Shown in pieces: positions 1-47,380 of a DNA stretch of 47,380 nucleotides (within the stretch, counting starts at the first letter, position 1; the number at the start of each line of letters is the position of its first letter). This DNA is from an uncultured Pelagibacteraceae bacterium (GTDB lineage Bacteria; Pseudomonadota; Alphaproteobacteria; Pelagibacterales; Pelagibacteraceae), in NCBI GenBank assembly GCA_902522325.1, contig CABYVA010000007.1, forward strand, positions 1 through 47,380, read 5' to 3'. The notes under the pieces were generated by a model. It was not told where the DNA came from, did no database searches, and saw only the letters and a program-made list of their open reading frames with translations. The translations under genes and the position numbers were made by a program.

Positions 1-813
1 CCATCCTTTTTCATGCCAAAAAACTGACCCAGGACTCTCTTCTCTAAAATGAAAAAGATCCATTTCTTTTCCTAATTTTCTGTGGTCTCTTTTTTCTGCT
101 TCTTCCAATCTTTTTATATAATTTTCTAAATCTTTTTTTGAAGCCCAAGAAGTTCCGTATATTCTTTGAAGCATTTCATTTTTTGAATCGCCTCTCCAAT
201 AAGCGCCCGCTACTTTTGTTAGTTTAAAATTCTTTCCAATCTTACCAGTGGAAGTTAAATGAGGTCCTCTACATAAATCGTGCCATTTTCCATGAAAATA
301 AATTGAAACTTCTTCATCTTTAGGAATTTCGTTAATAATTTCAGATTTATATTTCTCACCAATTTTTTTGAAGTGTAATATAGCTTTATCACGATCCCAA
401 ACTTCTCTATGTGTAGTTTCATTTCTATCAACTATTTCTGACATTTTTTGTTCAATTTTTTTCAAGTCTCCTTCGGTAAAAGGTTCCTTTCTAGAAAAAT
501 CATAATAAAAACCGTCTTCTATAGTTGGTCCTATTGTTACTTGAGTTCCAGGAAATAATTCTTGAACAGCCATTGCTAAAATATGAGCTGTATCGTGTCG
601 GATTGTTTCTAGGCCTTCCTTATCTTTAGAAGTAAAAATTTTAACAGTAGAGTCTTTTTCAATTTCAAAACTTAAATCTTTTAAATCGTTATTTACACTC
701 ATAATAAGTGCTTCTTTAGCTAAAGACTTGCTAATTTTTTCTGCAATCTCTAAACCATTAACTTTTTTAGAAAAGTTTATATTTTTACCATCAGGTAATT
801 TTATATTTGGCAT
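1..813 (-). CDS. thrS: Threonyl-tRNA synthetase, N-terminal part (cut by window edge)
   Basis: Charges tRNA-Thr in the cytoplasm. The ATG is at 813-811 and the frame stays open to base 1, giving the first 271 residues; the catalytic and anticodon-binding domains lie outside the window. The visible part holds the N-terminal TGS domain ([12 protein letters not shown], about residues 1-65) and the editing domain, with [31 protein letters not shown] and [12 protein letters not shown], ending in the aminoacylation-domain lead-in VFWHEKGW. The start codon shares one base with the stop of the upstream glycosyltransferase (TAATG), so translation is probably coupled. Identification is secure from these motifs; only the truncation limits it. 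Confidence 0.96.
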
Positions 814-1967
814 TAGTTAATTAATTTTTTATATTCTGAATATGTAGTAAAGCACATTTTTTCAATATTAAATTTTTTTACTACATTTTTTCTACCTTCA
901 TTACCCATTAATTTCAATGTTGTTTCATCTAGTTGCAAAACCTCTACTATTTTTGCACTCAATGCCTCTGGATTTCCTGACTCAAATAATATACCAGTTT
1001 TATTATTTACTATTGTTTCATTTGAACCACCAATATTACTAGCTATAATTGGTTTTTCCATTGATTGAGCTTCTACAGATACTCTTCCGAATGATTCTGC
1101 TTCAATTGATGACGATATGACAATATTCGCAATTTTATATGCTACAGGCATTTTTTTACATTCATCAATAAATCTTACCTGATTACTAAGCCGATATTGA
1201 TCAACAAGTCTGATAAGTTTTTTTTTAAAAATTTTTCTTCCCTGATCGCTACCTAGTATTACAGCATAAAATGCTTCATGTCCTAATTGTATATTAACTA
1301 AATTTATAGCTTCGAGAAATAATTCTTGACCTTTCCATTCAGTCAATCTTCCAGGTAACAATATTATTTTTTTTCCTCTTTTGATTTCCCATTTTTTTAA
1401 TAGTTTATCTTCATCTGTATCTAGTATTGTTGAACCATCAAAATAATCTGTATTAATGCCTCTAAATATTACTAAAAACTTTTTTTTTGAATTTAAATAT
1501 TCTGGATAATTTTCATTTATATGTGAAAAAATAAAATTTGAACCAGCTATTATTAGATCGGATTTCAACATTATAGAATTGTAAAATTTTTTAAAAACGT
1601 TATTAAAATTATAAGTTCCATGAAAAGTTGTCACAAATTTTCTTCTAGTAATTTTAGTTGCAATGTAGCATGACCATGCTGGAGCTCTACTTCTTGCGTG
1701 AACAATTGAAATTTTTAAAAATAAAATAATGAAACTTAAAATTATTGCATTAATTAATATAAGTAATGGATTTTTACTATGAACTGGTAGTCTAATTACT
1801 TTTACTCTATTTTTGTTTATATACTTAAGCAATTCACCACCACTAGTTACAATATAAGATGAACAATTTTGTTCATACAAATAATGTGCTAAATCATAAC
1901 ATCCTGTTTCAGCACCTCCATATCCTAAAGTTGGAATTACCTGTAAAACTTTTATTTTAGATGACAT
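813..1967 (-). CDS. Glycosyltransferase family 4 (GT-B fold)
   Basis: Probable transferase of a sugar from a nucleotide-sugar donor onto a surface glycan or lipid acceptor; the acceptor cannot be read from sequence. The 384 residues show the N-terminal GGAE loop (residues 17-20), a hydrophobic stretch around 65-90 that may touch the membrane, the donor-domain motif GRLTEWKG (206-213), and the EX7E motif ESFGRVSVE (291-299) followed by PIIASNIGG. These are standard for GT4 enzymes such as those making lipopolysaccharide or capsule. It lies directly upstream of thrS on the same strand with a one-base overlap. A 42-base gap separates it from the divergent hydrolase, so both promoters must sit there; TATACAAT at 1979-1986 is a possible -10 element. 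Confidence 0.9.
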
Positions 1968-2009
1968 TTGATAGAACTATACAATAAGAAATTATTCTAA
2001 TAAACTTTT

Positions 2010-2765
2010 ATGAGAAGATTTAAATACATAAAAATATCAAAAAGTAAAAAAATTAGATATTTGACTAATTATTTTAAGAAAAACCTCTATATAATATTTC
2101 TTCATGGTTTTATGTCAGACCTGGAGGGTGAAAAACCTTTAAATTTTCAAAAATTTTCTAAAAAAAAAAAATTAGGATTTCTAGGAATTGAATATTCTGG
2201 TCATGGAAAATCTTCAGGAAAATTTACTACAGGAAACATTAGTCAATGGACTGACGAAGTTAAGCTAGTAATTAAAAAAATTGTAAAAAAAAATAACTTT
2301 ATTTTAATAGGCTCAAGTATGGGTGCTTGGCTAGCAATTAATCAATTTAAATTTTTCAAAAATCAAATTAAAGGTTTTTTAGGAATTGGATCTGCTCCAG
2401 AATTTTTAGAAAGACTAATGTGGAAAAAATTTACAAAAAAAATGAAAAATGAAACTAAAAAAAAAGGAATATACAATCTTAAATATGGAGACTATGAATA
2501 TCCAATAACATATCAATTAATAAAAGATGGAAGAAAAAACAAAGTTCTTAATAAAAATATTAAATCTGAAATTTATTTAACTATGTTGCATGGAAGTAAG
2601 GATGAAGTGGTGCCGGTAATTTATTCAAAAAAAATTCTTAAATTATTTAAAAACGCTAAAAAAAAAATTGTTATAATAAAAAATGGAGATCACAGCTTAT
2701 CAAGTAAAAAAAATTTGAAAAAGATAAATAGTGAATTAAGCAAGATTGTTTCTAATGTTTTCTAA
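2010..2765 (+). CDS. Alpha/beta hydrolase
   Basis: Serine hydrolase of unknown substrate, 251 residues. Visible features are the oxyanion-hole strand FLHGF (about 30-34), the nucleophile elbow GSSMG with Ser103, the acid in HGSKDEVVP (Asp198) and the base in NGDHSLS (His228), all in the order expected of the fold. There is no signal peptide. The family also includes esterases, acylaminoacyl peptidases and thioesterases, so no activity is claimed. The gene is very lysine-rich and has a run of 12 A at 2160-2171 inside the coding frame. Its last 30 bases overlap the 3' end of the convergent epimerase-like gene. Confidence 0.82.
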   Translation: MRRFKYIKISKSKKIRYLTNYFKKNLYIIFLHGFMSDLEGEKPLNFQKFSKKKKLGFLGIEYSGHGKSSGKFTTGNISQWTDEVKLVIKKIVKKNNFILIGSSMGAWLAINQFKFFKNQIKGFLGIGSAPEFLERLMWKKFTKKMKNETKKKGIYNLKYGDYEYPITYQLIKDGRKNKVLNKNIKSEIYLTMLHGSKDEVVPVIYSKKILKLFKNAKKKIVIIKNGDHSLSSKKNLKKINSELSKIVSNVF

Positions 2766-3611
2766 ACCTTCAACATATGTTGGAAATTTTAAATTATAAT
2801 CAAAAAAATTTTTCATTTTTTCATTACTTACTTTTTTTGAATCTTTATAAAAATTCCTTAACATTTCACTTTGAATATCTTCTACTTCAATAATTTTTGG
2901 CTTTTCTATATTTAATATTTTTACGGCGTATGACGTTACTTCTTCGGATGAAGCCGGTTTATCATCGGAGATATTATATATTTCTCCAGGTTTAAAATTT
3001 GATAAAGATTTAAATAAAATGTTAGCGATATCTTCCACGTGTACTCTTGAAAAAAGATGGTTTTTTATATTAACAATATTTGCATTCCCAGATTTTAATC
3101 TTTTAAATATATTATTTTGATCAGAATAAATGCCAGATAATCTAAATATTTGTATTGGCAATTTTTTTTTTTCAAATAAAGAAATCCACAATTTTTCTGC
3201 TTTAAGTCTTGCTATACCATTAACAGATGTTGGAAGTGTATTACTCTCTTCATTCACCCATCGGCCTTTATGATCTCCATAAACGCTAGTTGCCGATAAA
3301 TATGTAATCCACACCGGATTACATTCTTCTATTATTTTTGAAAAATTTTTTAAGACTAAATCATTTCCAATTGCTGGTGGAATTGATATTAAAATATGTG
3401 TAGCTTCTTTAAGTTTGGCAATTAATTCGGGGTCAAAACTTTTATCTTCAAAATAGAAATTATTATAATTAATTTCATTAAATTTTTTTTCTTTTATTTT
3501 ATCTCTCGAAGTAACACTTAAATGAACTTTAATTTTTTCTAAACAAAGTTTAGTTATAAAATTTTTTGCTACTTGACCAAATCCAAAACAAAATATACTT
3601 AAATCTTTCAT
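2736..3611 (-). CDS. NAD(P)-dependent epimerase/dehydratase-like protein (YeeZ-like)
   Basis: Rossmann-fold protein of the atypical SDR group. It has an N-terminal dinucleotide-binding loop GFGQVA (residues 10-15), YLSATSVYGDHKGRWV near residue 105-120 in place of a classical YxxxK site, and a late segment EIYNISDDKPASSEEV typical of sugar-nucleotide epimerase relatives. Proteins like E. coli YeeZ look this way and have no firm function. It starts 3 bases after the gltB stop, so it is likely the last gene of a gltD-gltB-epimerase transcription unit; whether it serves nitrogen metabolism is not known. Its 3' end overlaps the convergent hydrolase by 30 bases. Confidence 0.8.
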   Translation of the reverse strand: MKDLSIFCFGFGQVAKNFITKLCLEKIKVHLSVTSRDKIKEKKFNEINYNNFYFEDKSFDPELIAKLKEATHILISIPPAIGNDLVLKNFSKIIEECNPVWITYLSATSVYGDHKGRWVNEESNTLPTSVNGIARLKAEKLWISLFEKKKLPIQIFRLSGIYSDQNNIFKRLKSGNANIVNIKNHLFSRVHVEDIANILFKSLSNFKPGEIYNISDDKPASSEEVTSYAVKILNIEKPKIIEVEDIQSEMLRNFYKDSKKVSNEKMKNFFDYNLKFPTYVEGLENIRNNLA

Positions 3612-3614
3612 TTT

Positions 3615-6600
3615 TTAACTAACTTCTTTTATAATTGGTTTTAAACTTATTGGATTTTTTAATTTATCTATCATTTCTTTTGGACAAACCTGAACAAAGT
3701 TCAAAATTTCCTTATCAAAATTTTTAAGTATTTCTTTGGACAAATTTGAATTTGTCTCTTCAAAATGCTCTTTTACTAAATTTTTTATATAATTAATCCA
3801 ATAATCTGTTTCTGGTACTTGCCATATTACAGTTTCACTGTTTACTCTTTTTTCAAATTGATTATTTATATCATAAATAAAAGCCATACCACCTGTCATT
3901 CCTGCAGCAAAATTATCACCTACTTGACCAAGAATAACTACTGCTCCACCTGTCATATATTCACATCCATTAGTGTCACAACCTTCTATGACAGAAATTG
4001 CGCCTGAATTTCTAACTGCAAATCGTTCGCCGGCTTGGCCAGCTGCAAAAAGTTTTCCTGAAGTAGCGCCATACAATGCAGTATTTCCAATAATAGTATT
4101 TTCATTTGAATTTAAATTACTCTCATCAGACAGCTTTATTGAAATTGATGCTCCAGACAAACCTTTAGCAACATAATCATTTGCATCACCTTTAAGTAAT
4201 AGTTTTAATCCTTTAATTCCAAACGCGCCGAATGACTGTCCGGCTGAACCTTTAAATTTTAGAGTTAGAAAGTTATCCTCTAATTTATTATAACCATACT
4301 TTTTAAGCAAGTGATGGGATATTCTTGTGCCAACAGCTCTATGAATATTTTTTATATTAAATTCATTTTCAACTATTTGATTTTTACCAATATTATTTTT
4401 GATTTCAGAAAGTATTTTTTGATCTAGAGTATCTGGAACTTTAGTAATTTTTTTTTCTTTACAATATCTTTTTTGCTCTCCAGAATCGGGTAAAACAAAT
4501 AGAGGATGCAAATCTAGATCATCCAGATTTGAAGATCCTGTACTAACTTGTTTTAATAAATCGGTACGTCCAATAATCTCATTTAATGTTTTAAAACCTA
4601 GGGCTGCTAAAATTTCTCTAACTTCTTGAGCAATAAATGTAAACAAATTAACAACCTTCTCTGGAGTTCCAGTAAATTTATCTCTTAATTTTTTATCTTG
4701 AGTACATACCCCTACTGGGCAAGTATTTGAATGACATTGTCTAACCATAATACATCCCATGGCTACAAGTGCTGTAGTGGCTACTCCATATTCTTCTGCA
4801 CCCATCATTGCTGCAATAACAACATCTCTTCCTGTTTTAATTCCTCCGTCTGTTCTTAATGTCACATTTTCCCTTAAATTATTTAATGTCAAAACCTGAT
4901 TTACTTCTGTCAAGCCCATCTCCCAAGGTATCCCAACATATTTAACACTAGTTTGCGGCGTAGCTCCTGTACCACCGTTATGCCCTGATATTAATATTAT
5001 ATCTGCCTTTGCTTTTGCTACGCCTGCAGCTATTGTTCCAACTCCTGAAGAGGCAACTAACTTAACTCCTACTCTTGCGTTTGGATTTACTTGTTTTAAA
5101 TCATAAATTAATTGAGCAAGATCTTCTATAGAATAAATATCATGATGAGGAGGTGGAGATATTAATGTAACTCCCGGTGTAGAATGTCTTAACTTGGCAA
5201 TTTCATCAGTTACTTTAAATCCAGGTAGCTGTCCCCCTTCACCTGGTTTAGCCCCTTGAGCAATTTTAATTTCTATCTCGTTACAGTTATTTAAATAGTT
5301 AATTGTTACACCAAATCTAGCTGATGCAATTTGTTTTACTCTTGAGTTCGCGCTGTCATTATTTTCCATTAAAGTAAATCTTTTTTCATCCTCACCACCT
5401 TCTCCACTACAGGATGCTCCTTTAATTCTATTCATTCCTATCGCCAAAGTTTCATGAGCTTCTTTTGATAGTGCACCGTGAGACATGCTTCCACTTCCAA
5501 ATCTTTTTAAGATCTCTGTTAGTGGTTCGACTTCTGTTATATCTATAGAAGATTTTAAATATCTTTTTCTAAAATCAATTAAATCTCTAATATTTATTGG
5601 TGGAAGATTATAAATTCCTTTGGCATATTTTTTGTATAGATCAAATGAATTCTTAGTTACAGCACTTTGAAGTAAATGAATTAATTCACCTTGATATTGA
5701 TGAACTTCTCCATTTTTTCTATATCTATAAATTCCTCCAATAGGTAATACATTGTCATTACTCAGAAATGCTTCTCTATGTATATTTTTTATTTTTTTTT
5801 CTATTCCTGTTAGCCCAATTCCTGATATTTTTGAAGTTACGCCATGAAAGTAGTCTGAAACTATAGATCTGCTCAATCCAACAGCTTCAAAATTACATCC
5901 ACCTCTATAAGAACTTAAAACTGAAATTCCCATTTTTGACATTATCTTTAAAAGTCCAGAATTTACTGCATTAATATATCTTTCAACACACTCATCGAAA
6001 CTTAATTTTCCAAAAAGTTTTTTTTCATATCTTTGATATAAGCTATCAATAGCTAAATAAGGATTAACTGTGGTTGCTCCAACTCCTAAAATTGTTGCAA
6101 ATGAATGTGTATCCAAACTTTCACCAGTTTGTACGTTTATTGAAACATATCCTCTTAATTTATTTTTAATTAAATAATTATTAATTGCTCCAACACACAA
6201 AAGCATTGGAATTGCAATTTTATCTTCAGATAAAAGTCTATCTGTTAATATTAATTGAGTTGTGCCTTGTCTTACTGCGATTACTGATTCTTTTTGAATA
6301 TTATCTAAAGCCTCTTTAAGAGTTTGATTTGTAGCAAAAGTGCAATTAATAGTTTTTGAGTTTTTACCAAAAAATTTTATAAATTTTTCAAATTGTGAAT
6401 TTGATAATATAGGACTTTCTAAAACATAAATGTTTTCTTTAGTCAATTTATCAAAATTTAATATATTTCCTAAATTTCCAAATCTAGTTTTTAAACTCAT
6501 AACTTTATTTTCTCTTAATGAATCAATTGGTGGATTTGTGACTTGACTAAAGTTTTGTCTAAAAAAATGATATAACGGTCTATAACGATCTGACAAAACT

Positions 6601-8120
6601 GCAAGTGGAGTATCGTCACCCATAGAACCAACAGCTTCTTTTGAGTCTTCTGCCATTGGGTGCAAAATCATCTCAAGATCCTCAATACTTATACCAAAAG
6701 CATGTTGTCTTTTTCTCAATTCAGATCCAGAAAAAATAGATTTTTCCTTTTCAACTTTAATTTTTTTATCTAAATCAATTATTTGGTTATTAAAATGTTT
6801 AAATTCTTTTGCTAAATAATTTTTTATATCGCTATTATTAAAAACTTTTCCTTTATCGATTTTTACACCAATAATTTCACCAGGTCCCAACCTTCCTTTT
6901 AAAATAATTTGCTTTTCGTCCAATTCGATCATTCCTGTTTCGGATCCAGCAAAAAGAAATTTGTCTTTCGTTAAAGTATACCTCAAGGGGCGTAAACCAT
7001 TTCGGTCATTAGCTACAATTGCCCATTCATTATCTGTTGCTGCAATTGCTGCCGGACCATCCCAAGGCTCCATAGTGCTATTTAAAAAGTTAAATAATCT
7101 TTGGTGATCTCTAGGCAAAATTTTACTTTTTTTTGACCATGCATCTGGAATCAGCATTAATTTTGCTAAAGGTGCCGATTGTCCAGATATATTTAGCAAC
7201 TCAAAAACATTGTCTAAGCCTGAGGAGTCTGAGGCCCCAGGTTGTATTACAGGTTTTAAATTTTCTATATCATCAAATAGTGAACTTTGAATTTCATCTT
7301 CATGAACTTTCATCCAATTACAATTTCCTTTAAAAGTATTTATTTCCCCATTGTGAGCAAGTGCCCTGAAGGGTTGAGCTAAATACCAACTTGGAAATGT
7401 ATTGGTAGAAAATCTTTGATGAAAAATCGCGTATCTTGATATAAATCTTTCGTCGTTCAAATCTGGATAAAAATCGGCTAATGCTTCTGCCAAAAACATT
7501 CCCTTATAAATTATTGATTTTGAACTAAATGAACAAATATAAAATCCTTCTATATTATTTTTTATAATTTCTTTTTCAATCTTTCTTCTAATTTCATAAA
7601 GCTTTCTTTCCAATGGTTTATCAATTAAATTTTTATCATTATGCTTAAATAGTATTTGAGTAATTTCAGGTCTATTACTATTTGCTTTATCACCTAAAAC
7701 TTTTGTATTTATTGGAACTTGTCTCCAACCATAAATTTTAAAATTAGATTTAGTAAGTTCTTTCTCAACTATAGTCTTGCAATCTTCTTGAAAGTTAAAA
7801 TCATCTCTTGGTAAAAAAACCATTCCTACACATATTTTAGAATTATCGTGCTTATGTCCCTTAGTTTCTATCTTTTCTACAAAAAAATCATGGGGTATCT
7901 CAACATGAATGCCGGCTCCATCACCAGTTTTACCATCGGCGTCTACAGCTCCTCTATGCCATACAGCTTTTAAAGCATTAATGCCGTATTCAACAACTTT
8001 TCTTGATTTTTTACCTTCGGTTGAAGCAACTAATCCAACACCACAAGCATCGTGTTCCATACTTTTAGAATAAACATGATTTTTTTCCAAAATTTTTAAA
8101 TTCTTTTTAAAATTTTTCAT
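3615..8120 (-). CDS. gltB: Glutamate synthase (NADPH), large subunit
   Basis: Makes glutamate from glutamine and 2-oxoglutarate with GltD. The 1501 residues match the usual length. The class II glutamine amidotransferase domain begins at Cys26 (HDACGVGLVAS), implying removal of a 25-residue propeptide so that Cys becomes the N-terminal nucleophile. The FMN and 2-oxoglutarate synthase domain follows (GAKPGEGGQLPG, SGHNGGTGATP), then the 3Fe-4S cysteines in CIMVRQCHSNTCPVGVC near residues 1122-1138. The C-terminal GXGXG beta-helix is GCDTNGCEYMTGG and its neighbours. The start codon overlaps the gltD stop by one base, so the two are co-translated. Small open frames on the opposite strand are shadows. 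Confidence 0.98.
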   Translation of the reverse strand: MKNFKKNLKILEKNHVYSKSMEHDACGVGLVASTEGKKSRKVVEYGINALKAVWHRGAVDADGKTGDGAGIHVEIPHDFFVEKIETKGHKHDNSKICVGMVFLPRDDFNFQEDCKTIVEKELTKSNFKIYGWRQVPINTKVLGDKANSNRPEITQILFKHNDKNLIDKPLERKLYEIRRKIEKEIIKNNIEGFYICSFSSKSIIYKGMFLAEALADFYPDLNDERFISRYAIFHQRFSTNTFPSWYLAQPFRALAHNGEINTFKGNCNWMKVHEDEIQSSLFDDIENLKPVIQPGASDSSGLDNVFELLNISGQSAPLAKLMLIPDAWSKKSKILPRDHQRLFNFLNSTMEPWDGPAAIAATDNEWAIVANDRNGLRPLRYTLTKDKFLFAGSETGMIELDEKQIILKGRLGPGEIIGVKIDKGKVFNNSDIKNYLAKEFKHFNNQIIDLDKKIKVEKEKSIFSGSELRKRQHAFGISIEDLEMILHPMAEDSKEAVGSMGDDTPLAVLSDRYRPLYHFFRQNFSQVTNPPIDSLRENKVMSLKTRFGNLGNILNFDKLTKENIYVLESPILSNSQFEKFIKFFGKNSKTINCTFATNQTLKEALDNIQKESVIAVRQGTTQLILTDRLLSEDKIAIPMLLCVGAINNYLIKNKLRGYVSINVQTGESLDTHSFATILGVGATTVNPYLAIDSLYQRYEKKLFGKLSFDECVERYINAVNSGLLKIMSKMGISVLSSYRGGCNFEAVGLSRSIVSDYFHGVTSKISGIGLTGIEKKIKNIHREAFLSNDNVLPIGGIYRYRKNGEVHQYQGELIHLLQSAVTKNSFDLYKKYAKGIYNLPPINIRDLIDFRKRYLKSSIDITEVEPLTEILKRFGSGSMSHGALSKEAHETLAIGMNRIKGASCSGEGGEDEKRFTLMENNDSANSRVKQIASARFGVTINYLNNCNEIEIKIAQGAKPGEGGQLPGFKVTDEIAKLRHSTPGVTLISPPPHHDIYSIEDLAQLIYDLKQVNPNARVGVKLVASSGVGTIAAGVAKAKADIILISGHNGGTGATPQTSVKYVGIPWEMGLTEVNQVLTLNNLRENVTLRTDGGIKTGRDVVIAAMMGAEEYGVATTALVAMGCIMVRQCHSNTCPVGVCTQDKKLRDKFTGTPEKVVNLFTFIAQEVREILAALGFKTLNEIIGRTDLLKQVSTGSSNLDDLDLHPLFVLPDSGEQKRYCKEKKITKVPDTLDQKILSEIKNNIGKNQIVENEFNIKNIHRAVGTRISHHLLKKYGYNKLEDNFLTLKFKGSAGQSFGAFGIKGLKLLLKGDANDYVAKGLSGASISIKLSDESNLNSNENTIIGNTALYGATSGKLFAAGQAGERFAVRNSGAISVIEGCDTNGCEYMTGGAVVILGQVGDNFAAGMTGGMAFIYDINNQFEKRVNSETVIWQVPETDYWINYIKNLVKEHFEETNSNLSKEILKNFDKEILNFVQVCPKEMIDKLKNPISLKPIIKEVS

Positions 8121-9559
8121 TATGCAACTTTTTTTTCACTAATTTCTTTTTTTTCTAAAAACTTTTTTATAGATGTCGCTGCATCTCTGCCGTCTTTAAT
8201 TGCCCAAACTACTAAGGAAGCACCTCTTATTATGTCGCCAGCTGCAAAAACACCAGATAAATTTGTTTCCATCGTATCAAAATTTGTTTTTAAAGTTCCC
8301 CACTTTGTAATTTGTAATTCTACTGAATTAAATAATTTTGGAAGATTTTCTGGGTCAAATCCTAAAGATTTAATAACCATATCTGTTTTAATATCAAATT
8401 CTGAATTTTCCTGTATGTCTGGTTTTCTTCTGCCGCTTTCATCTGGTTTTCCCAGCTTAATTTTATCAACTATTATTTTTTCTATTTTATTTTCACCCAA
8501 AAATTCTTTAGGACTAGACAGCCAAACAAATTCAACTCCCTCTTCTTCTGCGTTTGCAACCTCTCTTGCAGAGCCTGGCATGTTCGCTTTGTCTCTCCTG
8601 TAAAGACATTTGACTGATTTGGCATTTTGCCTAACAGCAGTTCTTACACAATCCATTGCGGTATCTCCACCACCAATTACTACAACATCTTTTCCTTCTG
8701 CGTTTAATGTTCCATCGTCAAATAAGCTTACTTTATCTCCTAGCCCTTTTTTATTTGAGGCAGTTAAAAATTCCATCGCTGGAAAAATATTTTTTAAATC
8801 ATTTCCAGGTATCTCTATTTGTCGTGCTTTATAAACACCTGTAGCTATTAAAATTGCATCATGCTTTTTTCTCAATTGATCTAATGTTTGATCTCTTCCT
8901 ACTTCGAAGTTTTGAATAAATTTTATCCCACTCTCTCTTAGTAATTTTGTTCTTCTTTCAACTACGTATTTTTCTAATTTGAAATTTGGAATTCCATAAA
9001 TTAGTAAACCTCCAGGTCTGTCATACCGATCGTAAATACTCACTTTATAGCCCAATTTACGCAGTTCTTCAGCAGCTGCTAATCCTGCAGGTCCAGCTCC
9101 TACAATACCAATGCTTTGTTTTTTTTCATTTTTTATTTTAATAGGTTTAATCCATCCTTTTTCCCAAGCATTTTCTGTAATATATTTTTCTATTGATCCT
9201 ATTGTTACTGTTCCATGGCCAGATTGTTCAATTACGCAGTTTCCTTCACACAATCTATCTTGGGGACAAATCCTTCCACATACTTCTGGCATATTATTTG
9301 TACTTTGAGATAATTCGTAAGCCTCCAATAATCTTCCTTCTGCAGTAAGCTTTAACCAGTCCGGAATATTATTTCCCAAAGGACAATGAACCTGACAAAA
9401 AGGGACTCCACATTGGGAACATCTGCTTGATTGCTCTTTTGCTTTAGCGTTAATGAATTCTTTGTAAATTTCGTTAAAATCTTCCTTTCTAGATACAACT
9501 TCTCTTTTAGATGGATTTTCTTTGTCTATATCAACAAATTTAAGCATTTTTTTTGGCAT
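8120..9559 (-). CDS. gltD: Glutamate synthase (NADPH), small subunit
   Basis: Feeds electrons from NADPH through FAD and 4Fe-4S centres to GltB. It has 479 residues. The N-terminal ferredoxin-like part has CSQCGVPFCQVHCP (Cys47, 50, 55, 59) and CGRICPQDRLCEGNC (Cys94, 98, 104, 108). The FAD loop is GIVGAGPAGLAA near 150-160, the NADPH loop VVIGGGDTAMDC, and the C-terminal FAD signature GVFAAGDIIRGASLVVWAI. It is the first gene of the gltD-gltB unit, an order opposite to the gltBD order of enterobacteria. The start could also be the Met at residue 5; no clear ribosome site separates them. The upstream gap holds two palindromes that may carry control. Confidence 0.97.
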   Translation of the reverse strand: MPKKMLKFVDIDKENPSKREVVSRKEDFNEIYKEFINAKAKEQSSRCSQCGVPFCQVHCPLGNNIPDWLKLTAEGRLLEAYELSQSTNNMPEVCGRICPQDRLCEGNCVIEQSGHGTVTIGSIEKYITENAWEKGWIKPIKIKNEKKQSIGIVGAGPAGLAAAEELRKLGYKVSIYDRYDRPGGLLIYGIPNFKLEKYVVERRTKLLRESGIKFIQNFEVGRDQTLDQLRKKHDAILIATGVYKARQIEIPGNDLKNIFPAMEFLTASNKKGLGDKVSLFDDGTLNAEGKDVVVIGGGDTAMDCVRTAVRQNAKSVKCLYRRDKANMPGSAREVANAEEEGVEFVWLSSPKEFLGENKIEKIIVDKIKLGKPDESGRRKPDIQENSEFDIKTDMVIKSLGFDPENLPKLFNSVELQITKWGTLKTNFDTMETNLSGVFAAGDIIRGASLVVWAIKDGRDAATSIKKFLEKKEISEKKVA

Positions 9560-9603
9560 TTGAGGAAACTTATAGGATGATTTGCACTAATTAAAGCAAA
9601 ACT

Positions 9604-9630
9604 AGGTCATAATTTATGACCTTTTTTTTT
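9604..9630 (+). terminator. Terminator-like hairpin with T9 tail, facing away from any plus-strand gene
   Basis: AGGTCAT pairs with ATGACCT around a 5-base loop (9604-9622), followed at once by nine T on the plus strand. This is the form of a rho-independent terminator, but the gene to its left (gltD) runs on the minus strand, so it would stop only antisense or divergent read-through. On the minus strand the same sequence is a palindrome about 46 bases before the gltD start and could be an operator. The role is open. Confidence 0.45.
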
Positions 9631-9667
9631 AATTATTCGCATATATTACTACTTTTTTAACATTTAT

Positions 9668-9682
9668 GCATACCTGGTATGC
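9668..9682. promoter_or_regulatory. Perfect 7+1+7 palindrome in the gltD/uppP divergent gap
   Basis: GCATACC-T-GGTATGC is a perfect inverted repeat and an unusually GC-containing island in this gap. It lies 109 bases before gltD and 55 bases before uppP. The shape suits a dimeric DNA-binding regulator. Its centre is 62 bases from that of the other palindrome (9605-9621), about six helical turns. No regulator is assigned. Confidence 0.4.
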
Positions 9683-9736
9683 GCTAAGTTTCAATAAGAA
9701 TTAGACACAATTTAAAGTTATTTATAAATAAGTTAA

Positions 9737-10504
9737 ATGATCTCAAATTTTATTGAAATTTTTTTACTCTCAATTATTCAAGGTGTCTCAGAATTTTTAC
9801 CTGTGAGTTCTGCAGCTCATTTAATTTTAGTTTCAAATATCTATAAATTCAACAATCAATCATTGCTAATAGATATTAGTCTTCACTTAGGATCTTTGTT
9901 AGCAATACTTTTTTATTTTAAAGAAGATATTTTTAATTATAGAAAAAATAAATCTTTATTTTATAAAATATTAATAGGATCTCTCCCTCTAATAATTATT
10001 GGATATTTATTATACACTTCAAATATAATTGACTACTTTAGAGACATTAAAATTATAGCTTGGGCAACTTTATTTTTTGGAATTTTGCTTTACATAGCAG
10101 ACAAAAATAAATTTTCAAAAAAAATAGATGCAGATTTTAACATAAAGTCAGTTTTAATAATTGGTCTTTTTCAAATTTTAGCATTAATACCTGGAGTAAG
10201 TAGAGCAGGAATTACAATAACTGCTGGACGAATCTTAGGATTTAATAGAACCGACTCAACAAAAATTTCTTTTTATTTAGCAATACCAGCTTTGATAGGT
10301 GCAAGTAGCTTGGGGATAAAAGATCTTTTTAATCAAAGTGTAGATTTTAATATACTAGTTTTAGTTGGAATTTTTTTATCTTTTGTATTTTCATTGTTAA
10401 CAATTAAAATTTTTCTAAAATTTATAAAAAATTTTTCTTTGAATGTTTTTGTTGTATACAGATTATTGTTAGCAATAGTTTTATTTTATATTATATACTT
10501 TTAG
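9737..10504 (+). CDS. uppP: Undecaprenyl-diphosphatase (BacA/UppP family)
   Basis: Integral membrane phosphatase that regenerates undecaprenyl phosphate, the lipid carrier for peptidoglycan and surface glycans. It has 255 residues, slightly short of the usual 265-275, with several hydrophobic helices. The two family signatures are present: SEFLPVSSAAHLI (residues 18-30) and PGVSRAGITITAGRILGF (about 151-170), where the second usually reads PGxSRSG. A conserved Arg and Ser sit in this second loop. TATAAA at 9723-9728 is a possible -10 element only 8 bases before the ATG, suggesting a very short leader. The 3' end overlaps the convergent EamA gene by 14 bases. Confidence 0.95.
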   Translation: MISNFIEIFLLSIIQGVSEFLPVSSAAHLILVSNIYKFNNQSLLIDISLHLGSLLAILFYFKEDIFNYRKNKSLFYKILIGSLPLIIIGYLLYTSNIIDYFRDIKIIAWATLFFGILLYIADKNKFSKKIDADFNIKSVLIIGLFQILALIPGVSRAGITITAGRILGFNRTDSTKISFYLAIPALIGASSLGIKDLFNQSVDFNILVLVGIFLSFVFSLLTIKIFLKFIKNFSLNVFVVYRLLLAIVLFYIIYF

Positions 10505-11387
10505 TTTTTGTTTCGTAAAAAGGAATAATCTGAGAAAATAAAACTCCAAATAAAATTAAAGTACAACCAATTATATTTCCTAGGCCTAAAATTTGAGTTA
10601 AAATTATCCACGCAGATATTGTTGCAAAAACTCCTTCTAATGACATTATAATAGCTGCAGGAGCAGGATTGATATTTCGTTGTCCAAAAAGTTGTAATAC
10701 AAAAGCTACACCTCCAGATAATACTCCTGCATATAATATTTCAAAAGTTTCTAACTTTATATTTTCTAAATTAATTTCCTCAAATAATAATGCTAAAAAT
10801 AATGATAAAGTTGCAACAACTAAATTTTGTAAAAATGCAATTAGAAATGGCATATCAAATTCACTTACCAATCTTCCTATATAAATAATATGCAGTGCCC
10901 AAAATACTGCTCCAATTAATACCAAAGTATCACCAAGTCTAACTGTAGCATTGCCAAAATCAGTTAAAAAATATCCACCTATTACACATGCAAATGCTGA
11001 GGGCCAAATTGCCCAGTGAATTTTTTCTGAAAATAAAAAATAAACAATAATAGGAACGAGCGGTACATAGAAAATTGTAAAAAAAGCAGCATTTGCCACA
11101 TCTGTATAAAGCAAAGAAATTTGTTGAAGTTGTGTGCCAAAAAATAAAGAAAGACCGACAGGTATCATTAATTTAATAAATTTTTTTTCACTGCCTTTAA
11201 CAAATAACTTGATTTTCTTTCTTTCAAAAAAAACGAATGGCATTACAACAATAAATGCTACATAAAATCTTACTGAATTAAAAGTATATGGACCTATAGC
11301 GTCCATTCCCGTATCTTGTGCTATAAAAGTTGTACCCCAGATAAAAGTGCAAATAATTAATGCAATAAAAGATAGTGTTTTTTTCAT
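10491..11387 (-). CDS. EamA-family (DMT superfamily) permease
   Basis: Inner-membrane drug/metabolite transporter-type protein with about ten hydrophobic segments arranged as two EamA repeats of five. The first begins FIALIICTFIWGTTFIAQDTG and the second LVLIGAVFWALHIIYIGRL, each with the conserved W/G pattern. Family members export amino acids or other small metabolites; the substrate is not evident. The frame extends to a TTG at 11390, but the ATG at 11387 is directly next to it and is taken as the start, giving 298 residues. It begins 9 bases after the aceF stop on the same strand, so it may be read as the last gene of the aceE-aceF unit. Confidence 0.88.
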   Translation of the reverse strand: MKKTLSFIALIICTFIWGTTFIAQDTGMDAIGPYTFNSVRFYVAFIVVMPFVFFERKKIKLFVKGSEKKFIKLMIPVGLSLFFGTQLQQISLLYTDVANAAFFTIFYVPLVPIIVYFLFSEKIHWAIWPSAFACVIGGYFLTDFGNATVRLGDTLVLIGAVFWALHIIYIGRLVSEFDMPFLIAFLQNLVVATLSLFLALLFEEINLENIKLETFEILYAGVLSGGVAFVLQLFGQRNINPAPAAIIMSLEGVFATISAWIILTQILGLGNIIGCTLILFGVLFSQIIPFYETKTKSI

Positions 11388-11396
11388 CAAATCAAA

Positions 11397-12305
11397 TTAC
11401 ATGGATAATTTATACGCGAAGTTTGTACCAAGATTTTCTTTTAATTCGTTACAAAATCTTGCTGCTTCTGCGCCATCAATAATTCGATGATCATATGACA
11501 AAGATATGGGAAGAACCTTTCTATTTACAAATTTGTTATCAATAAAAACTTGTTTATTATAGCTTCTTCCTACACCTAAAATCGCAACTTCTGGATAATT
11601 AATTATAGGTGTAAAAAAAGAACCACCTATACCTCCTAAGCTAGTAATTGTAATTGAGCCCCCATAAAATTCTTTCTTATCTATTTTAAGTTTTTTACAT
11701 TTTTCACTTATATCTTTTAATTCTTCGCTAATTTTATCAATTTTTTTTTTATTAACATTTCGTATTTTAGGAACCATAAGTCCGTGTTGTGTATCCACTG
11801 CAATACCTATATGAAAATATTTTTTATAGGTTATTTTGCCACTTTCGATATCATCAATAGAAGAATTGAAGCTAGGAAATTTTTTTAAAGCCTCCACTAG
11901 TGCTTTAATAATAAATACGAGTGGAGTAATTTTTTTTTTTTCACCAGTAAAATTATCAATTAGTGAAATTCTAAAATCTTCCATTTCTGTTATATCTGCT
12001 TCGTCATGATGAGTAACATGTGGGATAGTTGTCCATGAATTAGTAAGGTGTGATGATGCAATTTTTTTAATTCTTGGCATTTCTTTAATTTCAATTTCAC
12101 CAAATTCTGAATGCTCAAATTCATTTTTTATTTTTTCTTTAAAACTTCCTACTCCTGAGTCTAATTTCTTATTAATATGTTTTTTTACATCATCTTCAGT
12201 TACTCTACCTTTTCTTTCCGACCCCTGTATTTCTGCAACATTTGTTCCTAATTCTCTTGCAAACTTTCTTACTTTTGGTGTTGCTAATATTTTTTCTTCT
12301 GGCAT
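11397..12305 (-). CDS. aceF: Pyruvate dehydrogenase E2 (dihydrolipoamide acetyltransferase) lacking a lipoyl domain
   Basis: Transfers the acetyl group from lipoamide to CoA in the pyruvate dehydrogenase core. The protein has only 302 residues, against 400-630 in most E2s. It opens directly into the peripheral-subunit-binding domain (ATPKVRKFARELG to TEDDVKKHI, residues 8-45), passes a short linker, and continues as the catalytic domain with SITITSLGGIGG and the active-site DHRIIDG (His273). No lipoyl domain with its DK motif precedes these. The missing domain is found at the N-terminus of the neighbouring E1 gene, which ends one base upstream. Loss by frameshift is not apparent, because the ATG immediately follows the E1 stop. 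Confidence 0.95.
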   Translation of the reverse strand: MPEEKILATPKVRKFARELGTNVAEIQGSERKGRVTEDDVKKHINKKLDSGVGSFKEKIKNEFEHSEFGEIEIKEMPRIKKIASSHLTNSWTTIPHVTHHDEADITEMEDFRISLIDNFTGEKKKITPLVFIIKALVEALKKFPSFNSSIDDIESGKITYKKYFHIGIAVDTQHGLMVPKIRNVNKKKIDKISEELKDISEKCKKLKIDKKEFYGGSITITSLGGIGGSFFTPIINYPEVAILGVGRSYNKQVFIDNKFVNRKVLPISLSYDHRIIDGAEAARFCNELKENLGTNFAYKLSM

Positions 12306-12306
12306 T

Positions 12307-15300
12307 TTATAATTTTGTTGGAATTGGTTTCTCTGGGTTTATTTTGTATTTTTTCATTGCCTCTAAAGCTAGCTTTGAAGATATTAATTGTTCTTTTGCT
12401 AAAACACTTAGAGAATATGTAACAATATGTTCCTTATCTACTTCAAAAAATTTCCTTAAATTTTTTCTTGTATCGCTTCTTCCGTATCCATCAGTTCCGA
12501 AGGAATAAAAACTTTTTGATGTGAAAGGTTGTATTTGATCCGAATTCATTCGCATATAATCCGATGCTGCAACAACTGGTCCATCAGTTGATGTTAGGCA
12601 TTTTTCTACATATGTTTTTTTTGGTTTTTTATCTGGATTGAGTAGATTGTATCTTTCAATCTCTAATGCTTCTTTTCTTAGTTCATTAAAACTTGTAACA
12701 CTCCAAACATTACTGTCTATTTCATAATCTTTTTCAAGAATTTCTGCTGCAGCGATCATTTCTCTTAAAATTGCTCCCGAACCAAGTAACTGAATTTTTG
12801 TTTTTTTAAATTTTTTATGTTCTTTAAATAAATACATTCCTTTTAATATTCCTTCTTCAACAGTTTTGTCATTTGGCATTGCCGGATGTGTATAATTTTC
12901 ATTCATTGTAGTTATATAATAAAAAATATTCTCCTGTTTTTCATACATTCTTCTTAAACCCTCACGGAATATTGTTGCTAGTTCATATGAAAATGTGGGA
13001 TCATATGATTTACAATTTGGAATAACTGAAGACATTATGTGACTATGCCCATCATTATGTTGTAATCCCTCTCCTGGTAAAGTTGTTCTTCCTGCTGTTG
13101 CGCCAATTAAAAAGCCTCTAGTTTGATTATCACCAGCTGCCCAAGCTAAATCGCCAACCCTTTGAAATCCAAACATCGAATAAAATAAATAAATTGGAAT
13201 CATTGAAATGTCATGATTTGAATACGAAGTACCTGCAGCGATCCAAGATGACATAGCGCCAGCTTCTGTTAACCCTTCTTCTAAAACTTGTCCTTTCACA
13301 TCTTCTCTATAAAAACTTAGTTGCTCTGAATCCACTGGTTCATATTTTTGACCTTCATGAGCATAGATACCAATTTTTTGAAAAAAACCTTCCATACCAA
13401 AAGTTCTTGCCTCATCAGGAATAATTGGAACTAAACGTGATGCTACATTTTTATCTCGCAGTAAACTCGTTAACATTCTCACTAAAACCATTGTTGTAGA
13501 CATTTCTTTTTTTCCTGTAGATTCTTTCATAGCGCTAAAAATATCTGACGGTGGAGTTTTAATAGCTTTTGCGAAAGAAGATCTTTCAGGTAAATTTCCA
13601 CCTAGTCTTAACCTACATTCCTTTAAATATTTTATTTCCGGAGAGTTCTCAGAAGGTCTATAATATTCAACATTTTTTACTTGTTTGTCAGTTAAAGGCA
13701 CGTCAAATCTATCTCTAAAATATAATAAATCTTCATCACCTAATTTTTTTTGTTGATGGGTAGTATTAATACTTTCTCCTGATTTTCCCATCCCATATCC
13801 TTTAATTGTTTTTGCTAAAATAACTGTTGGAGTTCCCTTATTTTTCATAGCATTATGGTAAGCTGCATAAACTTTGTGGGGATCGTGTCCACCTCTGTTT
13901 AATTTCCAAATATCCTTATCTGTCATTTGAGAAACTAAATCTAACAATTCTGGATATTTGCCAAAAAACTTTTCTCTCACATAGGCTCCACTTTTGGCTT
14001 TAAAAGCTTGGTATTCTCCATCAACAGCTTCTCCCATTCTTTTTATCAAAAGACCTGTTTTATCTTTAGCCAATAATTGATCCCAGTATGATCCCCAAAT
14101 AACTTTTAATACATTCCAGCCTGCTCCTCTAAATATTCCCTCTAATTCTTGAATGATTTTTCCATTTCCTCTTACAGGGCCATCTAATCTTTGAAGATTG
14201 CAATTAACTACGAAAATTAAATTATCTAAATTCTCTCTAGCTGCCAAGCCAATTGCTCCTAATGACTCTGGTTCGTCAGCTTCTCCATCTCCTAAGAAAC
14301 ACCAAATTTTTCTTCCTTCATCTTTTAAAAGACCTCTATTAATTAAATATTTATTAAATCTTGCCTGATAAATTGACATTATTGGGCCAAGTCCCATTGA
14401 AACAGTTGGAAACTGCCAAAACTTTGGCATTAGCCAAGGATGAGGATAAGAAGAAAGTCCTCCAGGATCAACTTCTTGTCTAAATTTATCTAGTTCTTTT
14501 GAAGTAATTCTTCCCTCGAGAAATGCTCTGGCATACATTCCAGGAGCACTATGTCCTTGAAAATAAATTAAATCTCCACCAAATTTATTATTTTTGGCCC
14601 TCCAAAAATGATTCATCCCAACATCATAAAGAGTAGCTGCTGATGCAAATGTTCCTATATGACCACCAAGTTCTGGATTCTTTTTGTTTGCTCTGACTAC
14701 CATTGCTGCAGCATTCCATCTGATTAATGATCTTATTCGTCTCTCAAGATTTTGATCTCCAGGAGATTTTTGTTCTTCTTCGGGAGGTATTGAATTTATA
14801 TATGGTGTATTTCTTGATAAAACTAAATCTGAACCTTCTTTGTAAGAATGCTCAATTAATTGTTTTATTAAAAATTGAGCTCTATTTTTTCCATCGTTTT
14901 GCAGAACTGCTGAAAGTGACTCTAACCATTCTTTTGTTTCGATAGGATCAATATCTCCATCTTTAGTAATTTGGATTTTGCTAATTTCATTATTAATTTT
15001 TTTGTCTTTTTTCTCAACTACTTCTTTTTTAAGTATTAAAGTTTTTTCTGCTTCATTAATAATTTTTTCTGTATCTGGTGGTAATTTTTCTTCAATAATT
15101 TTTTTTGGTTGCTCTTTTGGCTGAATTTGGTTTGTTAAAGTCAACAATAGATGACCTTTAGAAACTTTATCTCCAACTTTAACGTTTACACTTTCAACTG
15201 TACCTTCATGAGTAGCTGGAACTTCAACACTAGATTTGTCGCTTTCTAAAGTAACAACAGAATCATTTTTCTTTATTTTATCTGCAACCTTTACTAGAAC

Positions 15301-15360
15301 TTCTATAACTTCTACTTTTTCAAAATCTCCTATATCAGGAACTAGTAATTCTTGTTTCAT
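12307..15360 (-). CDS. aceE: Pyruvate dehydrogenase E1, homodimeric type, with N-terminal lipoyl domain
   Basis: Thiamine-diphosphate enzyme that decarboxylates pyruvate and acetylates a lipoyl arm. Its 1017 residues exceed the roughly 890 of E. coli AceE by one extra domain. Residues 1-78 form a lipoyl domain starting MKQELLVPDIGDF with the lipoylation lysine in LESDKSSVEVPA (Lys42). A charged, Lys/Glu/Pro-rich linker covers about 80-130. The E1 homology begins at DIDPIETKEWLESL. The thiamine-diphosphate motif GDGEADEP to NCN is near 355-385, and SYPHPWLMPKFWQFPTVSMGLGP, GHDPHKVYAAY and DEARTFGMEGFF match AceE. It is followed by the lipoyl-less aceF after one base. No E3 (lpd) gene is in the window. 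Confidence 0.96.
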   Translation of the reverse strand: MKQELLVPDIGDFEKVEVIEVLVKVADKIKKNDSVVTLESDKSSVEVPATHEGTVESVNVKVGDKVSKGHLLLTLTNQIQPKEQPKKIIEEKLPPDTEKIINEAEKTLILKKEVVEKKDKKINNEISKIQITKDGDIDPIETKEWLESLSAVLQNDGKNRAQFLIKQLIEHSYKEGSDLVLSRNTPYINSIPPEEEQKSPGDQNLERRIRSLIRWNAAAMVVRANKKNPELGGHIGTFASAATLYDVGMNHFWRAKNNKFGGDLIYFQGHSAPGMYARAFLEGRITSKELDKFRQEVDPGGLSSYPHPWLMPKFWQFPTVSMGLGPIMSIYQARFNKYLINRGLLKDEGRKIWCFLGDGEADEPESLGAIGLAARENLDNLIFVVNCNLQRLDGPVRGNGKIIQELEGIFRGAGWNVLKVIWGSYWDQLLAKDKTGLLIKRMGEAVDGEYQAFKAKSGAYVREKFFGKYPELLDLVSQMTDKDIWKLNRGGHDPHKVYAAYHNAMKNKGTPTVILAKTIKGYGMGKSGESINTTHQQKKLGDEDLLYFRDRFDVPLTDKQVKNVEYYRPSENSPEIKYLKECRLRLGGNLPERSSFAKAIKTPPSDIFSAMKESTGKKEMSTTMVLVRMLTSLLRDKNVASRLVPIIPDEARTFGMEGFFQKIGIYAHEGQKYEPVDSEQLSFYREDVKGQVLEEGLTEAGAMSSWIAAGTSYSNHDISMIPIYLFYSMFGFQRVGDLAWAAGDNQTRGFLIGATAGRTTLPGEGLQHNDGHSHIMSSVIPNCKSYDPTFSYELATIFREGLRRMYEKQENIFYYITTMNENYTHPAMPNDKTVEEGILKGMYLFKEHKKFKKTKIQLLGSGAILREMIAAAEILEKDYEIDSNVWSVTSFNELRKEALEIERYNLLNPDKKPKKTYVEKCLTSTDGPVVAASDYMRMNSDQIQPFTSKSFYSFGTDGYGRSDTRKNLRKFFEVDKEHIVTYSLSVLAKEQLISSKLALEAMKKYKINPEKPIPTKL

Positions 15361-15428
15361 TAAATTCTAACTATACACATAAATATAATACAATAGGATA
15401 TATTTCTAACATATTTGAAGCCTTTTTT

Positions 15429-15446
15429 GGACAAGCTTTAATGTCC
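15429..15446. promoter_or_regulatory. Short inverted repeat upstream of aceE
   Basis: GGACA (15429-15433) and TGTCC (15442-15446) flank an 8-base AT-rich spacer, about 70 bases before the aceE start on the minus strand. There is no T-run on either side, so it is not a terminator. It could be an operator for aceE or chance; weak evidence. Confidence 0.2.
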
Positions 15447-15456
15447 ATAATCGAAA

Positions 15457-15573
15457 ATGATTAAAAGTATAGTAAAAAAAATATTAAATATCAGAAGTAA
15501 AGATGAACTGGATGCTAGATTCTGGATTCAAAAATTATTATTAAAAAGAAATTTAAACTCTTTGAAATACTAA
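15457..15573 (+). CDS. Possible 38-residue basic protein
   Basis: This small frame fills most of the gap between divergently placed aceE and the thiolase stop: MIKSIVKKILNIRSK, then an acidic patch DELDARFWIQ and a basic tail LLLKRNLNSLKY. It could form an amphipathic helix. I do not recognise a family. For it: the mix of residues, including Trp and an Asp/Glu/Arg cluster, is richer than random AT-rich frames usually give, and its stop interlocks with the thiolase stop. Against it: it is short, no ribosome site precedes the ATG, and it overlaps nothing conserved. It may also be only part of the aceE upstream region. Confidence 0.35.
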   Translation: MIKSIVKKILNIRSKDELDARFWIQKLLLKRNLNSLKY

Positions 15574-16676
15574 TCAACTTCTATACACATTGCTATTCCC
15601 ATTCCTCCTCCAATACATAGCGTTGCAAGTCCTTTTTTTGCATTTTGTTTTATCATTTCATGAATTAGTGTAACTAATATTCTTGTTCCAGAAGCTCCAA
15701 TTGGGTGACCTAATGCAATAGCCCCTCCATTTACATTAATTTTTTCAATTGGAATTTTTAATTCTTTAATTACGGCTAAGCTTTGAGCAGCAAATGCTTC
15801 GTTCGATTCCACTAAATCTAAATCTTTTATTGTCCACCCAGCTTTCTGTAAAGCTTTTTTTGATGCTGGTATAGGTCCAGATCCCATTAGAGCTGGGTCG
15901 ACACCACAAGTTGCCCAAGAAATAATTTTTGCTAAAGGTTTTAATTCTTGTTTATCGGACTCATTTCTCGTCATTAGAAGGACTGCTGCCGCTCCATCAT
16001 TAATTCCTGATGAATTTCCAGCTGTTACAGTTCCGTTTTTTTTAAAGGCAGGCTTAAGCTCAGATAAATTCTCAATTGTTACATTAGATCTAGGATGTTC
16101 ATCTGGAAAATTAGATATTATTTCTTCTTTAAATTTTTTATTTTTTATAGCTTGCTGTACTTTATTTTGAGATTCAAATGCAAAACGATCTTGATCTTTT
16201 CTACTAATATTCCATTTTTCAGCAACATTTTCTGCTGTAATTCCCATATGATAATTGTTGTAAGCATCGATCAAACCATCTTTTAACATTGCTTCTTCTG
16301 TAGAATTTGACATGCTTTCTTGTCCACCAGCTATAATTATCTTTGCGTCATTTACTAATATTGATTGATAAGCAGCAGCTACAGATCTTAATCCTGATCC
16401 ACAAACTTGGTTTATAACATAGGCTGTCTTATCATTTGGTATATTTGCACCCATAGCAGACTGTCTTGCAGGGTTTTGGCCTGTTAGACCAGTTAAAACT
16501 TGTCCCATTATAACTTCATCAATTTTTTTTGGATCCAAATTTGTTCTATTTAAAGTTTCTTTAATTACTGATGCACCTAATTCATGACTTTTATACTTTG
16601 AACAAATACCATTTAATTTTCCAATGGATGTTCTTAAAGCAGAAACAAAAACTATATCTTTTAAATTTTTAGGCAT
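15570..16676 (-). CDS. atoB: Acetyl-CoA C-acetyltransferase (thiolase), shortened
   Basis: Condenses two acetyl-CoA to acetoacetyl-CoA or runs the reverse cleavage. All catalytic elements are visible: the acyl-accepting Cys in NQVCGSGLRSVAA, EAFAAQ near 300, the His of GGAIALGHPIGASG, and the second Cys in ATLCIGGGMGIA. At 368 residues it is some 25 shorter than E. coli AtoB. The loss falls in two places in the loop domain: after GGQESMS (about 18 residues missing before LKDGLIDAYNNYHMG) and after FKEEI (about 11 missing before LKPAFKKNGTVTAGN). The frame is unbroken, so these are true deletions. Acetoacetyl-CoA synthetase at 22038-23993 may supply its substrate. Confidence 0.93.
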   Translation of the reverse strand: MPKNLKDIVFVSALRTSIGKLNGICSKYKSHELGASVIKETLNRTNLDPKKIDEVIMGQVLTGLTGQNPARQSAMGANIPNDKTAYVINQVCGSGLRSVAAAYQSILVNDAKIIIAGGQESMSNSTEEAMLKDGLIDAYNNYHMGITAENVAEKWNISRKDQDRFAFESQNKVQQAIKNKKFKEEIISNFPDEHPRSNVTIENLSELKPAFKKNGTVTAGNSSGINDGAAAVLLMTRNESDKQELKPLAKIISWATCGVDPALMGSGPIPASKKALQKAGWTIKDLDLVESNEAFAAQSLAVIKELKIPIEKINVNGGAIALGHPIGASGTRILVTLIHEMIKQNAKKGLATLCIGGGMGIAMCIEVD

Positions 16677-16747
16677 ATAAGTACAATAATTGTTTAAATG
16701 TTAAATTACATTAAAAAATGAATATGTTAAATTACTATTTAAAAATT

Positions 16748-16824
16748 GCGCCTGTAGCTCAATTGGATAGAGCGCTTGGCTACGGACCAGGAGGTTCTGG
16801 GTTCGACTCCTAGCAGGCGCGCCA
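16748..16824 (+). tRNA. tRNA-Arg (anticodon ACG)
   Basis: Complete cloverleaf: acceptor GCGCCTG pairs with CAGGCGC over 7 bp, D arm GCTC/GAGC, anticodon stem CTTGG/CCAGG around loop CTACGGA (anticodon ACG, read as inosine-CG), T arm CTGGG/CCTAG with TTCGACT, discriminator G, and an encoded CCA at 16822-16824. It reads CGU/CGC/CGA codons. It lies 15 bases ahead of a possible small membrane-peptide frame and the thioesterase on the same strand, so these may share a transcript. Confidence 0.97.
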
Positions 16825-16839
16825 AAATATGAGAAAAAC

Positions 16840-16923
16840 ATGAAAATATCTTTACAAAAATCAGTTATATATTTTTTTTCTGCAGTTATAATTGTTTTGT
16901 TATTAATAACATTAATAATTTGA
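16840..16923 (+). CDS. Possible 27-residue single-span membrane peptide
   Basis: This frame starts 15 bases after the tRNA-Arg CCA end and ends with TGA directly abutting the ATG of the thioesterase, with no bases between. The peptide is MKISLQKSVIYFF followed by an uninterrupted hydrophobic stretch to its end, with two Lys at the N side, as expected for a small inner-membrane peptide. Perfect tandem spacing suggests translational coupling. AT-rich DNA codes for Ile/Leu/Phe-rich frames by chance, and no ribosome site is visible, so this is only a candidate. Confidence 0.3.
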   Translation: MKISLQKSVIYFFSAVIIVLLLITLII

Positions 16924-17331
16924 ATGAGTAAAAAATTCCAACAAATCAGTCTAAAATCTGGTTTTATGAAACATAATGGGGGTTTATTTTTTCGTAAAAT
17001 ATCAAAAACAAAATTTGAATTTAAAACCATAATAAAAAAAAATCATCTTAATAGAGCAGGAATTACACATGGTGGATACATCGCCTCAATTATAGATGCT
17101 GGTGGAGGAACTGCGGCCCATAGAGTCTCGGAAGGTAAAGTATGTGTAACAATTTCATTAGATATAAAATTTATTGATGGAACAAGACTAGGAGATGAAA
17201 TTGTTGGAATTGTTAACATACAAAAATTAACAAGATCTCTAGTTTTTTTAGACTGTAAACTAAAATGTAAAAAAAGAATTATTGCTTTAGCTTCTGGTAT
17301 TTGGAAAAGAACTAATAAAGTACTTATTTAA
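16924..17331 (+). CDS. Hotdog-fold thioesterase (PaaI/YbgC-like)
   Basis: Acyl-CoA thioesterase-type protein of 135 residues. The PaaI-group signature is clear: NRAGITHGGYIASIIDAGGGTAAHR, where HGG and the following Asp shape the active site, then VTISLDIKFIDGTRLGDEI and a strand pair ending ALASGIWKR. The usual substrates are aromatic or medium-chain acyl-CoAs, but the specificity cannot be told here. It is cytoplasmic and has no signal sequence. Upstream on the same strand lies tRNA-Arg; the 3' end overlaps the TRAP permease stop by four bases in convergent orientation. Confidence 0.88.
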   Translation: MSKKFQQISLKSGFMKHNGGLFFRKISKTKFEFKTIIKKNHLNRAGITHGGYIASIIDAGGGTAAHRVSEGKVCVTISLDIKFIDGTRLGDEIVGIVNIQKLTRSLVFLDCKLKCKKRIIALASGIWKRTNKVLI

Positions 17332-19658
17332 TTTAATTTTCTTTTATAATTTAAATATCCAAAAATAAATAAGAATATCAGAGCAATTGGATACACTATA
17401 GCTTTATTAGGTCTGTCTAAATTTTCTATTTTAAACTCACTTATAATATCACCAATCTCAAAACCTTCTTTTTTTGCTAGGCCATTCCACTTTAAATTAT
17501 CAACTATAATTTTATTTTCATTTTCAACTAAAGTAATTCCATATTCTTCTAAATTAAATTTATTTTCAAAAGTATTTTTTTTAATAACAAATAATTTATA
17601 TCTTTCTCCATATTCGCTTAATCTTGTAACTTTTAAATGCATTTCTTTATTTGGTTCTAAATTTATTAAATTTATTTGATTTGGATCTTTAAAATTATAT
17701 TTTGGATAAAACTTATTAAGAGCAAAGTCAGGAGATAATAGGGATATAGATATAATTAAAAAAATTATAATTTCATACCATCTAAGTTTATTAAAAAACC
17801 ATCTTTGCGTAGCTGCAGTAAATACTAATATACCAACTAAAGATGTTGAAATTACAAGCAATGCATGCCAGATATTTTTAATTCCTATTAAAAGTAACTC
17901 ATGGTTAAATAAAAAAACAATCGGAAGAACTCCTGTTCTTAAACTATACCAAAATGCTTGAACACCAGTTTTAAGTGGGTCCCCTCCCGAAATTCCTGCA
18001 GCAGCATATGATGCAAGACCTACTGGTGGTGTTACATCAGCCATCAACCCAAAATAAAATACAAATAGATGAACAGCTATCAAAGGAAATATAAAACCTG
18101 AAGCATTACCAACATCTACTAAAACCATTGACATTAGTGACGCTACAACAACATAATTAGCTGTTGTTGGTAAACCCATTCCTAACAACAAACATAATAT
18201 AATCGTTAATAATATTAAAACCATTACATTATCCTTAGCTACTGATTCTATTACAATAATTAAATTTGTACTTAATCCTGTAGAACCTACAGCTCCCACT
18301 ATTATGCCTGCTGTTGCAATAGCAATACCAACAGCAACCATATTTATTGCACCTTTTTGAAAACCAACAACAGTTTGATTAAACCATAATTTTAGAGAGT
18401 TTTTAAAATTTTTATCTTCTTTTGAATTAAATAGTTTTTCTAATAAATTTACAAAAATTAGTGAAATTGTTGCATAAAATATTGAATAAGAAGCTGTAAA
18501 TCTTAAAACTACTAACATGTATATTAATACAAAAATTGGAATCAAAAAATGTAGACCTCCTAAAAAAGTTTTTTTTAAATTTGGTACGTCTTTTTCATCC
18601 ATTCCTTTAAGATTTAATTTTAAAGCCTCTAGATGGGAAATATAAAATAATGCTATATAGGATATTATCGCGGGTAAAAATGCATGTTTAACAACCTCAA
18701 AATATGTAACTCCAATAAAGCTCGCCATAACAAATGCTGCTGCTCCCATTACTGGAGGCATTATTTGTCCATTAACTGAAGATGAAACTTCTATAGCTCC
18801 AGCTTTCTCTTTTGAAAATCCAGTTTTTTTCATAATTGGGATAGTAAATGTTCCTGTAGTAACTGTATTAGCAACTGATGAACCAGAAATCATTCCAGTC
18901 ATTCCAGATCCAAGTATAGCTGCCTTGGCAGGTCCTCCTCTCATTTTACCAACCATAGCAAATGCTAAATTTAGAAAATATTGTCCCCCACCTGCGGTTT
19001 CTAAAAGAGCTCCAAATAAAACAAATAAGAAAATAAAATCTACAGAGACACCAATAGGGATACCAAATATTGCTTCTTGATCAAACCACTGAAAACCAAC
19101 AAGCCTTTTTAATGAAAGTCCTCCATGAGAAATCATATCTGGCGCATACTTTCCAAAATAAGAAAATAACAAAAAACAAACTGCAATTATAACTAATGGT
19201 ATTCCTATGACTCTTCTTGTTGCTTCCAATAAAATTAATATACCAACCATTCCGATAATCAATTCGATTGGTATAATAATATTTTGACCTAAGGTTATTT
19301 TTAAAAGTATACCTCCTCTATCTACAAGTTGATCATAAAAAAAATAAATATAAAGACAACAAAGAGCTCCTATAATACTTATTAAAATATCAATAATCGA
19401 AATTTTTTTTGACCTAGAGACAGGGAATATTAAAAATGCCAATAATAATGCAAAACCTAAATGAATAGCTCTAGCTGGTAAACCCTTAAACATTCCAATA
19501 TTAAACCAAAACGGAAATGGAGATGCGTACCAAAGTTGAAATAAGGACCAAATAATTGCTATAGTGGCAACAATTTTTAAATGTATTCCTGAAAGTTTTT
19601 TTGTAGGTGATAAATCTTCACTAATTTTACTTTTAACTTTATCAATATTTTGATTCAT
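17328..19658 (-). CDS. TRAP transporter permease, fused 4TM/12TM (TAXI type)
   Basis: Secondary transporter membrane component with 776 residues, mostly hydrophobic. The large-subunit core has SGSSVANTVTTGTFTIPIMKK and VNGQIMPPVMGAAAFVMA, typical of TAXI-TRAP permeases. The first ~150 residues supply the small-subunit helices, so both subunits are one chain. The last ~100 residues form a soluble region, LEEYGITLVENENKIIVDNLKWNG to FEIGDIISEF, with a PDZ-like pattern as in the DUF3394 tail of alphaproteobacterial relatives, closed by one more helix. It follows the binding-protein gene across a hairpin terminator, so it is expected to be made in smaller amounts. The substrate is unknown; a carboxylate or amino acid is likely from family knowledge. 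Confidence 0.93.
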   Translation of the reverse strand: MNQNIDKVKSKISEDLSPTKKLSGIHLKIVATIAIIWSLFQLWYASPFPFWFNIGMFKGLPARAIHLGFALLLAFLIFPVSRSKKISIIDILISIIGALCCLYIYFFYDQLVDRGGILLKITLGQNIIIPIELIIGMVGILILLEATRRVIGIPLVIIAVCFLLFSYFGKYAPDMISHGGLSLKRLVGFQWFDQEAIFGIPIGVSVDFIFLFVLFGALLETAGGGQYFLNLAFAMVGKMRGGPAKAAILGSGMTGMISGSSVANTVTTGTFTIPIMKKTGFSKEKAGAIEVSSSVNGQIMPPVMGAAAFVMASFIGVTYFEVVKHAFLPAIISYIALFYISHLEALKLNLKGMDEKDVPNLKKTFLGGLHFLIPIFVLIYMLVVLRFTASYSIFYATISLIFVNLLEKLFNSKEDKNFKNSLKLWFNQTVVGFQKGAINMVAVGIAIATAGIIVGAVGSTGLSTNLIIVIESVAKDNVMVLILLTIILCLLLGMGLPTTANYVVVASLMSMVLVDVGNASGFIFPLIAVHLFVFYFGLMADVTPPVGLASYAAAGISGGDPLKTGVQAFWYSLRTGVLPIVFLFNHELLLIGIKNIWHALLVISTSLVGILVFTAATQRWFFNKLRWYEIIIFLIISISLLSPDFALNKFYPKYNFKDPNQINLINLEPNKEMHLKVTRLSEYGERYKLFVIKKNTFENKFNLEEYGITLVENENKIIVDNLKWNGLAKKEGFEIGDIISEFKIENLDRPNKAIVYPIALIFLFIFGYLNYKRKLN

Positions 19659-19687
19659 TTTGATAAGGATACAGTACTATAAAAAAA

Positions 19688-19709
19688 GGCCCAATAAATA
19701 TATTGGGCC
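19688..19709 (-). terminator. Bidirectional hairpin between binding-protein and permease genes
   Basis: GGCCCAATA (19688-19696) pairs perfectly with TATTGGGCC (19701-19709) over a 4-base loop. On the minus strand the stem is followed by seven T (A run 19681-19687); on the plus strand it is followed by five T. Because the TAXI binding-protein gene precedes it and the permease gene follows 29 bases on, it probably acts as a partial terminator that sets a high binding-protein to permease ratio. Confidence 0.85.
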
Positions 19710-19737
19710 TTTTTAATATAATTTTACTAAATTTAGA

Positions 19738-20742
19738 TTACATTAATCCAGCTTCTTTATAGTATTTAATTGCACCTGGATGTAATGGAGCTGATAAACC
19801 ATCAGCTATCATATTTTTCTTTTCCAATGGTCCAAAAGCAGGATGTTGTTTTCTAAAATCATCAAAATTTTCAAAAACTGCTTTTACTACTAAATAGACT
19901 AGTTCTTCAGAAACGTCTGCACTAGTTACTACAGTAGCTTTAACACCAAAAGTAGTTACATCCTTTTTTTGTCCTGTATAAGTACCTGCAGGTATTGTAG
20001 CTGCTGCATAATAAGGTGCACCATCTATTAAACCTTGAACAGGTCCGCCAGTAAGATTAATTGGTAATGCTTTTGCTGCACAAGTTGCTGCTTGTTCCAT
20101 AGCACCATTTGGAAATCCTACAGAATATCCATAAGCATCTATTTTACCGTCGCAAAGTGCTTTAACTTGTTCAGAAGAAGTTAACTCAGTTACTCCTTTA
20201 AAGTAACTATTATCAACTCCCATTGCTTGCATAAGTACTTCCATAGTTCCTCTTTGACCTGAACCTGGATTTCCTATGTTAACAGTCTTACCTTTAAGCC
20301 CTTTAAAGTCTTTTACTTTTGCTTTTTTTCTAGCCCAAATTTGGAAAGGTTCGTTGTGAACTGAAAAAACAGCTCTTAGGTTACTAAACTGTTTTCCTTC
20401 CCATTTGCTTGAACCATTGTAAGCATGAAATTGCCAATCTGACTGAGCTACACCAAATTGAAACTCTCCATCTTTAATTTGGCCGATGTTATAGTTTGAA
20501 CCTCCGGTTGATGGAGCAGTACATCTATAAGCCTTTGCTGTACCTTTTTTTCTACCATGGTCTTTACTGATTGCAGATTTATGCAACATTTTACATATAG
20601 CGTTTCCAGTTTGGAAATAAACTCCAGTTGGTCCGCCAGTTCCTATCGTAAAAAACTCAGCAGACTTTGCTATCGTTGTAAATGACAACGATGTCACAAA
20701 AATCAAAAGAGCACTCGATAAGGAAGTAAGTATTTTTTTCAT
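19738..20742 (-). CDS. TAXI-family TRAP transporter solute-binding protein
   Basis: Periplasmic receptor for the adjacent fused permease, 334 residues. It has a clear signal peptide (MKKILTSLSSALLIFVTSLSF, cut probably after AKSA near residue 28). The mature protein begins EFFTIGTGGPTGVYFQTGNAIC, the TAXI signature, and contains FGVAQSDWQFHAYNG, KTVNIGNPGSGQRGTMEVLMQAMG and a C-terminal LHPGAIKYYKEAGLM. Four or more Cys occur, for example AICKML, YRCTAP and AATCAA, allowing a disulfide. A strong Shine-Dalgarno site and GC-richer codons than its neighbours suggest high expression, as is usual for abundant binding proteins. The ligand is unknown. Confidence 0.95.
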   Translation of the reverse strand: MKKILTSLSSALLIFVTSLSFTTIAKSAEFFTIGTGGPTGVYFQTGNAICKMLHKSAISKDHGRKKGTAKAYRCTAPSTGGSNYNIGQIKDGEFQFGVAQSDWQFHAYNGSSKWEGKQFSNLRAVFSVHNEPFQIWARKKAKVKDFKGLKGKTVNIGNPGSGQRGTMEVLMQAMGVDNSYFKGVTELTSSEQVKALCDGKIDAYGYSVGFPNGAMEQAATCAAKALPINLTGGPVQGLIDGAPYYAAATIPAGTYTGQKKDVTTFGVKATVVTSADVSEELVYLVVKAVFENFDDFRKQHPAFGPLEKKNMIADGLSAPLHPGAIKYYKEAGLM

Positions 20743-20745
20743 GTT

Positions 20746-20755
20746 CCCCTCCTTT
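20746..20755 (-). promoter_or_regulatory. Strong ribosome binding site of the TAXI binding protein
   Basis: The minus strand reads AAAGGAGGGG ending 3 bases before the ATG, with AGGAGG spaced 5 bases from it. Most genes in this window have no such site, so it stands out and fixes the start codon. Confidence 0.85.
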
Positions 20756-20764
20756 AATATTAAT

Positions 20765-20779
20765 TTAGAACAATTCTAA
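20765..20779. promoter_or_regulatory. Inverted repeat in the binding-protein promoter region
   Basis: TTAGAA-CAA-TTCTAA is a perfect 6-bp inverted repeat in the 68-base gap before the binding-protein gene. On the minus strand TTGATT lies just before it and ATATTA 17 bases on, a possible -35/-10 pair, so a dimeric regulator bound here would cover the promoter. AT-rich palindromes can arise by chance. Confidence 0.35.
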
Positions 20780-20810
20780 TCAAAACTTTAGTGATGAGTC
20801 TATAAAAAAA

Positions 20811-22037
20811 TTAATTTGATTCAACCCAGGCTTTCAAGCGTTTTGTGCCTTCAACTATTTTGGGGGCGAATTTATCTACTAAACTGTTATCTAAATTCTT
20901 TATTTCAGATAGATTTTCCATAAATTCATTTCCATCAAAATCTGTAAAGCTTAATCTTGTGATCATTCGATTTTTTGAAAATCCGAAATCTGATCCTGGA
21001 AGTAAAGCTACGCCAGTTTCCTTTAAAATACTACTACACATTTCTTCAGACGTTGAAAATTTTTCTATTAAAAATTCTGGCATAAGGTAAAAACCGCCTT
21101 CTGGTTTATTAATTATAATTTTATTTGATTTTAAATTATCATAAATATAATTACCTACTACACTAAGAATAGTGCAAGAATTTTTTATATATTCTTTATG
21201 ATTATTTTTATAAGCAGCAATAGCAGCATATTGTATTGGTGCACTAACTGATGAAAAAGTTTCACTGGCTAAAATTTTTAGAGAATCTTTTAATTTTTTT
21301 AACGTCTCTGGAATTACAAAGTATCCCAATCTCCACCCGCCCGCTCCACACCATTTGCTCAAACCGTTACTAATAATTGTTTTTTCGGGATAAAATTCTG
21401 AAATAGATTTATAATTTCCATCAAATGTTAATTCTGAATAAATTTCATCTGATAATATTAAAATATTATATTTTTTTGAAATTTCACTAATTTCTTTTAA
21501 ATTTTTACAAACTTGACCCGAAGGATTGTTTGGAGAATTTAAAAATAATAAATAATTCTTATTTTTATTTTTTAATATAGTTTTTTCTATTTCTTCTGCA
21601 GTTGGAAACCAATTATTTTCACTTTTTGTTAATATCCAATTAATTTTATTTCTACTAATTAAAGATTGTGGTGCGTAAGATACCCAACTAGGAGCAGGCA
21701 ATAACACTTCGCCATCAAAAAGTATTTGTAGTAAAAACATTAATTCTTTTGTTCCAGGACCGATAATAATATTATCAGCTTTGCATTTTTGGATTTTTTT
21801 CTTATTTTCATATTCAGAAATTGCTTCTCTTAACTCATTTAATCCTTGCATTGATAAATATTTATTTTGGTAAGCATTATTTTTTAGCTCATTAACAACA
21901 TCTTTAGGGACTTGAAATGGAGATTGACCAAAACCAAATTTATAAATTTTTTTTCCTTCAAGCTCTAGACTTCTAGATATTTCATTAATTCTAAGAGTGG
22001 ATGAAGGTTTCAAATTTTTTACTATATTTTTTATCAT
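20811..22037 (-). CDS. Class I/II pyridoxal-phosphate aminotransferase (aspartate aminotransferase-like)
   Basis: Fold type I transaminase of 408 residues. Visible elements are the PLP-phosphate loop GPGTKELMFLL, LNSPNNPSGQV binding the cofactor ring, the Asp/Tyr pair ILSDEIYSELTFDG, the Schiff-base lysine in SNGLSKWCGAGGWRLGY, and a late Arg in MITRLSFTDFDG for the substrate carboxylate. It resembles the AspC/alanine transaminase group; the preferred amino acid is not clear. It begins right at the stop of the acetoacetyl-CoA synthetase (no bases between), so the two are co-translated. It lies upstream of the TAXI transporter, which has its own ribosome site and possible promoter. Confidence 0.9.
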   Translation of the reverse strand: MIKNIVKNLKPSSTLRINEISRSLELEGKKIYKFGFGQSPFQVPKDVVNELKNNAYQNKYLSMQGLNELREAISEYENKKKIQKCKADNIIIGPGTKELMFLLQILFDGEVLLPAPSWVSYAPQSLISRNKINWILTKSENNWFPTAEEIEKTILKNKNKNYLLFLNSPNNPSGQVCKNLKEISEISKKYNILILSDEIYSELTFDGNYKSISEFYPEKTIISNGLSKWCGAGGWRLGYFVIPETLKKLKDSLKILASETFSSVSAPIQYAAIAAYKNNHKEYIKNSCTILSVVGNYIYDNLKSNKIIINKPEGGFYLMPEFLIEKFSTSEEMCSSILKETGVALLPGSDFGFSKNRMITRLSFTDFDGNEFMENLSEIKNLDNSLVDKFAPKIVEGTKRLKAWVESN

Positions 22038-23993
22038 TTAGTATTTTAAATCCTCTAAATTTTTATATTGTTCTAGAACTTCTGGATTAGCTAGTGCTTC
22101 TTTATTTTTAATTTCATTACCCTCAATTAAATTTTTAACTGCCAACTCAACAAGTTTACCATTTTTAGTTTTTGGAATATCATTAACGCTAATAATCTTA
22201 GCTGGTACATGTCTTGGAGAGGCATTTATTTTAATTTTATTTTTTATTTTTAGCATTAAATTTTCATTCAGGTTATAATTTTCATCAAGCACAATAAATA
22301 AAATTATTCTGATATCATTATCCCAAGATTGGCCGACAACGATGGATTCTCTTATTTCCTCAAATTTTTCTACTTCAGAATAGATCTCCGAAGTTCCCAA
22401 TCTAACTCCACCAGGGTTTAATGTTGCATCGGATCTTCCATATATAATAATTCCACCATTATTATTTTTTTTTGCATAATCTCCATGATGCCAAATATTT
22501 TTATATTTGTTAAAATAAGCTTCTTTAAATTTAAAATCGTTTTTATCATTCCAAAATTTTAAAGGCATTGAAGGAAAAGAATTTATACATACTAATTCTC
22601 CTTTTTTATTTTCTATAGACTTTCCATTTTCATCAAAAACTTTAACATTCATGCCCAAACCATTATTCTGAATTTGTCCAGAAACCACAGGCTCATATAA
22701 ATTTCCAAGTACAAAACATGAAACAATATCTGTTCCACCGGAAATTGAGGATAAATGGACATCTTTTTTTATATTTTTATAAATATACTCAAAACCTTCT
22801 TCTGATAATGGTGATCCAGTAGAACAAATAGTTCTTAATTTTTTGAATTTATGTTTACTTCTAACTTTAGCTTTATTTAATGAGTCAATATATTTTGCAC
22901 TTATTCCAAACAAAGAAATTTTTTCTTTTTCCACAATTTCTAATAAAAATTCTTTTTTTTTAAACATTGGAAATCCATCGAATAAAACAATAGATGCTTT
23001 CGATGCGAGAGCACTAATTAACCAATTCCACATCATCCACCCACAAGTTGTAAAGTAAAAAATATTATCATTTTCCTTAATATCGCAATGTAACTGATGC
23101 TCTTTTAAATGCTGCAGCAAAACACCTCCTGATTTATGACAAATACATTTCGGTTTTCCAGTAGTTCCACTTGAATAAAGAATTGCTAATTCTTTTTCAA
23201 AATCAAATTTTTTAAAATTAATTTTTTTAGGTTTAATTTTTTTTATATCATCCCAAAAAAATATTTTTATTTTATTAAATTTATATATTTTTTTTGTAAA
23301 TTTTTTTCCTGGATAGCTAACTACAATCAAATACTTTATAGAACTTATTTTTTTTATTATTTCTGGAACTCTTTCTATGACATTAATCTCTTTTCCATTA
23401 TAAAAATACCTATCACTAACAAATAAAACTTTCGGTTTAATTTGTGAAAATCTTTCAATAATACCATTTATACCAAAATCGGGAGAGCAAGATGACCATA
23501 TTGCTCCTACTGCAGATGTGGAAAGAAAACATTCGACAGTTTCAATTATATTTGGCATATAAGCTGCTACCCTGTCTTTTTCTTTAATATTTATTTTTTT
23601 TAAAAATATTATTAATTTACTAACGTTAATTCTTAATTGTTTCCAACTTCTTTCCTCTCTAAAACCATTTTCGCTTAAAAAAGTTAATGCTTTACTATTA
23701 TCGTTTTTAGCTAGTAAATTTTCTGCAAAATTTAATTTTGAATTAGGAAGAAAAATATTCTTATAAAAAATTTTAGATTTTTTTATTTTTTTTTTACCTT
23801 TAATACCAATTACTTTACAAAAATCCCAAATTGTACTCCAAAATTTGTCTGAATTTTTAATACTCCAATTTAATATTTTTCTATAGTTTTGGTCAAATTT
23901 TTGATTGTACTTATTAGATATAAATTTTTCATATTTATATAAATTAGAGCTCTTCTTTGAACTTGGTCTTGCCTCCCACAGTTTTTTGACCAT
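22038..23993 (-). CDS. Acetoacetyl-CoA synthetase (AMP-forming)
   Basis: Activates acetoacetate with ATP and CoA. The adenylate-forming core is plain: the P-loop ILYSSGTTGKPKCICH, TTCGWMMWNWL, SGGTDIVSCF, the hinge/adenine region IYGRSDATLNPGGVRLGTSEIY, and the catalytic lysine in KTKNGKLVE. The N-terminus LWEARPSSKKSSNLYKYEKF and the length near 650 fit acetoacetyl-CoA rather than acetyl-CoA synthetase. The frame extends to a TTG at 24005, but ATG at 23993 (MVKKLWEARPS) is the better start, giving 651 residues. It is first in the minus-strand unit that continues into the aminotransferase. With the thiolase at 15570-16676 it would allow acetoacetate use. Confidence 0.9.
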   Translation of the reverse strand: MVKKLWEARPSSKKSSNLYKYEKFISNKYNQKFDQNYRKILNWSIKNSDKFWSTIWDFCKVIGIKGKKKIKKSKIFYKNIFLPNSKLNFAENLLAKNDNSKALTFLSENGFREERSWKQLRINVSKLIIFLKKINIKEKDRVAAYMPNIIETVECFLSTSAVGAIWSSCSPDFGINGIIERFSQIKPKVLFVSDRYFYNGKEINVIERVPEIIKKISSIKYLIVVSYPGKKFTKKIYKFNKIKIFFWDDIKKIKPKKINFKKFDFEKELAILYSSGTTGKPKCICHKSGGVLLQHLKEHQLHCDIKENDNIFYFTTCGWMMWNWLISALASKASIVLFDGFPMFKKKEFLLEIVEKEKISLFGISAKYIDSLNKAKVRSKHKFKKLRTICSTGSPLSEEGFEYIYKNIKKDVHLSSISGGTDIVSCFVLGNLYEPVVSGQIQNNGLGMNVKVFDENGKSIENKKGELVCINSFPSMPLKFWNDKNDFKFKEAYFNKYKNIWHHGDYAKKNNNGGIIIYGRSDATLNPGGVRLGTSEIYSEVEKFEEIRESIVVGQSWDNDIRIILFIVLDENYNLNENLMLKIKNKIKINASPRHVPAKIISVNDIPKTKNGKLVELAVKNLIEGNEIKNKEALANPEVLEQYKNLEDLKY

Positions 23994-24167
23994 ATTTTTC
24001 TTCAAATAATTATTGTTGAATTAATTTTATTTATGTTACTCTAAAATTTATAAAAACACTAAAATGAGAACTTTTTCCAATGTGATTCGGTCATGTTTTA
24101 GACTATTTTTGTTCTTTGTATGCAACAACATGTAGTAGAAAAATAATTTAACATACAAAACTTTGAA

Positions 24168-26645
24168 ATGTCAAAAAACAATATAACTGCTGTTCTAGGT
24201 CCTACTAATACTGGAAAAACATACTTAGCTATTGAAACAATGTTATCCTTTGACTCTGGCATGATTGGATTTCCTCTCAGATTACTTGCTAGAGAAGTAT
24301 ATGATAAAATTGTTCAAGAAATAGATCCTAGCAAAGTTGCATTAATAACTGGCGAAGAAAAAATCATACCTTCAAATGCAAAATATTATCTTTGCACTGT
24401 AGAGTCTATGCCAATAGATAAAAATTTAGATTTTGTAGGTGTTGATGAAATTCAAATGTGTAATGATCATGAAAGAGGTCATATTTTTACAGATAGATTT
24501 CTAAATTTGAGAGGTCAAAAATTAACTATGTTTATGGGATCAAATTCAATGAAAAATATAATTGAGAAATTAGATGATGATATTGAATATATTGATAGAA
24601 AAAGACTTTCTAAATTAACTTACTCTGGACATAAGAAAATATCTAGAATTGATCGAAAAAGTGTGATTATTGCTTTCTCTGCTGAAGAGGTTTATGCAAT
24701 TGCAGAATTAATAAGAAGACAAAAGGGTGGTGCTGCAATTGTTATGGGATCCTTAAGTCCAAAAACAAGAAATTCACAAGTTAGCTTATATCAGTCAGGT
24801 GATGTCGATTATTTAGTAGCTACGGATGCAATTGGTATGGGAATTAATATGGATTTAAGCAATGTTTACTTTTCTAATTTAAAAAAATTTGACGGAAAAA
24901 AATTAAGAAGATTAAAACTATCTGAAATATCACAAATAGCTGGAAGAGCTGGACGATATTTAAATGATGGTACATTTGGAATTACTGGAGACTGTGGCGA
25001 AATTAGTGCAGAAGAAATAGAATTATTAGAAAATCATAAAATAGAAGATATACATACAATTTTTTGGAGAAATCCGAAGTTGAATTTTAAAAGTGGAGAT
25101 ACATTAATAAAATCATTAGAAGAAAGGCCTAATAAAAGTTGGCTTAAAAAAGTTTCAGAATGTGAAGATGAAAAAGTTTTGAAATATATATTGAAGGATA
25201 CTGAAAAACTTCAAATTTTTAACAATGAAAACGAACTAAAATTACTTTGGGAATGTTGTCAAATACCTGACTTTGTTAAAAAAACATATGGAAATCATTT
25301 AGAAGTAGTTGGTAAAGTTTTTAATTTTTTGAGAGAAAGTCCAGGAAAAATAACTAATAAATACATGAAACAACAATTGTCTGTTCTTGATAAACTAGAT
25401 GGAAATGTAGATTCTATATCTAATCGTATAGCAAATGTAAGAACCTGGTCATATGTTGCAAATAAAGTTAATTGGGTTGAAAATCAAGACTACTGGGTAG
25501 AAAGAACAAAACTATTAGAAGATAAATTATCAGAAAGATTACATGAAGAACTAACAAAAAGTTTTATCGACAAACGAGCAAGCGTTTTAGCTAGAGGATT
25601 AAAACAAGATATGAATTTTGATACAAAAATAATAGAAAATGAAAAGGTTATGATAGATAATCAATTCATTGGAAAATTAAAAGGATTGAAATTAGAATTA
25701 GATTTAAAAATTGGTACTCTTGATACCGATATTAAATCATTAAAAAAAGCTGCAAGACAAGGCATAGGTCCAGAATTAAATAAAAGAATTGATCAAATTA
25801 TCAGTACAGGGTTACTTGAAGTAAAAGATGACTTTAAAGTATATTGGCAAAAGTTTCCAGTTGCCAAATTAATGCCAGGTAAAGACTATCTTGAGCCAGA
25901 ATTAAATTTAATAATTGATGACATTGTTGAAAATGATAAACAAAAAAAACTTCTAACTTTTTTAAGTAAATGGCTCAAAGAAAAAATTAGGGATGTGTTA
26001 AAAAGCTTGATTGATTTAAAAAATTTAAAGGAAAGTAACTCTTCTATAAGAGCTTTAGCTTTTCAATTATATGAGAATAATGGTGTTTTAAAAAGAGAAG
26101 ACGTCTCAAATTATTTAAAAAAACTAGATCAAAATGAAAGAAAAATTTTAAGAAACCTTGGTGTAAAATTTGGTAGATACCATATTTTTCTTTTCAAATT
26201 ATTGAAGCCAGAAGCAGTTTCCCTTAGAATTCTACTCTGGAAAAATTATAACCAAAAATTCTTTAATCTTAAACCTCCAACCTTTGGCTTAAATTTTTTA
26301 GAGAATAAAGAATTTAAAAATAAAAATTTTATGCTCTTATGTGGTTTTGAAAACTTCGAAAACTTTTTTATTAGAATTGACATTTTAGAAAGATTGTTTA
26401 TTCAAATAATTAATTCAAATTTAGAAAATGAAACTAAATTGGTGCCTGAAATGTTAAACTTGCTTGGTTGTAGTAAAGATAATTTTTTAAAATTACTAAA
26501 AATAATGAATTATAAAACATATAAAAAGAATAATGATTTATATTTTAAATACACTCCTAAAAAACAAAAAATAAAAAAATTTATTGAAAAGAAAGCAATT
26601 AAAGATAATCCTTTTAAAGTATTAAAAAATATCAATTTTAAATAA
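24168..26645 (+). CDS. SUV3-like ATP-dependent RNA helicase
   Basis: DExH-type superfamily 2 helicase of 825 residues, related to the mitochondrial SUV3 RNA-decay helicase and common in alphaproteobacteria. Motif I is GPTNTGKT (11-18), motif II VDEIQ (92-96), motif IV/V region DYLVATDAIGMGINMDL, and motif VI QIAGRAGRY (about 256-264). The C-terminal half has helical and basic segments, ending in a lysine-rich tail. Probable role: unwinding of structured RNA during turnover or ribosome work, in the cytoplasm. The 174-base gap before it, divergent from the acetoacetyl-CoA synthetase, shows no RNA structure I can name. Its stop overlaps the next start by one base (TAATG). Confidence 0.92.
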   Translation: MSKNNITAVLGPTNTGKTYLAIETMLSFDSGMIGFPLRLLAREVYDKIVQEIDPSKVALITGEEKIIPSNAKYYLCTVESMPIDKNLDFVGVDEIQMCNDHERGHIFTDRFLNLRGQKLTMFMGSNSMKNIIEKLDDDIEYIDRKRLSKLTYSGHKKISRIDRKSVIIAFSAEEVYAIAELIRRQKGGAAIVMGSLSPKTRNSQVSLYQSGDVDYLVATDAIGMGINMDLSNVYFSNLKKFDGKKLRRLKLSEISQIAGRAGRYLNDGTFGITGDCGEISAEEIELLENHKIEDIHTIFWRNPKLNFKSGDTLIKSLEERPNKSWLKKVSECEDEKVLKYILKDTEKLQIFNNENELKLLWECCQIPDFVKKTYGNHLEVVGKVFNFLRESPGKITNKYMKQQLSVLDKLDGNVDSISNRIANVRTWSYVANKVNWVENQDYWVERTKLLEDKLSERLHEELTKSFIDKRASVLARGLKQDMNFDTKIIENEKVMIDNQFIGKLKGLKLELDLKIGTLDTDIKSLKKAARQGIGPELNKRIDQIISTGLLEVKDDFKVYWQKFPVAKLMPGKDYLEPELNLIIDDIVENDKQKKLLTFLSKWLKEKIRDVLKSLIDLKNLKESNSSIRALAFQLYENNGVLKREDVSNYLKKLDQNERKILRNLGVKFGRYHIFLFKLLKPEAVSLRILLWKNYNQKFFNLKPPTFGLNFLENKEFKNKNFMLLCGFENFENFFIRIDILERLFIQIINSNLENETKLVPEMLNLLGCSKDNFLKLLKIMNYKTYKKNNDLYFKYTPKKQKIKKFIEKKAIKDNPFKVLKNINFK

Positions 26646-27082
26646 TGTTAAATTTTTTTAAAAATTTAAAACCAAAAAAACTTGAAAATGAGCAAAATAA
26701 TGAATTACTTACAAAAACTGCTTCATTATTAATTCATGCAGCTAAAATTGACCATGAATTTACTGATAAAGAAAGAAGAATTATTAAAAAAGCAATAATT
26801 GATCTTGGTGGAAATATTTCAACAATTGATAAATTAATAGTAGAAGCTGAAATAAATGAAAAAAATTCTAACCAAATATTAAGTTTTACAAAAGAAGTTA
26901 AAAATACCAATCATGAATTTAAAACAAAAATTATTGAAGTTTTGTGGAAAATTATTTATTCAAATAATGAAGCTGATATATATGAGGCTAATTTAATGAG
27001 TAGACTATCAGGTCTACTATATATAGATAGTAAAGTTATGGCAGAGATAAAAGAAAAGGTTAAAAAAAATTTTTCTAAGTGA
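26645..27082 (+). CDS. TerB-like (tellurite-resistance-fold) protein
   Basis: All-helical cytoplasmic protein of 145 residues. The pattern [30 protein letters not shown], then [27 protein letters not shown], gives the paired acidic helices of the TerB/DjlA metal-binding family (IDHEFTDKE and NNEADIYE as candidate ion sites). There is no evidence for tellurite resistance itself; the name refers to fold. It is coupled to the helicase by a one-base overlap and to fdxA by a four-base overlap (GTGA). In other alphaproteobacteria this slot often carries an S4-domain RNA-binding gene, as far as I recall, so the replacement is notable. Confidence 0.8.
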
Positions 27083-27405
27083 CATATATTGTAAATGATA
27101 AATGTATAAAATGTAAACTAATGGATTGTGTTGAGGTTTGCCCAGTTGATTGTTTTTACGAAGGAAAAAATATGCTTGTAATTAAACCTGATGAGTGTAT
27201 AGATTGTGGCGTTTGTGAACCTGAGTGCCCAATAGATGCTATTGAACCAGACACAAATAAAGGTACAGAAAAATGGTTAGAAATAAACAAAAAATACTCA
27301 GAGATTTGGCCAAATATAACACAAAAAAAAGATCCCCCAAAAGATAGTAAGGAACACGAGAATGAAGAAAATAAATTTGAAAAGTATTTTAAAGAAAACA
27401 TTTAA
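27079..27405 (+). CDS. fdxA: Seven-iron ferredoxin FdxA
   Basis: Small electron carrier of 108 residues with one 3Fe-4S and one 4Fe-4S cluster. The N-terminus [28 protein letters not shown] supplies the first cluster pattern and [12 protein letters not shown] the second, almost identical to the alphaproteobacterial FdxA family. The start is GTG at 27079, inside the GTGA overlap with the TerB-like gene. The last ~35 residues, rich in Lys, Glu and Pro, are outside the clusters. Its 3' end overlaps the carD start by 44 bases, the longest same-strand overlap in the window. The redox partner is unknown. Confidence 0.96.
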
Positions 27406-28177
27406 AAAACCATCTAAAAAAAAAACTATAAAAGCATCAAAAACTTATAACAAAAAGACTAGTAGAAAATTAAAAAAAAAGAAAATAGCAAAGTCAAAAA
27501 ATATTAATCCAGTAAAAAAAAATATTTCTAAAGCAGAAACTAAAGTTGAAAACTTAAGAATTCCTAAATCCAATGAATTAAAGCCAGAAATTAAAAAAAT
27601 TAAAAAACAAGAAACAGAAAAAAAAATATACAAAGTTAAAGATTATGTTGTATACCCAAAACACGGCGTTGGACAAATTTTATCAATTAGCTCTAAGTCA
27701 ATTGGAGGTATTGAAGTTCAATGTTACGATATTAAATTTGAAAAAGATAAAGCTATAGGCTTACTACCAATAAATAAGCAGTCGAATTTAAGACCTCTTG
27801 CAACAATTAATCAAGTTAACAAATCAATCTCAATATTAAAAAGTAAACCAAAAATTAAAAGATCAATGTGGAGTAGGAGAGCACAAGAATATGAACAAAA
27901 AATTACTTCAGGCAAAATATACGATTTGGCAGAAGTGGTAAGGGATCTTAATAAAGGTGATGACTTGATGGTGGACCAATCTTATAGTGAAAGGCAACTT
28001 TTTGAAAAAGCTTATGAAAGAATATTATCAGAATTCCAAATAGTTATGGGTATATCTTTAGAAGATACTCAAAAAAAACTAGATAAAGCTCTTAAAAGAA
28101 ATTTGGAAAATCAAAAATCAAAAGTTGAACCAAAAGTTGAACCAAAACCAGTTGAAGAAACACAATTAGCAGAATAA
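27362..28177 (+). CDS. carD: CarD-family transcriptional regulator with lysine-rich N-terminal extension
   Basis: Binds RNA polymerase beta subunit and promoter DNA to tune open-complex stability. The CarD core runs from about residue 88 to 250: [17 protein letters not shown] (Tudor-like polymerase-interaction domain), then [13 protein letters not shown] to [17 protein letters not shown] and [10 protein letters not shown] (helical DNA-binding domain). Ahead lies an unusual ~90-residue extension with about 33 lysines, probably disordered and nucleic-acid binding. The C-terminus carries a [10 protein letters not shown] repeat. The only Met before the core is the one at 27362, supporting this start despite the 44-base overlap with fdxA. 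A strong terminator follows 6 bases after the stop. Confidence 0.93.
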
Positions 28178-28182
28178 AAAAA

Positions 28183-28222
28183 AACGCCCCACATAAAATA
28201 TTTATGAGGAGCGTTCTTTTTT
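28183..28222. terminator. Bidirectional rho-independent terminator between carD and the basic peptide
   Basis: AACGC pairs with GCGTT, then CC with GG and CATAAA with TTTATG around a 3-base loop, with two mismatches (stem 28183-28215). On the plus strand a T-rich tail (C then seven T) follows; on the minus strand the A run at 28176-28184 gives a matching T tail. It ends the helicase-to-carD unit and, from the other side, the 23-residue peptide gene. Confidence 0.85.
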
Positions 28223-28240
28223 TAAAAAAAGAATATTTAC

Positions 28241-28312
28241 TTATCTTCTTCTTCTTCTTTTTTTAGCTTTCTTTTTAGCTTTCTTTTTAGCTTTTTTTCT
28301 TCTTTTAGCCAT
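28241..28312 (-). CDS. 23-residue ultra-basic Lys/Arg peptide
   Basis: A very small gene too short for usual calling. The peptide starts MAKRRKK, continues with three Ala-led lysine triplets or pairs, and ends in five arginines before TAA; apart from Met and four Ala every residue is Lys or Arg. It has a good Shine-Dalgarno site (AGGGAG, 6 bases before the ATG), a plausible promoter with an exact TTGACA, and a terminator shared with carD, which is far better expression equipment than most genes here. The sequence resembles the tail of histone H1-like or ribosome-associated basic peptides. Function unknown; nucleic-acid binding is the natural inference. A tandem-repeat artefact is unlikely given the ordered signals. 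Confidence 0.75.
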   Translation of the reverse strand: MAKRRKKAKKKAKKKAKKRRRRR

Positions 28313-28318
28313 CTTTAG

Positions 28319-28324
28319 CTCCCT
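28319..28324 (-). promoter_or_regulatory. Ribosome binding site of the basic peptide
   Basis: The minus strand reads AGGGAG followed by 6 bases and the ATG at 28312. It is one of only two clear Shine-Dalgarno sites I saw in the window and is the main support for translation of this tiny gene. Confidence 0.7.
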
Positions 28325-28336
28325 GTTTTAGTTTTA

Positions 28337-28352
28337 CGAATCAATTGATTCG
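28337..28352. promoter_or_regulatory. Perfect 16-base palindrome ahead of the basic peptide
   Basis: CGAATCAATTGATTCG reads the same on both strands. It lies 25 to 40 bases before the peptide start and 12 bases past the proposed -10 box, so it may be an operator or, in RNA, a small hairpin near the 5' end of the leader. No T-run follows, so it is not a terminator. Confidence 0.5.
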
Positions 28353-28363
28353 CTCTTAACCTA

Positions 28364-28392
28364 TTTTTATTTTTTTTAATAAGTTATGTCAA
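28364..28392 (-). promoter_or_regulatory. Probable sigma-70 type promoter of the basic peptide
   Basis: The minus strand has TTGACA at 28392-28387, a 17-base spacer, and TAAAAA at 28369-28364. The -35 is an exact consensus match and the -10 is partial. It would start RNA near 28357, about 45 bases before the ATG. Confidence 0.55.
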
Positions 28393-28510
28393 ACCTTTAA
28401 TTATAGATTAATTTTATAAAAATTTTATTAATTACTTAATTTAAATTAAAATTTTAAAAACTTAAATAAATAAGATTTTATGCGACTAATAACCAATTTT
28501 TAAAATAAGA

Positions 28511-30217
28511 TTAGTATAATTTTTCAAATTCTTTTTTATATTTATTAATTATTTTATATCTTTTTAGTTTTAAAGTTGGTGTTAACATTCCATTTTCAAT
28601 TGAAAATTTTTCACTAATTGTAAAATATTTTTTAATTTTTTCTATTTTAGATAATTTTTTATTTATTTTTTCTATTTCTTGTTCAATTTTTTCATTTGTT
28701 AAGGATTTTTTTTCATTATTTAGTACTAACAATGCAACAAGATACGGTTTATTATCTCCATAAACAATTGCTTGATCTAATATTTCTGAATTAACTAACT
28801 CATTCTCAATTTTTAATGGTGAAATATTGTCTCCTCCTGGAGTAATTAAAATATCTTTTTTCCTGTCTGTTATTTTCAAATAATTATTTTCGAAAACTCC
28901 AATGTCTCCAGTATGGAGCCAACCATCCTTTAAAACTTTATCTGTTTCCTCTTTATTATTCCAATAACCAAGCATAACATTTTCACCTTTCACGAGGATT
29001 TCTCCATCTTCGGCAATTTTTACCTCGTTTCCTTTAAACGGAGGTCCGACTGTTTCTACTCGAATGTCATGTATTGGATTACAACTCACCACTGGAGATG
29101 TTTCAGTCAAACCATATCCCTGTAAGGTGGGTAAGCCTATAGCATTTAAAAAAAAACCTACTTGTTTATCTAGAGCTCCTCCCCCAGATACGAAAGTTTT
29201 TAAAGAACCACCAAATTGAGCCTTAATTTTTTGCCTTATAATTTTCTCTAAAAAGCTATCCTGTATTTTTTCGATAAAATTTAAGGGTTCTTTTTTAATT
29301 TTTTTAAGACCAAGATTTAGCATTTTTTGAACCAACACTTTTTTAACTCCTTTTGCTTTGCTAAAACTTGCATTAATTTTTTGATAAAGATTTTGATAAA
29401 ATCTTGGAACTGCAGTCATAATTTCTGGACTACAATCATTCATATTTTTTATTAATTTCTCAATACTTTCTGCATAAAATATTCTTGCTGAAACCATAAT
29501 TTGAACGAACTGAACTGTATGTTCATAGGAATGAGATAACGGCAACCAAGTTAAAAATCTTGTTTGCTCTTTTTTTATTAATGGTTCTAAAATTTCAATT
29601 GCACCTTCGCAATTATTCAAAATTCCACCGTGGCTTAAAAGAACACCTTTTGGATTACCCTGTGTTCCAGAAGTATAAATAATACAAGCAGGATCTTTTC
29701 TATTTATTTCAGTTTTTGGAATATTATTTTCAGTTTTTAATCCAGAAAATAAATTATTTATATTTTGATATTCACTTTCATCTACATCGTTTAATTTTTC
29801 AAAAGAAAATATTTTTTTTATAAAATTTTTATTCTTAATTATATTTTTTACTTTGTTAAATTGCTCTGTATTTGAAATAAAAACTACCGATGGTTTACAA
29901 TCATTTATAATATATTCATAATCTCTTTCGGCATAAGTAGTGTACGCTGGAACAGTAATTGATCCTGATAACATTATAGATAAATCAGAAATAAACCATT
30001 CAGGTCTATTTTCAGAAATTAATAGGCATCTATCCCCTTTATTTACATAATATTTTAGTTCAGAGGAAAGCTTTTTTATTGATGTAAATGTTTCTTCCCA
30101 ACTATAATTTTTTCTTGGCTCCTTTAATGATGACAATAATATTTTTTTTCTATCTTTTTGAGATTCGAATTGAAAAAAAAATAATTCAACTAAATTGTCT
30201 AAATTTCTCAATTTCAT
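28511..30217 (-). CDS. Long-chain fatty acid-CoA ligase (AMP-forming)
   Basis: Activates fatty acids with ATP and CoA for beta-oxidation or lipid synthesis. Visible motifs are the P-loop IIYTSGTQGNPKGVLLSHGG, WLPLSHSYEHTVQF, the acyl-adenylate motif GYGLTETSPVVSCNP, and GWLHTGDIGVFENNYLKITDRKKDI followed by GGDNISPLKIEN. The pattern is that of the long-chain (FAA1/FadD15-like) group. The frame extends to TTG at 30235 inside the tRNA-Leu gene; the ATG at 30217 (MKLRNLDNLVELFFFQ) is preferred, giving 568 residues. It starts 8 bases after the CCA end of the tRNA on the same strand, so the tRNA probably forms the 5' part of its transcript. Confidence 0.92.
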   Translation of the reverse strand: MKLRNLDNLVELFFFQFESQKDRKKILLSSLKEPRKNYSWEETFTSIKKLSSELKYYVNKGDRCLLISENRPEWFISDLSIMLSGSITVPAYTTYAERDYEYIINDCKPSVVFISNTEQFNKVKNIIKNKNFIKKIFSFEKLNDVDESEYQNINNLFSGLKTENNIPKTEINRKDPACIIYTSGTQGNPKGVLLSHGGILNNCEGAIEILEPLIKKEQTRFLTWLPLSHSYEHTVQFVQIMVSARIFYAESIEKLIKNMNDCSPEIMTAVPRFYQNLYQKINASFSKAKGVKKVLVQKMLNLGLKKIKKEPLNFIEKIQDSFLEKIIRQKIKAQFGGSLKTFVSGGGALDKQVGFFLNAIGLPTLQGYGLTETSPVVSCNPIHDIRVETVGPPFKGNEVKIAEDGEILVKGENVMLGYWNNKEETDKVLKDGWLHTGDIGVFENNYLKITDRKKDILITPGGDNISPLKIENELVNSEILDQAIVYGDNKPYLVALLVLNNEKKSLTNEKIEQEIEKINKKLSKIEKIKKYFTISEKFSIENGMLTPTLKLKRYKIINKYKKEFEKLY

Positions 30218-30225
30218 ATTTTTTT

Positions 30226-30312
30226 TGGTGGGCAAAGAGAGAATCGAACTCTCACAGTATTGCTACCATTGGATTTTGAGTCCAACGCGTCTACCAGTTC
30301 CGCCATTCGCCC
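30226..30312 (-). tRNA. tRNA-Leu (anticodon CAA)
   Basis: On the minus strand the acceptor GGGCGAA pairs with TTTGCCC, the anticodon stem TTGGA/TCCAA closes loop CTCAAAA (anticodon CAA, reading UUG), the variable arm is long as in class II tRNAs, the T loop is GTTCGATTC, the discriminator is A, and CCA is encoded at 30228-30226. Open frames crossing it on both strands are artefacts. Confidence 0.97.
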
Positions 30313-30377
30313 ATAATTATTTAAATTCATACATTTATAATAATAGTATAAAAAGAGTTATAGTAATAAAAGAAAAT

Positions 30378-30986
30378 ATGTTTAAAGAACTTTATCAAAA
30401 ATCAATAAATCTTGCAGGTCACAAAAGTTCTAAAACTATTTTAGGATTTATTGCTTTTATAGAAAGCTTTATTTTTCCAATTCCACCTGATGTATTAATT
30501 ATTCCAATGACTATTGCTAAAAGACAAGAATGGTTAAGAATTGCATTAATTGCTACTATAGGTTCAATTCTCGGTGCTTGTTTAGGTTACTTTATAGGAT
30601 ATGTATTTTTTAATGAAATTGGACTAAGAATTTTTGAACTATACGGAGTTGATAATACATCTTTTTTGAAAGAGAAAGTTTCATCTGAAGGAGGTGTGAT
30701 AGCATGGATAACATTATTAGCTATAGCTGGTTTTACTCCAGTACCATTTAAACTTTTAACTATTACAAGTGGATTTGTTCATTTTAATATAATTTATTTT
30801 ATTATTATTGCTACACTAACGAGAGGTTTAAGATTTTTTTTAATTGCTTTTTTAATTGGAAATTTTGGACCAACAATGAAAAAAATTATTGAAAAAAAAC
30901 TTATCACTGTATCTTTAATTACAGCAGCAATTATAATTATTGTGGCTTATTTTGTTTATAAATTTTTAATTAATTTTAGTTCCTAA
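30378..30986 (+). CDS. YqaA/DedA-family (SNARE-associated) membrane protein
   Basis: Small inner-membrane protein of 202 residues from the VTT-domain group. It shows an N-terminal segment MFKELYQKSINLAGHKSSKTILGFIAFIES, the re-entrant-like FPIPPDVLIIPMTIAKR, GSILGACLGYFIGY, and the conserved GFTPVPFKLLTITSG, followed by two more helices. Some relatives scramble or flip lipid carriers; the exact function here is unknown. A longer frame reaches back to 30195, but that part reads through tRNA-Leu, so the ATG at 30378 is chosen. The next gene, dsbB, begins one base after its stop, indicating one transcription unit with coq7. Confidence 0.88.
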   Translation: MFKELYQKSINLAGHKSSKTILGFIAFIESFIFPIPPDVLIIPMTIAKRQEWLRIALIATIGSILGACLGYFIGYVFFNEIGLRIFELYGVDNTSFLKEKVSSEGGVIAWITLLAIAGFTPVPFKLLTITSGFVHFNIIYFIIIATLTRGLRFFLIAFLIGNFGPTMKKIIEKKLITVSLITAAIIIIVAYFVYKFLINFSS

Positions 30987-31466
30987 ATGAACAAGATTTT
31001 GAATGTAAAAAATTTTTATATTATAATATTTCTATTAAGTATTTTTAGTCTATCAAGTGCAATTTATATTGAATATGCCTTAAGTATTAATCCGTGCATG
31101 CTTTGTTTATACCAAAGAATTCCTTATATTGTCGCTATTTTTTTATGTTTATTTGGTTACTTAAATTTAAAAAAAACTTTATGGATATATTTATTAACTT
31201 TTAATTTTTTATTAAGCCTAATTTTATCAGGTTACCATGTAGGGATTGAAAACAATATATTTCCAGAATTTTCAGGCTGTACTGCAAATAATTTAAATAT
31301 TATTGATAAGGAAGAGTTAATAAAATCTTTAGGAGAAAATTTACCAAATTGTAAAGATGTAAATTTTACACTAATTGGGCTTTCGCTTGCGACTATTAAT
31401 TTATTTATATCTTTAATAATATCTATTACAGGTATATTGGTTATTAAAAATGAAAAAAACAGATAA
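30987..31466 (+). CDS. dsbB: Disulfide bond formation protein DsbB family
   Basis: Inner-membrane quinone reductase that re-oxidises DsbA-type thiol oxidases. Among the 159 residues are four hydrophobic helices, the first cysteine pair in NPCMLCLYQR (Cys37, Cys40) with the following Arg for quinone contact, and a second pair in the periplasmic loop, Cys98 (FSGCTANN) and Cys122 (LPNCKD). This is the complete DsbB layout. No dsbA is in the window. It overlaps the coq7 start by 17 bases. Placement next to a ubiquinone-synthesis gene fits a quinone-linked theme but may be chance. Confidence 0.93.
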   Translation: MNKILNVKNFYIIIFLLSIFSLSSAIYIEYALSINPCMLCLYQRIPYIVAIFLCLFGYLNLKKTLWIYLLTFNFLLSLILSGYHVGIENNIFPEFSGCTANNLNIIDKEELIKSLGENLPNCKDVNFTLIGLSLATINLFISLIISITGILVIKNEKNR

Positions 31467-31983
31467 AAAACTAATTGAAGAATTTTTAAGAGTGGATCAC
31501 GCTGGAGAAAGAGGTGCAATCAAAATATATGAAGGCCAATTATTAGCTCTAAAAACTTTTATGAAAAATGATGATCTCAAATCAAAACTCGAAGAAATGA
31601 AATTACATGAGCAAGAACATGCTGATTTTTTTGATAAAGAAATAAAAAAAAGAAATATTAAACCAACAAAATTTTTACCATTATGGGATTTATTGGGTGT
31701 AGGTTTAGGTTTTGGTTCAACAATATTAGGTAATAAAGCAGCTATGTTGTGCACTGCATCAGTAGAAGAAGTAATCGATGAACATTATCAAAATCAAATC
31801 AACAAATTAGGTGATGATGAAAAAGAATTAAAAAAAAAAATAATTAAATTTAGAGAAGATGAACTTCATCATAAAGATATAGCATATGAAAATGGAGCAA
31901 GTAAAGCAGGTGTTTATTCAATTTTGGATAAAGTAATCAAAACCGGCTCAAGAATAGCAATTACAATCTCTGAAAAAATATAA
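31450..31983 (+). CDS. coq7: Coq7-type 3-demethoxyubiquinol hydroxylase
   Basis: Membrane-bound di-iron oxygenase adding the last ring hydroxyl in ubiquinone synthesis. The 177 residues carry the carboxylate-bridged iron ligands in order: EEFLRVDHAGERGAIKIYEGQ, EEMKLHEQEHADFF with an ExxH, SVEEVIDEHYQNQ, and REDELHHKDIAYENGA. The central hydrophobic stretch LGVGLGFGSTILGNKAAM fits interfacial membrane binding. Length is typical for the alphaproteobacterial and mitochondrial form. It is the last gene of the unit, and its stop directly abuts that of the convergent HNH nuclease. UbiE and UbiB at 40763-43035 serve the same pathway. Confidence 0.95.
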   Translation: MKKTDKKLIEEFLRVDHAGERGAIKIYEGQLLALKTFMKNDDLKSKLEEMKLHEQEHADFFDKEIKKRNIKPTKFLPLWDLLGVGLGFGSTILGNKAAMLCTASVEEVIDEHYQNQINKLGDDEKELKKKIIKFREDELHHKDIAYENGASKAGVYSILDKVIKTGSRIAITISEKI

Positions 31984-32550
31984 TTAAGGTTCTAATTCGA
32001 CATCCCAATACAAATAATCCATCCAGCTTTTATGAAGAAAGTTTGGAGGAAAATTTTTTCCATTCTTGTGCAAATCTTCTGTTGATGGTTGATATGGTTT
32101 TTGATTTAGCATCATTCCAGACTCTGCAATTAAGCGACCTCCTTTTTTAACATTACAATATGAACATGCTGTTACAACATTATCCCAGTCTGTCTTTCCA
32201 CCTTTTGATCTTGGTAATAAATGATCGAAAGTTAATTCTTTTTTACTACCGCAATACTGACAAGAAAACTTATCCCTTAAAAAAACATTAAATCTTGTAA
32301 AATTTGGGTTAGAAAGAGGTCTTACATAATTTTTTAATGCAATAACACTTGGTAATTTCATATAAAAGGAGGGACTTCTAATAACTCGATCATAATTACT
32401 AACAATAGTAACTCTATCTAGAAATACTGATTTTATAGAATCTTGCCAACACCAAAGAGATAATGGATAATAACTCAGTGGTCTATAATCTGCATTTAAA
32501 ACCAGTGCAGGACATTTTTCTAATGAAATATTTTGATCAATAAAAGTCAT
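31984..32550 (-). CDS. HNH endonuclease family protein
   Basis: Cytoplasmic protein of 188 residues. The C-terminal half holds an HNH module with two zinc-type pairs, CQYCG and CSYCN, around TFDHLLPRSKGGKTDWDNVVTA, where DH and N are the catalytic positions. The N-terminal half (CPALVLNADYRPLSYYPLSLWCWQDSI) is a conserved part of the widespread chromosomal HNH proteins, not of a mobile or restriction system, and I see no partner methylase. The biological role is unknown. It is transcribed opposite coq7 with the two stops touching. Confidence 0.88.
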   Translation of the reverse strand: MTFIDQNISLEKCPALVLNADYRPLSYYPLSLWCWQDSIKSVFLDRVTIVSNYDRVIRSPSFYMKLPSVIALKNYVRPLSNPNFTRFNVFLRDKFSCQYCGSKKELTFDHLLPRSKGGKTDWDNVVTACSYCNVKKGGRLIAESGMMLNQKPYQPSTEDLHKNGKNFPPNFLHKSWMDYLYWDVELEP

Positions 32551-32615
32551 TTTTTATCTAAGACTAACTTAAATTATTTTATTAATCAATAGTAGTAGGA
32601 AAAATTAAAATTTTA

Positions 32616-33272
32616 TTAAATTTTAAAGTTTTTTTTTATAAATTTCAAAGCTAAACTTGAAGCTTCAGCTGGAATGTGATGACCACAATTTTTAATTATA
32701 TTTGCTTCCACAGGAATATTATTTCTAACTAAAAAATCCTTTGCTTCCAATAAATTTGTTGAATTAACTATTTCATCTTGATCTCCATGTAAAAGTAAAA
32801 TTTTAGTTTTAGATTTTAATCTTTTTAAAAGATTATTTTTGTTTATAATTTTTCCAGAAAAAACTACTACAGAACTGAAACTTTCATCATTAGTTAAACC
32901 TAAATTTATGGAAAGCATGCTTCCTTGACTAAATCCACATAAGCAAATTTGATAGTTTTTTAGTTTATATTCTAATTTAATTTCTTCTATAAATTTATTA
33001 AGTTTTTTTTCTGCAGCAATTGATTGTTCCAATATATACTCTTGATTATCATTCGTAAGATCAAACCATTGAAAACCGCCAGGGTTAATTTCACATGGCT
33101 CGTGACCATCTGGACACAAAAAAATAGTATTTGGAAGAAATCTCTGCCAACTAAGAGTTAGAGCGCTTATATCGTTTCCATCCCCACCATATCCATGCAG
33201 TAAAATTACTGCATTATTAATTGAGATATTTTTCTCTGGACTTATAATCTTTGTATTAAGACAAAATGTCAT
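32616..33272 (-). CDS. Carboxylesterase/phospholipase (alpha/beta hydrolase)
   Basis: Serine esterase of the YpfH/acyl-protein thioesterase group. It contains the oxyanion loop LLHGYGGDG, the nucleophile LCGFSQGSML, the acid in LLHGDQDEIVN and the His of NCGHHIPAEA. The frame runs back to 33335, but that would overlap the divergent argH start and add a low-complexity stretch (MFLFLLMLFNYTH). The ATG at 33272 (MTFCLNTKIISPE), giving 218 residues, matches family length. No ribosome site distinguishes them. The substrate is unknown; short esters or acylated proteins are typical for relatives. Confidence 0.83.
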   Translation of the reverse strand: MTFCLNTKIISPEKNISINNAVILLHGYGGDGNDISALTLSWQRFLPNTIFLCPDGHEPCEINPGGFQWFDLTNDNQEYILEQSIAAEKKLNKFIEEIKLEYKLKNYQICLCGFSQGSMLSINLGLTNDESFSSVVVFSGKIINKNNLLKRLKSKTKILLLHGDQDEIVNSTNLLEAKDFLVRNNIPVEANIIKNCGHHIPAEASSLALKFIKKNFKI

Positions 33273-33315
33273 ATTTTTATAAAAATTTAATAACAAATGA
33301 GTATAGTTAAATAAC

Positions 33316-34710
33316 ATGAGTAAAAATAAAAACAAACAAACAATATGGAATGCAAGAATTAAAGGTAATACCTCTAAATTATTCGAGAAAGTTGGAAGTT
33401 CTATAGATATAGATAAAAAACTTTATAAAGAAGACATAGCCTGTTCAATTGTCCATGTTGAAATGTTATTTAGACAAAAGATAATTTCATTTCAGATAAA
33501 AAATAAAATTATTTATGGTTTAAATAAAATAGAAAAAGAAATTATTAAAAATAAATTTCAATATCAAAAAAAATATGAAGATATTCATATGAATATTGAA
33601 AAAAGATTATTTGAAATAATTGGTGATGATGCCGGATATGTACATACTGCAAGATCAAGAAACGATCAAATTATAACAGATTTTAAAAAATGGTTAATAA
33701 AATCGACAAATGAAACTAATAAAAATTTAGATAATATTATTAAAACAATCTTAAAAGTTGCTGAAAAAAATATAGAAACAATAATGCCAGGTTTCACCCA
33801 TTTAAAAAACGCCCAAGCAGTATCGTTTGCACATTACTTAATGGCTTATATTGAAATGTTTAAAAGAGATAAAGAAAGGTTTATAAATAATTTAAAAAGC
33901 TTGCATGAAAACCCTCTAGGAGTAGCAGCATTAACTGGCACATCATTTAACATAGATAGAGATTTTACCACAAAAAAATTAGGATTTAAAAAACCGACAA
34001 ATAATTCAATTGATACAGTTGCAGATAGAGATTTTGTTCTAGATTTTTTATATAGTGTATCAGTATGTTCTTTACATATATCTAGAATTGCAGAGGAATT
34101 TATAATTTGGAATTCTGATGGATTTAATTTAATTAATCTTTCAAATAAAGTGGTAACTGGATCTTCAATAATGCCTCAAAAAAAAAATCCTGACTTGCTA
34201 GAGTACTTAAGAGGTAAATCTGGTATATCATTTGGTAATTTATTTTCTATGTTAACAATATTAAAGGGACTTCCTTTATCATATTTTAAAGATCTACAAG
34301 ATGATAAAGAAATAGTTTTTAAATCAAGTGAAACTCTCAATAACTGTATTCTAATATTAAATGAAGTTTTAAAAAACTTTAGTCCAAACAAACAAAAAAT
34401 GTTAGAACTTGCAAATTCTGGATACATTACAGCAACTGATCTTGCTGATTATCTTGTAAAAAATAATAATATGTCTTTTAGAAAAGCCTATCAAGTAACT
34501 GCTTCTATAGTTAATTATGCAGAAAAAAATAAAAAAAAATTAAACGAATTGTCTGTTGATGAATTAAACAAAATAGAAAAAAAACTTTCAAAAGAAGTAT
34601 TAAAGGTTTTTGACCTAAAATACTCAGTAAATTCTAAAAAATCATATGGTGGAACATCTTTTGATAATATTAAAAAAATGATAACTAAATACAAAAAGGA
34701 ATTAAAATGA
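33316..34710 (+). CDS. argH: Argininosuccinate lyase
   Basis: Last step of arginine synthesis, splitting argininosuccinate into arginine and fumarate. All family marks are visible in the 464 residues: MNIEKRLFEIIGDDAGYVHTARSRNDQI, the catalytic His in MPGFTHLKNAQAVSFAH, and the fumarase-superfamily loop GSSIMPQKKNPD with the catalytic Ser. It is cytoplasmic and tetrameric in the family. Its stop overlaps the ATG of the tiny lipoprotein by three bases, and lysA follows, so arginine and lysine genes form one unit, an order common in alphaproteobacteria. Confidence 0.97.
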   Translation: MSKNKNKQTIWNARIKGNTSKLFEKVGSSIDIDKKLYKEDIACSIVHVEMLFRQKIISFQIKNKIIYGLNKIEKEIIKNKFQYQKKYEDIHMNIEKRLFEIIGDDAGYVHTARSRNDQIITDFKKWLIKSTNETNKNLDNIIKTILKVAEKNIETIMPGFTHLKNAQAVSFAHYLMAYIEMFKRDKERFINNLKSLHENPLGVAALTGTSFNIDRDFTTKKLGFKKPTNNSIDTVADRDFVLDFLYSVSVCSLHISRIAEEFIIWNSDGFNLINLSNKVVTGSSIMPQKKNPDLLEYLRGKSGISFGNLFSMLTILKGLPLSYFKDLQDDKEIVFKSSETLNNCILILNEVLKNFSPNKQKMLELANSGYITATDLADYLVKNNNMSFRKAYQVTASIVNYAEKNKKKLNELSVDELNKIEKKLSKEVLKVFDLKYSVNSKKSYGGTSFDNIKKMITKYKKELK

Positions 34711-34817
34711 AAAAAATTACATTATTAATTTTATTGATATTTTTTGTAATTTCTTGTGGAAAAAAAGCTGACCCAGAATACAAAGCTAAAAATAATATCA
34801 TGATAGTGTACAATTAA
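34707..34817 (+). CDS. lptM: Tiny lipoprotein (LptM/YifL-like)
   Basis: A 36-residue frame missed by length cut-offs. MKKITLLILLIFFVISCGKKADPE has a classic lipobox (VISC, modified Cys17) followed by CGKKADP, resembling the CGxKGPL start of LptM, the small lipoprotein that helps LptD fold in the outer membrane. The canonical GPLYLP part is not present. Overlaps of a few bases with both argH and lysA leave no doubt it is part of the unit, and this position between argH and lysA (or before dapF) is usual for LptM. The symbol rests on position and lipobox more than on the mature sequence. Confidence 0.8.
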   Translation: MKKITLLILLIFFVISCGKKADPEYKAKNNIMIVYN

Positions 34818-36031
34818 TGAAATATATCGGTAAAAATTTTTCAATTGAAAAAGTAAGTGCTAAAGCTTTAGCTAATAAGTATGCAACTCCTATTTATTGC
34901 TACTCATATAAAAGACTTAAAAAAAATATTTTAAATTTAAAAAAAAACTTTAAGTCTTTTAATCCATTATTATGCTTTTCAGTAAAATCAAATGCTAATT
35001 TGAATCTACTAAAAGAAATAAAAAAGTTAGGATGCGGGGCAGATGTTGTTTCCATTGGTGAATTAATGATAGCTCTTAAAGCAGGTATAAAGCCTAGTAA
35101 AATTGTTTTTTCTGGAGTTGGTAAAACATCAAATGAAATAAAATATGCAATAGAAAAAAATATTTTATTAATTAATGCTGAATCTAAAAGTGAAATAATT
35201 GAGATTGAAAAAATAGCTAAATTAAAAAAAAAAGTTGTGGATATTGGAATTAGATTAAATCCAGATATAGATGCTAAAACACTTAGCCAAATATCAACAG
35301 GGAAAAAAGAAAATAAGTTTGGCGTTATAGAAAAATTTTTTTTTGAAATAATAAATTTTGTTAAAAATTCAAAACATCTTAAACTTAAATGTTTAAGTGT
35401 ACACATAGGAAGTCAGATTCTTAACCATAAGCCTTATGAAAGAATGTTAAAAATTATTGATAAAATAATAAAAAAAACACATCATAAATTTGAATATATA
35501 GATTTAGGTGGAGGTATGGGAATACCTTACGAAAATAATATAAAAAAATTAAGTTATAAAAAGTATAGTTATGCAATTAATAAATTTTTAAAAAATTACA
35601 AAACAAAAATTATTTTTGAACCTGGAAGATCGATTATTGGAAATGCATCTGTATTAATTTCAAAAGTAATTTACATAAAAAAGGCAAGAAATAAAAATTT
35701 TATAATATTAGACGCAGGGATGAATGATTTAATGAGACCTTCATTATATGGCTCCAAACATCAAATAATCCCAGTAATGAAAAAAGGGAAAATTTTAAAA
35801 CAAACTTATGAATTTGTCGGCCCAATTTGTGAAACCACGGACAAATTTTTAACTTTAAAAAAATTTCAAAAACTAAAAGAAAAAGATTTAGTAGTAATTT
35901 GTGACGTTGGTGCCTATGGTATGTCATTAAGTTCAAATTATAATTTAAGACCCAAGGCAATAGAAATTTTAGTTAAAGGATCAAAAATTAATATTATAAA
36001 AAAAAGACAAAGTATTAAAGATCTAATTTAA
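34817..36031 (+). CDS. lysA: Diaminopimelate decarboxylase
   Basis: Final step of lysine synthesis, from meso-diaminopimelate. The 404-residue fold type III PLP enzyme has the cofactor lysine in LLCFSVKSNANLNLL (Lys57, where most relatives have YAxKAN), the phosphate-binding glycines LGGGMGIPY, substrate loop FEPGRSIIGNAS, and the C-terminal Cys/Glu of GPICETTD with a Tyr further on (VGAYGMSLSSNYN). The start overlaps the lipoprotein stop by one base. A 12-base gap leads to plsC on the same strand. Confidence 0.96.
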   Translation: MKYIGKNFSIEKVSAKALANKYATPIYCYSYKRLKKNILNLKKNFKSFNPLLCFSVKSNANLNLLKEIKKLGCGADVVSIGELMIALKAGIKPSKIVFSGVGKTSNEIKYAIEKNILLINAESKSEIIEIEKIAKLKKKVVDIGIRLNPDIDAKTLSQISTGKKENKFGVIEKFFFEIINFVKNSKHLKLKCLSVHIGSQILNHKPYERMLKIIDKIIKKTHHKFEYIDLGGGMGIPYENNIKKLSYKKYSYAINKFLKNYKTKIIFEPGRSIIGNASVLISKVIYIKKARNKNFIILDAGMNDLMRPSLYGSKHQIIPVMKKGKILKQTYEFVGPICETTDKFLTLKKFQKLKEKDLVVICDVGAYGMSLSSNYNLRPKAIEILVKGSKINIIKKRQSIKDLI

Positions 36032-36043
36032 CTTCTGTTTTAA

Positions 36044-36745
36044 ATGATAAGAAATTTTTTATTTTCATTCTTCTTTTTTATGGGAATTATTTTAATTTCT
36101 ATTATTTTTATACCTTCTTTTTTTCTGCCTCAAAAAATCGTTTTATTTGGTGGAAAAGTAATGGGTTATTGGTCTGCTTTCTGTTTACGTTTTTTTTTAT
36201 CTACAAAAATTATTGTGAAAGGAAGAGAAAATATTATAACCGATAAAAAATTTTTTATAGCATCTTCACATCAATCAATGTTTGAAACATTTTATTTGCA
36301 AACAATTTTTAATTCTCCAGTATTTATATTAAAAAAAGAATTGCTTAAAATTCCCATATTTGGTTGGTATTTAAAAAAAATAGGATCAATATCAATTGTC
36401 AGAAATAAAACTACAAAGAATAATCTCGGATTTTACGATGAAATTTCTGAATTAATTAATAAATCGGATAGACCTTTAATAATCTTTCCTCAGGGAACAA
36501 GACTATCTCCTGAAGACAGAAGTCCATTTAAAAAAGGGGCAAGCAAAATCTATGATAAATTAAAAATTAAATGTCAACCGGTTGCAATAAACTCTGGGTA
36601 TACCTGGCCCAAGTTCGGTAAAAAAAAAGCAAATTTAAATTTAACCATTTCAATTTTAAAACCAATTGAGGAAGGAATGAGCAAAGAAGAATTTTTAAAA
36701 ATACTTGAAGAAAATATTTATTCTGAATTAAATAAATTAAATTAG
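36044..36745 (+). CDS. plsC: 1-acyl-sn-glycerol-3-phosphate acyltransferase
   Basis: Adds the second acyl chain in phosphatidic acid synthesis. This 233-residue membrane enzyme has an N-terminal hydrophobic anchor (FLFSFFFFMGIILISIIFI) and motif I as SSHQSMFETF, an HX4E form rather than the more common HX4D. Motif II is GSISIVRNK, and motif III is FPQGTRLSPED, where FPEGTR is usual. HX4E occurs in other alphaproteobacterial PlsC. It is the last gene of the argH-lysA strand; its stop overlaps the convergent dnaN stop by four bases. Confidence 0.93.
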   Translation: MIRNFLFSFFFFMGIILISIIFIPSFFLPQKIVLFGGKVMGYWSAFCLRFFLSTKIIVKGRENIITDKKFFIASSHQSMFETFYLQTIFNSPVFILKKELLKIPIFGWYLKKIGSISIVRNKTTKNNLGFYDEISELINKSDRPLIIFPQGTRLSPEDRSPFKKGASKIYDKLKIKCQPVAINSGYTWPKFGKKKANLNLTISILKPIEEGMSKEEFLKILEENIYSELNKLN

Positions 36746-37854
36746 CCTTTCATAGGCATTATAACAAAAATGCTATCAAAATCAGATGGGTCTTTAATCA
36801 ATGCTGGTGATCCAGTATCATTAAAAAATATTTCTATTTTATCTCCGCTAAGCTGGGAAGCCACATCTATTAAATATTTTGAATTAAAACTTATATCCAA
36901 ATCATGGTCAAATTTTACATTTAAACTTTCTTTTCCATCACCACTGTTAGCATTATTAACAGACAGATTTAATATATCTTTAGTTAAATTAAATTTTACA
37001 CCATCTTTCTTATCGAAAGAAACTGAGGCTACTCTATCCACAGAATCTAAAAAAAGTTTCAAATCCGCTTCTAGTTTTTTTTTGTTATTTTTAGGTATCA
37101 CTTGAACATAATTTGGAAATTTACCATCTATTAATTTTGAAATTAAAATACTGTTATTTAATTCAAACTTAATTTTAGATTTAATATTAGAAATTTTCAC
37201 ATCTCCATCATAATCTTCTAATAGTGAGCATAACTGAAATATTGTTTTTTTTGGTAAAATAATAGGATCAAAGTCTATTTTTTCATTCAGTCTTAGTTTT
37301 GATATTGACATTCTATGGCTATCAGTTGCAGCTGCAGTTAAAAATACTTTATCTTCAATTTGTGTCTGGTGAAAAAAAATTCCACTTAGATAATGTCTAG
37401 TTTCATCATTTGATACCGAAAATTTACACTTATTGAGTAATTTTAGTAATTGTTTGGATTGTATAGAAAATTCATTTTGACTAAAATTTTCATCTGTTAA
37501 TGGAAATTCTGAGGCATTTATACAGTTTAAATGAAATATAGATTTTTCAGACTCAAGTTGCAATTTACTTTCACTGCTTAAAGACAAATTTATTTTTTTT
37601 CCAGAGGAAAATTTTCGAATAATATCATACATAATAGAAGAAGTTGTGGTAGTTTTTCCATCTTCTAATATTTCAACATTATTTATTTCGTGAATAAAAA
37701 TCAAATCTAAATCTGTAGCAGTAATAGTAAGTTTTGAATTACCAGCATTTAACAAGATGTTTGATAATATTGGTAGTGTACTTCTTTTTTCTATTACGCC
37801 TTGACAATAGTTTAAAGACTTTTGAAGGTCTTGCTGGTTAACATTAAACTTCAT
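36742..37854 (-). CDS. dnaN: DNA polymerase III beta subunit (sliding clamp)
   Basis: Ring-shaped processivity clamp for replication. The 370 residues show the three-domain repeat: MKFNVNQQDLQKSLNYCQGVIEKRSTLPILSNILL, the central DETRHYLSGIFFHQ and AATDSHRMSISKLRL, and the C-terminal NDTGSPALIKDP ending FVIMPMKG, where MPM(R/K) is the classic terminus. It directly follows dnaA with an 11-base overlap, the arrangement found in many bacteria. No independent promoter is visible, so dnaN is probably expressed from dnaA. Confidence 0.97.
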   Translation of the reverse strand: MKFNVNQQDLQKSLNYCQGVIEKRSTLPILSNILLNAGNSKLTITATDLDLIFIHEINNVEILEDGKTTTTSSIMYDIIRKFSSGKKINLSLSSESKLQLESEKSIFHLNCINASEFPLTDENFSQNEFSIQSKQLLKLLNKCKFSVSNDETRHYLSGIFFHQTQIEDKVFLTAAATDSHRMSISKLRLNEKIDFDPIILPKKTIFQLCSLLEDYDGDVKISNIKSKIKFELNNSILISKLIDGKFPNYVQVIPKNNKKKLEADLKLFLDSVDRVASVSFDKKDGVKFNLTKDILNLSVNNANSGDGKESLNVKFDHDLDISFNSKYLIDVASQLSGDKIEIFFNDTGSPALIKDPSDFDSIFVIMPMKG

Positions 37855-39265
37855 TTTCTTTACTATACAGAATTTTGTTTTTCAAGTTATCAATATTAGA
37901 ATTAAATTCAGGATTTAATTTTTTTAATTTTTCTACAGTTCTTACAGAATGTATTATCGTTGTGTGATCTCTATTTGAAAATTCACGACCAATTTCTGGT
38001 AAAGATTTTGATGTAAGAATTTTTGTTAAATAAATAGCAGTTTGTCTAGGTCTTACTAAATACCTCGACCTACGAGAAGATAACATTTCATTTTTGCTAA
38101 TTTTAAAATATTTACAAACTATTGACTGAATTAAATCAATTGAAACTTTATTTTCAGAAAAATTTAGAAGATCTTTTAAAATAATTTTAATATCTGATAT
38201 ACTTGGTTTTTTGTTGTAAATCCTAGAAAATGAAGCAATTCTATTTACAGAACCTATTAATTCCCTAATGCTGTTTTTAATTTCTTGACTAACAAATTTT
38301 ATGATTTCCTCAGAAACATTAATCTCATTAGAATAAAAAATGTTTAACTCTTCAATTTTGCTTTTTACTATTTTATATCTAAGTTCATAGTCTGGTTTTT
38401 GAATATCAATAACTAAACCACCAGAAAATCTTGATTTTATTCTTTCTTGAATTCTAGATAATTTATTCGGAGCTCTATCAGCTGATAAAATTACTTGTGA
38501 ACCCTTATCTAATAAAGCGTTAAATGTATGAAAAAACTCTTCCTGCATAGCTTCTTTACCATTCATAAACTGTATATCATCGATTAACAAAACATCAGTA
38601 TTTCTAAAATATTCTTTAAATTTTACCATTTCATTTGATTTTATTGATTTTACAAATTGATACATAAATCTTTCAGCTGAAATAAACATTACTTTGTTTT
38701 TATCTTTTAAACTTAACCCAATAGCATTTAACAAGTGAGTTTTGCCCATTCCCACACCACCATAAACATATAAAGGGTTATAATGCGAAATATTTTCAAC
38801 AACTTTTTTTGAAGCTTCAAGAGCAAGTTTATTACTAGGACCAATTAAAAAATTTTCAAATTTTTTGTTAGGATCTATTCTGTTGTACTGTAAATAGCTA
38901 TCTTTAATAAAAGAGACATTTTCATTTTTGTATTTTAAAACTTCCTCCTCTTCTGAATTTTGTTTTAAATTTTCATCATTTTTTTCAAAAACTTTTAACT
39001 CAATTCTATTAATTCTTTTTTTATGATTTTTTATTATTTGCAATATTTGGTCCAAATATCTTGATGTTATCCAGTCTCTAATAAATCTAGTAGATACTGA
39101 TAGTAAAATGTAGTCATTAAATTCATCAACAAAATTTAATTTTCTCAACCAACTTTCATATATATCGTTTCCAAGTTTGTTTTTCATTTCTGACTGAATA
39201 GAGCTCCAATCAATACTATCTTGTTGAATTTCTTTTTTTTGTTTTAAAATATTTTTATTATTCAT
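37844..39265 (-). CDS. dnaA: Chromosomal replication initiator DnaA
   Basis: AAA+ ATPase that opens the replication origin. In order: an N-terminal DnaB/DiaA-contact domain (WSSIQSEMKNKLGNDIYESWLRKL), a linker, Walker A GGVGMGKTHLL, Walker B LLIDDIQFM, sensor region RIQERIKSRFSGGL, and the DNA-binding domain with SSRRSRYLVRPRQTAIYL and SNRDHTTIIHSV. The frame can be extended to TTG at 39283, but the ATG at 39265 (MNNKNILKQKK) is preferred, giving 473 residues. The 286-base region between it and rpsT carries two direct repeats that include DnaA-box-like sites, suggesting autoregulation. Confidence 0.97.
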   Translation of the reverse strand: MNNKNILKQKKEIQQDSIDWSSIQSEMKNKLGNDIYESWLRKLNFVDEFNDYILLSVSTRFIRDWITSRYLDQILQIIKNHKKRINRIELKVFEKNDENLKQNSEEEEVLKYKNENVSFIKDSYLQYNRIDPNKKFENFLIGPSNKLALEASKKVVENISHYNPLYVYGGVGMGKTHLLNAIGLSLKDKNKVMFISAERFMYQFVKSIKSNEMVKFKEYFRNTDVLLIDDIQFMNGKEAMQEEFFHTFNALLDKGSQVILSADRAPNKLSRIQERIKSRFSGGLVIDIQKPDYELRYKIVKSKIEELNIFYSNEINVSEEIIKFVSQEIKNSIRELIGSVNRIASFSRIYNKKPSISDIKIILKDLLNFSENKVSIDLIQSIVCKYFKISKNEMLSSRRSRYLVRPRQTAIYLTKILTSKSLPEIGREFSNRDHTTIIHSVRTVEKLKKLNPEFNSNIDNLKNKILYSKENEV

Positions 39266-39334
39266 GTTGTGAAAGATTTCCAATTAAGACTATAATTAAA
39301 TTAAAGCAATAAAAATTTTTTAAAATTAAAAAAT

Positions 39335-39361
39335 AAATAAAATCTATAAGTGAATAATTTA
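39335..39361. repeat. Direct repeat copy 1 upstream of dnaA, with DnaA-box-like site
   Basis: The core AATCTATAAGTGAATAATTT recurs imperfectly 63 bases on. On the reverse strand 39349-39357 reads TTATTCACT, eight of nine bases of the DnaA box TTATNCACA. It lies about 85 bases before the dnaA start. Presence of one near-box in AT-rich DNA is weak evidence alone; the repeat makes it more interesting. Confidence 0.5.
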
Positions 39362-39397
39362 AATACTCAACCTACTAATGTATTTAATTTAAATTGA

Positions 39398-39423
39398 AAA
39401 TAAAATCTAAGAGTGAAAATTTA
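39398..39423. repeat. Direct repeat copy 2 upstream of dnaA
   Basis: AATCTAAGAGTGAAAATTTA matches copy 1 except for a few bases. Its reverse strand gives ATTTTCACT, a poorer DnaA-box match (two mismatches to TTWTNCACA). A third, weaker relative, AATCTATATGTAGTA, begins at 39450. The rest of 39266-39551 is AT-rich with a TTGTAA-GTT-TTACAA inverted repeat at 39508-39522 and no gene. Confidence 0.45.
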
Positions 39424-39551
39424 TAACGAAGAAAAAATAAAAAAAATTTAATCTATATGTAGTATTATTTTAAAAATAAAAATTATATTTGGTATAAATA
39501 CTTTTGGTTGTAAGTTTTACAATAATTTAAAACAACTCTTAGTAGTTTAAA

Positions 39552-39812
39552 TTATAACGCGTTAATTTTTTTTGTAATTCTTGAAATATTTCTTGACGCG
39601 TTTTGCCTTTTGATAATGCCAGTTTTGGCAATTTTCATTAATTCTGAATTAAATTTAGGTAAAAAATCCAAGGCATCTTTTTTTTTCTTCGACTCAATAA
39701 TTAAATTCATCTTTTTAATCGCATTTTTAAATCTGCTTTTTCTAGATTTATTTACTAAAGTTTGCCTCGAAATTCTTCGAATTCTTTTAATAGCTGATTT
39801 TGTATTTGCCAT
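39552..39812 (-). CDS. rpsT: 30S ribosomal protein S20
   Basis: Small basic protein of 86 residues that binds 16S rRNA in the early-assembling part of the 30S subunit. The sequence MANTKSAIKRIRRISRQTLVNKSRKSRFK and the ending ASRNISRITKKINAL are the S20 hallmarks. It is transcribed toward dnaA, as in many alphaproteobacteria. A near-consensus promoter sits immediately upstream in the 51-base gap from mutM, close enough that the mRNA would have almost no leader. No strong terminator is visible before dnaA, so some read-through into it is possible. Confidence 0.97.
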   Translation of the reverse strand: MANTKSAIKRIRRISRQTLVNKSRKSRFKNAIKKMNLIIESKKKKDALDFLPKFNSELMKIAKTGIIKRQNASRNISRITKKINAL

Positions 39813-39820
39813 ACGCGCCG

Positions 39821-39851
39821 ATTATATAACTTGCAAATTATTAAGGGTCAA
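39821..39851 (-). promoter_or_regulatory. Probable rpsT promoter, close to the start codon
   Basis: Minus strand: TTGACC at 39851-39846 and TATAAT at 39826-39821 (19-base spacer), or TATATA at 39828-39823 with a 17-base spacer. Either places the RNA start within a few bases of the ATG at 39812. Confidence 0.65.
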
Positions 39852-39863
39852 CACAATAATTAA

Positions 39864-40724
39864 CTATTTTTGACAATAATTACAAAGAAAGGTCGATCTA
39901 TTAGAAATGATAATTCTTTTAATTATTCCTCTACAATTTCTTTTTAGACAATTTTTATTTTCTCTTTCATAAACTTTGAATTCTTTTTGAAATGTTCCTG
40001 AAAGACCCTTAATATTTTTGAAATTTTTAATACTTGATCCACCTCTCTTTATCGCTTTTTTTAAAACTATTTTTGAAAATTTAATAATATTTTTTATTTC
40101 ATTTATTTTAAGTTTTTTTCCATTTTTTTCAGGGTTTATTTTTGAATAAAATAAAATTTCATTTGCATATATATTTCCGATACCTGAAACAAAAGTCTGA
40201 TCTAAAAGTAAATTTTTTATATTTTTTTTTTTACTTTTTAATTTTATTTTTAAATAGTTTAAGTCAAATTTAGAACTTAATGGCTCAGGACCATAATTTT
40301 TAAAAAAAAAGTTTAGTTGTTTTTTTGAAAATAAAAACTTAAAGAATCCAAATCTTCTTGGATCATTATAAACTAATTTAAAATTAGGAAAAATTATTAT
40401 TACATGATTATGTTTTTTTGGAAGCCCCCTTGAACTATAAAAACTTAAATTGGTATAATCGTGATTATTTTTTTTTAATAAATGTAGCGTTCCTGACATT
40501 CCAAAATGAATTATCAAAAATTCTTCTTTTTCGAAATGAATAATAAGATATTTAAATTTTCTACTAACTTTAATTATTTTTTTATTTTTCAATAAGCTTT
40601 TAAAATTATTCTGTATTTTAAACCTTAATTTTCTATTTTTTATTAATACATCATTAATTTTTTGAAAAAGTATACTTCTTTCAACTGATTGTTTTACTAT
40701 TTCTACTTCTGGCAATTCTGGCAT
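39864..40724 (-). CDS. mutM: Formamidopyrimidine-DNA glycosylase
   Basis: Base-excision repair enzyme removing 8-oxoguanine and ring-opened purines. It starts PELPEVE after Met (Pro2 nucleophile, Glu3), has the lysine/His strand LIIHFGMSGTLHLL, NDPRRFGFF, DQTFVSGIGNIYANEILF, and a C-terminal zinc finger CLKRNC and CNYC with the DNA-contact loop. At 286 residues it is of normal size but unusually Lys- and Phe-rich. It is divergent from ubiE across a 38-base gap, an arrangement conserved in alphaproteobacteria. Protection from oxidative damage links it loosely to katG at the window end. Confidence 0.96.
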   Translation of the reverse strand: MPELPEVEIVKQSVERSILFQKINDVLIKNRKLRFKIQNNFKSLLKNKKIIKVSRKFKYLIIHFEKEEFLIIHFGMSGTLHLLKKNNHDYTNLSFYSSRGLPKKHNHVIIIFPNFKLVYNDPRRFGFFKFLFSKKQLNFFFKNYGPEPLSSKFDLNYLKIKLKSKKKNIKNLLLDQTFVSGIGNIYANEILFYSKINPEKNGKKLKINEIKNIIKFSKIVLKKAIKRGGSSIKNFKNIKGLSGTFQKEFKVYERENKNCLKRNCRGIIKRIIISNRSTFLCNYCQK

Positions 40725-40762
40725 TTGAGACTATATTATTAAAATAAATAAGAAATTATATT

Positions 40763-41467
40763 ATGCAACAAAATCTGCAACAAAACAAAGGTTTGGTACA
40801 AAGTGTATTTGATAGTGTTTTCGACAAATACGATTTGATGAATGATCTAATGTCTTTAGGAATTCATAGACTTTGGAAAAAAGAATTAATTTACATGATC
40901 AACCCAACTTATAATCAAAAATTAATTGATGTTGGAAGTGGAACAGGGGATATTGCCAAATTATATTCGGAGGCTACTAACAATAATTCAAAAATTTTAT
41001 GTATTGATCCAAACATTAAAATGATTGAAAAAGGGAAAAAAAAACTTCGAAAATATAACAATATAAAATGGAAAACAGGTTCTGCTGAAAAATTGAGTAT
41101 AAACAATAATTTATTTGACTTTTATACAATTAGTTTTGGTTTACGTAATACTAAAAATTTAAATAAAAGTATTTCCGAAGCTTATAGGGTTTTAAAAAAA
41201 GGTGGTAGATTTTTTTGTTTAGAATTTTCAAAAATAGAAAATATGAATTTAGATTTTTTATATAAGAAATACTCTAAAATTATTCCAATACTTGGAAAAT
41301 TAGTTGTTGGTGATAAAAAACCTTACGAATATTTATTAAAAAGTATTGATGAATTTCCAAATCAATATCAATTAGTAGAAATTATGAAAAAAAATGGATT
41401 TGAAAATTGCCATTACAGAAATCTAAGTGGTGGTATAGTTGCTATTCATTCTGGTTGGAAAGTTTAA
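40763..41467 (+). CDS. ubiE: Ubiquinone/menaquinone C-methyltransferase UbiE
   Basis: SAM-dependent C-methylation of the quinone ring. The 234 residues have the UbiE opening VQSVFDSVFDKYDLMNDLMSLGIHRLWK, SAM motif I LIDVGSGTGDIAK, the middle DFYTISFGLRNTKN (family signature), a post-motif RVLKKGGRFFCLEFSK, and the terminal GGIVAIHSGWK. First gene of a unit with ubiB, coaBC, dut, a ThiF-like gene and an SH3 protein. Its stop overlaps the ubiB start by one base (TAATG). Confidence 0.97.
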   Translation: MQQNLQQNKGLVQSVFDSVFDKYDLMNDLMSLGIHRLWKKELIYMINPTYNQKLIDVGSGTGDIAKLYSEATNNNSKILCIDPNIKMIEKGKKKLRKYNNIKWKTGSAEKLSINNNLFDFYTISFGLRNTKNLNKSISEAYRVLKKGGRFFCLEFSKIENMNLDFLYKKYSKIIPILGKLVVGDKKPYEYLLKSIDEFPNQYQLVEIMKKNGFENCHYRNLSGGIVAIHSGWKV

Positions 41468-43035
41468 TGTTAAAAAAAATACTAATCTTATTCAAAATAG
41501 CTAGAAAATTAGCACTTTCAGATGCTTTAAAAGTTGTCTCTAAAATTCACGAACCACCAATAATAATTAAAATTTTTTTCAGTCTACTTTCAATTTCATT
41601 TTTTTCAAATAAGGAGGATAATAAATTTTCCACTGATGAAGAAAAACTATGTAAATCTATCGAGAGTATGGGGACAACATTTATTAAATTAGGTCAATTT
41701 TTAGCTACAAGACCTGATATTATTGGAGAAGAATTGTCAAAACAATTAGAAAAACTGCAAGATAAACTACCTCCTTTTTCAACATCTAATGCTAAAGAAA
41801 TAATAAAAAAAAACTTAGGAAATAATTTGTATAGTTCTATAATTAATTTAAGTGAACCTATAGCTGCAGCTTCGGTAGCTCAAGTACATAAAGCACAAAT
41901 TGAGGATGATGGAACTATAAAAGATGTAGCAATTAAAATTTTAAGGCCAAATATAAAAAAAACTTTTAATGAAGAAATTGATGCTCTGATGCTTCTTGCT
42001 TATTTTATTGAAAGTACTATCAAAAAAACAAAAAGACTAAAACTAGTAGAAGTTGCTTTTCTATTAAAAGAAATTACTAACCATGAAATGGATTTAAGAT
42101 TTGAGGCTGCTGCTGCAAACGAATATTCTGAAAATACAAAAAATGATCTAGGATTTTATGTTCCAAAAATATATTGGAATTATACAAGTGAAGAGGTGTT
42201 AACTTTAGATTGGGTTGAAGGAACTTCAATAAGAGAAAAAGAAATACTTAAAAATAAGAAAATAAATATAAAAAATATTGCTTCTGACATTATTCAACAC
42301 TTTTTAAGACATGCCGTTCGAGATGGTTTTTTTCATGCTGACATGCATCAAGGAAACTTATTTATAGATAATAGTGGTCGGATTGTACCAATTGATTTTG
42401 GAATAATGGGAAGAATAAATAAATTAGATAGAAAATATTTAGCAGAAATATTATATGGTTTTATTCAAAGAGATTATAAAAAAGTTGCTGAAGTCCATAT
42501 ACTTGCGGGTTTGGTACCACAGAATGTTCAAATTGGCGAATTAGCACAGGCTTTAAGATCAATTGGAGAACCAATTTTTGGTCAAACTGTAAAAGATATT
42601 TCAGGTGGTAAGCTTCTAAAACAATTATTTGATGTCACTGCAAAATTCAATATGCAAACTCAACCCCAGTTACTTCTTCTCCAAAAAACTATGGTTGTAG
42701 TTGAGGGTGTTGCCAGAACATTAAATCCTGAAACAAATATTTGGGAAACCTCTAAACCAGTTCTTGAAAAATGGTTAAAAGAAACTAAAGATCCAATTAC
42801 TAACATAGCTGACACAATTAAAGACTCTGCCGAAGTATTAAAAAGACTTCCAGAATTACCCAAAATTATGGATAAAGCTAATCAAGCACTATCGTTTATG
42901 GCTAGTGGTCAAATACCTCAAAATTCTAATTCGTATTCAGCTCTTAAAGAAAAGGAACTAGAAATGAAATCTTTTAAAAATCAAAGTATAATTGGATTAT
43001 TATTGCTTGTATTTTTAGGATTCATAGTATTTTAA
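41467..43035 (+). CDS. ubiB: UbiB-family atypical kinase/ATPase for ubiquinone synthesis
   Basis: Membrane-anchored protein kinase-like ATPase that supports the ubiquinone synthesis complex. Domain marks are the KxGQ motif FIKLGQFLATRPDII, the ADCK nucleotide loop AAASVAQVHKAQ (Ala-rich in place of Gly-rich), the catalytic-loop relative FFHADMHQGNLF and metal-binding PIDFG. The C-terminal hydrophobic end IIGLLLLVFLGFIVF is a membrane anchor. A frame begins at 41407 but overlaps ubiE; the ATG at 41467 (MLKKILILFKIARKL), giving 522 residues, fits both the family and the TAATG junction. Confidence 0.96.
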   Translation: MLKKILILFKIARKLALSDALKVVSKIHEPPIIIKIFFSLLSISFFSNKEDNKFSTDEEKLCKSIESMGTTFIKLGQFLATRPDIIGEELSKQLEKLQDKLPPFSTSNAKEIIKKNLGNNLYSSIINLSEPIAAASVAQVHKAQIEDDGTIKDVAIKILRPNIKKTFNEEIDALMLLAYFIESTIKKTKRLKLVEVAFLLKEITNHEMDLRFEAAAANEYSENTKNDLGFYVPKIYWNYTSEEVLTLDWVEGTSIREKEILKNKKINIKNIASDIIQHFLRHAVRDGFFHADMHQGNLFIDNSGRIVPIDFGIMGRINKLDRKYLAEILYGFIQRDYKKVAEVHILAGLVPQNVQIGELAQALRSIGEPIFGQTVKDISGGKLLKQLFDVTAKFNMQTQPQLLLLQKTMVVVEGVARTLNPETNIWETSKPVLEKWLKETKDPITNIADTIKDSAEVLKRLPELPKIMDKANQALSFMASGQIPQNSNSYSALKEKELEMKSFKNQSIIGLLLLVFLGFIVF

Positions 43036-43043
43036 TTCAGACA

Positions 43044-44243
43044 ATGAATAATTTTGAAAATAAAAAAATTTTATTAATAATTTGTGGTGGAATAGCAGCA
43101 TATAAAAGCTTGGAATTAATAAGACTTTTAAAAAAAAAGGGTACTTTTGTTAAAACAATTCTTACTAAAAACGCAAACAAATTTGTAACTCCACTTTCGG
43201 TTACCTCTTTATCGCAAGAAAAAGTTTATTCCGATTTATTTGATTATGAAAATGAATCTGAAATGGATCATATTTCACTTTCAAGATGGGCTGATTTAAT
43301 TTTAATTGCACCAGCAACTGCAAATACTATTTCAAAATTAAGTTATGGAACTTCAGATGACTTAGCTTCGACAGTCGTTTTAGCTTCAAATAAAAATATT
43401 TTTTTGGCCCCGGCCATGAATGTAAGAATGTGGGAACATCCTGCAAATAAAGAAAATTTAAAAAAATTAAAAGATTTTGGTTATAAAATAATAGGACCTG
43501 AAATTGGTGATATGGCTTGTGGAGAATATGGCGAGGGTAAAATGACAGACCCTGAAAATATAATTAACTATCTAAATAATTATTTAAAAAATATAAATAA
43601 AAATAAAAAACTTAAGGCTTTAGTTACTGCTGGACCAACTCATGAATATATAGATCCTATAAGATACATTTCAAATAAATCTAGTGGAAAACAAGGTTTC
43701 GAGTTAGCAAAATCCTTAAAAAATAATGGATTTGAAACAACACTAATTACTGGTCCTACAAATTTAGAACCAATTTTAGATATTAATTTAATCAAAGTAA
43801 ATTCTGCAAAGGAAATGTTCGACGCAACTTTAGAAAACCTGCCTGCAGATGTAGCAATTTTTTCTGCTGCAGTTTCTGACTGGAAAATTCAAAATATTGA
43901 AAGAGAGAAAATAAAAAAGGAAAAAAATATTAATTTAAAGCTAGAAAAAAATATGGATATTTTAGATTATGTTTCAAAACATAATTCGTTAAGACCCAAA
44001 ATTGTAATTGGTTTTGCTGCTGAAACAAATAATTTATATGAAAATTCTAAAAAAAAGTTATCACAAAAAAATTGTGATTGGATAATCGCAAATGATGTGT
44101 CTAATCCCTCAATTGGTTTTGGCTCAGATTTCAATGAGGTTACAATCTTTTACAAAAATAAAGAACATGAAAAGATAGCAAAAATAAAAAAATCTCTTTT
44201 AGCTGAAAAAATAGTTGAAAGAGTAATCTCTCAAATAAATTAA
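43044..44243 (+). CDS. coaBC: Bifunctional phosphopantothenoylcysteine decarboxylase/phosphopantothenate-cysteine ligase
   Basis: Two consecutive steps of coenzyme A synthesis on one 399-residue chain. The FMN-binding CoaC half begins ILLIICGGIAAYKSLELIRLL, has the His/Asn active site MDHISLSRWADLILIAPATANT and PAMNVRMWEHPA, and the catalytic Cys in GDMACGEYGEGKM. The CoaB half starts near residue 190 with ALVTAGPTHEYIDPIRYISNKSSGKQG and VAIFSAAVSDW. It lies 8 bases after ubiB and 4 before dut in one unit, an order found across alphaproteobacteria. Confidence 0.96.
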   Translation: MNNFENKKILLIICGGIAAYKSLELIRLLKKKGTFVKTILTKNANKFVTPLSVTSLSQEKVYSDLFDYENESEMDHISLSRWADLILIAPATANTISKLSYGTSDDLASTVVLASNKNIFLAPAMNVRMWEHPANKENLKKLKDFGYKIIGPEIGDMACGEYGEGKMTDPENIINYLNNYLKNINKNKKLKALVTAGPTHEYIDPIRYISNKSSGKQGFELAKSLKNNGFETTLITGPTNLEPILDINLIKVNSAKEMFDATLENLPADVAIFSAAVSDWKIQNIEREKIKKEKNINLKLEKNMDILDYVSKHNSLRPKIVIGFAAETNNLYENSKKKLSQKNCDWIIANDVSNPSIGFGSDFNEVTIFYKNKEHEKIAKIKKSLLAEKIVERVISQIN

Positions 44244-44247
44244 TTTA

Positions 44248-44685
44248 ATGGTTAAAGTTTTAGTAAAAAAACTTGATTCAAAAGTTAAATTACCATCATA
44301 TAAAACAAAAGGCTCATCTGGAATGGATTTAATGGCTTTTATTAATAATCCAATTAAAGTTTTTCCAAATACCTCGGTGTTAATTCCTACAGGCTTATCA
44401 ATTGCAATTCCTGAAGATGTTGAAATACAAATTAGGCCACGTTCAGGACTTGCAGCCAAATCTAATATTGGTATTTTAAATACCCCTGGTACTATTGATA
44501 GTGATTATAGAGGTGAATTAAAAGTAATATTATTTAACCACGGTAATAAAGAATTTATTATAAATAATAATGATCGAATAGCTCAAATGATTCTTATGCC
44601 AGTGTTAAAAGTTGATTTTGAGGAAGTTGATGAACTTCCAAATACTTTAAGAGGATCAGGAGGTTTTGGATCAACGGGCAAATGA
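44248..44685 (+). CDS. dut: dUTP diphosphatase
   Basis: Trimeric enzyme hydrolysing dUTP to dUMP, keeping uracil out of DNA and feeding thymidylate synthesis. All five dUTPase motifs are present in 145 residues: GSSGMDLMA (I), IRPRSGLAAKSNI (II), GTIDSDYRGELKV (III), RIAQMIL (IV), and the C-terminal glycine-rich arm RGSGGFGSTGK (V). Start ATG is 4 bases after coaBC; the stop overlaps the ThiF-like gene by four bases (ATGA). Confidence 0.97.
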   Translation: MVKVLVKKLDSKVKLPSYKTKGSSGMDLMAFINNPIKVFPNTSVLIPTGLSIAIPEDVEIQIRPRSGLAAKSNIGILNTPGTIDSDYRGELKVILFNHGNKEFIINNNDRIAQMILMPVLKVDFEEVDELPNTLRGSGGFGSTGK

Positions 44686-45437
44686 AAAATAACTTTAATA
44701 AAAAAATCATCGAAAGATATTCTCGTCAAATTGTTCTTAAAAATGTTGGAACTATTGGTCAAAAAACAATATTTAATTCAAAAGTATTAGTAGTTGGGGC
44801 TGGTGGATTAGGATGCCCCGTAGCAGATTATTTAAGTAGGGCAGGGGTTGGAACTTTAGGTATTATTGATTACGATAAAATAAGTTTATCAAATATTCAT
44901 AGACAGTCATTGTATGATTCAAAAGATATAGGTAAATTTAAAGTTGATGTAATTAAAAAAAAATTAAAACTAATTAATCCTTTAATAAAAATAAGAATAT
45001 TTAAAAAAAAAATTTTAGATAAAAATGTTGATGAATTGATTAAAAATTTTGATATTATTGTTGATGGATCAGATAATTTTAAAACAAAATTTTTACTCAA
45101 TAAATTTTCAATAAAATACAAAAAAACATTAATTGTTGGAGCTATAAGTAAGTTTGACGGTCATATTTTTACTTTTGATTTTAAAAACAAAAATGAACCT
45201 TGTTTAAAGTGTTTTTATCAATCCGAACCCTCTGATGAGATATTAAATTGTGAAGCAGAGGGTATTTTAGGTCCTGTTGCTGGAGTTGTTGGAAATATTC
45301 AATCTAATGAGGTTTTGAAAAAAATATTAAAAACTGGAAAAAATATTAATGGAAAAATTTTGATTATTAATTTGGGTGATCTTAACTTTAGAAAAGTTAA
45401 ATTTAGTAAAAAAAAAAATTGTATATGTACAAAATAA
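44682..45437 (+). CDS. ThiF/MoeB/HesA-family adenylyltransferase
   Basis: E1-like enzyme that adenylates the C-terminus of a small ubiquitin-like sulfur carrier (MoaD or ThiS type). The 251 residues have the ATP-binding loop VVGAGGLGCPVADYLSRAG with the Asp of GIIDYDKISLSNIHRQ, DGSDNFKTKFLLNKFS, and two zinc-type CxxC pairs, CLKC and CICT, at the C-terminal half. The Cys in LNCEAEGILGPVAG may be catalytic. There is no rhodanese domain as in many MoeB/MOCS3. Neither a sulfur carrier nor other molybdopterin or thiamine genes are nearby, so the pathway is not fixed. The start overlaps dut by four bases. Confidence 0.9.
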   Translation: MKNNFNKKIIERYSRQIVLKNVGTIGQKTIFNSKVLVVGAGGLGCPVADYLSRAGVGTLGIIDYDKISLSNIHRQSLYDSKDIGKFKVDVIKKKLKLINPLIKIRIFKKKILDKNVDELIKNFDIIVDGSDNFKTKFLLNKFSIKYKKTLIVGAISKFDGHIFTFDFKNKNEPCLKCFYQSEPSDEILNCEAEGILGPVAGVVGNIQSNEVLKKILKTGKNINGKILIINLGDLNFRKVKFSKKKNCICTK

Positions 45438-45874
45438 TTTTATTATTTTATTTAACATTTATTATTCAACCTTTTACTCTTTCAGCTGAAAATAATTATT
45501 TTCTTATACTAAAAAATAATAAAGTTAATGTAAGGTATGGACCAAGTCTGGATTACCCGATTAAATATATTTATAAAAAAAAATTTCTGCCAGTTAAAAT
45601 AATAGACAAAAAAGAAAATTTTAGAAGAATAATCGACCATAAAAAAAATAGTGGATGGATTCATTATTCTCAGTTGAAAAAAGGTAAATCTTTTATTTCA
45701 TTAGAAGAAGGAATATTGTTCACAAAACCTACCAAATATTCAAAGCCTCTAGCAAAAATTTCAAAAGGTAAACTATTACGAGCAAAAAAATGTAAAAATA
45801 ATTGGTGCAAAATCCATACAGAGAAATATTCAGGGTGGATTGAAATAAAAAATATTTGGGGAAGTATAAATTAG
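45425..45874 (+). CDS. Secreted protein with two bacterial SH3 domains
   Basis: Probably periplasmic, 149 residues. The N-terminal signal peptide MYKIILLFYLTFIIQPFTLSAE would be cut near residue 20. Two SH3-like repeats follow: LKNNKVNVRYGPSLDYPIKYIY with SGWIHYSQLKKGK, and EGILFTKPTKYSKPLAKISKGK with WCKIHTEKYSGWIEIKNIWG. Such domains usually bind peptidoglycan peptides or other periplasmic partners. It is found at the end of this unit in alphaproteobacteria. The frame can begin at TTG 45419, but ATG 45425 suits the signal peptide; it overlaps the ThiF-like stop by 13 bases. One base separates its stop from katG's, convergently. Confidence 0.85.
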   Translation: MYKIILLFYLTFIIQPFTLSAENNYFLILKNNKVNVRYGPSLDYPIKYIYKKKFLPVKIIDKKENFRRIIDHKKNSGWIHYSQLKKGKSFISLEEGILFTKPTKYSKPLAKISKGKLLRAKKCKNNWCKIHTEKYSGWIEIKNIWGSIN

Positions 45875-45875
45875 T

Positions 45876-47380
45876 TTATCTTAGATCAAAGCGATCTAAA
45901 TTCATTACTTTTGTCCAAGCAGATATAAAATCATTTATGAATTTTTCGTTTGAATCATCTGTAGCATAAACTTCAGATAGTGCTCTTAATTGCGAATTAG
46001 ATCCAAATATTAAATCTGCACGTGTCGCTCTCCATTTTACTCTTTTTGTTTTTCTATCTATTCCCTCAAAAAACTGTTCGTCTTTATCTACTTCTCTCCA
46101 AGTAGTTTTCATGTCTAATAGATTAACAAAGAAATCATTACTTAATGATCCAGGTTTTTTTGTAAATACACCATAATCTGAACCGTCATAATTAGTATTT
46201 AATACTCTCATACCTCCAATTAAAACTGTCATCTCTGGTCCGGTTAATCCAAGAAGTTGGGCTTTATCTATCAACATTTCTTCCGCTGAATTAGTAGGTA
46301 TGCCTTTTCCATTGGTATATCCTTTAGCATGCATCTTAATATAGTTTCTAAAACCGTCTGCTATAGGTTCAAGAAGATTAAATGAATTTTTGTCTGTTTG
46401 ATCCTGCTTTGCATCACCTCTTCCTGCTTTGAATAGAACTTTAATTTTTTTGCCACTCTTTTTAGCAGCATTTTCAATACCAACTGATCCTCCTAAAACT
46501 ATTAAGTCTGCTAATGAAACCGATTTATTTTTTGAATCAAATCCTTTTTTAATTTTATTTAAAATTCTTATTACAGCAGATAATTTTGAGGGATTATTAA
46601 CTTGCCAGTCTTTTTGAGGTTCAAGAGCTATCCTCGCTCCATTAGCGCCACCTCTTTTATCTGATCCTCTAAAAGTTGATGCTGATGCCCATGCTGTGGT
46701 AACTAACTGAGAAACAGATAAACCAGATTTAGATATTTTTTTCTTTAATAGCTCAATATCTTTATTTTTAAGTTTATATTTATTTTTTGGTATTGGATCT
46801 TGCCAGATTAAGTTCTCTTTTGGAACATCATAACCAAGATAATTTGATTTTGGACCCATATCACGATGAGTAAGTTTAAACCAAGCTCTTGCAAAGGCGT
46901 CGGCAAATTCATTTGGATTTTGATGAAAATGTTTAGAAATTGGCCCATATTTAGGATCTAATTTCAATGAAAGGTCAGTAGTTTGCATCATTGGAAGATT
47001 TTTTTTAGATCTATCATGAGCATCTGGAGTCATTTCTATATCATGCCCATTTCTTTTAGGTTTCCATTGATGAGCTCCTGCAGGGCTTTTAGTTAATTCC
47101 CAATCATAGCCGAATAAATTATCAAAATATCCCATATCCCATTTAATTGGGTTTGAAGTCCATGCACCCTCGATACCGCTGCTAATAGTATCTACACCTA
47201 AGCCACTTTTGTAGTTACTATTCCACCCAGTTGCTTGTTCTTGAATTTTTGAACCTTCTGGTTCAGGACCTTTATGTGACTCTGGTGCAGCACCATGAGA
47301 TTTTCCAAATGTATGTCCGCCTGCAACGAGTGCTACCGTCTCATAATCATTCATTGCCATACGTCCAAAAGTTTCTCTAA
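45876..47380 (-). CDS. katG: Catalase-peroxidase KatG, C-terminal part (cut by window edge)
   Basis: Haem enzyme that breaks down hydrogen peroxide. The 5' end lies beyond the window; the frame is open to the edge ([12 protein letters not shown]), so the ATG at 47360 is internal. The visible ~500 residues have the proximal haem His in [16 protein letters not shown], the Met of RMAMND that in characterised KatG forms part of the Met-Tyr-Trp crosslink, the conserved [15 protein letters not shown] region, [14 protein letters not shown]-type sequence (here [13 protein letters not shown]), and the full C-terminal inactive-peroxidase domain ending [13 protein letters not shown]. The distal His and Trp and the crosslinked Tyr are not in view. 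Confidence 0.97.

Follow-up and report, generated by a model that had tools for sequence, protein, structure and literature searches.

A conserved Lys/Arg peptide gene beside carD in Pelagibacter and the rhtB RNA as its probable antisense regulator

Next to the carD gene of an uncultured member of the Pelagibacteraceae lies an open reading frame of 23 codons whose predicted product consists almost entirely of lysine and arginine, which raises the question of whether so small a frame is a gene at all and, if so, how it is controlled and what its product might do. The window, the whole stretch of DNA that was analysed, comprises 47,380 nucleotides. Translation of 28241-28312 on the minus strand yields MAKRRKKAKKKAKKKAKKRRRRR*, i.e. 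Met, four Ala and 18 Lys/Arg, as claimed in the sequence-only reading that drew attention to the locus; the Shine-Dalgarno sequence AGGGAG six bases ahead of the ATG, the exact TTGACA -35 hexamer and the terminator after the frame, all of which that reading had described, were likewise recovered. The features of the locus are as follows.

28241..28312, minus strand: gene for the 23 aa Lys/Arg peptide, stop codon included, kept in 126/126 readable genus loci with a coding-type substitution pattern.
28319..28324, minus strand: Shine-Dalgarno AGGGAG, 6 nt before the ATG, exact in all unique genus loci.
28306..28323, minus strand: GGGAGCUAAAGAUGGCUA, i.e. Shine-Dalgarno, start codon and first codons, an exact complement of the rhtB sRNA loop of relatives.
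28337..28352, minus strand: leader palindrome CGAATCAATTGATTCG, a 5' mRNA hairpin with two GANTC sites, in 127/129 genus loci at a fixed distance from TTGACA.
28387..28392, minus strand: exact -35 hexamer TTGACA, in 129/129 unique genus loci.
28176..28222, no strand assigned: intergenic terminator hairpin between the peptide gene and carD, probably bidirectional.
27362..28177, plus strand: CarD-like transcription factor (Pfam CarD_C, 3.5e-19; CarD_TRCF_RID, 3.4e-11), the convergent neighbour and synteny anchor.

The TTGACA hexamer is followed by a weak -10 element (AAAAAT/TAAAAA), and the intergenic hairpin (-23.2 kcal/mol, z = -5.8) is strong, terminator-like and common to the peptide gene and the convergent carD. 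The minus-strand neighbour upstream of the peptide gene encodes an AMP-binding acyl-CoA ligase according to Pfam. A leader-peptide or attenuator role was considered for the frame and rejected, because the terminator and a convergent gene come next and there is no downstream gene to control. An Rfam search of the window returned two tRNAs and nothing else. The CarD protein of the window itself carries a long Lys-rich N-terminal extension ahead of its RID domain (27362-27620), a second basic low-complexity tract adjoining the basic peptide gene.

The closest named carD loci are those of uncultured Pelagibacteraceae and Ca. Pelagibacter, which places the genome of the window in Pelagibacteraceae (SAR11). 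A Lys/Arg/Ala ORF of 20-41 aa convergent with carD is present in all 126 readable carD loci of the genus Pelagibacter, and in every one of the 126 that entered the tree it is preceded by GGGAGCTAAAnATG. In the first set of loci it was found in 28/30, the other two being short loci with matches near contig ends, and an ORF with the same signals occurs in 80 named carD loci. Among the loci read over their full upstream region, the 129 unique ones encode 50 distinct peptides, whose 13 lengths span 20-41 aa and all stay in frame, and the leader palindrome CGAATC-n4-6-GATTCG lies 39-42 nt after the start of TTGACA; this set was selected by the Shine-Dalgarno and is thus no evidence for that element. 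The single 41 aa peptide comes from a g10 genome with 6% contamination (G087; contig C29, L240, L314) that has two carD loci, one of them with a Pelagibacter-type Lys/Arg gene and leader; this Pelagibacter-type locus is probably a contaminating contig, and the 41 aa case may come from it.

The substitution pattern resembles that of a coding sequence. Among 433 differences between similar coding sequences of equal length, 66% fall on third codon positions against an expected 31%, and 68% are synonymous where 30% would be expected; exchanges of Lys and Arg account for 26% and any other change for 5.5% against an expected 42%, all percentages being descriptive since the compared pairs overlap phylogenetically. 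Selection thus appears to maintain a Lys/Arg/Ala polypeptide and not an exact sequence or length, a trend that is clear in its direction. An ORF that is never translated, i.e. a chance A-rich frame within a conserved noncoding transcript, could account for the low complexity of the sequence and its lack of a match in protein family libraries, and one alternative frame is likewise open in all loci; this explanation is scarcely credible given that length changes stay in frame, that differences concentrate on third positions with nearly exclusive exchange among Lys, Arg and Ala, and that start and Shine-Dalgarno are conserved. The conjunction of ORF, promoter hexamer, palindrome and Shine-Dalgarno at carD is far beyond chance. 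The sequence-only reading had named a lack of conserved frame or start in close relatives as grounds for refutation, and this test failed to refute the gene: both, together with the expression signals, turned out to be kept genus-wide. On this comparative record the 23-residue ORF is a genuine, unannotated gene that is kept throughout SAR11.

Longer relatives occupy the same place in the rest of the order. Other genera of the family have MAKRRKK... ORFs of 19-58 aa beside carD, and a second family encodes MEELKVIFAKARKKAKKKAAPKKK... proteins of 40-89 aa there, with a composition like that of histone H1 tails. Sequence of such low complexity is no proof of orthology, which was judged instead by position, promoter and leader. 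No Lys/Arg ORF was found in the carD neighbourhood of loci from 28 other Alphaproteobacteria, and the pairing of the two genes appears specific to Pelagibacterales. Neither the short nor the long forms matched any Pfam or NCBIfam profile at E <= 10, those of the histone H1-like Hc1 and Hc2 included, and a PDB search with both forms gave nothing useful. The window peptide is best regarded as the shortest member of a family of basic proteins resembling H1 tails that Pelagibacterales carry beside carD. As for the earlier suggestion of a small nucleoid- or ribosome-associated protein, the conserved gene and its longer relatives across the order bear out the candidate in part, and the composition of the peptide and its Lys/Ala/Pro-rich relatives suggest that it may bind nucleic acid or the ribosome.

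A lead on the control of the gene, which is more informative than anything the sequence-only reading could see, comes from its translation initiation region. In most genus genomes AGGGAGCTAAAGATG occurs twice, once at the peptide gene and once at another site, where a C precedes it. Of the genus genomes that are at least 85% complete, 103/137 have exactly two perfect 19-mer matches, and among the site pairs listed one is A-prefixed and the other C-prefixed. With a 15-mer and up to one mismatch, the peptide gene and this second site are nearly the only matches per genome, while the reversed 15-mer as a control gives one match in 61 genomes. That the extra 15-mer matches might be another copy of the peptide gene was considered and rejected, as they lie on the strand opposite the rhtB element: the complementary strand of the second site encodes the Rfam rhtB sRNA (RF01814), with scores of 72-79 bits. 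Near 15-mer matches in other genera were also considered as rhtB elements and have no support from the rhtB model above the cut-off. For the leader of the second family, GGGGAGATAATTATGGAG, a matching sRNA was sought and not found, one of the extra matches looking like coding sequence.

In 2009 the rhtB element was presented as a conserved hairpin whose function was not known, a possible regulator or terminator often located before rhtB, with about 1250 representatives and abundant in marine metagenome sequence (PMC2704228). The accessible text of that report names no target for it, and none of the other papers searched names the motif. The Rfam model has a stem of 9 bp and, further in, one of 4 bp (AGCC/GGUU), with AUCUUUAGCUCCC as its 13-nt loop; the longer stem is 9-10 bp in these genomes. 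Read in reverse complement, the loop is identical to GGGAGCUAAAGAU, which in the peptide mRNA comprises the Shine-Dalgarno and the beginning of the AUG. The pairing extends over 14-18 nt, with up to 18 contiguous pairs in many genomes, and the hybrid energies of -35 to -44 kcal/mol compare with means of about -14 to -22 for mononucleotide shuffles, both calculated with duplexfold, which is blind to internal structure.

At a gathering cut-off of 55 bits the covariance model recovers RF01814 in 28/37 genus genomes and in 15 further genomes (64-83 bits) and in none of the control genomes. The genome of the window, which is 87% complete, has sub-threshold matches only (28.3 bits). It is one of nine genus genomes that have no match above the cut-off, and all nine are also without the conserved neighbour gene of the sRNA, whereas five relatives with peptides nearly identical to that of the window have RF01814 at 73-79 bits. 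The simplest reading of the missing sRNA in the nine genomes is an assembly gap.

Over the unique sRNAs the loop positions are 98-100% conserved, with the exception of one covarying base. A promoter-like AATGCA...TGnTATAnT is conserved upstream of the stem and suggests that transcription starts close to the beginning of the hairpin, at about its first base. Several U in a row follow the stem in about 12/57 unique copies, and many of those without such a run may be processed from the rhtB leader and not be free-standing. In 43/57 unique loci rhtB begins 4-14 nt after the end of the stem, and in the remaining 14 another gene (e.g. proC) or none lies downstream with the loop unchanged; conservation of the loop thus does not depend on rhtB, which speaks for action in trans, possibly after release from the rhtB leader. 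At 50/57 unique loci (e.g. L056, L083) a gene which we take to be DUF2805-like (MKKxHxPxTKVKNPEP...) lies upstream of, and divergent from, the sRNA.

The two loci are unlinked and change together. In some genomes the peptide gene reads GGGAGCTAAAA-ATG, and wherever these also have the sRNA it carries the matching change. This A-type sequence occurs in 16/399 genus genomes, 13 times at both loci and three times at one locus only, and the three have no G-type copy elsewhere. Where both loci could be read (43 genomes), 27 are G/G, 16 are A/A and none is mixed. The change to A-type maps to three events on the IQ-TREE tree and four on the FastTree one, and a single origin is rejected (p-AU 0.03). 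Two independent A/G events fall on strongly supported branches, with 3-4 in all, and a sign test on the covariation cannot reach significance because independent events are so few (two comparisons on strongly supported branches). In one genome (G175) a loop change preserves a G-U pair. Compensation at position +4 (ATGGCT vs ATGCCT, the latter in a Met-Pro clade) is absent, the sRNA still reading GCC in ATGCCT genomes; the sRNA base that faces +4 sits in the inner stem. Conserved complementarity to a translation initiation region and a compensatory change, by which antisense sRNAs and their targets are recognised, are both found here. This co-change across loci is the strongest evidence, and it concerns one variable base and few independent events.

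Taken as a whole, the data make it probable that the locus is a micro-gene for an almost purely Lys/Arg/Ala, nucleic-acid-binding peptide and that in Pelagibacter the rhtB sRNA, acting in trans, represses its translation. The 9-10 bp stem of the rhtB RNA would present its 13-nt loop to the peptide mRNA, where it would pair with Shine-Dalgarno and start codon through up to 18 contiguous pairs, and the resulting duplex would block ribosome entry and prevent initiation. Since the loop is exactly antisense to Shine-Dalgarno and start codon, the rhtB RNA probably switches the peptide off. The peptide in turn would most likely bind nucleic acid by charge and without a fold, so as to compact or neutralise DNA, with RNA as a further possible ligand. 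The gene, its coding constraint, its relatives across the order and the complementarity with covariation between loci are supported by the sequence comparisons; from them we infer that the two RNAs encounter each other in the cell, with repression as the outcome, and that DNA or RNA is what the peptide binds.

Three other accounts of the pair have to be weighed. The sRNA control might be the same and the peptide act on RNA or the ribosome, as a tiny ribosome-associated protein or RNA chaperone and not as a nucleoid protein. The smallest ribosomal proteins, eL41 and bTHX, have about 25 residues and are mostly basic, which the peptide resembles in size and charge, and conservation of a strong Shine-Dalgarno and promoter would suit a well-expressed protein. 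Unlike eL41 and bTHX, however, it belongs to no recognised sequence family: the peptide forms match no Pfam or NCBIfam profile of a ribosomal protein (eL41, bTHX and bS22 among the small ones), and they differ too widely in sequence and in length (19-89 aa within the order, with repeats of Lys/Ala/Pro), where ribosomal proteins keep their length and specific contacts. This role for the peptide is deemed unlikely, if still deserving of serious consideration.

Regulation could also run in reverse, with the peptide mRNA, rich in Lys and Arg codons and sensitive to the levels of charged tRNA, binding and controlling the leader of rhtB, a LysE-type amino-acid exporter. The Lys/Arg content of the peptide would fit a Lys/Arg exporter, as would the hairpin so close to rhtB in most loci, but the same loop persists in the 14 elements that have another gene or none downstream, the pairing covers the Shine-Dalgarno and AUG of the peptide itself and long relatives of the peptide occur where there is no sRNA, all of which renders the idea improbable. 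Lastly, the common 18-bp sequence could be a DNA or RNA motif recognised by a protein at both loci, which would co-change just as pairing RNAs do; as the leader palindrome indicates, there may be further binding sites close by. This is thought very improbable, since at the peptide locus the motif coincides exactly with Shine-Dalgarno and start codon, and at the rhtB locus its antisense strand is the loop of a hairpin described as an RNA family by covariance model (PMC2704228).

The proposed trans repression by the rhtB RNA can be set beside the leaders of other Pelagibacterales. Every genus examined, and the second family too, has kept CGAATCA about equally far from TTGACA. The arms of the leader hairpin differ by genus (GAAUCAAUUGAUUC, AUCACAUAAUU/AAUUAUGUGAU, CACUUAAAA/UUUUAAGUG), so that the 5' hairpin has been kept through changes on both sides. 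Genera g9, g10 and g12 (L308-L311, L316, L318, L321) and, in part, the second family (L031-L048) have a second leader hairpin that pairs with the Shine-Dalgarno region through CUCC..GGAG or CCC..GGG/CGC..GCG, and two Pelagibacter leaders that were folded have weak local pairing only at the Shine-Dalgarno. It is an attractive idea that anti-Shine-Dalgarno control may have moved from cis hairpins to a trans RNA in Pelagibacter.

GANTC is the target of CcrM, and the Pelagibacter palindrome holds two such sites just after the predicted transcription start (leaders of 129 genus loci compared), while the other genera and the second family looked at retain one GAATC. Methylation of GANTC occurs in Pelagibacter both in culture and in the sea (PMC9516812), and control of the gene by cell-cycle methylation at these sites is possible. 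A broader scheme is put forward tentatively and with more doubt than confidence: in the ocean's most abundant bacteria, a histone shrunken to a bare H1 tail of ~23 aa would control the state of the nucleoid and a dedicated trans anti-Shine-Dalgarno RNA its translation, the control having moved from cis to trans, possibly with CcrM input at the promoter.

The closest precedent is found in Chlamydia, where a loop of the IhtA sRNA occludes the start codon of hctA, which encodes the histone H1-like protein Hc1 (PMC4355289, PMC3469542). As with IhtA and HctA, the loop of a trans sRNA hairpin faces the start codon of an mRNA for a small basic H1-like protein, repression being proposed here. IhtA, however, has three stem-loops and pairs over 7 nt around the AUG without the Shine-Dalgarno, whereas the rhtB RNA has one hairpin and pairs over 14-18 nt that include both; HctA is larger and belongs to a developmental cycle, whereas the 23 aa peptide is that of a free-living ocean bacterium. 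The two pairs are not homologous. Like Hc1 and Hc2, the Pelagibacterales peptides consist of Lys/Ala/Pro or Lys/Ala/Arg repeats, and their size varies with repeat number as is described for Hc2 (PMC2848022), but the Pelagibacter form has only 20-41 aa, no other domain and no Pfam match.

The sRNA of the relatives is the rhtB sRNA itself, and what is new is its proposed target. An orphan RNA family, RF01814, thereby gains a specific candidate target, and a conserved, unannotated micro-gene is added to SAR11. If the proposal is true, antisense RNA control of a nucleoid-type peptide would be informative, because the streamlined SAR11 bacteria are believed to depend on post-transcriptional regulation to a greater degree than most others (PMC13198564).
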